Shown here: positions 1-40,479 of the stretch, piece by piece
How the letters are laid out: every line of letters starts with the position of its first letter
Position numbering within the stretch: the stretch's first letter is position 1
DNA from: Bacteroidaceae bacterium
GTDB lineage: Bacteria; Bacteroidota; Bacteroidia; Bacteroidales; Bacteroidaceae
Length of the DNA stretch: 40,479 nt
Assembly (NCBI GenBank): GCA_024398515.1
Contig: JAKSIZ010000020.1
Coordinates: 1-40,479, forward strand
Reading direction: 5' to 3'
Notes under the pieces: model-generated
Told to the model about the DNA's origin: nothing
The model's database searches: none
What the model saw: only the letters and a program-made list of their open reading frames with translations
Translations under genes and position numbers: made by a program

Positions 1-142
1 ATGGGCTTCAGTATGAAGCACACCATACATCATATCATTTTTTTCTATTATGATTGCATAGATAACTATATGGGTGAACCTTTCTGACTATGATTTAGCA
101 GATACCAATAATTTGAACAATCCTACCCAAATAAAACAATTT
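1..142. other. Upstream segment without a recognisable gene
   Basis: AT-rich stretch at the window edge. One frame is open from base 1 to a stop near base 88 (about 28 codons). The peptide has no recognisable features, so it may be chance or the tail of something outside the window. No RNA gene or clear repeat was seen. Confidence 0.4.
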
Positions 143-159
143 TTGGCACAAAGTTTGTT
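143..159 (+). promoter_or_regulatory. Candidate sigma-54 (-24/-12) promoter of groESL
   Basis: TTGGCACA, four bases, then TTGTT. The GG (145-146) and the G of the -12 element (157) are 12 bases apart, as in the sigma-54 consensus TTGGCACG-N4-TTGCT. The main departure is T for C in the -12 GC. The start site would fall near 170, about 47 nt before groES. No CIRCE element (TTAGCACTC-N9-GAGTGCTAA) and no good TTTG/TAnnTTTG pair was seen nearby. The match is seen; sigma-54 use is inferred. Confidence 0.45.
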
Positions 160-216
160 TGACTACGAAATTGCAAACGATTTTATTAACAACTTAAAAA
201 TAAAAAAAAAGAAATT

Positions 217-486
217 ATGAACATTCAACCATTAGCAGACAGAGTACTGGTAAAACCAGCAACTGCAGAAGAGAAAATCGGCGGTATCATCATTCCTGAT
301 ACAGCAAAGGAGAAACCATTGCGCGGCGAAATCGTTGCAGCAGGCAAGGGAACAAAGGACGAAGTTATGGAACTCAAGGCTGGCGATACAGTTCTTTATG
401 GCAAGTATGCAGGCACAGAACTTGAATTCGAAGGCGAGAAATACCTCATCATGCGCCAAAGCGACGTATTGGCAGTAATTGCATAA
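217..486 (+). CDS. groES: Co-chaperonin GroES (Hsp10)
   Basis: This is the 10-kDa co-chaperonin that caps the GroEL chamber in the cytosol. The 89-residue protein has the usual family length. It begins [20 protein letters not shown], and the mobile loop follows as [17 protein letters not shown], with the GGIIIP motif that docks onto GroEL. The typical C-terminal segment ends SDVLAVIA. The ATG at 217 follows an A-rich leader, common in Bacteroidetes where Shine-Dalgarno motifs are weak. groEL follows 102 bp downstream on the same strand, so the two form the usual operon. Both the identity and the start are secure. Confidence 0.98.
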
Positions 487-517
487 GGAGCATTCCCCCC
501 TCGATAAATCGTAATCC

Positions 518-551
518 CGAGAACTCGAAATCCCGAAATTTCGAATTCTCG
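518..551 (+). other. Intercistronic hairpin between groES and groEL
   Basis: CGAGAACTCGAAAT (518-531) pairs with ATTTCGAATTCTCG (538-551) around a 6-nt loop, with 13 of 14 positions complementary. An A-run, not a T-run, follows on the coding strand, so it is not an intrinsic terminator for this operon. It may be an mRNA processing or stability element that sets the groES:groEL ratio (inference). Confidence 0.6.
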
Positions 552-579
552 AAAAAAAAAATAATCAATCAATAAATAA

Positions 580-2217
<1,638 letters not shown>

Positions 2218-2247
2218 ACAGGAACATTACTCCTTACACCATACACC

Positions 2248-2281
2248 AAGGGAAATCTCAACACGGGTTTTCCCTTTTTTT
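2248..2281 (+). terminator. Intrinsic terminator after groEL
   Basis: AAGGGAAA (2248-2255) pairs with TTTCCCTT (2269-2276), running into a T-tract that ends at 2281. It lies 30 bp after the groEL stop codon. Confidence 0.75.
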
Positions 2282-2344
2282 AACCTCATCCTTCCCCTTC
2301 ATGGCGCAGTTAAAAAAGGGTTTCACCCAGGGCTTTTAAGTTGA

Positions 2345-2379
2345 TTTGTTTTTTATTTCGCGAATTTTTATTACCTTTG
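2345..2379 (+). promoter_or_regulatory. Bacteroidetes-type promoter of the secreted repeat protein gene
   Basis: The -7 element TACCTTTG is at 2372-2379 and a TTTG is at 2345-2348. The 23-nt gap is longer than the usual 19-20. The gene starts 31 bp after the -7 element. Confidence 0.6.
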
Positions 2380-2410
2380 CAGTGAAATTCAAAAACATAA
2401 TTATAAAACA

Positions 2411-4144
2411 ATGAAAAAAGTTATTCTTTTATTCGCAGCCATTATGATGGCAAGCACAGGACTTTGGGCACAAGAACCAGTCAATTATATTGATGCCGAT
2501 GGTCAGGAAAAAACGGTGGATGCTATCGTAGTTGTGGAAGAAGCCAATGCTGTTACATGGGGCACGGCTAACACCACAACTTGGTATGTCGTTGCTAACG
2601 ATGTGACACTCGACCAAGGTGCCATCTGCGTCGGTAATGTCAACCTAATCCTTGCCGATGACAAAAAACTTTCAGCAACGGCATCGGGGCAAGCCGCCAT
2701 CCAAGTATCGGGCGAAGGCAACTCACTCACTATCTACGGTCAAGTTAATCAAACGGGGCAACTTGAAGCAATTTGTGAATTTGGTGGTGCTGCTGGTATC
2801 GGTGGGGGATCAAGAAGTTCTGGTTCTAACATCACCATCAATGGCGGTATGATTACTGCTATTGCTGATGAGAATAATGCATCTGCTATCGGTAATGGTT
2901 CTGGGGCAGAAACTCCTGCTTCTAACATCAAAGTATCTACTAAGCTTATTGTGAAAGCAGGAACGGATGAAGAACATGCCGAAGCGATTGCAACTACTCG
3001 TTCAGATGATACGGATATTGCTTCCGAATTGAAAGAGAAGCATTATGTATCCATCAAAAGTATAAGAACTGCTACATGTACCTACATCGACGAGAACGGC
3101 GAATCGCAAGAGGTTGTTGCTACCGAAGTGGAGAGTTCTTACACTCCTGTTACTTGGAATGGAGGTTGGTACGTTGTAGATGATGCGAATGTGTTACATA
3201 AAGGTGCTATCTGCCAAGGTGACGTTCGCTTAATCCTTGCCGATGGTGCCAAACTCACAACAACGGGATATTGGAATGATGATGAAGACAGGGGTTACGC
3301 TGGTATTCAAGTGTCGGGCGAAGGCAACTCGCTCACCATCTACGGCCAAGCCGCTCAAACGGGGCAGCTCGAAGCAAATGGTGAAGGTAGCGCAGCCGGT
3401 ATCGGTGGCAAAATGGGAGATGCAGGCTCTAACATCACCATCAATGGTGGTGTGGTAACTGCTAATGCTTCTGACGCTGCTGGTATTGGTGGTGGAGATA
3501 GAGGTGCCGGTTTCAATATCACCATTAATAGGGGCAATGTTACAGCAAATAGTAATAAAGGGGCCGGTATCGGTGGGGGATATCGTGCTTCCGGCTCAAA
3601 CATCACCATCAATGGGGGTATGATTACTGCGACCAGTAATTGTGGAGCCGGTATCGGTGGAGGAAGTATGGGTTCTGGCTCTAACATCCGTGTGGCTACA
3701 ACCCTCCTTGTGAAAGCAGATAACAACAATCCTCCTACCGAGGAGATTGAGCATGATGGTGGTTGTGACATCGCTGAGAAATTGAAAGACAGACGATACG
3801 TAACAACCGATTCCATTCTACCTTTCAGGAATGCTGCCATTGCAACCATCTATGCTGTTGGCAAGGATTATAACAATGAAATTATTAAGGCTATCGCTGA
3901 AACTGCAAAGACGGATATAGAGGCTGCAACAACCACAAATGCCATTAACTCCATCAAGGAAAAAGCATTGGCTGATTTGCAGTATGCCTTAGCACTCTAC
4001 GATGCAGGCAAAACCGAAGTCCTCGGCACTCTCGGCGAAAAGCAGACAGGTCCTGCCATCGAGGTGACTGACCAGAACGATAATAGTGTAATACTCTACA
4101 ACCCGAAGAAGGTGAACTTCATCAAGGTGGAAACTGAAGAATAA
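2411..4144 (+). CDS. Secreted Gly/Asn-rich beta-helix-like repeat protein
   Basis: 577 residues of unproven function. An N-terminal signal peptide (MKKVILLFAAIMMASTGLWA, then Q) predicts export. The body is an internal duplication. Each half begins with a CTYIDENGE/YIDADGQE-type segment, continues with WYVV..., GAICQGDVRLILADG and IQVSGEGNSLTIYGQ, and then runs into short repeats of the form AGIGGG...GSNITINGG...TA. The second half has more of these repeats (roughly residues 320-425). They resemble the right-handed beta-helix or carbohydrate-binding repeats of surface proteins in Prevotella and Bacteroides. The C-terminal 100 residues contain a helical stretch and end in VILYNPKKVNFIKVETEE. 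It stands alone behind its own promoter. Adhesin or glycan binding is inference; export is well supported. Confidence 0.8.
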   Translation: MKKVILLFAAIMMASTGLWAQEPVNYIDADGQEKTVDAIVVVEEANAVTWGTANTTTWYVVANDVTLDQGAICVGNVNLILADDKKLSATASGQAAIQVSGEGNSLTIYGQVNQTGQLEAICEFGGAAGIGGGSRSSGSNITINGGMITAIADENNASAIGNGSGAETPASNIKVSTKLIVKAGTDEEHAEAIATTRSDDTDIASELKEKHYVSIKSIRTATCTYIDENGESQEVVATEVESSYTPVTWNGGWYVVDDANVLHKGAICQGDVRLILADGAKLTTTGYWNDDEDRGYAGIQVSGEGNSLTIYGQAAQTGQLEANGEGSAAGIGGKMGDAGSNITINGGVVTANASDAAGIGGGDRGAGFNITINRGNVTANSNKGAGIGGGYRASGSNITINGGMITATSNCGAGIGGGSMGSGSNIRVATTLLVKADNNNPPTEEIEHDGGCDIAEKLKDRRYVTTDSILPFRNAAIATIYAVGKDYNNEIIKAIAETAKTDIEAATTTNAINSIKEKALADLQYALALYDAGKTEVLGTLGEKQTGPAIEVTDQNDNSVILYNPKKVNFIKVETEE

Positions 4145-4192
4145 AAACTGCTCGCAGGACATATTTTTACAAAAACCTCACCCCCCCTTTGT

Positions 4193-4208
4193 CCCCCCAA
4201 GTGGGGGG
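4193..4208. repeat. C6/G6 palindrome downstream of the repeat-protein gene
   Basis: CCCCCC-AAGT-GGGGGG, preceded by a C7 run at 4181-4187. It could serve as a terminator stem, since TTTTT occurs about 12 bp later, or be a remnant of a dispersed palindromic repeat. Confidence 0.55.
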
Positions 4209-4240
4209 ATGAAGGGTAAGTTTTTCCGCTGTACCAGAAA

Positions 4241-4332
4241 AAAAATACAGAAAAGTGAAACTTTTGTGTGTTAAAAAGTTGATACTTTGTACGCGCGCAC
4301 ACATACGCGCGTTTATTAATAAGGTGTAGTTT
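4241..4332 (-). repeat. Dispersed repeat with alternating purine-pyrimidine core, copy 1
   Basis: The core ACGCGCG-cacacata-CGCGCGT (about 4291-4312) forms a 7-bp hairpin of alternating purine and pyrimidine. It is followed by the palindrome TTATTAATAA. The reverse complement of this segment matches 33333-33424 at most positions, near-exactly over the 45-bp core and more loosely over the flank containing CTTTTTAA. Both copies are intergenic and downstream of plus-strand genes. Confidence 0.8.
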
Positions 4333-4350
4333 GCGGTTCTATGGTTTTGT

Positions 4351-4430
4351 ATGTTTTATATTTTACATTGTATGTTTATGATTAGTTTTGCGGTATAACT
4401 ATACAACATAAACCGTGCAACCTTATAACC
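4351..4430 (+). repeat. 80-bp direct repeat flanking metK, copy A
   Basis: Matches 5764-5843 at 78 of 80 positions; the differences are T/G at position 14 and G/A near the end. It contains the palindrome GTATAACTATAC and ends CAACCTTATAACC. It lies upstream of the metK promoter. Confidence 0.9.
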
Positions 4431-4439
4431 GAAAAATAA

Positions 4440-4471
4440 TTTGCTTATTTGAGAAAAAAAACTTAACTTTG
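4440..4471 (+). promoter_or_regulatory. Bacteroidetes sigma-factor promoter of metK
   Basis: TTTG (4440-4443), 20 nt, TAACTTTG (4464-4471). The leader would be only about 20 nt, leaving no room for a SAM riboswitch between this promoter and the ATG at 4500. Confidence 0.85.
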
Positions 4472-4499
4472 CACCTCGAATATAGAAAAACAGAAGGAT

Positions 4500-5756
4500 A
4501 TGAATTATTTGTTTTCATCAGAATCAGTGTCGGAAGGGCATCCAGATAAGGTGTGCGACCAAATATCTGACGCATTGCTCGACCAATTCCTTGCTTACGA
4601 CAGCGATGCACATTGTGCGATTGAAAGTTTCGTCACCACTGGTCAGGTAGTGATAATGGGCGAAGTGACGTCGAAGGTGTATATTGACTTGCAGAAGATA
4701 GCACGCGACACCATCAACAAGATAGGCTATACGAAGTCGGAATATCAGTTTGATGGCGACTCGTGCGGCATACTTACTGCCATACACGAGCAGAGTGGCG
4801 ATATTGCCCAGGGCGTGAACCGCGAAGTGGAAGAAGATCAGGGTGCTGGCGACCAGGGCATGATGTTCGGCTATGCAACCAACGAGTCAGAGGATTACAT
4901 ACCTGTAACCCTCGACCTTTCGCATAAGCTTATGGCAACCCTTGCCGACATACGACGCGAAGGAAAGCAGATGACCTACCTGCGACCAGACTCAAAAGCA
5001 CAAGTCACCGTGGAATACGACGAGAGGAATACCCCTGTTCGCATTGACACAATAGTTGTATCGACGCAGCACGATGAGTTTGACGAAGACGAGAAGATGC
5101 TTGCAAGGATACGCGAAGACGTGAAGACGATTCTAATCCCGCGTGTGAAGTCGCAGATAAAAAGCGAAAAAGTGCTTGCATTGTTCAACGAGGGAATAAA
5201 GTATTTCGTGAATCCTACTGGCAAGTTTGTCATTGGCGGACCTCACGGAGACACAGGGTTGACAGGAAGAAAGATTATCGTTGACACATACGGAGGTCGT
5301 GGAGCTCATGGTGGTGGAGCCTTTTCGGGCAAAGACCCAAGCAAGGTTGACCGCAGTGCAGCCTATATGGCACGCTATGTTGCAAAGAACATGGTGGCAG
5401 CAGGAATAGCCGATGAGGTTTTGGTACAACTAAGTTATGCCATAGGAGTGGCAGAGCCAGTGAGCGTCTATGTAAACACTTACGGCAAGAAGCATGTTGA
5501 TATGAGCGACGGCGAGATCGCGATGAAGATAAGGGAGATGTTCGATTTCCGTCCAAAGGCAATAGAAAAGCAATTGAAGTTGCGCCAGCCGATGTATCTC
5601 GAAACAGCCGCATACGGACACATGGGGCGAAAGAACGAGATAGTGAAGAAGACGTTTACGAGCAACTATCATGAGACGAGAATCATCGACGTCGAACTTT
5701 TCACGTGGGAGAAGCTTGACCTAATAGAAAAACTGAAAGAAGGGTTTGGGTTATAG
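4500..5756 (+). CDS. metK: S-adenosylmethionine synthetase
   Basis: Makes S-adenosylmethionine from methionine and ATP in the cytosol. The 418-residue protein is close to the length of Bacteroidetes homologues. Motifs in order: [20 protein letters not shown] (residues 8-27, with the catalytic His and Mg-binding Asp region), [12 protein letters not shown] near residue 117, [20 protein letters not shown] near residue 247 and [19 protein letters not shown] near residue 273. The ATG at 4500 follows a well-formed promoter by 28 bp. The gene is monocistronic, sits between two near-identical 80-bp repeats, and is intact. Confidence 0.98.
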
Positions 5757-5763
5757 GTTTTTT

Positions 5764-5843
5764 ATGTTTTATATTTGACATTGTATGTTTATGATTAGTT
5801 TTGCGGTATAACTATACAACATAAACCGTACAACCTTATAACC
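5764..5843 (+). repeat. 80-bp direct repeat flanking metK, copy B
   Basis: The second copy of the element at 4351-4430 (78/80 identical). It begins 7 bp after the metK stop codon. A run of ATAACCG/CGTACAACCG-like units follows up to the start of the next gene at 5875. Confidence 0.9.
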
Positions 5844-5874
5844 ATATAACCGAATAACCGTACAACCGTAAAAT

Positions 5875-6513
5875 ATGATCGACGTACAACCGATACCATA
5901 TTCCTTACATAATGACCCATTGGTGACATCGCTGTTATTAGTGAGTTTCATCATTGTGGCATTGGCTTTCGGGACAACGCGCGACTACCTGTCACGCGAA
6001 GTAAAGTCGTTCCTCTATACAAAAGACTACTCAAGTTTCTATAATTCATCTGCTGAAGTAAACTTCCTTTTGCTGCTTTGCATACAATCCATCATCATGT
6101 TTGCCTTGTCGGCATACATCATCCTGGGCAAGGGAAGCGTTTGGGCAATGCTTGGAATCGTCGCGGCATACATTTTTGCCAAATACCTTTTATATTATAT
6201 AGTCAATTCCACATTCTTTGAGAGGCGTGATGTCTCGAACTGGGATCACGTGTTCACAATGATAACAGTAATTGAAGGAATAGTTTTCCTGCCTATAATT
6301 TTGCTTCAGGTTTATGTAGGGTGGCCTGTAAAAATTACCATAATTTGCCTTGCCGCGACTATAATTTTAACAAAAATATTGACGATTTTCAAGTCTTTCT
6401 TTATCTTTTTCAGTCGTTTTGGTGGTTTTTTGCAAATTATTTTGTACTTTTGCACCCTCGAAGTAATACCTTGTCTCATCTTATATGGGATAATAAAGAA
6501 TATTATTGGGTAA
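5875..6513 (+). CDS. DUF4271 family integral membrane protein
   Basis: 212 residues. After a polar N-terminus there are several strongly hydrophobic segments (around residues 18-36, 62-82, 86-108, 120-145, 150-172 and 185-208), so it is a multi-pass inner-membrane protein. Sequence style and position directly before the hemD-like gene match the Bacteroidetes DUF4271 family, whose function is unknown. The reading frame ends 22 bp before the hemD start chosen here, suggesting one operon. The ATG at 5875 follows the 80-bp repeat and an ATAACCG-rich run. The family assignment is from memory of the conserved neighbourhood and is moderately certain; the membrane prediction is firm. Confidence 0.75.
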   Translation: MIDVQPIPYSLHNDPLVTSLLLVSFIIVALAFGTTRDYLSREVKSFLYTKDYSSFYNSSAEVNFLLLLCIQSIIMFALSAYIILGKGSVWAMLGIVAAYIFAKYLLYYIVNSTFFERRDVSNWDHVFTMITVIEGIVFLPIILLQVYVGWPVKITIICLAATIILTKILTIFKSFFIFFSRFGGFLQIILYFCTLEVIPCLILYGIIKNIIG

Positions 6514-6535
6514 ACGCAAGAAAATTTGTGCGTAT

Positions 6536-7282
6536 ATGATTAATAAGATATTGGTATCGCAACCAAGGCCAGCAAACGATAAGTCACCATATTACGGCTT
6601 GGCAGAAAATCACGATGTTGAAATCGTGTTCCGACCTTTCATTAAGGTTGTTGGCATCTCTGAAAAGGAATTCAGGGCACAGCGTATAAACATTCTTGAT
6701 TATACAGCTGTAGTCTTCACTTCGCGTCATTCCATCGACAACTATTTCCAGATGGCGAAGTTGCTGCGTATAAACATTCCCGAGACGATGAAGTATTTCT
6801 GCGTGACAGAGACTATTTCGCTCTACATTCAGAAGTATGTTCAATACAGAAAACGCAAGGTATTCTATGGTACAAGCGGAAAACTCGTTGACCTCATACC
6901 TATTATGGTGAAGCATAAGGTTGAGAAATACCTCATCCCAGTCAGCGATGTCCATTCAAATGAAGTCAACTCATTATTAGATGCGAGCGACTTGAAATAC
7001 AAGGAGTGCGTACTTTATCGCACTGTAAGCAACGATTTCGGGAAAGACGAGACGTTTGATTTCGACCTTGTTGTCCTCTTCAGTCCAACAGGAGTGAACA
7101 CACTTGTCAATGATTTCCCTGATATTGCAGAAAGGAAAGTCCGCATTGCAACATTTGGACCAACCACAGCACAGCGTGCAAAGGAGGCTGGGCTTAACCT
7201 CGTTGTTGAGGCTCCGACGGCAGAATGCCCTTCTATGACGGCTGCCTTGCAGCAATATCTAAAAAAAGAACAGGAGAAATAA
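6536..7282 (+). CDS. hemD: Uroporphyrinogen-III synthase (HemD-like)
   Basis: 248 residues. The family cyclises hydroxymethylbilane to uroporphyrinogen III in tetrapyrrole synthesis. Visible family features are the N-terminal KILVSQPRPANDKSPYYGLA, the segment YTAVVFTSRHSIDNYF, YFCVTETISLYIQKYV and, late in the protein, VVLFSPTGVNTLVNDFP and IATFGPTTAQRAKEAGL. I chose the ATG at 6536 (MINKILVSQP) over an upstream in-frame ATG at 6506 because homologues begin here and the longer form overlaps the preceding gene. It sits between DUF4271 and rnpA, as in other Bacteroidales. Whether it makes haem intermediates in this organism cannot be judged from the window. Confidence 0.87.
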   Translation: MINKILVSQPRPANDKSPYYGLAENHDVEIVFRPFIKVVGISEKEFRAQRINILDYTAVVFTSRHSIDNYFQMAKLLRINIPETMKYFCVTETISLYIQKYVQYRKRKVFYGTSGKLVDLIPIMVKHKVEKYLIPVSDVHSNEVNSLLDASDLKYKECVLYRTVSNDFGKDETFDFDLVVLFSPTGVNTLVNDFPDIAERKVRIATFGPTTAQRAKEAGLNLVVEAPTAECPSMTAALQQYLKKEQEK

Positions 7283-7294
7283 TAGTGAAACACT

Positions 7295-7651
7295 ATGGAG
7301 AGAGCTACGCTTTCTAAGTGTGAACGCATTTGCAGTTATCGCCTGATTGACCAATTGTTTGGCAACAGGAAGAACTCTTCGATGGCTGCCTTTCCCTTGC
7401 GTGTAGTGTTTATGCCAGTCAATGACGGCAATAAGATATTGGTAAGTGTACCCAAGCGGCACTTCAAACATGCCGTTGACCGCAACCACATAAAGCGACA
7501 GGTGCGCGAGGCTTACCGAAAGAATAAGACAATTCTTGATGGAAAAAGTATGGCAATGGCATTCATTTGGATGTCGCCCCAGATGATAACCACCGAAGAA
7601 GTAGAGAAGAAAGTCGTAGGATTGTTGCACAAGATTGGCAAAAAGGCATGA
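7295..7651 (+). CDS. rnpA: Ribonuclease P protein component
   Basis: The protein subunit that helps the RNase P RNA trim the 5' leader from pre-tRNA. The 118 residues carry the diagnostic RNR-type motif [21 protein letters not shown] (residues 57-77), with basic residues that bind the RNA. The ATG at 7295 is 12 bp after the hemD stop codon. The stop TGA (7649-7651) overlaps the ATG of yidD (ATGA), a classic translational coupling. It is not next to dnaA/rpmH, as is usual in Bacteroidetes. Confidence 0.95.
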
Positions 7652-7878
7652 ACATTGTGTCGAGGATGATAGTCAAGGTGCTCTGCCTCCCGATATATTT
7701 CTACCGCAAATGTATCTCTCCGTTCACCCCACCTTCGTGCAGGTTTACCCCAACATGTTCGCAATATGCCGTCGAGGCACTCAAAAAGCATGGACCAGTC
7801 AAGGGTCTTTGCCTTGCAATATGGCGCATATTGAGATGCAACCCCTGGGGAGGTTCGGGCTACGATCCCGTGCCGTAA
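7648..7878 (+). CDS. yidD: Membrane protein insertion efficiency factor YidD
   Basis: A small membrane-associated protein of the YidD family, thought to assist YidC-dependent membrane protein insertion. The 76 residues contain the signature [20 protein letters not shown] and [13 protein letters not shown], with the conserved cysteines and an amphipathic N-terminus. I chose the ATG at 7648, overlapping the rnpA stop. An in-frame ATG at 7567 would add 27 residues encoded inside rnpA with no family resemblance. Confidence 0.93.
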
Positions 7879-7977
7879 CATGTAAAGTGAAAAAGTGAAA
7901 CAGTCCGACTTCCGCTTTCTAATATTTAAAGTGGAGAACGTAAAATTGCAAGTTTCTTCATTTTTATTGGCAATTTA

Positions 7978-8009
7978 TTTGTGCAAGTATCACGATTTTA
8001 TTAAATTTG
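7978..8009 (+). promoter_or_regulatory. Promoter of tyrS
   Basis: TTTG (7978-7981), 20 nt, TAAATTTG (8002-8009). The predicted leader is about 125 nt, long for this genome. I see no T-box-like or other recognisable structure in it, only AT-rich sequence and a GGTTTTGAGGTTTT stretch at 8090-8104. Confidence 0.8.
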
Positions 8010-8140
8010 CACCACAATTGCGAAAACAACAATAAACGTGAATAAAATAGAATAAAAGACTATAAAATTAAAAGATTAAAAAGTTTTACGGTTTTGAGGT
8101 TTTGTCTTTACTCCAGAATACGTAAACTCCCAAGAAAATT

Positions 8141-9436
8141 ATGAAGAACTTTATCGAAGAACTCAAATGGCGTGGAATGTTGGCACAGGTGATGCCAGGT
8201 GCTGAAGAATTGCTTCAGAAGGAAATGGTAACTGCATATCTCGGTACTGACCCAACTGCCGACTCGCTTCACATAGGTCATCTTTGCGGCATTATGATGC
8301 TGCGTCACCTGCAACGTTGCGGCCATAAGCCAATTATCCTCGTTGGTGGTGCCACTGGTATGATAGGTGACCCATCGGGCAAAAGTCAGGAACGCAACCT
8401 TCTCGACGCCGAGACACTCTATCACAATCAGGAATGCATAAAGGCACAGGTGGCCAAGTTCCTTGACTTCGAGAGCAAGGACGCCAATGCTGCCGAGATG
8501 GTAAACAACTATGACTGGATGAAAGACTTTACTTTCCTCGACTTTGCACGCGAGGTAGGCAAGCATATCACAGTGAATTACATGATGGCAAAGGAAAGCG
8601 TACAGCAGCGACTCAACGGCACAGCACGCGACGGACTTTCGTTCACAGAGTTCACTTATCAACTTCTGCAGGGCTACGACTTCCTCCATCTCTATCAGGC
8701 AAAAGGCTGCAAACTTCAGCTCGGAGGTAATGACCAGTGGGGAAACATGACTACAGGTACGGAACTTATACGCCGCACGTTGGGTAACGAATGCGAAGCT
8801 TTTGCCCTTACTTGCCCATTGATTACCAAGGCAGACGGCAAGAAATTTGGCAAGACTGAGAGTGGAAACATCTGGCTCGACCCTAAGCGCACCACTCCTT
8901 ATAAGTTCTATCAGTTCTGGCTCAACGTTAGCGACGACGATGCTGAGCGCAATATCAAGATATTCACTTCGCTCGACAAGCCAACAATTGACGAACTTGT
9001 AGAGCAACACAAGGCAGACCCAGGTTTCCGCATCCTTCAGAAACGTCTGGCACAAGAGGTGACAGTGCTTGTTCATTCGCAAGAAGACTACGAACTTGCA
9101 CTCGAAGCTTCGGGCATTCTTTTCGGCAAAGGAACAAAGGAAAGCCTCATGCGCCTCGACGATGAAACGTTGCTCAACGTGTTTGAAGGCGTGCCAACGT
9201 TTGAAATTGCCAAAGACCAACTCGGGAAACCAGCCGTAGAATTGTTTACACAAGATGCAGCCGTGTTCCCAAGCAAGGGCGAGATGCGCAAACTTGTGCA
9301 AGGCGGAGGTGTGTCATTAAATAAGGAGAAGCTTCAGGCATTCGACCAAGTGGTGACAGCCGATGACCTTATCAATGGCAAATATCTCCTTGTGCAGCGT
9401 GGCAAGAAGAGCTACAACCTCATTATCGTGAAGTAA
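8141..9436 (+). CDS. tyrS: Tyrosyl-tRNA synthetase
   Basis: Charges tRNA-Tyr with tyrosine. The 431-residue class I enzyme carries the HIGH motif in [14 protein letters not shown] (around residues 38-51), the tyrosine/tRNA pocket segment [13 protein letters not shown] followed by LGGNDQWGN, and [13 protein letters not shown] as its KMSKS-type loop. The last 70 residues, with [16 protein letters not shown] and [14 protein letters not shown], form an S4-like RNA-binding domain. It has its own promoter and a strong hairpin follows it. A 397-codon ORF on the opposite strand is a shadow. In many relatives a tatD gene sits between yidD and tyrS; none is present here. Confidence 0.98.
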
Positions 9437-9465
9437 AAAAACATTGAGATAACAATTTTCTTTTA

Positions 9466-9530
9466 CAGAAAGCCAGTGAGATTATTCACTGGCTTTCTGC
9501 CGTAAAAGGCATCGCTTTAATAGCGTTTTT
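9466..9530 (+). terminator. Terminator region after tyrS
   Basis: A perfect 14-bp stem, CAGAAAGCCAGTGA (9466-9479) with TCACTGGCTTTCTG (9486-9499), with a 6-nt loop but no T-run directly after it. A second small hairpin, CGCT-TTAAT-AGCG (9513-9525), is followed by T5 and then GCGTTTTTT. Confidence 0.75.
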
Positions 9531-9570
9531 GCGTTTTTTGACAAAGAAATCTAAATAAAGTATAATTATT

Positions 9571-9601
9571 TTTGTTATATACATAATTTAAACTAATTTT
9601 G
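9571..9601 (+). promoter_or_regulatory. Promoter of the parA-relA-rsgA gene run
   Basis: TTTG (9571-9574), 19 nt, TAATTTTG (9594-9601), 35 bp before the parA ATG. I see no other clear promoter before the genes downstream to murF, so this may drive the whole run. Confidence 0.8.
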
Positions 9602-9636
9602 CACTGAATATGCGCTTGCAGAATTATTGACGCATC

Positions 9637-10194
9637 ATGGGCAGAGTCATAGCGATAGCAAATCATAAGGGAGGTAGCGGAAAGACTACCACTATACAAT
9701 GTCTTGCCGAATCGCTGCGGAAACTCGGCAAGACCGTGTGGGAAGTGAATGCCGATCCGATGCGCGACCCTGACCTGATGGCAATAGAGATAGGCGACTG
9801 CGAACACGGCATTTCAAGCGAGATACTGCGCACAAGGATTGATGCGAAACGCGACGAGTTCGACTTTACTCTCATTGACTGCCCGTCGTCATTAGGGCTG
9901 CTCACGGTGAATGCACTTGTTGCCGCCGACGAGGTAATTATTCCCATACGCTGCGACCATAAGGCAATGGAGAAACTCAGCGAGTTAATGGCAGAGATAA
10001 GAATAGTCCAAAGCACTCGCAACAGAGAACTGAAGATAAAAGGAATACTGCTCACGATGGTGAACCCAAGTTTGCAGACAACGCTTGTAATATACAGCGA
10101 CATGAAGAAACTGTTTGGTGATTTGCTGTTCGGAACGGTAATAAGAAAGGAACACAAAGAGGATTATGATGTATTGGCATCAGAGATACTATAG
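9637..10194 (+). CDS. Shortened ParA/Soj-family ATPase without a ParB partner
   Basis: 185 residues, whereas chromosomal ParA is usually about 250-260. The deviant Walker A HKGGSGKTTT (residues 9-18, with the signature lysine), the acidic Walker A' region VNADP and the Walker B LIDCPSSLGLLTVNAL are intact. The region between VNADP and Walker B is about 50-60 residues shorter than in ParA. The C-terminus lacks the conserved IPRNVRLSEAPSxGxP segment, ending TVIRKEHKEDYDVLASEIL. Arginines that bind DNA in Soj/ParA map to the missing or altered parts (family knowledge; approximate alignment). Its place directly before DUF5683-mltD-relA is that of chromosomal parA in Bacteroidales, but parB, normally next, is absent. 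The stop overlaps the DUF5683 ORF by 29 bp. It may be a specialised mini-ParA or a decaying gene. Confidence 0.85.
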   Translation: MGRVIAIANHKGGSGKTTTIQCLAESLRKLGKTVWEVNADPMRDPDLMAIEIGDCEHGISSEILRTRIDAKRDEFDFTLIDCPSSLGLLTVNALVAADEVIIPIRCDHKAMEKLSELMAEIRIVQSTRNRELKIKGILLTMVNPSLQTTLVIYSDMKKLFGDLLFGTVIRKEHKEDYDVLASEIL

Positions 10195-10903
10195 GATTAT
10201 AACACTTGCGGTGAGCCTTGTGATGGCACTTTGTGCGTATTCACAAAGCGACTCCACTACGGTGGCAGAGGCTTTGTTGCTCGATTCATTGCGCAATGCT
10301 ACGCCAGCAGAGCACGTGACGCCAGAACAAGATACGCTGAAACTCAGCGACTCGATCATCGTTGGGAAGAAAATGAAAGTTCCACGCGACTGGAGTACAT
10401 GGCGTCCCGACCCTAAGCGTGCGCTTTGGCTTGCACTCGTTATACCAGGAGGCGGACAGATTTATAACCGCAAATACTGGAAGTTGCCTATATTCTATGG
10501 CGGATTTGTAGGCTGTATCTATGCCCTCAGATGGAACGGACAGATGTATAAAGACTATTCGCAGGCGTATCTCGATATAATGGACGACGACCCTCGAACG
10601 GCAAGCTACAACCAGTTCCTGCATCTCGGAATGAAGATTGACCAGTCGAACATGGAGCGTTATAAGCAGATTTTCAAGAGTCGAAAGGATCAATATCGCC
10701 GTTGGCGCGACTTGAGTTTCTTCTGTCTTTTAGGTGTATATGCCATATCGGTGATTGATGCATACGTGGATGCGGAGATGTCAAACTTCGATATAAGTCG
10801 CGACTTGTCGATGAAAGTGCGCCCTACGGTGATGAGTACAAACACGTCGTCGAACCCGTTGGTGTCGTCTTCGGTAGGTGTGCAGTGCAGTTTGAATTTC
10901 TAA
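10166..10903 (+). CDS. DUF5683 domain protein (exported or membrane)
   Basis: 245 residues, function unknown. The N-terminus (MMYWHQRYYRIITLAVSLVM, then ALCAYSQ) is a signal peptide or membrane anchor. The conserved core is RALWLALVIPGGGQIYNRKYWKLP followed by YGGFVGCIYALRWN, the typical DUF5683 signature with a Gly-rich turn and a hydrophobic segment. Another hydrophobic stretch near residue 185 (LSFFCLLGVYAISVIDAYVDA) precedes the C-terminal tail. It overlaps the end of the parA-like gene by 29 bp and is followed by mltD. In relatives the order is parA-parB-DUF5683-mltD-relA, so this is the expected gene with parB missing. Confidence 0.85.
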   Translation: MMYWHQRYYRIITLAVSLVMALCAYSQSDSTTVAEALLLDSLRNATPAEHVTPEQDTLKLSDSIIVGKKMKVPRDWSTWRPDPKRALWLALVIPGGGQIYNRKYWKLPIFYGGFVGCIYALRWNGQMYKDYSQAYLDIMDDDPRTASYNQFLHLGMKIDQSNMERYKQIFKSRKDQYRRWRDLSFFCLLGVYAISVIDAYVDAEMSNFDISRDLSMKVRPTVMSTNTSSNPLVSSSVGVQCSLNF

Positions 10904-10944
10904 GTTCTATATAAAGGAGGACAAAGAGGCAGAGTTTTAGAAAT

Positions 10945-12126
10945 ATGATGAGAAGATTTTATACCATATTGGCAATGATGTTGATGCTGGCAGGGAAGTT
11001 TCTTGCAGTCGCAAGCTCCTTTGTGCAAGCGGTGCAAGCACCGGTAACCGCACAGGATACATTGTCTGTTGACACTCTGCAGCGTGCAGACTCGCTGCTC
11101 ACGGCTGACACTTTGCCTAAAAAAACCGAAATAATCCTGCCTGAAGCACTGCTATATGATGTTGACAGTATGCTCAACGACTACAACGCAAAGCAGTACC
11201 TGAAGGCATTCGACTGCGACACGAGCGACATAAGTGGCGAGATTTCCGACTCTATTTATATAGAACGCCTCTATCGTTTGCCGAGACTTATGGAGATGGT
11301 ATATAACGATGTGGTGCGTTCTGTCATTGACAAATATACCGGACGACTGCGACCTACGGTGAGTTTTCTGCTCGGTGCAGCAAACTTTTATTTCCCTATC
11401 TTCGAAGAAGTGCTCGAAAGTGAAGGACTTCCGTTGGAACTGAAATACCTTCCTGTCATAGAGTCCGCACTTCGACCGCAGGCAACATCGCGTGCCGGAG
11501 CAGGTGGCTTATGGCAGTTCATGGTACCAACGGCAAAACAATGTGGACTGAAGGTGAACTCTATTGTTGACGAACGTCGCGATCCCTTTAAGTCAACACA
11601 CGCCGCAGCACAATATCTGAAGTACCTTTACCGCATCTATGGCGACTGGAATCTGGTCATAGCTGCCTACAACTGTGGCCCTGGCAATGTGAATAAAGCC
11701 ATACGCCGGGCAAATGGTTCGCGCGACTATTGGGAGATTTATCCATACTTGCCACTCGAAACTCGTGGATATGTGCCTGCATTTATCGGTGCAAACTATG
11801 TGATGAACTATTACTGTGAACACAAGATATGCCCGATGCGGACAGAACTTCCGATGCAGTGTGACACAATAATGACCACACATAACGTCAGCCTGAAGCA
11901 GATTGCCGAATACTGTGGCATCGACCTGAAGTATCTCAGAGCATTGAATCCACAATATAGACAAGACCTTGTGCCTGGTGAAACCGAACTTTCATCCATT
12001 TGCCTGCCATTGAAAGAGATGACTATATTCATCGATAACGAAGAACAAATCTATAAATACAAAGCAGATGAATACCTATACAGACGACGTGTTGTCCACC
12101 CAAGAGGGCGAGGCTATGGTAGATGA
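10945..12126 (+). CDS. mltD: Lytic murein transglycosylase, MltD-like with LysM
   Basis: Cleaves peptidoglycan glycan strands to anhydromuropeptides in the periplasm. The 393 residues begin with a signal peptide (hydrophobic stretch after MMRRFYTILAMMLMLAG). The SLT catalytic domain spans roughly residues 145-300: LKYLPVIESAL contains the catalytic Glu, followed by RAGAGGLWQFMVPTA, and YGDWNLVIAAYNCGPGNV is the second SLT motif. A single LysM-like domain follows (HNVSLKQIAEYCGIDLKYLRALNP, around residues 312-336). The 3' end overlaps the relA ORF by 59 bp. A strong AAAGGAGGA lies about 24 nt upstream of the ATG, too far for a normal ribosome-binding site. Confidence 0.92.
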   Translation: MMRRFYTILAMMLMLAGKFLAVASSFVQAVQAPVTAQDTLSVDTLQRADSLLTADTLPKKTEIILPEALLYDVDSMLNDYNAKQYLKAFDCDTSDISGEISDSIYIERLYRLPRLMEMVYNDVVRSVIDKYTGRLRPTVSFLLGAANFYFPIFEEVLESEGLPLELKYLPVIESALRPQATSRAGAGGLWQFMVPTAKQCGLKVNSIVDERRDPFKSTHAAAQYLKYLYRIYGDWNLVIAAYNCGPGNVNKAIRRANGSRDYWEIYPYLPLETRGYVPAFIGANYVMNYYCEHKICPMRTELPMQCDTIMTTHNVSLKQIAEYCGIDLKYLRALNPQYRQDLVPGETELSSICLPLKEMTIFIDNEEQIYKYKADEYLYRRRVVHPRGRGYGR

Positions 12127-14368
12127 AGCGTTTCAACAGCTTCTCGACTCGTATCTTGCATCCAATCATAGGAAGAAAGTTGAAATCATTACAAAGGCTT
12201 TCAACTTTGCCCGTCATGCTCATAAGGGCGTGAGGCGCCTATCGGGTGAGCCGTATATCATGCACCCTTTGGCTGTCGCACAGATAGCTTGCTCGGAGAT
12301 TGGACTTGGTTCAACCAGTATCTGCTCGGCTTTGCTTCACGATGTTGTTGAAGACACTGACTATACCGTGGAAGATATTGCTAACATCTTTGGCGACAAA
12401 ATAGCACAAATTGTTGACGGACTGACGAAGATATCAGGAGGTATATTCGGCGACAAGGCTTCGCTTCAGGCAGAAAATTTCAGAAAACTGCTGCTGACGA
12501 TGAGCGACGACATTCGCGTCATACTTATCAAGATTTGCGACCGACTGCACAATATGCGCACACTTGCCAGTCAACCTGCCAACAAGCAATACAAGATTGC
12601 CGGCGAGACGCTCTATATCTATGCGCCATTGGCAAACCGACTTGGTTTGAACAAGATAAAGACAGAACTCGAAGACCTGAGTTTCCGCTACGAACATCCT
12701 GAGGAATATGAGATGATTCAGGCTAAGTTGGCCATGACACAAGAGCAGCGTACAGCATTGTTTGAGGAATTTACCGCACCTATTCACACTGCTTTGGATG
12801 CAATGGGATTGAAATATGAGATTAAGGCACGCGTTAAGGCACCTTACTCCATTTGGACAAAGATGCAAACCAAGCACGTCACCTTCGACGAAATCTACGA
12901 TATCCTTGCCGTCAGGATCATATTCCATCCGAAAGAAGACGTGAGCGAAATAAACGAGTGCTTTAATATATATGTGGCGATAACGAGCATCTACAAGAGT
13001 CATCCTGACCGTATGCGCGACTGGTTGTCACAACCAAAAGCCAATGGTTATCAAGCTTTGCACGTTACATTGATGAGCCACTTGGGGCAATGGATAGAAG
13101 TTCAGATACGCAGTGAGCGCATGGATGAGATTGCTGAACACGGTTTTGCTGCGCATTGGAAATATAAGGATGGCGGCATTGTGGTTGAACGTGAGGAAGA
13201 CCGTGAACTTGAGAATTGGTTGGGAACAATCAAGGAAATACTCGACGACCCACAGCCTGACGCAATGGACTTCCTCGATTCAATAAAGTTAAACCTGTTT
13301 GCATCGGAGATATTCGTCTTTACTCCTAAAGGTGAGATAAAGACCTTGCCGGCAGGAAGTACTGCACTTGACTTCGCTTTCATCATCCACTCGTTCCTCG
13401 GCACGCATTGCATTGGGGCAAAAGTCAATCACAAACTTGTTCCGTTGAGTCACAAACTCAATAGTGGCGACCAAGTTGAGATTATTACATCGAAGTCGCA
13501 ACATGTGATGCCCGACTGGATTAACATTGTTTATACTGCAAAGGCACGCAACAAGATACAAGTCGCATTGAGGAAGGACATACGTTACGTGCAACGTCAG
13601 GGTGAGGAAATGCTGAAAGCTTTCTTTGAAGAGAACGAGTTGACAGTGACAACTGCCATTCTCGACAAGTTGACAAAGTTGCATGAGTTGGCAAAACGCG
13701 ACGACCTTTACTATGCTATTGGCAATAAAGACATAGAACTTGGCGACAAGGACAAGGATGTGGCGCTTGGCAAAAAGGAAAACAATACCGGTGGAGGTTG
13801 GCGAAAGTATGTGCCTTTCGTCAAAAGCACACCTGCAAAAGAGGAAAAGAAAGAGACACAGACAAACAATATCACAGTTAATTCTGCAAATGAACTATTC
13901 GTTGTCGGTAAGGACTTTAACAAGAAAAAGCCTATTTTCATAACCGACGAGAACATAGGTAATTTCATTTTCCCTTCATGTTGTAACTGTGTGCCAGGCG
14001 ATGATATTCTCGGATTTATCAACAACAAGAAGCACATCGAAATCCATAATCGTGCTTGTAGCGTGGCAAACAAACTGAAAAGCAGTTTTGGTAATCGTAT
14101 CATTGACGCAAAATGGGCAACAAAAGAGCAGTTCTTCGAGGCGACAATCATGCTGAAAGGCATTGATGAACTCGGCTTGCTGAACAAGATAACTCAGGTA
14201 TTGTCGCGCGACTTGAACATCAATATGACTAAACTTATCATCTCTTCTGAGAATGGAATTGCCGAAGGCTCTATCAACCTTCGCGTTCATCACAGGGACG
14301 AAGTTGAGCGTATTATAAAGGAATTAAAGGAAATAAAAGCATTAACCGAAATAAAACAAACTACTTAA
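12068..14368 (+). CDS. relA: Bifunctional (p)ppGpp synthetase/hydrolase (RelA/SpoT, Rsh)
   Basis: Makes and degrades (p)ppGpp in the stringent response. 766 residues, normal length. The N-terminal HD hydrolase has HAHKG (about 50-54), GEPYIMHP and LLHDVVEDTDYT (HD at 91-92), so hydrolysis appears intact. The synthetase domain follows, with RVKAPYSIWTKM and FDEIYDILAVRIIF around residues 255-285 and ANGYQALHVTL further on. A TGS domain begins EIFVFTPKGEIKTLPAGSTALDFAF (about 414-438). The C-terminal ACT domain covers the last 75 residues. The ATG at 12068 lies inside mltD but keeps the conserved EGEAMVDEAF segment; an internal ATG at 12116 would lose part of it. Confidence 0.95.
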   Translation: MNTYTDDVLSTQEGEAMVDEAFQQLLDSYLASNHRKKVEIITKAFNFARHAHKGVRRLSGEPYIMHPLAVAQIACSEIGLGSTSICSALLHDVVEDTDYTVEDIANIFGDKIAQIVDGLTKISGGIFGDKASLQAENFRKLLLTMSDDIRVILIKICDRLHNMRTLASQPANKQYKIAGETLYIYAPLANRLGLNKIKTELEDLSFRYEHPEEYEMIQAKLAMTQEQRTALFEEFTAPIHTALDAMGLKYEIKARVKAPYSIWTKMQTKHVTFDEIYDILAVRIIFHPKEDVSEINECFNIYVAITSIYKSHPDRMRDWLSQPKANGYQALHVTLMSHLGQWIEVQIRSERMDEIAEHGFAAHWKYKDGGIVVEREEDRELENWLGTIKEILDDPQPDAMDFLDSIKLNLFASEIFVFTPKGEIKTLPAGSTALDFAFIIHSFLGTHCIGAKVNHKLVPLSHKLNSGDQVEIITSKSQHVMPDWINIVYTAKARNKIQVALRKDIRYVQRQGEEMLKAFFEENELTVTTAILDKLTKLHELAKRDDLYYAIGNKDIELGDKDKDVALGKKENNTGGGWRKYVPFVKSTPAKEEKKETQTNNITVNSANELFVVGKDFNKKKPIFITDENIGNFIFPSCCNCVPGDDILGFINNKKHIEIHNRACSVANKLKSSFGNRIIDAKWATKEQFFEATIMLKGIDELGLLNKITQVLSRDLNINMTKLIISSENGIAEGSINLRVHHRDEVERIIKELKEIKALTEIKQTT

Positions 14369-14371
14369 ACT

Positions 14372-15343
14372 ATGAAAAAAATCATTCTTCTTACGATTGC
14401 ATTATTGCAGATTATTGAAATCTCAGCCAAAAGTTACGACAATCCTGACACACTTTTTGTTGCACGAGACGGCACTGCAGAGTTCCGCAACATTGACGAT
14501 GCCATTGAAGTGTGCCGTGCTTTTATGGATTACCACAAGGTAATCTTTGTAAAAAAAGGCGTGTATAAGGAAAAACTCATCATTCCTTCATGGCTGACAA
14601 ACATTGAAATCTGTGGCGAAGACCGCGACAAGACAATTATTACCTACGACGACCATGCGAACATAAAGATGCCAGGCACCGAAAAAGGCATGGGAACCTT
14701 CCGTACTTATACGCTGAAGATACAAGGCAACGACATAAAAATGAAGAACATCACTATCGAAAACAATGCTGCCCGACTCGGTCAGGCTGTTGCTCTTCAC
14801 ACCGAAGGCACACGCATTGTCTTCGTAAATTGCCGTTTCCTTGGCAATCAGGATACCATCTACACTGGCGGAATAGAGACTATGCTTTACTTCAAGGATT
14901 GCTATATAGAGGGCACAACCGACTTCATCTTCGGTCCTTCGACTGCATGGTTTGAGGGCTGCACCATTAAGAATAAGGTGAACAGTTACGTCACGGCAGC
15001 CTCAACTCCGCAGAATGTCAAGTACGGTTACATCTTCAACAACTGCAAAATTATTGCTGACGAGGCTGCAACCAAGTGTTATCTTGGCAGACCTTGGCGA
15101 CCATACGCCCACACTTTGTTCATGAACTGCGAACTCGGCGGTCATATCCGTGCCGAAGGTTGGCATAATTGGGGCAAGGAGACAAACGAACAAACTGCCA
15201 GATACGAGGAATACAACAACACTGGTGCAGGTGCAAAGACCGACAACAGAGCCAAGTGGAGCAGACAGCTCACTGCAAAAGAAGCAAAACAAGTGACGCT
15301 GAAGAACGTATTTGGCGACAATACAAACTGGATTTCGTTTTGA
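14372..15343 (+). CDS. Pectinesterase (carbohydrate esterase family 8)
   Basis: Removes methyl esters from homogalacturonan, opening pectin to lyases and hydrolases. The 323 residues start with a signal peptide (MKKIILLTIALLQIIEISAK). CE8 motifs are all present: GQAVAL (137-142), GNQDTIY with Asp161, GTTDFIFG with Asp184, and YLGRPW with Arg240. The two Asp residues and the Arg form the family's catalytic site. The fold would be a right-handed beta-helix. It begins 4 bp after the relA stop codon, and its own stop (TGA, 15341-15343) overlaps the TTG start of rsgA, so it sits inside a housekeeping operon rather than a pectin locus. The start is clear. Confidence 0.95.
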   Translation: MKKIILLTIALLQIIEISAKSYDNPDTLFVARDGTAEFRNIDDAIEVCRAFMDYHKVIFVKKGVYKEKLIIPSWLTNIEICGEDRDKTIITYDDHANIKMPGTEKGMGTFRTYTLKIQGNDIKMKNITIENNAARLGQAVALHTEGTRIVFVNCRFLGNQDTIYTGGIETMLYFKDCYIEGTTDFIFGPSTAWFEGCTIKNKVNSYVTAASTPQNVKYGYIFNNCKIIADEAATKCYLGRPWRPYAHTLFMNCELGGHIRAEGWHNWGKETNEQTARYEEYNNTGAGAKTDNRAKWSRQLTAKEAKQVTLKNVFGDNTNWISF

Positions 15344-16272
15344 AAGGACTCGTCATTAAGAACACTGGCAGCTGGTACATCGTCAAAACCGACGACGGAC
15401 TTGAGCGTGAATGTAAGATAAAAGGAAACTTTCGTCTTAAAGGAATACGCAGTACAAACCCCATTGCCGTGGGTGATAATGTGGAAATTCGTTTCGATGA
15501 ACAGCAGCAAGTGGGGCTTATCACCGAGATTTACGACCGCAAGAACTATATAATAAGGAAGTCGATAAACCTTTCAAAGCAGAGCCACATCATCGCTGCA
15601 AATGTTGACCAAGCCTTTCTTGTGGCTACAATAAGCCACCCTGCCACGTCAACAACCTTCATCGATCGTTTCCTTGCATCGGCTGAAGCATACCGCATAC
15701 CCGTCATACTCCTATTTAATAAAGGCGACATATTGACCGAAGAAGAGTTGCACTTGCAGCAAATGATGATAACGCTCTACGAAACTATCGGCTATAAATG
15801 TATGGCAATCTCGGCTGAAACGGGCGAAGGAATCGATGAAGTCGCCGCACTTCTGCAAGGAAAGACAAGCGTATTCAGCGGTCACAGTGGGGTAGGAAAG
15901 AGCACAATCCTCAATCATTTCGTAAAAAACCGAGTGCTGAAGACGGCTGAAATAAGCGAAGCACACGATGCGGGAATGCATACGACGACCTTCAGCGAGA
16001 TGATTCCTGTGTATGATGGATACGTTATCGACACTCCTGGCATCAAAGGTTTCGGTACTTTCGACATTGAGAAAGAGGAACTCACAAGCTATTTCAAGGA
16101 GATATTCCACTATTCCCAGGGTTGCCGTTTCAGCAATTGTACCCACACACATGAACCTGGATGCGCCGTTTTGAAGGCTTTGGACGAGCATCTTATAGCC
16201 CAAAGTCGCTACAACAGTTACCTCAGTATGCTCGATGACAAGGATGAAGACCGTTATCGAGCACCTTTCTAA
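15340..16272 (+). CDS. rsgA: Ribosome small-subunit GTPase RsgA, TTG start
   Basis: A circularly permuted GTPase that checks late 30S ribosome maturation. 310 residues from a TTG at 15340 (M/L KGLVIKNTGSWYIVKTDD), which matches where homologues begin. The nearest upstream in-frame ATG, at 15169, would add 57 residues encoded inside the pectinesterase gene with no family resemblance. Order: an OB-fold N-terminal part; NKGD (G4-like); GHSGVGKST (G1, P-loop); TTTF; DTPGIKGF (G3); then the zinc-knuckle GCRFSNCTHTHEPGCAV. The TTG overlaps the previous stop as TTGA, so translation is probably coupled to the pectinesterase. Confidence 0.92.
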   Translation: MKGLVIKNTGSWYIVKTDDGLERECKIKGNFRLKGIRSTNPIAVGDNVEIRFDEQQQVGLITEIYDRKNYIIRKSINLSKQSHIIAANVDQAFLVATISHPATSTTFIDRFLASAEAYRIPVILLFNKGDILTEEELHLQQMMITLYETIGYKCMAISAETGEGIDEVAALLQGKTSVFSGHSGVGKSTILNHFVKNRVLKTAEISEAHDAGMHTTTFSEMIPVYDGYVIDTPGIKGFGTFDIEKEELTSYFKEIFHYSQGCRFSNCTHTHEPGCAVLKALDEHLIAQSRYNSYLSMLDDKDEDRYRAPF

Positions 16273-16300
16273 CAATTTAATCACCAAAAACCGACCTCTC

Positions 16301-16324
16301 GAAACTTCGACATTTCGAAGTTTC
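16301..16324 (+). other. Intercistronic hairpin between rsgA and murF
   Basis: GAAACTTCGA-CATT-TCGAAGTTTC, a perfect 10-bp stem with a 4-nt loop, 24 bp before the murF ATG. No T-run follows. It resembles the TTCGAA-containing hairpin between groES and groEL, and both are followed by AATAATCAA. Confidence 0.6.
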
Positions 16325-16347
16325 AATAATCAAAAAACAATATAAAC

Positions 16348-17652
16348 ATGGACATAAAAGAACTCTACGAGTTATTTCTCAAACACCCAGTTATTACTAC
16401 CGATAGCCGCGACTGTCCCGAAGGAAGCATCTTCTTCGCACTGAAAGGCGAGAGTTTCAACGGCAATCAATACGCACAGGCAGCACTCGACAAGGGCTGT
16501 GCATACGCTGTAGTTGACGAACCCATTACTCTTACGGAAGAAGGAAGGGGCATAATAGTCGATGATGTACTCGCTACACTTCAGCAACTTGCCAACTATC
16601 ATCGCCGTCAACTTGGCACAAAAATTATCGGCGTCACCGGTACAAACGGCAAAACCACCACTAAGGAACTCATCTCGGCAGTGCTTGCTGAGAAGTACAA
16701 CGTGCTTTACACCCAAGGAAATTTCAATAATCACATCGGTGTGCCAAAGACATTGTTGCGCCTCACGAAGCAGCACGACATCGCAGTCGTTGAGATGGGA
16801 GCCAATCATCCAGGCGAAATAAAGATGCTGGTGAACATTGTCGAACCCGATTACGGCATCATAACCAACGTCGGGAAAGCCCATATCCTTGGCTTCGGAA
16901 GCTTTGAAGGCGTGATAAAGACCAAGGGAGAACTCTACGATTTTCTGCGTGAAAAGCCAAACTCGAAGGTGTTCGTCAACAACGATAACCCATACCTCAT
17001 GGGCATTTCACAGGGTTTGGACCTCATAAAATACGGTACGCAGCCAGCCGACGACCTTAGTGTCTGCGGCAAAGTAACCAAATGCGATCCGTATCTGAAC
17101 CTTGAATGGAAGCAAAATAGCGGTAATTCTAAGCTTCGCGAACTCGTAACTCACCTTATAGGTTCATATAACATCGACAACATGCTTGCTGCTGCATGTA
17201 TAGGACTGCACTTTGGCGTAAGCGAGGAGCAAGTGTGCCACGCCCTCTCCAACTATATCCCAACCAACAATCGCAGCCAACTTGAAGCCACTGCCGACAA
17301 TAAACTCATCATCGACGCCTATAATGCCAACCCGACAAGCATGATGGCTGCACTCTGCAACTTCCGCGATATGCAGGTAGAACCAAAGATGGCAATCCTC
17401 GGCGAAATGCGTGAACTTGGCGACATCAGTGCCGATGAGCATCAGAAAGTAGTTGATTTCCTGCAAGAGAACAACCTAAGCAATATCTGGCTCGTAGGTG
17501 AAGAGTTCCAAAAAACACGCTGCACATTCCGCAAGTTCCACGATGTGGAAGAGGTAAAGGCAGCCATCGAAGCCGACAAACCGTGCGGTTATTTCATCCT
17601 CATAAAAGGCAGTAACGGCACACGTCTTTTCGAATTGCCTAAACTGCTTTAA
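16348..17652 (+). CDS. murF: UDP-N-acetylmuramoyl-tripeptide--D-alanyl-D-alanine ligase
   Basis: Adds D-Ala-D-Ala to UDP-MurNAc-tripeptide, the last cytosolic step of the peptidoglycan precursor. 434 residues, normal for MurF. The N-terminal substrate domain begins near residue 15 with TTDSRDCPEGSIFFALKGE. The ATP-binding GTNGKTTTKELI is at 98-109, VVEMGANHPGEI and TNVGKAHILGFGSFEG follow, and the C-terminal domain carries DAYNANPTSM and MAILGEMRELG. It follows rsgA by 75 bp containing a hairpin. It is the last gene of the long plus-strand run, converging on purN. Confidence 0.97.
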   Translation: MDIKELYELFLKHPVITTDSRDCPEGSIFFALKGESFNGNQYAQAALDKGCAYAVVDEPITLTEEGRGIIVDDVLATLQQLANYHRRQLGTKIIGVTGTNGKTTTKELISAVLAEKYNVLYTQGNFNNHIGVPKTLLRLTKQHDIAVVEMGANHPGEIKMLVNIVEPDYGIITNVGKAHILGFGSFEGVIKTKGELYDFLREKPNSKVFVNNDNPYLMGISQGLDLIKYGTQPADDLSVCGKVTKCDPYLNLEWKQNSGNSKLRELVTHLIGSYNIDNMLAAACIGLHFGVSEEQVCHALSNYIPTNNRSQLEATADNKLIIDAYNANPTSMMAALCNFRDMQVEPKMAILGEMRELGDISADEHQKVVDFLQENNLSNIWLVGEEFQKTRCTFRKFHDVEEVKAAIEADKPCGYFILIKGSNGTRLFELPKLL

Positions 17653-17667
17653 CGTTTAACTCGTTTG

Positions 17668-17730
17668 CACATTCTAAGAATGTTCACGTGAACATTCTTA
17701 GAATGTTACGCCGAACATTCTAAGAATGTG
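17668..17730. repeat. Triple palindrome array 1 (23-bp period)
   Basis: Three 17-bp near-palindromes at 17668-17684, 17691-17707 and 17714-17730, for example AACATTCTTAGAATGTT: 7-bp arms, 3-nt centre, 6-bp spacers (cacgtg, acgccg), exact 23-bp period. Units 1 and 2 plus their spacer form one perfect 38-bp palindrome (17669-17706). TTTGC on the left mirrors GCAAA on the right. The geometry is identical to the arrays at 27740 and 37429, whose palindromes differ in sequence. It lies between convergent murF and purN. Confidence 0.93.
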
Positions 17731-17734
17731 CAAA

Positions 17735-17766
17735 GCCCCCCAACAGAGGTACCTGTAGAGGGGGGC
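17735..17766. terminator. Terminator between convergent murF and purN
   Basis: GCCCCCC (17735-17741) pairs with GGGGGGC (17760-17766). The loop contains AGGTACCT. GGGTTTTT occurs about 20 bp downstream on the plus strand. It probably serves murF, perhaps both genes. Confidence 0.65.
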
Positions 17767-17799
17767 GTAAGAATGGGGTTTTGCAAAGGGTTTTTATTC

Positions 17800-18369
17800 C
17801 TAAATATTAGTGATTACCGACTCGATTACTTGTGGGAAATGGGACTGTTCGAGCACGTGAATTTTCTGCTCAATGTCCTCGATGGTGTCGGTCGGGAGCA
17901 ATGAAGTCTTGAACTGCGCAATGATTTTTCCGCCGTCGCATACCTCGCTCACGTAGTGTATGGTGATGCCAGTTTCGGTTTCGGCGGCAGCTTTTACGGC
18001 TTCGTGTACGTGATGTCCATACATTCCTTTACCTCCAAACTTTGGCAAAAGTGCCGGATGAAGGTTTATGATTCGGTCCTTATATATATTAATAAGGTAT
18101 GACGGCGCCATCAGGAGGAAACCTGCGAGTACGATGAAGTCGATGTCGTACTGCCTAAGAATAGGCATGAGGTAAGATTCGTCGTTGAGTTGCGACTTGT
18201 TGACTACGACGGAAGGCACGTTCAGGTTTGCTGCACGTACGAGTGCGTATGCATCGTCGCGGTTGCTTACAACGAGTTCCACCCGACCTTTGTCGTGGTG
18301 TTGGAAGTATCGGATAATGTTCTCGCAGTTGGTTCCACTGCCCGAAACGAAGATGGCTATGCGTGTCAT
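17800..18369 (-). CDS. purN: Phosphoribosylglycinamide formyltransferase
   Basis: Transfers the formyl group of 10-formyl-THF to GAR, the third step of purine synthesis. 189 residues, normal for PurN. The N-terminal IAIFVSGSGTNCENII holds the GAR phosphate site. IDFIVLAGFLLMAPSYL precedes the catalytic INLHPALLPKFGGKGMYG, in which Asn and His are the family's catalytic residues. ITIHYVSEVCDGGKIIAQ supplies the conserved Asp. The ATG is 2 bp after the nusB stop codon, so nusB-purN form a two-gene operon. Confidence 0.96.
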   Translation of the reverse strand: MTRIAIFVSGSGTNCENIIRYFQHHDKGRVELVVSNRDDAYALVRAANLNVPSVVVNKSQLNDESYLMPILRQYDIDFIVLAGFLLMAPSYLINIYKDRIINLHPALLPKFGGKGMYGHHVHEAVKAAAETETGITIHYVSEVCDGGKIIAQFKTSLLPTDTIEDIEQKIHVLEQSHFPQVIESVITNI

Positions 18370-18371
18370 GG

Positions 18372-19301
18372 CTATTTTACTTGTTTCAGCATCTTGTGTT
18401 CTTCGACCAATTTATGTGCAATGTTGTCGAGCAAACCGTTGACAAATTTCCAGCTTTTCGATGTGCTGTAGAGTTTTGCAAGGTCAACGTAGATGCTGAT
18501 GGTGATGTTTACAGGGATGCTTGGGAATGTGAGCATCTCAGCAATTGCTATTTGCATGATGATGATGTCCATGTAGGCAAAGCGGCTGATGTCCCAGTTC
18601 TGCACGCTTTCGGTCATGTAAGCTTGGTATTCCTGAGCGTGCAATAACGTGTTGCGGAACAATTTTCTCGCAAATTCCTTGTCGTCTTCTTCGTTGTCGT
18701 ACTCAGGCAAAAGCTTGTATTCGTCGTCGCTGTCGGCTGAAAAACGCCTTATTGTCTTCATCACAAACGTGTCAACCGTGGCTTTGTCGTCGTTCCAATA
18801 AATGTTTTTCGACTCAAGAACTTCGTCGAGGTCGTCGTTGTCAACGATAAAAGTCTTGTAAGCCATACGCCAGAATTCCTTGTCGTTATCGTAGGAATCA
18901 GGTCCTGTAATGTATTTCTCATACATTTCAGAAGTGGCGATGAGCGTGTATATTTTCTTCACAAACTCGTCGTCATTGTCCCAACGATGGCTTTGGTCGT
19001 CGAGGAAAGACATAAGTGTAGCGTTGTTTGCAAGTTGGTGTGCAAAGCGATTTTCTACAAATCTGTTGTTGACAGGTGGCAGTCCTTCGCGCAAGGCTCT
19101 TCCCGATTCGATTTCATAACGTCGTTCTCCTTCCTTATGAATAGCAACAATCAGGGCCAATAGGGTTAAATACAAGTCGTAAGCCTTGGACATACTAACG
19201 AACAATTCCTTCTCGGCACTCTCTATCGACTTACCATTGTTTTGATAATATGCATAAGTCAATTGGAGAACTTTTAATCTTATCAACTCTCTGTTAATCA
19301 T
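18372..19301 (-). CDS. nusB: Transcription antitermination factor NusB (long Bacteroidetes form)
   Basis: NusB works with NusE and boxA RNA in antitermination of rRNA operons. 309 residues, about twice the E. coli length but typical for Bacteroidetes. The NusB fold is recognisable in the C-terminal part, from FARKLFRNTLLHAQEY to FAYMDIIIMQIAIAEMLTFPSIPVNITISIY (written here as a span) and FVNGLLDNIAHKL. The N-terminus is MINRELIRLKVLQLTYAYYQ. An in-frame ATG at 19514 would add 71 residues running through the promoter region and into the rplY leader, so it is rejected. Confidence 0.93.
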   Translation of the reverse strand: MINRELIRLKVLQLTYAYYQNNGKSIESAEKELFVSMSKAYDLYLTLLALIVAIHKEGERRYEIESGRALREGLPPVNNRFVENRFAHQLANNATLMSFLDDQSHRWDNDDEFVKKIYTLIATSEMYEKYITGPDSYDNDKEFWRMAYKTFIVDNDDLDEVLESKNIYWNDDKATVDTFVMKTIRRFSADSDDEYKLLPEYDNEEDDKEFARKLFRNTLLHAQEYQAYMTESVQNWDISRFAYMDIIIMQIAIAEMLTFPSIPVNITISIYVDLAKLYSTSKSWKFVNGLLDNIAHKLVEEHKMLKQVK

Positions 19302-19344
19302 GTTTTTTTCTTTTAAGTACACACTTTGCACCTCTTTCGCAGTG

Positions 19345-19352
19345 CAAAAGTA
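19345..19352 (-). promoter_or_regulatory. -7 element of the nusB-purN promoter
   Basis: The minus strand reads TACTTTTG, followed by the gene 44 bp later. A TTTG lies upstream but only 12 nt away, so the -33 element is uncertain. Confidence 0.55.
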
Positions 19353-19391
19353 GCAAAAAAAAGGCAAATACGATGCTTTTTGCTTGAAAAA

Positions 19392-19423
19392 TTTGTACAT
19401 TTCAAAGAAAACTATTACCTTTG
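19392..19423 (+). promoter_or_regulatory. Promoter of rplY-pth
   Basis: TTTG (19392-19395), 20 nt, TACCTTTG (19416-19423). The predicted leader is about 120 nt. Confidence 0.85.
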
Positions 19424-19438
19424 CGGCGCTTTTTGAGC

Positions 19439-19500
19439 ATTCACTGTGTGAATTGCCCTTGGCGTAATGGTCGTGGGTTTGCTCCGTGTGATGGCGAATT
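19439..19500 (+). promoter_or_regulatory. Possible structured leader of rplY
   Basis: ATTCAC-TGT-GTGAAT (19439-19453) can form a hairpin. AATTGCC (19451-19457) can instead pair with GGC-G-AATT (19493-19500) around a GC-richer segment. The two structures share 19451-19453 and exclude each other. This suggests, but does not prove, ribosomal-protein autoregulation. Confidence 0.35.
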
Positions 19501-19552
19501 AAGCAATGAGACAAAACTTAATTTATAGTAACACAAAAACAAATTTATTAAA

Positions 19553-20155
19553 ATGAAAGAGATTAATTTAACTGGTAAGAGCAGAACCGAAACAGGTAAG
19601 AAGGCTGCTAAGTTGTCGAGAAAAGCAGGTATGATACCTTGCAACATCTATGGTGAGGAAAAGGATCAGAACGGACTTCCAAAGTCATTGCCATTTGCAA
19701 TAGCAGAAGGCGAGATCCGCAAGGCCATCTTTACTCCTATTATTTATGTATGCAATATCGAGATTGACGGAGTTGTACGCAAGGCTATTATTAAGGAAAT
19801 ACAGCAGCACCCAGTAACAGACGCAGTGCTCCACGTTGACTTCCTTGAGATTAACGACACAAAGCCTATCACTGTAGGTATCCCTGTTAAGACAACTGGT
19901 TTCGCTGCCGGTGTTCGCGATGGTGGTAAACTTAGTCTTGCTGTTCGTAAGATTAATGTTACAGCTCCTTACCTTCAGATACCTGAAGAACTTGTTGTTG
20001 ACGTTACAAGCCTTGGACTTGGTAAGAGCATCAAGGTAGGCGAACTCAGTTTCGAAGGTCTTGAGATTGCTACTCCTACTGAAGTTGTCGTTTGCTCAGT
20101 CAAGATGACACGTCAGGCTCGTTCTGCTGCATCAGGCGAAGAAGCTGAAGCATAA
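19553..20155 (+). CDS. rplY: 50S ribosomal protein L25 (Ctc form)
   Basis: Binds 5S rRNA in the large subunit; the long form carries a C-terminal TL5/Ctc domain. 200 residues. The N-terminal L25 domain starts [20 protein letters not shown] and includes [11 protein letters not shown] and [10 protein letters not shown]. The C-terminal beta domain contains [20 protein letters not shown] and the conserved [20 protein letters not shown]. The Ala/Glu-rich tail ends ASGEEAEA. pth follows 5 bp after the stop codon, a conserved pair. The leader is unusually long. Confidence 0.96.
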
Positions 20156-20160
20156 GGAGA

Positions 20161-20736
20161 ATGGAGAAGTACCTTATCGTTGGGTTGGGTAATGTCGGCG
20201 ACGAATATGCTGGTACCCGCCACAATGCAGGATTTATAGTATTGGATGCTTTCGCAAAGGCATCCAATGCTGTTTTTGAGGACAAGCGTTATGGCTTTGT
20301 TGCCCATACGTCTGTCAAGGGACGGCAAGTGACATTGCTTAAGCCTTCAACCTACATGAATCTCAGCGGGAATGCCGTCAGGTATTGGCTCAACAAGGAA
20401 AACATTGACCCAGAGAAAATGCTTATCATTGTGGATGATGTAGCCTTGCCACTTGGAGCATTCCGATTGCGCAAGAGTGGAAGTGCTGGAGGGCACAATG
20501 GTCTGCGCAACATTGAATCAGTATTGTGCTCACAACTATATTCGCGTTTGCGTATAGGCATTGGCAATGATTTCCCAACTGGTATGCAGATACAGTTCGT
20601 GCTTGGACATTTCAGTGATGAGGATATGAAGGAACTAAATCCTGTTGTTGAAACATCGGGCGAAATAATCAAGTCGTTTGTGCTTTCAGGCATAGACTTC
20701 ACCATGAACCAATACAACAACAAAGGGAAGAAATGA
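20161..20736 (+). CDS. pth: Peptidyl-tRNA hydrolase
   Basis: Releases tRNA from peptidyl-tRNA dropped by stalled ribosomes. 191 residues, normal length. Motifs: [22 protein letters not shown] with the conserved Asn and catalytic His, [15 protein letters not shown] (around residues 59-73), [30 protein letters not shown] (span near 97-127; catalytic Asp and the Gly-rich GGHNGL loop) and [13 protein letters not shown]. It is directly downstream of rplY and followed by a strong bidirectional terminator. Confidence 0.97.
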
Positions 20737-20760
20737 TGCCGTGACATCAGGAATGAATAC

Positions 20761-20806
20761 AAAAAAATCCCCCGAAAGTCGTTATGACATTCGGGGGATT
20801 TTTTTG
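20761..20806. terminator. Bidirectional terminator between pth and the Big_2 protein gene
   Basis: A7 TCCCCCGAA on the left pairs with TTCGGGGGATTTTTTT on the right, with inner GTC/GAC pairs and a GTTAT loop. A-runs and T-runs on both sides allow termination from either strand. Confidence 0.9.
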
Positions 20807-20825
20807 TTATCGGATAGAATCCTTG

Positions 20826-23800
20826 TTACTTCACGATAAACTTCTTTCCGTGAGAAATGTAGATTTCACCAACCTTGAGGCTTGATACCTTCTGACCACG
20901 AAGGTTGTAGATAGCAGAACCATCGAAGATGTTATCCTTTACTTCGTTGATACCAGTTGCTGGGTCAGCAATGATAGCAAACTGAAGGATGAAGAGGTTC
21001 GTGTTAGCCTTGTTGCGTGAAAGCTTAATCTTTGTGCTACCTACAGCATCAGCTGGAACAGTGTAAGTAACAACATTTGGTTCGAGACCGAGACCTATGT
21101 CGTTGAAGTCAGCACCTTCTGTGCCACCTTCAGTCACAGCATTGTACTTGAATTCGCTTGTGCCATTGATGAAATCAGCGCATATTGAAACGAGCTTAGA
21201 GTTATCGCCCTTGTTGCGATAAGCAAATACTTCAAGCTTGTCGCCCAAAGCTATTGGCTGGTCAAGAGCAATCTCGATGCAAGTTGCGAAGTCGTTCTTG
21301 CCTGTGAGACACATTGTATAGTAGTCAGCGTTAGCATAGTTCAAGCGAGCTGCATCGCCAACAGCAGTTGCAACACCACCCTTTTCTTCTGGTGTACCAG
21401 CAGGAGACTTCCAGTAATACTTAGTGTTTTCAGTGATTGCAGGGTATTCGAGTGGAGCCTTGACAGTTACTTCAACGAGTGCTGTGTCGGCAGCCCAATC
21501 GTATGTTGCAGCCTGGATTACGCTAATAGTAGCCTTGCCCTTACCAACTGCTGTGATGATACCGTTGGCATCAACAGTTGCTACAGCCTCATCGCTTGAA
21601 ACGAATTCAGGAACAGCAGCGTTCTTGCTTGACCAAACGATTGTGTCAGTTTCGTTAACCCAAATTACAGAAGCAGAATCTACAACCTGAAGTTCTGGAT
21701 CTTCAGCAACCTTAGGGTCGCAAACTTCGATGCTCTGAATCTGCATGAACTTAGGCAGAGCGAATGTTGTGTAGTCGCCTTGTGCAGTCACGATGTATGT
21801 AGAGTAGTCAGAGTTCTTTGCGTATGCAATAGCAACAGATTCCTGGTCAGCACCTGTCACATTCATTGTGATTTCGCCACTGTATGACTTGGCAACGAAC
21901 TTCACAACCTTACCCTTTGATGTAGGAACAGTCATCTGAACTCCGTCATACATATAAAGGTGGAAGCCACCAACTGTCTCGAGAGTATAGAAGCGATACT
22001 GGAGGGCTTCGGCAGTAGTAGTCTTGAATGTAAGACCTTCCATCTTTGCGAATGGAGTAGTTTCGTTAGCCATTACAGGACCTTCGAATGCAGCCTGACT
22101 CTTGTATGCGCTGGTCTTCTTCGACATATCGTAAGAACCAGTCCAAGTACCTGTTGCGTCAACGCCTACTGTGTCTGCGTCGGTGAACTCAGCAAAGTTC
22201 CAAAGCTTATCAACATTTACGTTAGGACCCTTGTAAGAAAGACCATCCCAAGATGAAGGACAGATTTCCTTGATACCATTGTATTCCTTCCAAACACCCT
22301 GAATAGTACCAGTGATTGTGCCGCCAACTTCCCATTCTTCAGGAACATCGTAGCAATAGATTTCAGCAACCTTGCCACCAACAGTTACGTAAACACCGTT
22401 GCGGCTGCTCTTTGATACGTAGAAGCTGTCAATAGGCAGACTGTTTACAGTGAGGATGACTGGTTGTCCTTGAGTAGGAACATCATAGAGAGCTTCGAAT
22501 GAATCGTAAGCCTTTGCGATGCGGTATGCTGCAGTAGCTACTGCACTTGTTTCATTGCCGAGCTGTGCCTTTGCATAAATGGTTGCGTCTTCAGCTATGT
22601 TGAGAGGCTCTGTATAGCGGCTGAAGTTCTCACCGTCGAATGAATAGAATACGTCGGCAAGTGCCTTGCTTGGAGTCAGCTCAACAGTTTGTGCTGCATA
22701 GTAGTCGCCAGCACCAGGGTTCATGCTTACAGCAAGAGGAGCAGCGCCACCGGCAACTGTCATGTAGAGTGAGTCGATACCAACCTGATTGTCCTGAGAA
22801 CTGAATGTGAACTTAACTGCCTTTGCACCATTGCCAATAGCTGCTTCAAGCACGAAGTTATCGCTTTGGGTATCGAGTGGAGTAAGGTCGTTCTTGTCAG
22901 TACCGGCTGCAACATAGATAGTCTGTGCCTTAGCAGCCCACTTACGGCAAACGAGACGTACGCTCTTAATCTCATTTGCAGACTCAACCAAGACGTAGTT
23001 ACCCTTTGTTACAGGTACGTCAGAAATAGTATTCTTCTGCTTGTCAGCCTTCTCGAATGTAACCTTGACGCCATCTAATGTGTAGTCAACAACATGCTCT
23101 ATATAAGATGAAGACCAAGTTGAGAAATCAGGAATTTCACAGAACGGATAAACAAGAGCCTTGTCTGCTACTTCTGCTTCGAAGTTGAAGCCCATGAAGC
23201 CAACCTTTGAACCATCACAGTAAATAGTATAAACAGCACCAGCCTCTGCGTCAACAGTTACTGTACCGTAAACCTGATTAGGAACTGTACCGCCATCAAG
23301 AATTTCTGAAGCACCACCTGCTGCTGAAGGAAGGTTATATGTGAAGTCAGCAACATCGATTTCTGTGTCGTTCTTCTGGAAGTGGAATGTCTTGCCAGCA
23401 CCGATACCAACAGCGATAGTCAACTTACCATTTGTATAAGGAGCAAATGAGAACTTGCTGCCGTTTTCTGTACCTGCACACCAATAAGTATATGAATCGT
23501 CAGCAAAGTTCTGCTTTGAAGCATCCACGTTCCACTTGCCTTGGTTGTCAGGGAATGTCATTGTAATGTTCTTACCGATAACCTTGCGGCCATTGCCTGC
23601 ATCGCCTTCTTTGAGGATGAACTTGTCGCCTTCGAGCATGATGTCAGGGAAGAGAACCTTGATTGTTGCAGTTGCTGAGCCTGGCTTGTAAGTTTCATTG
23701 CCTTCCTGACTTGCAGTGATAGTTGCCGTACCACCGCCTACTGCTGTAACAAGACCTGCTGCGTCAACAGTTGCAACAGCTTCGTCGCTTGAAGTATAGA

Positions 23801-24641
23801 CAACTGGTGATGCACTTGATGTAGTTGCTGCTACTGATACAGTACCACCTATTTCAAGTGTTGCAGATGTCTCAGCAAGGGCAATGTCGTTGATTGTACG
23901 TGAGTCAGTAACCGTTACTGCGAGTGTTGCCTTACCAGCATTGTAAGCCTCGTCAGCTGCCTGTGAGATTACGATGTTTGTTGTTCCTTCTGCAATTGGA
24001 GTGATAACGCCAGCCTCGTCAACTGTTGCAACTGCGGCGTTTGTGCTCTGGAATGTGAGTGCGCCAGTGCTTGAAGTTGTGAAGTCAACATCCTTTGCCA
24101 ATGTGTAAGTACCACCAAAGATAGGCATCTCCTTCGTTGCAGATACAAGTGCAAGGTCAGAAAGCTTCTTAGTATCGTCAATATACTCCACGCGGATAAA
24201 GAGAAGTCCGTTTTCACCCGTACCTCTTGTCAACACGTGTGTGCCTGCTTCAAGACTTGTTACAGTATATACACCGACTGCATTTGGCTTGTCGTCAACG
24301 CGGTCAGATGCGCTAAACTGTGTGTCGTCAAGCTTCATGTACTTTGTATCGTTAGCTGCCAACGACTGAACGATAGTTACATTTGAAACCTTTGTTGTCG
24401 TGAAAGTTACGCTTGTCGCAGCTTCCATCTTCAAACCTTGACCATAGCTTACGCCTTCATAAGTACCAGTGTACTTTGAGTTCCAGTTCTGCTTTTCACC
24501 CAAAGTGAAGTAGCCACTCGTAGATTCTGTTGCTGGCTTTGTGTTGAAAGCAATAGTGAATACTTCTGTCTCACCTGCTGCATATACAAAACCTGCAATG
24601 AGAACTACCAAACTAAATAAAGAAAGTAGTTTCTTTTTCAT
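20826..24641 (-). CDS. Large secreted Ig-like (Big_2) protein with CHB_HEX-like domain and sorting tail
   Basis: 1271 residues. The signal peptide is MKKKLLSLFSLVVLIAGFVYA. Big_2-type repeats occur at about residues 163-245 (STNAAVATVDEAGVITPIAEG), 246-330 (SSDEAVATVDAAGLVTAVGGG) and near residue 1045 (SSDEAVATVDANGIITAVGKG). A chitobiase/HEX C-terminal-like domain lies near residue 640-715 (GDYYAAQTVELTPSKALADV, then YAKAQLGNETSAVA). The remaining segments look like beta-sandwich or pseudo-carbohydrate-binding units. The tail, with IYNLRGQKVSSLKVGEIYI and GKKFIVK, resembles Prevotella C-terminal sorting sequences linked to type 9 secretion. No catalytic domain was recognised. It is monocistronic with a near-consensus promoter. 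An extracellular glycan-binding or adhesive role is inference. Confidence 0.85.
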   Translation of the reverse strand: MKKKLLSLFSLVVLIAGFVYAAGETEVFTIAFNTKPATESTSGYFTLGEKQNWNSKYTGTYEGVSYGQGLKMEAATSVTFTTTKVSNVTIVQSLAANDTKYMKLDDTQFSASDRVDDKPNAVGVYTVTSLEAGTHVLTRGTGENGLLFIRVEYIDDTKKLSDLALVSATKEMPIFGGTYTLAKDVDFTTSSTGALTFQSTNAAVATVDEAGVITPIAEGTTNIVISQAADEAYNAGKATLAVTVTDSRTINDIALAETSATLEIGGTVSVAATTSSASPVVYTSSDEAVATVDAAGLVTAVGGGTATITASQEGNETYKPGSATATIKVLFPDIMLEGDKFILKEGDAGNGRKVIGKNITMTFPDNQGKWNVDASKQNFADDSYTYWCAGTENGSKFSFAPYTNGKLTIAVGIGAGKTFHFQKNDTEIDVADFTYNLPSAAGGASEILDGGTVPNQVYGTVTVDAEAGAVYTIYCDGSKVGFMGFNFEAEVADKALVYPFCEIPDFSTWSSSYIEHVVDYTLDGVKVTFEKADKQKNTISDVPVTKGNYVLVESANEIKSVRLVCRKWAAKAQTIYVAAGTDKNDLTPLDTQSDNFVLEAAIGNGAKAVKFTFSSQDNQVGIDSLYMTVAGGAAPLAVSMNPGAGDYYAAQTVELTPSKALADVFYSFDGENFSRYTEPLNIAEDATIYAKAQLGNETSAVATAAYRIAKAYDSFEALYDVPTQGQPVILTVNSLPIDSFYVSKSSRNGVYVTVGGKVAEIYCYDVPEEWEVGGTITGTIQGVWKEYNGIKEICPSSWDGLSYKGPNVNVDKLWNFAEFTDADTVGVDATGTWTGSYDMSKKTSAYKSQAAFEGPVMANETTPFAKMEGLTFKTTTAEALQYRFYTLETVGGFHLYMYDGVQMTVPTSKGKVVKFVAKSYSGEITMNVTGADQESVAIAYAKNSDYSTYIVTAQGDYTTFALPKFMQIQSIEVCDPKVAEDPELQVVDSASVIWVNETDTIVWSSKNAAVPEFVSSDEAVATVDANGIITAVGKGKATISVIQAATYDWAADTALVEVTVKAPLEYPAITENTKYYWKSPAGTPEEKGGVATAVGDAARLNYANADYYTMCLTGKNDFATCIEIALDQPIALGDKLEVFAYRNKGDNSKLVSICADFINGTSEFKYNAVTEGGTEGADFNDIGLGLEPNVVTYTVPADAVGSTKIKLSRNKANTNLFILQFAIIADPATGINEVKDNIFDGSAIYNLRGQKVSSLKVGEIYISHGKKFIVK

Positions 24642-24714
24642 TTTTGTTTTGATTTTAAGTTAATGAATGAATAAAATATATCGTTAGTTTAATAATTGAA
24701 AGTCTTTGACGCAG

Positions 24715-24745
24715 CAAAGTTAATAAAAATTTCTCATTCTGCAAA
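24715..24745 (-). promoter_or_regulatory. Promoter of the Big_2 protein gene
   Basis: On the minus strand: TTTG (24745-24742), 19 nt, TAACTTTG (24722-24715), then a leader of about 65 nt to the ATG at 24641. Confidence 0.85.
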
Positions 24746-24846
24746 TTTTTTCGCAAAATTTTATTACGCTACCTTATATACAAGCACACGCGTAGGGCTT
24801 GGATTGTTAAATTATCTAAAAAACGAGCACAAAAAAATAATTTTCA

Positions 24847-24877
24847 ATTGTTGTTTGTTTTTTATTTTATACCTTTG
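24847..24877 (+). promoter_or_regulatory. Promoter of tRNA-Asn
   Basis: The -7 element TACCTTTG is at 24870-24877, with ATTG at 24847-24850 at 19-nt spacing as a weak -33. A better TTTG (24854-24857) is too close. It lies 29 bp before the tRNA. Confidence 0.6.
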
Positions 24878-24906
24878 CATCCGCATTTGAAAAAGTGCAT
24901 TACACT

Positions 24907-24980
24907 GCTTCAGTAGCTCAGTTGGTTAGAGCACCTGACTGTTAATCAGGGGGTCGTTGGTTCAAGCCCATCCTGGAGCG
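24907..24980 (+). tRNA. tRNA-Asn (anticodon GTT)
   Basis: Full cloverleaf: acceptor GCTTCAG/CTGGAGC, D-arm GCTC/GAGC, anticodon stem CCTGA/TCAGG with loop CTGTTAA (GTT at 24941-24943), and T-arm GTTGG-TTCAAGC-CCATC with discriminator G. No CCA is encoded. The T-stem has one U-U mismatch (second pair), and the acceptor has one G-U. Confidence 0.95.
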
Positions 24981-25000
24981 CAAGAAATCTCAAAGATTGC

Positions 25001-25044
25001 AAAAAGAGTCAAAAACATTTGTTTTTTGGCTCTTTTCTTTTTTT
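25001..25044 (+). terminator. Terminator after tRNA-Asn
   Basis: AAAAAGAGTCAAAAA pairs with TTTTTTGGCTCTTTT around a short loop, followed by CTTTTTTTC. Confidence 0.8.
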
Positions 25045-25064
25045 CTCATTAGTTGTTGCCAAAA

Positions 25065-25096
25065 TTTGCAGATGTTGGGATTTTTCAGTACCTTTG
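25065..25096 (+). promoter_or_regulatory. Promoter of the sialate O-acetylesterase gene
   Basis: TTTG (25065-25068), 20 nt, TACCTTTG (25089-25096), 22 bp before the ATG at 25119. Confidence 0.85.
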
Positions 25097-25118
25097 CAAC
25101 AACTAAAATTTCACGATT

Positions 25119-26570
25119 ATGAATATGACTTTTAAGATTGGGGTGTTTGTTGCCGTGGCTCTTATCGGGGCAACAATATGCAAGGCAGAGGTGAGAATGC
25201 CTGCCTTTTTCAGCAGTAACATGGTTATGCAGCAGCAGACAGAGTGCAACATCTGGGGATGGGCAAAGGCGAATGCAAAGGTAAAAGTGTCGGTGGAATG
25301 GGCAAAAAATGCGTATTCTACGGTTGCTGACAGTGACGGAAAATGGAAGATAAAACTGCAAACTCCAGCGGCTGGCGGACCATATACTATAAGGATAAGC
25401 GACGGAAAGGAACTTATTCTCGATAATATTATGGTGGGAGAGTTGTGGCTTTGCTCTGGTCAAAGCAACATGGAGATACCGATGAAGGGCTATCCAGGAC
25501 AATCAATAGAGAATGCAAACAACGATGTGTTGCACTCCACGAATAAGAATCTGCGCCTTTTTACAGTAAAGCGAGGGGGAAGTTTCACGCCGAAAGACGA
25601 TGTCACTGGCACTTGGAAGGAAGCAAATCCAGAGTCAGTACGTGAGTTTAGTGCCACTGCATACTACTTTGGCCGACTTCTCAACGAGATTCTCGACGTG
25701 CCTGTAGGCTTGCTTTCATCGTCATACGGTGGCAGTGCATGCGAGGCTTGGATGAATCCGGAGTGGATAAAAGAGGAATGGGTGAAGGCTTATCCTAAGT
25801 CGAAAGTGCCTACGACCGAGGAAGAATACAACAAGATGAAGGACAAAAACCGCGTTTCGTCTGCTCTCTACAATGCCCAGTTGCATCCTTTCATCGGCAT
25901 TGGAATGAAAGGAGCAATATGGTATCAGGGCGAAGATAACTATAATCGTGCCAGTTCCTACGCCGATATGCTATCGACTATGGTCAAGGGATGGCGCAAT
26001 GAATGGGGCATAGGAGAGTTCCCATTCTACTTTGCGCAGATTGCTCCATACGAATATGGATTGATTACAGCAGCGGGAGAAGAGGCTATCAACTCCGCTT
26101 ACCTTCGCGAACAGCAGTATAATGCTGAGGCGATGATACCTAATTCGGGCATGGCAGTGTTGCTTGACGCAGGTATGCGCGACTGCATACATCCACGCCA
26201 AAAGCAAGTTGCAGGCGAACGACTTGCACGCTTGGCTCTCGTGAAAACATACGGAGTGAAGGGTGTGACAGCCGAAAGTCCACGTCTGAGTGAGGTTAAG
26301 ATGCAGGGCGATACAGTGATAATAGGCTTCGACAGAGACAAAATGTGGGTCAACTTCAAGGGTAATCCATCGTCGGAGAACTTTGAAGTAGCAGGTGAGG
26401 ACAGGGTTTTCTATCCTGCCAAGGCATGGTTGCAGCGAAGCAAAGTAATGGTCAAGAGCGAAAAAGTGAAGCATCCGGTTGCCGTACGCTATGGGTTCAG
26501 GAACTGGGTACAAGGCGATTTGTTCTGCGAAGACCTCCCTGTAAGTTCCTTCCGCAGCGATAATTGGTAA
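25119..26570 (+). CDS. Sialate O-acetylesterase family SGNH hydrolase
   Basis: Removes O-acetyl groups from sialic acids or, in plant-polysaccharide degraders, from other acetylated glycans. The 483 residues start with a signal peptide (MNMTFKIGVFVAVALIGATI, then CKA). A beta-sandwich N-terminal part precedes the SGNH domain: WLCSGQSNMEIPM with Ser116, then GLLSSSYGGSACEAWM, GAIWYQGEDN, and a late DAGMRDCIHPRQK that supplies the Asp/His pair. It has its own promoter. The pectinesterase, rhamnosidase and DUF5703 genes in the window suggest acetylated plant pectin (rhamnogalacturonan) as a possible substrate; this is inference. Confidence 0.9.
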   Translation: MNMTFKIGVFVAVALIGATICKAEVRMPAFFSSNMVMQQQTECNIWGWAKANAKVKVSVEWAKNAYSTVADSDGKWKIKLQTPAAGGPYTIRISDGKELILDNIMVGELWLCSGQSNMEIPMKGYPGQSIENANNDVLHSTNKNLRLFTVKRGGSFTPKDDVTGTWKEANPESVREFSATAYYFGRLLNEILDVPVGLLSSSYGGSACEAWMNPEWIKEEWVKAYPKSKVPTTEEEYNKMKDKNRVSSALYNAQLHPFIGIGMKGAIWYQGEDNYNRASSYADMLSTMVKGWRNEWGIGEFPFYFAQIAPYEYGLITAAGEEAINSAYLREQQYNAEAMIPNSGMAVLLDAGMRDCIHPRQKQVAGERLARLALVKTYGVKGVTAESPRLSEVKMQGDTVIIGFDRDKMWVNFKGNPSSENFEVAGEDRVFYPAKAWLQRSKVMVKSEKVKHPVAVRYGFRNWVQGDLFCEDLPVSSFRSDNW

Positions 26571-26590
26571 GCAAAACGATCAAATAACTT

Positions 26591-27634
26591 TTATTTTTCG
26601 TGGCAGTGGCAATGGTCATGGCGGCGCAAGAATGCGTTGACAAGAAGCATTGCCAGCACGACGGTGCACGCTATGCTGAACCAGGATGTGCCTTCAATAT
26701 TATATAAGGAACTCGTAGGCACATTCAAGGCAAACCATGACGCAGGGCAAATCAAGTCAATTCCTATGCCGAACAGAACGGAACCGACGATGATCGAGAC
26801 AAGATAAGTGACGAGAGTCTTGCGACCAAGTGCCTTGCTAATAACGATTATCGACGCTAAATTGCACGCTGGACCTGCCATCAACAACACAAGTGCTGCC
26901 CCAGGCGTGAGGCCTTTCATCATCAGTGCAACGGCTATTGGTATGCTGCCGGTGGCACAAATATACATAGGCATTGCTATGCAAAGCACAACTAATATGC
27001 TAAGCATGGTGTTATCCTTGAATATGGCAAAGAAACTGTCGGGCACAAGAACCGTTATAAGTCCTGCAACAACCAGTCCGATGACAAGCCATTTGCCTAT
27101 ATCCTGCATCATTTCCACGAAAGCATAATGCAAACAATCCCGAAATCTATCGATTAAACCGACGCTTTTTGGCGTTTCATCTTCGCAACAACATTCGCAT
27201 TGTGTCTCATGAATCTTCGTTTGTCTGTCGGTCAGGTTCACCATTTGTCCGCCAAAGACAGCGGTAAGAAGTGCGGCAATCGGGCGAATGATTGCGAATG
27301 GCAAACCCATTAGTGACATGGTTGCAATGATGGAATCGACGCCGGTCTGCGGTGTGGCTATGAGGAACGACACTGTTGCTCCCTTCGACGCACCCTCACG
27401 ATGCAACGACATCGCGGTTGGGATTACTCCGCACGAGCACAGCGGCAGCGGTATGCCAAGCAATGCTGCCGCAACGACCGAACGCATATTGTTGCCCGCA
27501 AGATAACGGCTGTAGAGTGCCTTGGGCATGAATGCGTGCATCACTCCTGCAAGGAGAAACCCCAGAAGAAGGTAGGGCGACATTTCGTTTATGAGATTGA
27601 ATATCTCGACAATGATGTTGTATATCTGTTGCAT
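26591..27634 (-). CDS. Permease, SO_0444-like Cu/Zn efflux family
   Basis: 347 residues with about eight to ten hydrophobic segments. The motif GIPLPLCSCGVIPTAMSLH (around residues 59-77) contains the CSC cysteine pair, and MAGPACNLASIIVISKALG occurs in the second half. A Cys/acid-rich loop (QCECCCEDE, about 144-152) and a His/Cys tail (RRHDHCHCHEK) look like metal-binding sites. The family (permease DUF318/ArsP-like, SO_0444 group) is thought to export Cu/Zn or related metals. It is divergent from a Fur-family regulator, with candidate operators between them, which supports a metal role. Substrate not proven. Confidence 0.85.
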   Translation of the reverse strand: MQQIYNIIVEIFNLINEMSPYLLLGFLLAGVMHAFMPKALYSRYLAGNNMRSVVAAALLGIPLPLCSCGVIPTAMSLHREGASKGATVSFLIATPQTGVDSIIATMSLMGLPFAIIRPIAALLTAVFGGQMVNLTDRQTKIHETQCECCCEDETPKSVGLIDRFRDCLHYAFVEMMQDIGKWLVIGLVVAGLITVLVPDSFFAIFKDNTMLSILVVLCIAMPMYICATGSIPIAVALMMKGLTPGAALVLLMAGPACNLASIIVISKALGRKTLVTYLVSIIVGSVLFGIGIDLICPASWFALNVPTSSLYNIEGTSWFSIACTVVLAMLLVNAFLRRHDHCHCHEK

Positions 27635-27663
27635 TGCTTAATGTTTTATTCGTTCCAACGCTG

Positions 27664-27671
27664 CAAAGTTA
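27664..27671 (-). promoter_or_regulatory. -7 element of the permease gene
   Basis: The minus strand reads TAACTTTG. The nearest TTTG (27700-27697) is 25 nt away, inside the inverted repeat described at 27682-27700. Confidence 0.6.
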
Positions 27672-27681
27672 GGGAATAACC

Positions 27682-27700
27682 TTTGCAATTCAGTTGCAAA
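27682..27700. promoter_or_regulatory. Candidate metal-regulator operator at the permease promoter
   Basis: TTTGCAA-TTCAG-TTGCAAA, a perfect 7-5-7 inverted repeat, 11 bp upstream of the permease -7 element. It shares TGCAA...TTGCA with the repeat at 27903-27920 in front of the Fur-family gene. Confidence 0.5.
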
Positions 27701-27739
27701 AACGTTAGCGTTACTGAAGTCGAGCGTTAAAGTGCGCCA

Positions 27740-27802
27740 AACATTGCAGCAATGTTGGTCCGAACATTGCAGCAATGTTGACTCCAACATTGGAGCAATG
27801 TT
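27740..27802. repeat. Triple palindrome array 2 (23-bp period)
   Basis: Three 17-bp palindromes at 27740-27756, 27763-27779 and 27786-27802: AACATTGCAGCAATGTT twice and AACATTGGAGCAATGTT once, with spacers ggtccg and gactcc. Arms 7 bp, centre 3, spacers 6, period exactly 23. Outside the array, TGAAGTCGAGCGTTAA on the left mirrors TTAAGCGTTCGACTTCTGA on the right imperfectly. It lies between the divergent permease and Fur-family genes. Confidence 0.95.
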
Positions 27803-27902
27803 TTTCCGAGTTAAGCGTTCGACTTCTGAAGTCCGAGCGTTCAACCCGTTTAGTCATAACGCTCGTGTCAGCCAAACATGAAGCACGCCATAGCAACTGT
27901 TA

Positions 27903-27920
27903 AATGCAATTTATTGCATT
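27903..27920. promoter_or_regulatory. Candidate Fur-family operator at the regulator promoter
   Basis: AATGCAAT-TT-ATTGCATT, a perfect 8-2-8 inverted repeat just upstream of the -33 TTTG (27923-27926) of the Fur-family gene. It is a plausible autoregulatory site. Confidence 0.5.
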
Positions 27921-27922
27921 CT

Positions 27923-27957
27923 TTTGCGTGATAATTGGAAAAAAATGCTTAACTTTG
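27923..27957 (+). promoter_or_regulatory. Promoter of the Fur-family gene
   Basis: TTTG (27923-27926) and TAACTTTG (27950-27957), spaced 23 nt (slightly long). The ATG at 27962 is only 4 bp after the -7 element, so the mRNA may be nearly leaderless or start from another promoter. Confidence 0.5.
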
Positions 27958-27961
27958 TCAC

Positions 27962-28396
27962 ATGAACCACGAAGAAACAGCAAAGTTCCTTGCACAGCAT
28001 GGGGTGAAACCAACTGCCGTGAGGATGCTCGTATGGGAAAGCATAGCCCACTGCCACGATGCTTTCACGCTAAAGGATGTGGAAGGGTTGCAGCCTTACA
28101 TGGATCGCAGCAGCATCTTTCGTGCCCTGCGGCTGTTTGCCGAACATCATATAATACACGAGATTGACGACGGCACGGGGCAGTGCAAGTATTGTCTTTG
28201 CCGATGCGAAAACGACTTGCACCGAGGTCATGTGCATTTCTCGTGTACGGAATGTGGGAAGACCTACTGCCTTGAAACGACCGATATCCCTGCAGTTCGC
28301 ATTCCCGAAGGGTTCAGAATGGAGGAGGCTGAGTATGTAATCAAAGGGCTCTGCAGCCAGTGTACCGCATCAGCCGCCAAACGAGGTGAATTGTAA
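27962..28396 (+). CDS. Fur-family metal-dependent transcriptional repressor (Zur-like)
   Basis: 144 residues. The N-terminal winged helix includes HGVKPTAVRMLVWESI and the recognition-helix region MDRSSIFRALRLFAEHHIIH. The C-terminal dimerisation/metal domain has HRGHVHFSCTECGKTYCLE and CSQC, i.e. two Cys pairs of a structural zinc site, and the His-rich HVHF. This is the Fur/Zur/PerR layout. The subfamily cannot be fixed by eye. The divergent Cu/Zn-type permease suggests zinc or copper sensing. The stop codon (TAA) overlaps the ATG of the next gene (TAATG). Confidence 0.9.
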   Translation: MNHEETAKFLAQHGVKPTAVRMLVWESIAHCHDAFTLKDVEGLQPYMDRSSIFRALRLFAEHHIIHEIDDGTGQCKYCLCRCENDLHRGHVHFSCTECGKTYCLETTDIPAVRIPEGFRMEEAEYVIKGLCSQCTASAAKRGEL

Positions 28397-30564
28397 TGCT
28401 AATCAATAACGGAATGAAGACTATGAAAAAATCAATCTCTCTATGCATGATGCTGCTTGTTTGCGTTGTGCTAACGGCAAAGGAGTATGTTCCTGCCGAC
28501 TATGTTTGGACCACACAAAGCAAGAACTCGTCGGAGTCGATGCCTTGCGGAGGGCATGACATTGGGATGAACGTGTGGGTTGAGAACGGCGACTTGATGT
28601 TTTATTTGTCGAAAAGTGGGCTGTTCGACGAGAACAATACGCTGTTGAAAGCAGGGCGCATACGCCTGCATATCGAAGGAAATCCTTTCGGCAAAGACTT
28701 TTCCCAGCGACTTTGTCTCGACGATGGCGCTATATATATATATGGTGTAGGCATGGAAATACGCTTGTGGGCTGACGTTTTTACGCCCAAAGTGTTCATG
28801 AAAATAAAGGGAGCAAAGAAAGAAAAAGCCACACTTTCGTATGAGTCATGGCGTTATCGCGACCGTCTTATCACTAAAGATGAGTGCCAGCAGTGCTCGT
28901 GGAAGTGGCTTTTACCGAAGGAAACCTATACTTTTGCCGACAGCATAAAGCCAGCAGAGCACACACTTGATTTCTATCATAAAAACAGAGGGGAGACAAT
29001 TTTCGATTATACAGTTGAATACGAACATTTGAGTGAAATAAAATCACAACTATATAATCCTATCGGAGGAATTCGTTGGGGCTGTGAGATAAGTTGCCCA
29101 GACTTTACATACGTGGGAACAAAGGATGGGAAATACGTCGATACGGACTATCGCGCATGGGATTTCAGCGGAAATATAAGAAATAGTTTAGTTACGATTA
29201 CGTTCGAGGATGCCAAAGAGAAACTTAATGCGCAGACTTCAGAAAGGCGAAGTGCGCAGTGGTGGCACGAGTTTTGGCAGAGAAGTTGGATTCAAACCGA
29301 CAATGCCGAGGCAAAGAAAATGGTGCGCAACTATGAACTTTTCCGCTATATGCTCGGTTGTAATGCATACGGACAGTGGCCGTCGAAGTTCAATGGTTCG
29401 CTCTTTACCTTCGATCCTGTGTTTACTGACAGCACACGACCATTCTCGCCTGACTTCCGTTGTTGGGGCGGCGGAACGATGACAGCCCAAAATCAACGCC
29501 TAATCTATTGGCCAATGCTCAAGAGTGGAGACGTGGATATGATGAAATCACAGTTTGATACATACCTGCGTATGCTGCCGAATGCAGTGGCGAGAACCAA
29601 ACATTATTGGGGACATGAAGGTGCATCGTTCACCGAACAAATAGAGAATTTCGGTTTGCCAAACCCTGCTGAATACGGAAAACATAAGGCAGGCGACGAC
29701 TATGGAACGGAGAGAAATGCGTGGTTGGAGTATCTCTGGGACACAAGTCTTGAGTTCTGCCAGATGATTTTGCTTGCCAATAAATACAGCGGAATGGATG
29801 TCGGACCATACGAAGAAATGATTTCGCAGTGCCTGAAGTTCTTCGATTTGCACTATCAATACCTTGCAAAACAGCGTGGACTAAAGGCATTGAACGCCGA
29901 CAAGAAGCTCACAATCTTCCCAGGTTCGGGTGCCGAGACGTATAAGATGGCGTATAACCCGTCGTCAACACTAAGCGCCTTGCAGACTGTATTGAGAACC
30001 TGGGGCAAGGATACGGCAATGCTGAACCGTATTCCAGAGATTCCTTTGCACGTCATCGACGGTGATACTTGCATAGCACCAGCCATTGCTTGGGACAGAA
30101 TACAGAACGAAGAGACTCCGCAACTCTATCCTGTCTTCCCTTGGCGTATTTATGGTTTGGGCAGACCACACCTCAATATTGCGCGGAATACGTATAAGAA
30201 AGACCCACAGGCAATAGCAATGCACTCGTCGAAAGGCTGGAAACAGGACAACATCTGGGCAGCATGTCTCGGACTTGAGGCTGAGGCAGTAGAACTTAAT
30301 ACGGAGAAATGGAGCGACGGACCATTCCGTTTCCCTGTCTTCTTCGACAGAGGTTTCGACTGGTCACCTGATGTAAACAAGGGCGGTGCGGCTATGATTG
30401 GCTTGCAGGAAATGCTGTTGCAGGAGACTCCAGAGGGCGAGTTGATGCTTTTCCCTTGTTGGCCAAAGCAATGGAACTGCACATTCCGTCTGCATGCAAC
30501 GAATGGAAGAGTTGTTGAAGCCGAAATAAAAGATGGAAAGATATCTAAGGTTGTAAGATATTGA
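28396..30564 (+). CDS. DUF5703 domain protein, glycoside-hydrolase-like
   Basis: 722 residues. The N-terminal signal peptide reads MKTMKKSISLCMMLLVCVVL followed by TAKE. The first 250 residues are a beta-sandwich starting YVWTTQSKNSSESMPCGG and HDIGMNVWVENGDLMFYLSK, the typical DUF5703 N-domain. The rest looks like an (alpha/alpha)6 barrel, with QWPSKFNGSLFTFDP, FRCWGGGTMTAQNQRLIYWP and HEGASFTEQ resembling GH95-type fucosidase/galactosidase architecture. Possible starts are 28396 (overlapping the regulator stop), 28414 and 28423; the last two give a tidier signal peptide. It precedes a GH78 rhamnosidase by 55 bp, so a side-chain-trimming role on plant polysaccharide is likely; the exact activity is unknown. 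Confidence 0.85.
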   Translation: MLINNGMKTMKKSISLCMMLLVCVVLTAKEYVPADYVWTTQSKNSSESMPCGGHDIGMNVWVENGDLMFYLSKSGLFDENNTLLKAGRIRLHIEGNPFGKDFSQRLCLDDGAIYIYGVGMEIRLWADVFTPKVFMKIKGAKKEKATLSYESWRYRDRLITKDECQQCSWKWLLPKETYTFADSIKPAEHTLDFYHKNRGETIFDYTVEYEHLSEIKSQLYNPIGGIRWGCEISCPDFTYVGTKDGKYVDTDYRAWDFSGNIRNSLVTITFEDAKEKLNAQTSERRSAQWWHEFWQRSWIQTDNAEAKKMVRNYELFRYMLGCNAYGQWPSKFNGSLFTFDPVFTDSTRPFSPDFRCWGGGTMTAQNQRLIYWPMLKSGDVDMMKSQFDTYLRMLPNAVARTKHYWGHEGASFTEQIENFGLPNPAEYGKHKAGDDYGTERNAWLEYLWDTSLEFCQMILLANKYSGMDVGPYEEMISQCLKFFDLHYQYLAKQRGLKALNADKKLTIFPGSGAETYKMAYNPSSTLSALQTVLRTWGKDTAMLNRIPEIPLHVIDGDTCIAPAIAWDRIQNEETPQLYPVFPWRIYGLGRPHLNIARNTYKKDPQAIAMHSSKGWKQDNIWAACLGLEAEAVELNTEKWSDGPFRFPVFFDRGFDWSPDVNKGGAAMIGLQEMLLQETPEGELMLFPCWPKQWNCTFRLHATNGRVVEAEIKDGKISKVVRY

Positions 30565-30568
30565 GGAA

Positions 30569-30614
30569 TTAAGGTTATAGGTTTTAGGTTATAAGGTTTT
30601 GAGGTTTTAAGGTC
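30569..30614 (+). repeat. GGTT(A/T)TA-type simple repeat before the rhamnosidase gene
   Basis: A run of related units (AAGGTTATAGG, TTTTAGG, TTATAAGG, TTTTGAGG, TTTTAAGG). GGTTTTGAGGTTTT recurs at 8090-8104 before tyrS, and the opposite-strand form AACCTTATAACC occurs in both 80-bp repeats around metK. Confidence 0.6.
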
Positions 30615-30619
30615 TTAAG

Positions 30620-33334
30620 ATGGGAAATATTTGTACAAATAAGTTGGTTTGTCTTGTCGTGTGCATGGTTTTTGCCTCCTTTTGTCACGCAAGGATAACA
30701 ATAACCAAGACGCATTGCAACTATCAGACGGGGCTGGCGTTGGTAGAACAAAACGCAAGAGTAGGGTGGCAGATGCAATCGGATAGGAATGGCGATTACC
30801 AGACGGCATATCAAATTCTTGTGTGTGAGCGTGTAACAAACGACACTATATACGACTCTGGTCAGGTTTGGAACGAAAAAAGTCAGTTCATAGACCTGCC
30901 GACAATGCCGCGCAATCGCTATGGTTACTCGTGGAGAGTGCGTGTATGGGACAGCGATGAGAACGTGTCGCTATGGAGTTCACCGCAGGATTTCCGCATT
31001 ATGCCCACAAGTCTTGACGCAAAATGGGTTGGTGCCATAACAAAACAAGACGCCAAAATACCCGACGGACGCTTTGCAAACACGGAGTTTAAGAAGGATT
31101 ATTTCGTTAAGGCATGGGGCGAAGTTGACACTTTGTCCGCACGGAGCATCATTGTTGCCAAGGAGTTTAAGATAAAGAAAGACATTGTCGATGCCGTAGT
31201 GTATGTTAGCGGACTCGGACATTACGAGCTTCGCATCAACGACATGAAGGTTGGCGACAGCGAGTTTGCGCCTCTTTGGAGCGAATACAGCAAGACGGTA
31301 TATTATAATGTATATAATGTGACGCAGATGTTGCGCAAGTCGCAGAACGAGATTTCCGTTCTTCTCGGCAATGGTTTCTTTAATGTTCAGCGCGGCAATC
31401 GCTACAGCAAACTGCAAATTAGCTTTGGTGCGCCACAGGTTTGTCTGCGCTTGGAGGTGAGTTACAACGATGGAACGACACAGGTTCTCAAGAGTGGCGA
31501 GTCGTGGAAATACTGTCTTTCACCGATTATATTCAACAGTATTTATGGTGGCGAAAGTTACGACGCAACGCTTGAGGACAATCCTTCGTGGCATAAGGTT
31601 GAGATTGTTGAAGGTCCACAAGGGCAACTTCGTCCGCAGACAGCACCTCCGGTTAAAATTATGGAGCGTTATCCAGTGAAATCCTGGCAGAGGATTCCGT
31701 CAGATTCACTCGCAGCGGCAGCCACAGCAATGAAAAGGAATGCTGTTGATCCTTCTGTGATTGTAGCCGACATGGGGCAAAACCTTGCTGGTTTTCCAGA
31801 GATAAGTGTGTCGGGACAGCGTGGTCAGAAGATTACTATATACGTCTCCGAAACCCTCACTCCGCAAGGTGTATGCAACCAACGGCAGACAGGGCGACAA
31901 CATTATTATGAATATACGCTCCGTGGTAAGGGCATTGATACGTGGCATCCGCATTTCTCATATTATGGATTCCGCTATATTCAGGTCGAAGGTGCCGTAA
32001 TGCAAGGGCAGCCAAACCCTCACAACTTGCCGGTAATCTATTCCCTGAACAGTTGCTTTGTCTATAGTTCTGCACCGGAAGTGAGTTCTTTTAAGTGCAG
32101 CAACGACCTTTTTACTCGAACGCATCGACTGATAGAACGTGCCGAACGCAGCAATATGCAAGCCGTTTTGTCTGACTGTCCGCATCGCGAAAAGCTTGGT
32201 TGGCTCGAGCAAGACCACCTGAATGGAATGAGTCTTTTGTACAATTACGACATGACGACATACGTTCCAAAGGTCATCCACGACATTGCCGACACACAGA
32301 AGGAAGATGGTATGGTGCCTACGACAGCACCTCAATACGTAAGTTTCGGCAACTTGTTCGACGATTCGCCGGAGTGGTCGTCAACGCTGGTGATACTTCC
32401 TTTCATGTACTACGACCAATATGGAGACAGTACACTAATCATAGAAAACTATGACACGATGCGTCGTTACATGGATTATCTTGCGTCGAAAGCCAATGAC
32501 AATATCATTGACTTTGGGCTTGGCGATTGGTATGACTATGGTCCGTGGAAGGCTGGATTTGCACGAAACACGCCTCGAAACCTTGTGGGAACAGCACATT
32601 ATATATATGACTTGCAACTCATGCGACGTGCTGCACGCATGGCAGGATATGCAGAAGATGCTGCAAACTTCGACACTATATATAATAAGGTGGTGGAAAG
32701 TTTCAATCGTCACTTCTACCGACCTGACTCTTGTTCCTATACTTCGGGCTCACAATGTGCCAATGCTCTGCCGTTGTTCCTTGGGATTTGTGGCGAAAAC
32801 AAGGATTCTGTTTTGCGTACGCTTATTGATGATGTGCAGCAACACGGCAACAGGCTTACGACTGGCGACGTTGGCAACCGCTATCTCATCCAGTCGCTTG
32901 CACGTAATGGTCAGGACACTTTGGTGTATAAGATGTTCAACCACTACGATGCTCCTGGCTATGGCTATCAGTTAAAGTTTGGTGCAACAACGCTTACAGA
33001 GCAGTGGGACCCAAGTCACGGCACTTCACTCAACCATTTCATGATGGGACAAATTGACGAATGGCTCTTCACTTCGCTTGCTGGAATACGCCAAAAGGAG
33101 GGTTCACACGGCATGAAACACCTCGTCATCTGCCCTCAGTTAATCGATGACCTCACCGAAGTCACCGCTTCAACCGAAACACTTTACGGTATAGTCGGTG
33201 TCAAGGCAAGCCGCAAATCTTCCGGAAAGATTGAGGCAACAATAGCAATTCCTATGGGATGCGATGCCACGGTGACGCTTGGCAGCAAGACATTCGACAT
33301 TGGTGCCGGCACGTGGAAACTCGTCGGAGAGTAA
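30620..33334 (+). CDS. Alpha-L-rhamnosidase (GH78)
   Basis: Releases terminal alpha-L-rhamnose from plant glycans such as rhamnogalacturonan or flavonoid glycosides. 904 residues with a signal peptide (NKLVCLVVCMVFASFCHA). Order: fibronectin-III-like N-domain (YSWRVRVWDSDENVSLWS near residue 97), the conserved beta-domain LSARSIIVAKEFKIKK to YVSGLGHYELRINDMKVGDS, then the (alpha/alpha)6 catalytic domain with SDCPHREKLGWLEQDH (acidic residues near 518-526), GDWYDYGP, and TLTEQWDPSHGTSLNHFMMG near the end. The length is typical for exported GH78. It probably shares transcription with the DUF5703 gene. Intact. Confidence 0.95.
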   Translation: MGNICTNKLVCLVVCMVFASFCHARITITKTHCNYQTGLALVEQNARVGWQMQSDRNGDYQTAYQILVCERVTNDTIYDSGQVWNEKSQFIDLPTMPRNRYGYSWRVRVWDSDENVSLWSSPQDFRIMPTSLDAKWVGAITKQDAKIPDGRFANTEFKKDYFVKAWGEVDTLSARSIIVAKEFKIKKDIVDAVVYVSGLGHYELRINDMKVGDSEFAPLWSEYSKTVYYNVYNVTQMLRKSQNEISVLLGNGFFNVQRGNRYSKLQISFGAPQVCLRLEVSYNDGTTQVLKSGESWKYCLSPIIFNSIYGGESYDATLEDNPSWHKVEIVEGPQGQLRPQTAPPVKIMERYPVKSWQRIPSDSLAAAATAMKRNAVDPSVIVADMGQNLAGFPEISVSGQRGQKITIYVSETLTPQGVCNQRQTGRQHYYEYTLRGKGIDTWHPHFSYYGFRYIQVEGAVMQGQPNPHNLPVIYSLNSCFVYSSAPEVSSFKCSNDLFTRTHRLIERAERSNMQAVLSDCPHREKLGWLEQDHLNGMSLLYNYDMTTYVPKVIHDIADTQKEDGMVPTTAPQYVSFGNLFDDSPEWSSTLVILPFMYYDQYGDSTLIIENYDTMRRYMDYLASKANDNIIDFGLGDWYDYGPWKAGFARNTPRNLVGTAHYIYDLQLMRRAARMAGYAEDAANFDTIYNKVVESFNRHFYRPDSCSYTSGSQCANALPLFLGICGENKDSVLRTLIDDVQQHGNRLTTGDVGNRYLIQSLARNGQDTLVYKMFNHYDAPGYGYQLKFGATTLTEQWDPSHGTSLNHFMMGQIDEWLFTSLAGIRQKEGSHGMKHLVICPQLIDDLTEVTASTETLYGIVGVKASRKSSGKIEATIAIPMGCDATVTLGSKTFDIGAGTWKLVGE

Positions 33335-33424
33335 AGTACACCTTATTAATAAACGCGCGTGTGCGTGTGCGCGCGTACAAATAATCAGCTTTTTAATACA
33401 TGAAAATCTCATGTTTTGAAACTT
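33333..33424 (+). repeat. Dispersed repeat with alternating purine-pyrimidine core, copy 2
   Basis: Contains the palindrome TTATTAATAA and ACGCGCG-tgtgcgtgtg-CGCGCGT, then a flank with CTTTTTAA. It is the inverted partner of 4241-4332. It starts right at the rhamnosidase stop codon. Confidence 0.8.
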
Positions 33425-33455
33425 ATTTGTAACTTCGCACGCAAATGATGACATG

Positions 33456-33518
33456 AATCAAGCAATAAAAAAAATGCTACCGGCACTGATGTCGATAGCA
33501 TTTTTTTATTGCTTGATT
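33456..33518. terminator. Long bidirectional terminator between rhamnosidase and lipoprotein genes
   Basis: A nearly perfect inverted repeat of about 23 bp: AATCAAGCAATAAAAAAAAT-GCTA on the left and TAGC-ATTTTTTTATTGCTTGATT on the right, with a 16-nt loop. A/T runs inside the stem suit termination from both strands. Confidence 0.85.
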
Positions 33519-33529
33519 ACTTTTGCTGA

Positions 33530-34339
33530 TTACTTCAACAAGTTTTCACGGATTGAAATGAGGTCTTCGTGCATGTCAGCGAGCTGCTCCTTGAGCTGTG
33601 CAACGTCGATTGCATTGAGTCTTTCAAGTGGCTTGATAGCGTCGTTGAGCTCGTTGAGTTCAGGATTGTACTCCTTCAGACGGTTGAGAGCATCGAGGAA
33701 GAGAACGATACGATAAGTAACGTTTGAAGCTGATTCATCGTTGAAGCACTCGATGAACTTGTTGTTAGGATCCTCAGAAAGAACATAAAGCTCCTCGATT
33801 ACGAAAGCTGCTGTTGTCTCCCAGAAGAAGTTGATGCGGCCGTTTTCATTCTCTGCATCATAGAATTTCTGGATAAGATTTTCATGACCGAGTGTGTCAG
33901 CGTCTTCGACAAATACCTTGAAAGCAGAGTCGTCGATGTCTGCAACGAGCTTCTTCATTGCTGCTTCATACTCGTCAATAGGCTGACCGTATGCCTGAGC
34001 AATAACCTTGTCAATGTAAAGCAATGCCATTGCGCGATACTTCTGTGACAATGTAACGAGTGTGTCAGTTGATGCTGGGTCGATAAGGAATTCAGGCTTT
34101 ACCTGCTTTTCTTCCTCTGTAAGTTCCAGTGTACCTTCGCGAAGTGACTTCATGAAAGGAGTGTTGCCCATCTTGGCATACTCTGCTGCAAGGCTGTCAA
34201 CCTGCAACTTGATGTTAGCTTCAATCTGTTCCTGTTCGAAACTCTTCTCTTCTACTACGGCAGTTGCCTTTTGTTTGTTACCGCCGCATGATGCAAGCAT
34301 TGCAAGTGCAGCCAATGAAACGAAAAATAATTTCTTCAT
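33530..34339 (-). CDS. Outer-membrane or periplasmic lipoprotein of unknown function
   Basis: 269 residues. The N-terminus MKKLFFVSLAALAMLASCGG has a clear lipobox (LASC, acylated Cys18) followed by GGNK, fitting a Bacteroidetes lipoprotein. The mature part is acidic and mostly helical, with coiled-coil-like stretches (EKSFEQEQIEANIKLQVDSL and, at the C-terminus, QLKEQLADMHEDLISIREN). No domain was recognised. It starts 44 bp downstream of the ABC exporter stop codon on the same strand and may be co-transcribed with it, although a TATATTTA box between them could be its own promoter. Confidence 0.85.
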   Translation of the reverse strand: MKKLFFVSLAALAMLASCGGNKQKATAVVEEKSFEQEQIEANIKLQVDSLAAEYAKMGNTPFMKSLREGTLELTEEEKQVKPEFLIDPASTDTLVTLSQKYRAMALLYIDKVIAQAYGQPIDEYEAAMKKLVADIDDSAFKVFVEDADTLGHENLIQKFYDAENENGRINFFWETTAAFVIEELYVLSEDPNNKFIECFNDESASNVTYRIVLFLDALNRLKEYNPELNELNDAIKPLERLNAIDVAQLKEQLADMHEDLISIRENLLK

Positions 34340-34383
34340 AATTTGTTTTGTTTTTTAATGATTTGTGTTAAATATAAATAATG

Positions 34384-37284
34384 TCAATTTCTTTCTTTCC
34401 TTATATATCGTCCAGGGAAGTCGTATAACAGACAAACCGATACGATTATGCTCATCAGCAACAGCACTGCCATATTATACCACAGCGTCTTTATGTGCCA
34501 GTCGCCGAGTATTTTCTCGCTGCTATAGAACGGTGCGCTGCCGTTATGGCTCAATGGTGAGATGTAAGCAAAGCCTGCATTGATGACGATATGGTCGTCA
34601 ACAACCTTGCAAAGTTCCTCTGATGCGGAGTTGACCACAAAGCTTTCGAGCTGCAGATTGAAGTGGTCGCGTTTCAGTTTTGTCACTGCTTCCTTGCCTA
34701 TTTCGCGTATCATCCTCGTCACCTTGGCATCCATATCGAGCGCAGCCTTGTTGCCTCGTTTGTTGAAAATGCTCTCTGCCTCATCGAAATAATCCTTCAG
34801 ACTTTGATAAGAGTAGTCGCCACGATACTCTTCCTGACCGCTGATGGCTGCCAAAGTAGGCAATGAATTCCTGATGACTGCCATGTGATGGTCTATGTCC
34901 TCAACGTTTCTGTTGCGGTTTTTCTTCGAGTTGAGCGTCTCAAGCTGCGAGTCCATTTCCTTCAGGTAGAAGTTGGAATAGTACATTGTGGTGTATTTCT
35001 CCTTGTCGCTCTCGAAGAAGTTTTTCTCATAGTCATTGTCCGAGAACGACGTTACTGCCAATGCTTCGAACGCCCAACGCGATGGAATCACGTCGCCAAG
35101 AACAGGCACATTGCCCGTGGTGCTCCTTGGCGTAAGGTCGGAGAACTTCACTACCAGTCCGCAGAGAAGTATTTGCGGTATCAGGAGTATTGGTATGGTG
35201 ATGTAAATCGCCACTACGCTGTTGAGGCATTGCGACAGGATAAGTCCTGTCAGCCCTGCAAGGAATGCTGCCATGAACAGTATCAGCCACCATGTGAAGA
35301 ACAAATCGGTGATGCCCATGATGCTGTTGCCCACTACGATGAACAGCAATGTCTGCAATGCACTGACGCCTGCCATGAAGAGAATCTTGCTCCAGATATA
35401 GCTCTTATACGATAAACTGAGGAACTTTTCACGCTTCAGCAGTGCACGGTCCTTTATTATTTCCTCTGCACTTCCGCTCATTCCGAGGAAGATTGCTACG
35501 ATTACTGCCATGAAGTAATACGACACAAGGTTCGAATTGTTCAGTATGCTGTAGCCCTCGATAGGCGCATAGCGTGTGAGCAGGGCGCAGATGAGTGCCA
35601 AAACCGGTGCTTCGAGCAGGGTGATAAGTATATATTGCAGGTTTGTAATCTTTGCCTTGAAGTTGCGATGTATGAAGATTGCCGTCTGTTTCAGTGCGTT
35701 CGGACGGTTCTGGTCGGTCTTTGGAAGGTCCTCAACCTTCTCCTTTGCCGGCGGCACAGTCTTCAAATAAAGTTCGTGCCACTCCTGTGGAGTCTTCTTA
35801 CGCTTGTTTGTTGGTTCGCCTGTATCACTGAGTGCTTTCTCGTCGATGATGTTGAGAATTATCTCTGGATTCACGTTTCCGCACGTCGGACAGGTGCTTA
35901 TGTCGGCATCGGCATAGTTTGCGGCTTGCTTGAAATACGTTACGGCTTCGATAGGATTACCGTCGTAGATAGGGTAGCCTCCCTTGTCTAAGAGCCACAG
36001 ACGGTCGAACAACTTGAACACATCCGACGATGGTTGGTGTATGTTTGCCACTATGAGTTTGCCCTTGTATGCCTGTTCCTTGAGCAGGTTGACCACAGTT
36101 TCGGTGTCGGCCGACGACAATCCCGACGTAGGTTCATCGAGATAAAGTATCGCAGGCTCGCGTATAAGTTCCAAGGCTATGTTTAATCTCTTGCGCTGAC
36201 CGCCCGAAATATACTTGTTTATAGCCGAACCAACCTTGAGGTCACGCGCCTGTTCAAGCCCGAGGTCACGCAAAACGTTCATCACCCTCTCGTCAAGTTC
36301 TGCGTCGCTCATGCCGTCAAAGCATAGTCGGGCAGTGAACCAAAGGTTCTGATACACCGTTAACTCCTCTATCAACAGGTCGTCTTGCGGCACGAAACCT
36401 ATCAATGCCTTTGCCTCACTCTCGCTTATGTCGTGCCCGTTTATGGTTATCGATCCGCTCTGAGGACGCAAACTGCCGTTCAGCAACGACAATAGAGTTG
36501 ACTTGCCTACACCACTTCCACCCATAATAGCAACGAGTTCACCGTTGTAGAGGTTGAATGTAAAGTCGTGCATTCCGTTGTCGCCTCCCTCGCGGAAACG
36601 GAAATCAATGTGGTTTCCGCGCAGTTTAATCTGCTGCTGACGACGTATATCCGTCTTGAAAGGCTCCATCATGTTGAAGTAATAGAGCGTCTTGTCAGTG
36701 TGACTCTTCATTACTCCACTGCGCTGCCAAACCTGAAAAGCACCGTGAACGACCGGCACATCGTTCATCCTCACCTCGTCTTTTCCGTCGTAGATAAAGA
36801 TGATAAGGTTGAACTGCGGCAGATAAAGCGACTTGAGTATGCCGTTGCTGTAGTCGATAGCCCGTACCTTGTCCGACGTTGCACCATTCGTGACAAACGT
36901 GACGAGGTCGTTGAAGCAGTCATCACTGATATTGAAGATGCCGGCAATGCGCCTGAATGAACTTTCGTTCTCAAGCCTATGCGTCTGTGCACTGCATATC
37001 TCCATCAGTCGCAACAGCATCAGCGTCTGCTCCTCAGCCGAAATCTTTCCGATGAGCTTCTCGCAAATGTTGGTCGCAATGTCGTGAAGCTCCTCGTTGG
37101 GCATATCAACGTAAAAGTCGCAGAGACTGTCGAAAAACTCAATAGACGAGTCAAGGTCGCGCACACCAAACTGGCGTGTGAGGTAGTTAGTCAGTATAGG
37201 CTTCGACACTTCCTTCGCTGTCTTGTTCTTGGTGCAGGACAAGGCAAACAGGTTTAATAGGCTTGATAGGATTATATCATTCAT
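34384..37284 (-). CDS. ABCG-like exporter, fused ATPase and permease
   Basis: 966 residues. After an unusual N-terminal region of about 240 residues (helical, no motif recognised) comes one ABC ATPase domain: AIMGGSGVGKSTLLSLLNG (Walker A), FVPQDDLLIEELTVYQN (Q-loop), ISGGQRKRLNIALEL (signature), ILYLDEPTSGLSS (Walker B), VANIHQPSSD (H-loop). A small Cys segment, CPTCGNVNPE, follows. The C-terminal part has an ABC-2-type membrane domain with hydrophobic segments around residues 555-580, 590-615, 635-740 (several) and one near the end (TLWYNMAVLLLMSIIVSVCL). The ATPase-then-membrane order matches the ABCG/white half-transporter type. Substrate unknown. It has a consensus promoter directly upstream. 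Confidence 0.9.
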   Translation of the reverse strand: MNDIILSSLLNLFALSCTKNKTAKEVSKPILTNYLTRQFGVRDLDSSIEFFDSLCDFYVDMPNEELHDIATNICEKLIGKISAEEQTLMLLRLMEICSAQTHRLENESSFRRIAGIFNISDDCFNDLVTFVTNGATSDKVRAIDYSNGILKSLYLPQFNLIIFIYDGKDEVRMNDVPVVHGAFQVWQRSGVMKSHTDKTLYYFNMMEPFKTDIRRQQQIKLRGNHIDFRFREGGDNGMHDFTFNLYNGELVAIMGGSGVGKSTLLSLLNGSLRPQSGSITINGHDISESEAKALIGFVPQDDLLIEELTVYQNLWFTARLCFDGMSDAELDERVMNVLRDLGLEQARDLKVGSAINKYISGGQRKRLNIALELIREPAILYLDEPTSGLSSADTETVVNLLKEQAYKGKLIVANIHQPSSDVFKLFDRLWLLDKGGYPIYDGNPIEAVTYFKQAANYADADISTCPTCGNVNPEIILNIIDEKALSDTGEPTNKRKKTPQEWHELYLKTVPPAKEKVEDLPKTDQNRPNALKQTAIFIHRNFKAKITNLQYILITLLEAPVLALICALLTRYAPIEGYSILNNSNLVSYYFMAVIVAIFLGMSGSAEEIIKDRALLKREKFLSLSYKSYIWSKILFMAGVSALQTLLFIVVGNSIMGITDLFFTWWLILFMAAFLAGLTGLILSQCLNSVVAIYITIPILLIPQILLCGLVVKFSDLTPRSTTGNVPVLGDVIPSRWAFEALAVTSFSDNDYEKNFFESDKEKYTTMYYSNFYLKEMDSQLETLNSKKNRNRNVEDIDHHMAVIRNSLPTLAAISGQEEYRGDYSYQSLKDYFDEAESIFNKRGNKAALDMDAKVTRMIREIGKEAVTKLKRDHFNLQLESFVVNSASEELCKVVDDHIVINAGFAYISPLSHNGSAPFYSSEKILGDWHIKTLWYNMAVLLLMSIIVSVCLLYDFPGRYIRKERN

Positions 37285-37311
37285 TCTTTCGCTTATCTAC
37301 AAAATACGCTA

Positions 37312-37343
37312 CAAATTTATGAAGATTTTTTGATTCCTACAAA
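37312..37343 (-). promoter_or_regulatory. Promoter of the ABC exporter gene
   Basis: On the minus strand: TTTG (37343-37340), 20 nt, TAAATTTG (37319-37312), 27 bp before the ATG at 37284. Confidence 0.85.
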
Positions 37344-37428
37344 TTTTGCTTTCATTTTTTCGTCGCAAACGGATTATTTTCTCCGCATGAACGTAAGAAC
37401 TTTCTCCGACGACCTTAATACTCCGAAG

Positions 37429-37491
37429 AAAACTGCTACAGTTTTCGATCCGAAACTGCTACAGTTTTGACATGAAAACTGCTACAGTTTT
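37429..37491. repeat. Triple palindrome array 3 (23-bp period)
   Basis: Three 17-bp units at 37429-37445, 37452-37468 and 37475-37491: AAAACTGCTACAGTTTT (unit 2 starts with G). Arms 7 bp, centre CTA, spacers cgatcc and gacatg, exact 23-bp period as in arrays 1 and 2. It lies about 90 bp upstream of the ABC exporter promoter, at the edge of a gene-free, repeat-rich stretch. Confidence 0.95.
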
Positions 37492-37565
37492 CCTCCAACT
37501 ATAAACCACATCCTCCGTCCCCCATGCGCTCACCTCTCCCTGTCCCGACTGCCACCCCGCCAGAA

Positions 37566-37614
37566 ACTATAGCCTGAAAGGCTTACACCTATCAGCCCAG
37601 GGCATAGCGACGCA
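37566..37614 (+). repeat. REP-like dispersed element, shortened copy
   Basis: TATAGCCTGAAAGGCTTACA, then CTATCAGCCCAGGGCATAGCGACGCA. Compared with the copy at 37628 it lacks the right arm of the CCCAGGGC hairpin, as if deleted between short GCGACGCA-like matches. Confidence 0.75.
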
Positions 37615-37627
37615 GACAAATGTAATA

Positions 37628-37735
37628 ATTATAGCCTGAAAGGCTTACATCTATCAGCCCAGGGCAGAGCGCAGCGCCGCCCTGGGTACATCGACGCAAC
37701 CATACGCTCTGTAAGAGCAAAAGCATTTGGCTCGC
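37628..37735 (+). repeat. REP-like dispersed element, full copy
   Basis: TATAGCCTGAAAGGCTTACA with an AGCCTgaaAGGCT hairpin, then CCCAGGGC...GCCCTGGG as a second hairpin (loop includes GCGCAGCGCC), then GCTCTGTAAGAGC as a third. I recall this kind of sequence as a dispersed intergenic repeat in Bacteroidetes; copy number in this genome is unknown. Confidence 0.75.
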
Positions 37736-37775
37736 CCATCAATCCTGTGTAATCATATAAATCATCGGCATGCCG

Positions 37776-37805
37776 CTTGCACAAAGCGCGAAGCGCGACT
37801 GCAAG
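37776..37805. other. Hairpin within the gene-free stretch
   Basis: CTTGCA (37776-37781) pairs with TGCAAG (37800-37805) around AAAGCGCGAAGCGCGAC. The gene-free stretch 37301-37984 otherwise holds array 3, the REP-like copies and the two outward promoters. No tRNA or ORF was seen. Confidence 0.5.
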
Positions 37806-37939
37806 AAATTGGACTCTACAGTACTCAAAAAACTTTAATTATCGAAACTTTTGATGCTACATAAGTGTGATTTTAGATAAAATTTGCTTAAATTACGCGC
37901 GAAAACCTGTTTTTATGTAGTTATTTCAAAAAAAAAGAG

Positions 37940-37947
37940 TATCTTTG
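37940..37947 (+). promoter_or_regulatory. -7 element of the ATPase/nuclease-like operon
   Basis: TATCTTTG, 61 bp before the ATG at 38009. The -33 element is weak (TATG at 37914-37917, 22 nt away). Confidence 0.6.
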
Positions 37948-38008
37948 CACACGGATATATTATATTGGGTGTGTTAGCTTACGCTTGCATGCTTTTTGGA
38001 TTTTTATA

Positions 38009-39187
38009 ATGGATATTGCACAGAAAGAAAGAATTGCAGTTAAGAATTTTGGACCAATTCGAGAAGTTAATGTTGAATTGGGTGATTTAACTGTGCTTAT
38101 AGGTGCTCAGGCAAGTGGAAAGAGTTTGTTCCTACAAATGTTCAAATTGATAAAAGACCGGTTTGCCATATTAAAATCGTTAGAAAACTATGGTTTTGTA
38201 GTGAACAACAAGTTAGAGAATCTGCTGAATCGCTATTTGGGCGAAGGACTATCAAGCATGTGGACTGAGGAATCCGAGTTTGTCTTGAATGACAAATCAT
38301 ACACTCGTAAGTGTTTTGAGAGTTCACCTAAAGGAAATCCCGCAGATAAGGTTTTTTACATCCCTGCTCAACGTATTTTGAGCATTGCTGATGGCCGTCC
38401 AAAATATTTTATGGAATTTAGCGAGAATGACCCCTTTGTGTTACGTAAGTTCAGCGATACATTAAGGCTGCTTATCCAAAATGGCTTAGGGGATAGTGGC
38501 GTTTTATACCCTCTTCCTAATAGACTTAAGTCTACAATCAAAAGAATGTATGACAAGGCTATCTTTCATGGTGGCAAGGTCGTCCTAGATGAGAAGGGGG
38601 GGCAGCGTAAGATTGCAATGAATGTTGAGAACATGCATCTTCCTTTGATGACATGGAGTGCTGGTCAAAAAGAGTTTATGCCTCTGTTAATGGCATTCTA
38701 CTGTCTTTCTGGACCCCCTCAGAATGTTGTGAATCGCAAGGAGTATGAATACATTATATTAGAGGAACCTGAAATGGGTTTACACCCTTTAGCAATCCAA
38801 ACTATTATTTTGCAAATGATAGAGTTTATACATGCTGGCTACAAGGTAATTGTGTCAACACATTCACCCGTACTATTAGAGTTCGTATGGGCATACAATT
38901 ACTTGAAGAGCATTCCCGAAGATAAGCGTGTTGGTGCATTATGTGAGGTGTTTGGTATGCAAAGTAGCAAGAAATATAATCTTAATTTCTTAAATGATAT
39001 TTATGAGAAGGATATTAAAACATATTATTTTTCGCGTGATACATCCGGGAAAGTAAAAGCTAAGGATATTTCTTCTCTTGATGTTTATAGCGAGGATGTG
39101 GCTATAAACGAATGGGGCGGTCTCACCCAGTTCTCAAGTAAAGCAAATGAGGTCGTTTCAAAGTATATGGCACAATATGGCGAATAA
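38009..39187 (+). CDS. ABC/OLD-like ATPase, first gene of a candidate defence pair
   Basis: 392 residues from ATG 38009 (an upstream in-frame ATG at 37985 adds eight odd residues). The N-terminus RIAVKNFGPIREVNVEL is the usual start of SMC/OLD/AAA_15-type ATPases. Walker A is GAQASGKS (32-39), a short insertion domain occupies about 60-210, the ABC signature is WSAGQKEF (216-223), Walker B is YIILEEPEMGLHP (248-260) and the switch His is in STHSPVLLEF (283-292). The C-terminal 90 residues are unassigned. No TOPRIM or nuclease motif is attached, unlike OLD/GajA. The stop overlaps the partner gene by 11 bp. AT-rich coding and flanking repeats suggest horizontal gain. It probably acts as a sensor or motor (inference). 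Confidence 0.85.
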   Translation: MDIAQKERIAVKNFGPIREVNVELGDLTVLIGAQASGKSLFLQMFKLIKDRFAILKSLENYGFVVNNKLENLLNRYLGEGLSSMWTEESEFVLNDKSYTRKCFESSPKGNPADKVFYIPAQRILSIADGRPKYFMEFSENDPFVLRKFSDTLRLLIQNGLGDSGVLYPLPNRLKSTIKRMYDKAIFHGGKVVLDEKGGQRKIAMNVENMHLPLMTWSAGQKEFMPLLMAFYCLSGPPQNVVNRKEYEYIILEEPEMGLHPLAIQTIILQMIEFIHAGYKVIVSTHSPVLLEFVWAYNYLKSIPEDKRVGALCEVFGMQSSKKYNLNFLNDIYEKDIKTYYFSRDTSGKVKAKDISSLDVYSEDVAINEWGGLTQFSSKANEVVSKYMAQYGE

Positions 39188-39674
39188 GAATAGAAAAAAG
39201 GAACAGATTGGAGCAAAGCTCGCCAAATGTGCTTTTCAGGTGGCTATAGAAAAAACAGAAGAAGTGAAAAATGGATTCTGCGTAGGAAAACATGCCATAA
39301 AGAGTATTGATCGCAGCAAGGTTGTTGCTGCTGACAAAAATAGATTGCAAGGCAGCCTTGATATTGATAGTCAAGTTAAAGCATTATATCCTAATGAACC
39401 TCGTTGGGACTATGCTCTATCGTATGATGACAAGATTTATTTTTTTGAGGTACATCCTGCAGAAACATCTGAGGTAGATAAAGTTGTCAACAAAGTTAAA
39501 TGGCTGAAGTGTTGGCTCAAGACCCATGCACCAGAGATTAACAAATTGCCAAAAGCCGAACATCCTTACACATGGGTACAATCTGGTCGCTACGCAATTT
39601 TATCAACAGCAAGGGAAAAGATGAAACTGTCTATATCAGGAATAAATACTGCCAAAATTTTAAGTTTGAAGTAA
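39177..39674 (+). CDS. Small partner protein, possible PD-(D/E)XK-type nuclease
   Basis: 165 residues from ATG 39177; an ATG at 39147 would add ten residues inside the ATPase gene. No family was recognised with confidence. A basic N-terminus (ANKNRKKEQIGAKLAK) is followed by RWDYALSYDDKIYFFEVHPA (residues 76-95), in which Asp78 and Glu91-X-His93 resemble the D...(D/E)XK core with His for Lys. A helix with KVVNKVKWLKCWLKTH comes next, as in restriction-endonuclease folds. The 11-bp overlap with the ATPase gene points to a fixed two-protein unit, reminiscent of ATPase-effector defence systems such as Septu, Gabija or PARIS, but matching none by eye. The nuclease call is inference. Confidence 0.6.
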   Translation: MANKNRKKEQIGAKLAKCAFQVAIEKTEEVKNGFCVGKHAIKSIDRSKVVAADKNRLQGSLDIDSQVKALYPNEPRWDYALSYDDKIYFFEVHPAETSEVDKVVNKVKWLKCWLKTHAPEINKLPKAEHPYTWVQSGRYAILSTAREKMKLSISGINTAKILSLK

Positions 39675-39835
39675 GATGCTATAGCTTAGGTCTTATTTCT
39701 AACAGAAAGGGTAAAAATGCACAAAAACCCTCTATTTGTGGTTTAATAAAGTTAAAAACGTTAAATCATTGTTCTTTTCGCCTTTTTCATAATCCATGTC
39801 ATCACTTTTCTACCGTTTAACGCGCAAACAACTGA
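39675..39835. other. AT-rich gap before the BspA-like remnant
   Basis: 160 bp without a recognisable gene or repeat. No promoter or signal-peptide ORF that could supply a proper 5' end for the downstream leucine-rich-repeat fragment was seen. Confidence 0.4.
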
Positions 39836-40324
39836 TACAAAACAATTTGCAAATTCAATGATTGTTCTAGTTTGACAAGTGTGACAATCCCTAATTCCGT
39901 CACTTCAATTGGCGAGAGTGCTTTTTCAGGTTGTTCAGGTTTGACAAGTGTAACAATCCCTAATTCCGTTACTTATATTGGAAGTTATGCTTTTGAGGAC
40001 TGTGTAAACTTGGAGAATTTTTATGTTTCTTGGAGTAAACCGATATCAATAAATAACTATGTTTTCGATAGAGATAAAACCACAAATAAAATTCTAATCT
40101 CGTTGTATGTTCCACAAGGTAAAACGAAAATATATGAAAATGCAGGAGTGTGGCAAGATTTCTATGATATTCAGGAATGGGATCCATCTACGCCACCAAC
40201 ACCAGAACTTGAGGGCGATGTAAATCACGACGGTGTAGTTGACGTGGCAGATATTACCCGAGTGGCAAGTATAATCCTCACCGGCAAAGCAAAAGAAGAG
40301 GAAGATTTAGAAGAAGAATGGTAG
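39836..40324 (+). pseudogene. 5'-truncated BspA-like leucine-rich repeat/dockerin gene
   Basis: The frame opens just after a stop at 39833-39835 and enters mid-repeat: [20 protein letters not shown], then [20 protein letters not shown]. These are TpLRR/BspA-type repeats, normally present in many copies after a signal peptide. No signal peptide and no ATG precede them; only TTG codons offer a start. The C-terminal part has [19 protein letters not shown] and then a dockerin-like calcium-binding motif, [20 protein letters not shown], ending in an acidic tail. Intact relatives are surface proteins of several hundred residues, so this is most likely a 3' remnant left by deletion or insertion next to the ATPase module. 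Low expression as a short protein cannot be excluded. Confidence 0.75.
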
Positions 40325-40344
40325 TGTTACTGATAAACAAAAAT

Positions 40345-40379
40345 AACGGCGAAGCTTATGGTGAGTTTCGCCGTTTTTT
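40345..40379 (+). terminator. Terminator after the BspA-like remnant
   Basis: AACGGCGAA (40345-40353) pairs with TTCGCCGTT (40367-40375), followed by a T-run to 40379. Confidence 0.85.
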
Positions 40380-40479
40380 GGGAGAAAAGTTTTATTTTGG
40401 TTTATCTCCTTGAAGAGGATGACAGCCTTCGAAGAAGGTGATGCTATGAGTGCGAGAATTTGCTGGGGAGCTTGCTCAC
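40380..40479. other. Window-edge stretch, unresolved
   Basis: One plus-strand frame is open from ATG 40419 to the window end, and a minus-strand frame is open throughout. Neither peptide is recognisable. No call is made. Confidence 0.3.

Follow-up and report, generated by a model that had tools for sequence, protein, structure and literature searches.

Three adjacent 17-bp dyads with short spacers, bound by cooperative dimers, make up the OR and OL operators of phage lambda, of which a phage genome has one or two sets. Noc, SlmA and MatP act at dozens of short palindromic chromosome marks that are single sites of one sequence, and the stoperators of mycobacteriophages are dispersed repressor sites that are phage-borne, single and asymmetric. 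To our knowledge, no sequence-defined marks are placed at an interval of about 10 kb. Bacterial chromosomes are described as consisting of supercoil domains some 10 kb long (PMC3420936, PMC3820752). REP, BIME and REPIN elements, which are associated with RAYT (TnpA-REP) transposases, are short intergenic palindromes present in many copies, in families that differ between species (PMC3733652, PMC6006769, PMC3116915, PMC2817692). The BrickBuilt MITE of Porphyromonas gingivalis combines a 23-nt period with dispersal and short inverted ends (PMC4596501).

The palindrome arrays described here resemble each of these repeats and sites in part. Like OR and OL they consist of three dyads of 16–17 bp with short fixed spacers, but there are many per chromosome; they are dispersed like the stoperators, and like the sites of Noc, SlmA and MatP they are many, short, palindromic and possibly chromosome-marking, but with three dyads, several sequences and a binder that is putative. 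A phage origin was rejected, the AACATTG, TGACTCA-type and AAAGTTG patterns having 0 matches in viral_contigs. With REP, BIME and REPIN elements they share many-copy intergenic palindromes in families that vary with the species, but they have three units, fixed spacers, even spacing and no RAYT nearby where tested. Membership of the REP/REPIN class by tag tetranucleotide was ruled out, as GTAG, GTGG or CGTC occurred within 0–2 nt of the palindrome foot on 6 of 450 unit sides of the arrays in the genome studied, about 16 being expected by chance (.035 per side). The BrickBuilt element has in common with the arrays a Bacteroidales host, the 23-nt period, the dispersal and the short inverted ends, but is built of spacerless direct tandem repeats of variable number, and the stem 'palindrom' is missing from the main text of PMC4596501. 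A minisatellite of that kind was rejected as well, since clusters of more than three units were absent from the samples of the genome studied and of the genomes G423, G424, G426 and G429. No published description of such arrays was found in the open-licence literature.

Three arrays in the window

The window, which is the whole stretch of DNA that was analysed, comprises 40,479 nucleotides. It contains three palindromes at a 23-bp period at each of the positions 17668, 27740 and 37429, just as the initial annotation had reported. Array 2, of the AACATTG family (27740–27802, no strand assigned, as for the other arrays and flanks), consists of 17-bp units at 27740–27756, 27763–27779 and 27786–27802, in which all six 7-bp arms are perfect, separated by the 6-nt spacers GGTCCG and GACTCC. 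Its left outer flank AGTCGAGCGTTAAAGTGCGCCA (27718–27739) is an imperfect inverted copy of the right outer flank TTTCCGAGTTAAGCGTTCGACT (27803–27824). Array 1, of the ACATTC family (17668–17730; units 17668–17684, 17691–17707 and 17714–17730), contains perfect 15-mers within the 17-mers, and in array 3, of the AAAACTG family (37429–37491; units 37429–37445, 37452–37468 and 37475–37491), one arm starts GAAACTG. The start-to-start distances are 10,072 bp from array 1 to array 2 and 9,689 bp from array 2 to array 3.

The genes bordering the arrays are ordinary. Array 2 lies between an ArsP_1 permease gene on the minus strand (26591–27634) and a FUR-family protein gene on the plus strand (27962–28396); the neighbours of array 1 encode a Mur ligase and a formyl transferase, and those of array 3 ABC-transporter and AAA ATPase proteins. 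Rfam models at gathering score matched none of the arrays, the sole match in the window being its single tRNA at 24907, between arrays 1 and 2.

Several other repeats are present in the window. A hairpin-like module, GCCCCCCAACAGAGGTACCTGTAGAGGGGGGC, adjoins array 1 at 17731–17766, similar to the CCCCCAACAGA modules that end many arrays of a further family, AAAGTTG. Degenerate units, AACGYTCRACTT-like and about 22 bp long, appear by eye to run outward from many arrays, as at 27803–27900 in the window. REP-like GCCTGAAAGGC and GCCCAGGGC repeats at 37565–37740 are of the kind that surrounds the Y1_Tnp remnant of this genome (L040), and form a repeat system distinct from the arrays. A 69-bp unit is repeated in tandem, in 1.9 copies, at 39862–39994.

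Families, abundance and spacing in the genome

The window arrays belong to dispersed three-palindrome families with dyads of 16–17 bp and 6-nt spacers, and the observation is both real and larger than first noted. A sample of 31% of the genome (2.65-Mb assembly, 88% complete), which was not random because part of its stretches were picked around known AACATTG hits, holds 75 arrays of three units, which fall into four arm families: 32 AACATTG, 23 AAAACTG, 5 ACATTC and 15 AAAGTTG, all with spacers 6,6. These counts replace a first one, in which loose matching had mixed the families. Of the fixed 7-3-7-6 layout initially proposed, the three units and the 6-nt spacer are constant throughout this genome, but the period is not: it is 22 in the AAAGTTG family (AAAGTTGTACAACTTT three times), which had been overlooked. 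When clusters were defined as at least two units or one perfect single unit, with three further one-mismatch singles left uncounted, the sample contained 79, comprising 75 three-unit clusters, 3 of two units and 1 single at a contig start; one of the two-unit clusters (C1:39954) is cut by the stretch end and proved, on joining of the stretches, to have three units. At L024:13911 a two-unit variant with 2-nt centres (7-2-7, AACATTGCCCAATGTT-like) is found, with an outer flank of like style.

Triplets of this shape occur above chance, as the initial interpretation required. In 817,754 b, a scan for shape only (6-bp arm, 3-nt centre, at most one mismatch, at least three units, any arm sequence) yielded 59 chains with a period of 23 and a total of 12 over the 29 other periods tried, against 17 chains in total, 1 of them at period 23, in three second-order Markov copies of the same sequence; in 431,896 b, with periods from 16 to 40 covered, 28 three-unit chains had period 23 and 4 had any other. 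The exact three-unit AACATTG pattern has 70 matches in the assembly and none in 59 other genomes, 35 of them congeners. Its two-unit form has 142 exact matches, and 144 with up to 3 mismatches, in one of 398 genomes of the genus, which is the genome studied; genome_contigs, a set from which the record of this genome is possibly absent, gave 0 matches. The AAAACTG pairs (up to 2 mismatches, 151 matches) and the AAAGTTGTACAACTTT pairs (107 matches) were likewise each confined to this one genome among 120. Three of the four families (the AACATTG, AAAACTG and AAAGTTGTACAACTTT patterns) are thus absent from the searched congeners, and their whole-genome pair counts suggest about 72 AACATTG, 75 AAAACTG and 53 AAAGTTGTACAACTTT arrays, the ACATTC family having been counted in the sample only.

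The arms are nearly invariant. In the sample none of 1344 AACATTG arm positions is substituted, as seen with a unit scan that is blind above 3 mismatches, and the majority base accounts for.74 of the 3-nt centres, for.54 of the spacers and, over the ten flank bases nearest the array, for.66 and.69; the other three families show 18 changes in 966 arm positions, 8 in 210 and 12 in 630. Since the unit and pattern scans permit few mismatches, strongly decayed arrays would escape them; inspection by eye revealed no empty outer flanks resembling a decayed array on C1, C12, C21, C23 and L024. The arms do differ between families, as first described, but their uniformity holds genome-wide for each family and not for single arrays only, and the homogenisation inside each array that had been proposed is not supported, the same arm sequence being found at dozens of loci. 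The spacers vary, as was noted, but most of those in the AACATTG family fall in a few classes (GGTCC- and GASTC-like), which appear in both orientations and orders.

Most arrays are flanked by imperfect inverted sequences, GAACGCTTAACTCGGAAA...TTTCCGAGTTAAGCGTTC, which are partly common to several families, and in some arrays the CCCCCAACAGA module replaces the inverted flank at one end. Terminal inverted repeats of the MITE type are found, imperfectly, on most arrays. As copies share flanks and internal order, the arrays were copied, which favours a mobile origin.

The arrays are evenly spaced along the chromosome. Over all contiguous stretches of this genome, with the two-unit clusters and the contig-start single included and the L024:13911 variant excluded, 57 intervals between arrays of all families have a mean of 10,343 bp (minimum 4,621, maximum 28,009) and a CV of.395. 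Simulated arrays scattered at random over the intergenic gaps of these stretches gave a CV of.809 ±.089, with 0 of 5000 simulations as low as the observed value, and had 26% of their intervals under 4 kb, where none was observed. The whole contigs C1 and C12 alone, with 25 intervals, show a CV of.409 versus.792 ±.114 at random. Two arrays next to each other share their family in 15 of 55 cases, where about 17 are expected, so that the exclusion acts across families. It is on account of this spacing that we prefer a chromosome-wide system to an ordinary family of repeats. In genome G423, 0 of 24 intervals are below 5 kb where uniform placement predicts 5.0 (P.002), but with a CV of.92 for these 24 intervals, taken from one family and an incomplete pattern, the result shows exclusion and not evenness.

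Arrays in other Bacteroidales

The best 80 of 177 loci encoding a relative of ArsP (best 67% identity), retrieved from other Bacteroidales with the permease next to array 2 as query, provided 1,350,952 b that were scanned for three palindromes with like arms. Several taxa contain arrays with unrelated arms, among others GGTSTGASTCASACC, CGCACCCGACGGGTGCG, AAGGTTAWTAACCTT and TTGAGCCGGCTCA, in keeping with the initial statement that the layout is conserved while the arms change. Plain tandem repeats, some of 4 or 5 units, also appeared in the scan and were not counted as arrays; a stricter scan gave 5 matches, of which at least one belongs to a longer tandem repeat, and the same scan of a first-order Markov copy gave 0. 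In the samples, genome G423 has 8 distinct arrays of three units with spacers 6,6 (10 rows, 2 of them duplicates because L165 overlaps L102), and G424 has three arrays with spacers 6,6 and one with 7,7, L103 and L238 being the same array. Some relatives have 7-nt spacers in one family: in G429 the spacers are 7,7 in 12 of 12 arrays; in G426 they are 7,7 in 10 of 10 arrays of a second sample, with one 6,6 and one 6,7 array in the first, and 6,6 in all 5 arrays of a second family, CGYACCCGWCGGGTRCG. A named isolate record, Prevotella sp. P3-122 (G422), is among the array-bearing genomes, with 99 matches to pairs of its own family at up to 2 mismatches. No 7-3-7-6 array was found in a thin sample of congeners (19 stretches, 348 kb, one stretch of just 340 b), where a looser scan listed one other 22-bp repeat, nor any array in a similarly thin sample of other families of the order (20 stretches, 275 kb), and the trait therefore looks patchy.

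Comparison of orthologous intergenic regions, which the initial annotation had suggested, showed that arrays and their dyads are kept at some sites and not at others. Arrays occur at orthologous places in L136/L148, L102/L103 and L157/L111, the last pair being atypical in its longer arms. Between G423 and G429 the gene adjoining the array aligns well and the intergenic flanks poorly, and 12 fixed positions in each of the three dyads are kept, while the spacers change in sequence and from 6 to 7 nt. Between G429 and G426 the gene end aligns and the intergenic DNA hardly, the three dyads are kept, and one spacer is seemingly inverted. A clean empty site was seen at none of the sites compared: for one G423 array site the matching flanks in G424 are 5.4 kb apart, and at the site of the L136 array L095, L096 and L117 have other 23-bp repeats instead. 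These other repeats, which are GGCTTGAATACAAC-like and about 23 bp long, lie at L117:4990–5380, L096:11340–11700 and L095:11330–11700, with several direct copies followed by inverted ones. A strand-symmetric repeat of the AGTGAAAAGTGAAGAGTGAAAAAT type was noted at L167:14300–14415, with many matches in G424, G426 and G429.

Possible operators, mobile elements or hairpins

The interpretation given initially is partly supported: the conserved layout with changing arms, its excess over chance and the distinction from ordinary REPs and from a regulon agree with the results, whereas selection on structure and homogenisation inside each array are not supported. In the explanation that we favour, with confidence just short of even, each array would be a triple operator of three adjacent 16–17 bp dyads, and such cooperative operators would mark the chromosome about every 10 kb. 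Each dyad would be the site for a dimer of a sequence-specific DNA-binding protein, with half-sites about one helical turn apart, and with dyad centres 22–24 bp apart neighbouring dimers may touch and bind cooperatively. Each of the arm families that coexist in one genome would presumably be bound by a protein of its own, and together they would serve a single task for the whole chromosome that keeps arrays at a density of about one per 10 kb; most likely this task would be the anchoring or insulation of chromosome domains, as loop or supercoil-domain boundaries, or a mark akin to nucleoid occlusion. The explanation starts from what is observed, namely the three-unit build with its fixed spacers, the large number of copies between genes, arms that hardly vary, the persistence at some orthologous loci, the even spacing across families in this genome and the recurrence of the layout with other arms in other Bacteroidales; the binding protein, the cooperativity and the organising role are what we infer. 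A task for the whole chromosome is suggested by the near-invariant half-sites, the persistence at some sites, the mixed neighbours and the even spacing across families. Against the operator explanation stand the fact that no binder was found among the scanned genes, the copied flanks, the gaps of up to 28 kb, the arm changes in the other families and an evenness tested in one genome.

More broadly, though here we lean towards doubt, some Bacteroidales may cut their chromosome into segments of about 10 kb by means of triple-dyad sites, in which several unrelated pairs of protein and site would be interchangeable, and the recognition sequences might be replaced from species to species under a constant architecture, by analogy with fast-evolving centromere systems. 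If so, evenly spaced, interchangeable and fast-evolving landing sites would constitute a directly testable chromosome ruler at the level of sequence.

A mobile-element origin of the arrays is likely, and the main rival to the operators is an element that is still mobile and shows target immunity. The arrays would then be non-autonomous, REPIN- or MITE-like elements of about 100 bp with inverted ends, whose dyads are recognised by a transposase, and target immunity or selection against close copies would even out the spacing; we regard this as a serious possibility, if a rather less probable one. It accounts for the outer inverted flanks and internal order common to the copies and for arm families that are species-limited in the searches made, and because the flanks are partly shared across families, one machinery could impose the cross-family exclusion. 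The arrays are also intergenic and away from gene starts, and the 40 scanned neighbours include one PDDEXK_2 nuclease-family transposase, but none of the recurrent neighbour clusters listed (262 neighbouring proteins compared, part of them annotated) looks transposase-like. A link to RAYT proteins was rejected: 5 of 9 other array genomes contain 8 Y1_Tnp loci, none with a triple array within about 1.5 kb, the remaining 4 have no Y1_Tnp match, and the Y1_Tnp of the genome studied sits among other repeats, of the GCCCTGAAAGGGC type. Together with the tag tetranucleotides, which are not enriched, this agrees with the initial view that the arrays are not ordinary REPs. Against mobility, slightly decayed AACATTG pairs are nearly absent (142 exact among 144 with up to 3 mismatches), arrays persist at some orthologous sites, and no target duplication was seen by eye in 22 rows representing 20 distinct arrays. 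If the arrays are mobile nevertheless, they would represent a new class of mobile palindrome with cross-family exclusion.

Structured RNA or a DNA cruciform, with the palindromes acting as hairpins (terminators, protection of mRNA 3' ends, a rod or a Y), is improbable, even though the arrays fold well. In all 10 example RNAs the folding energy (dG −27.6 to −77.2, given strand) is lower than the average of mono-nucleotide shuffles by over 3 standard deviations, and in 9 of the 10 the best fold, judged by eye, is a rod in which the first unit pairs with the third. A Y-shaped three-way junction was rejected in view of these rods and of S-position counts that back no pairing model. Pairing was assessed in a sister family, the GGTSTGASTCASACC or T family, the AACATTG arms being invariant in the sample. 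Across 35 T arrays (L177:17784 omitted), mostly from stretches chosen around known hits, the variable positions could pair in 29 of 105 cases in local hairpins, in 48 of 105 in the Y and in 51 of 105 in the rod, which is at or below chance and favours none of the three models; in G423 alone the counts are 1, 15 and 15 of 24, respectively. The variable pair is non-complementary in 76 of 105 units (75 S:S, 1 A:C), so that the proposed selection on structure is not supported, and a mismatch that weakens local hairpins is present in the commonest unit, GGTCTGAGTCACACC (72 of 105, both orientations counted). These non-complementary pairs, and the same arms at dozens of loci, are better explained by reading of the half-site sequence, as by a protein, than by pairing. 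Hairpins could account for the compensatory changes that keep the palindrome in the orthologs L157 and L111, but the dyad symmetry of a protein site would demand the same compensation, so that these changes do not decide. The presence of spacers in both orientations, one apparently inverted between orthologs, is as if hairpins form occasionally, but the outer flanks of AACATTG arrays pair imperfectly by eye and the even spacing is not predicted by hairpins.

The position of the arrays relative to genes, as derived from simple ORF calling, bears on hairpins and operators alike. The arrays of the genome studied lie in 32 co-directional, 25 divergent and 8 convergent gaps, at 9 stretch edges and once inside a predicted ORF, with orientation classes near their shares of intergenic length, while the T family leans towards convergent gaps (15 of 35 classed arrays versus 18% of intergenic length). 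From gene 3' ends the arrays are a median of 92 bp away in this genome and 78 bp in the T family, compared with 207 bp for random positions in this genome. Such closeness, which hairpins near 3' ends would explain, would equally be expected from terminators or from promoter avoidance, and the 25 of 65 classed arrays between divergent genes have no 3' end there. That the arrays are operators of ordinary transcription regulators is very improbable, for although the geometry is operator-like and some regulators occur next to arrays (Fur, MerR, LysR and two ECF sigma factors), the median distance to 5' ends (193 bp) is close to the random value (221 bp), the scanned neighbours are mixed and the spacing is even across families.

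Among 42 small genes with an array upstream, 41 were scanned (all except L069:9535–10341) and encode mixed enzymes and few regulators, with no recurrent family. No coherent regulon was seen, as the initial annotation had anticipated, and a regulon or an autoregulated cognate gene was rejected, the scanned neighbours containing no recurrent regulator; no array-binding protein was identified among them. The largest cluster of neighbours comprises 13 proteins, which seem to be secreted proteins with a common signal peptide and perhaps more in common.
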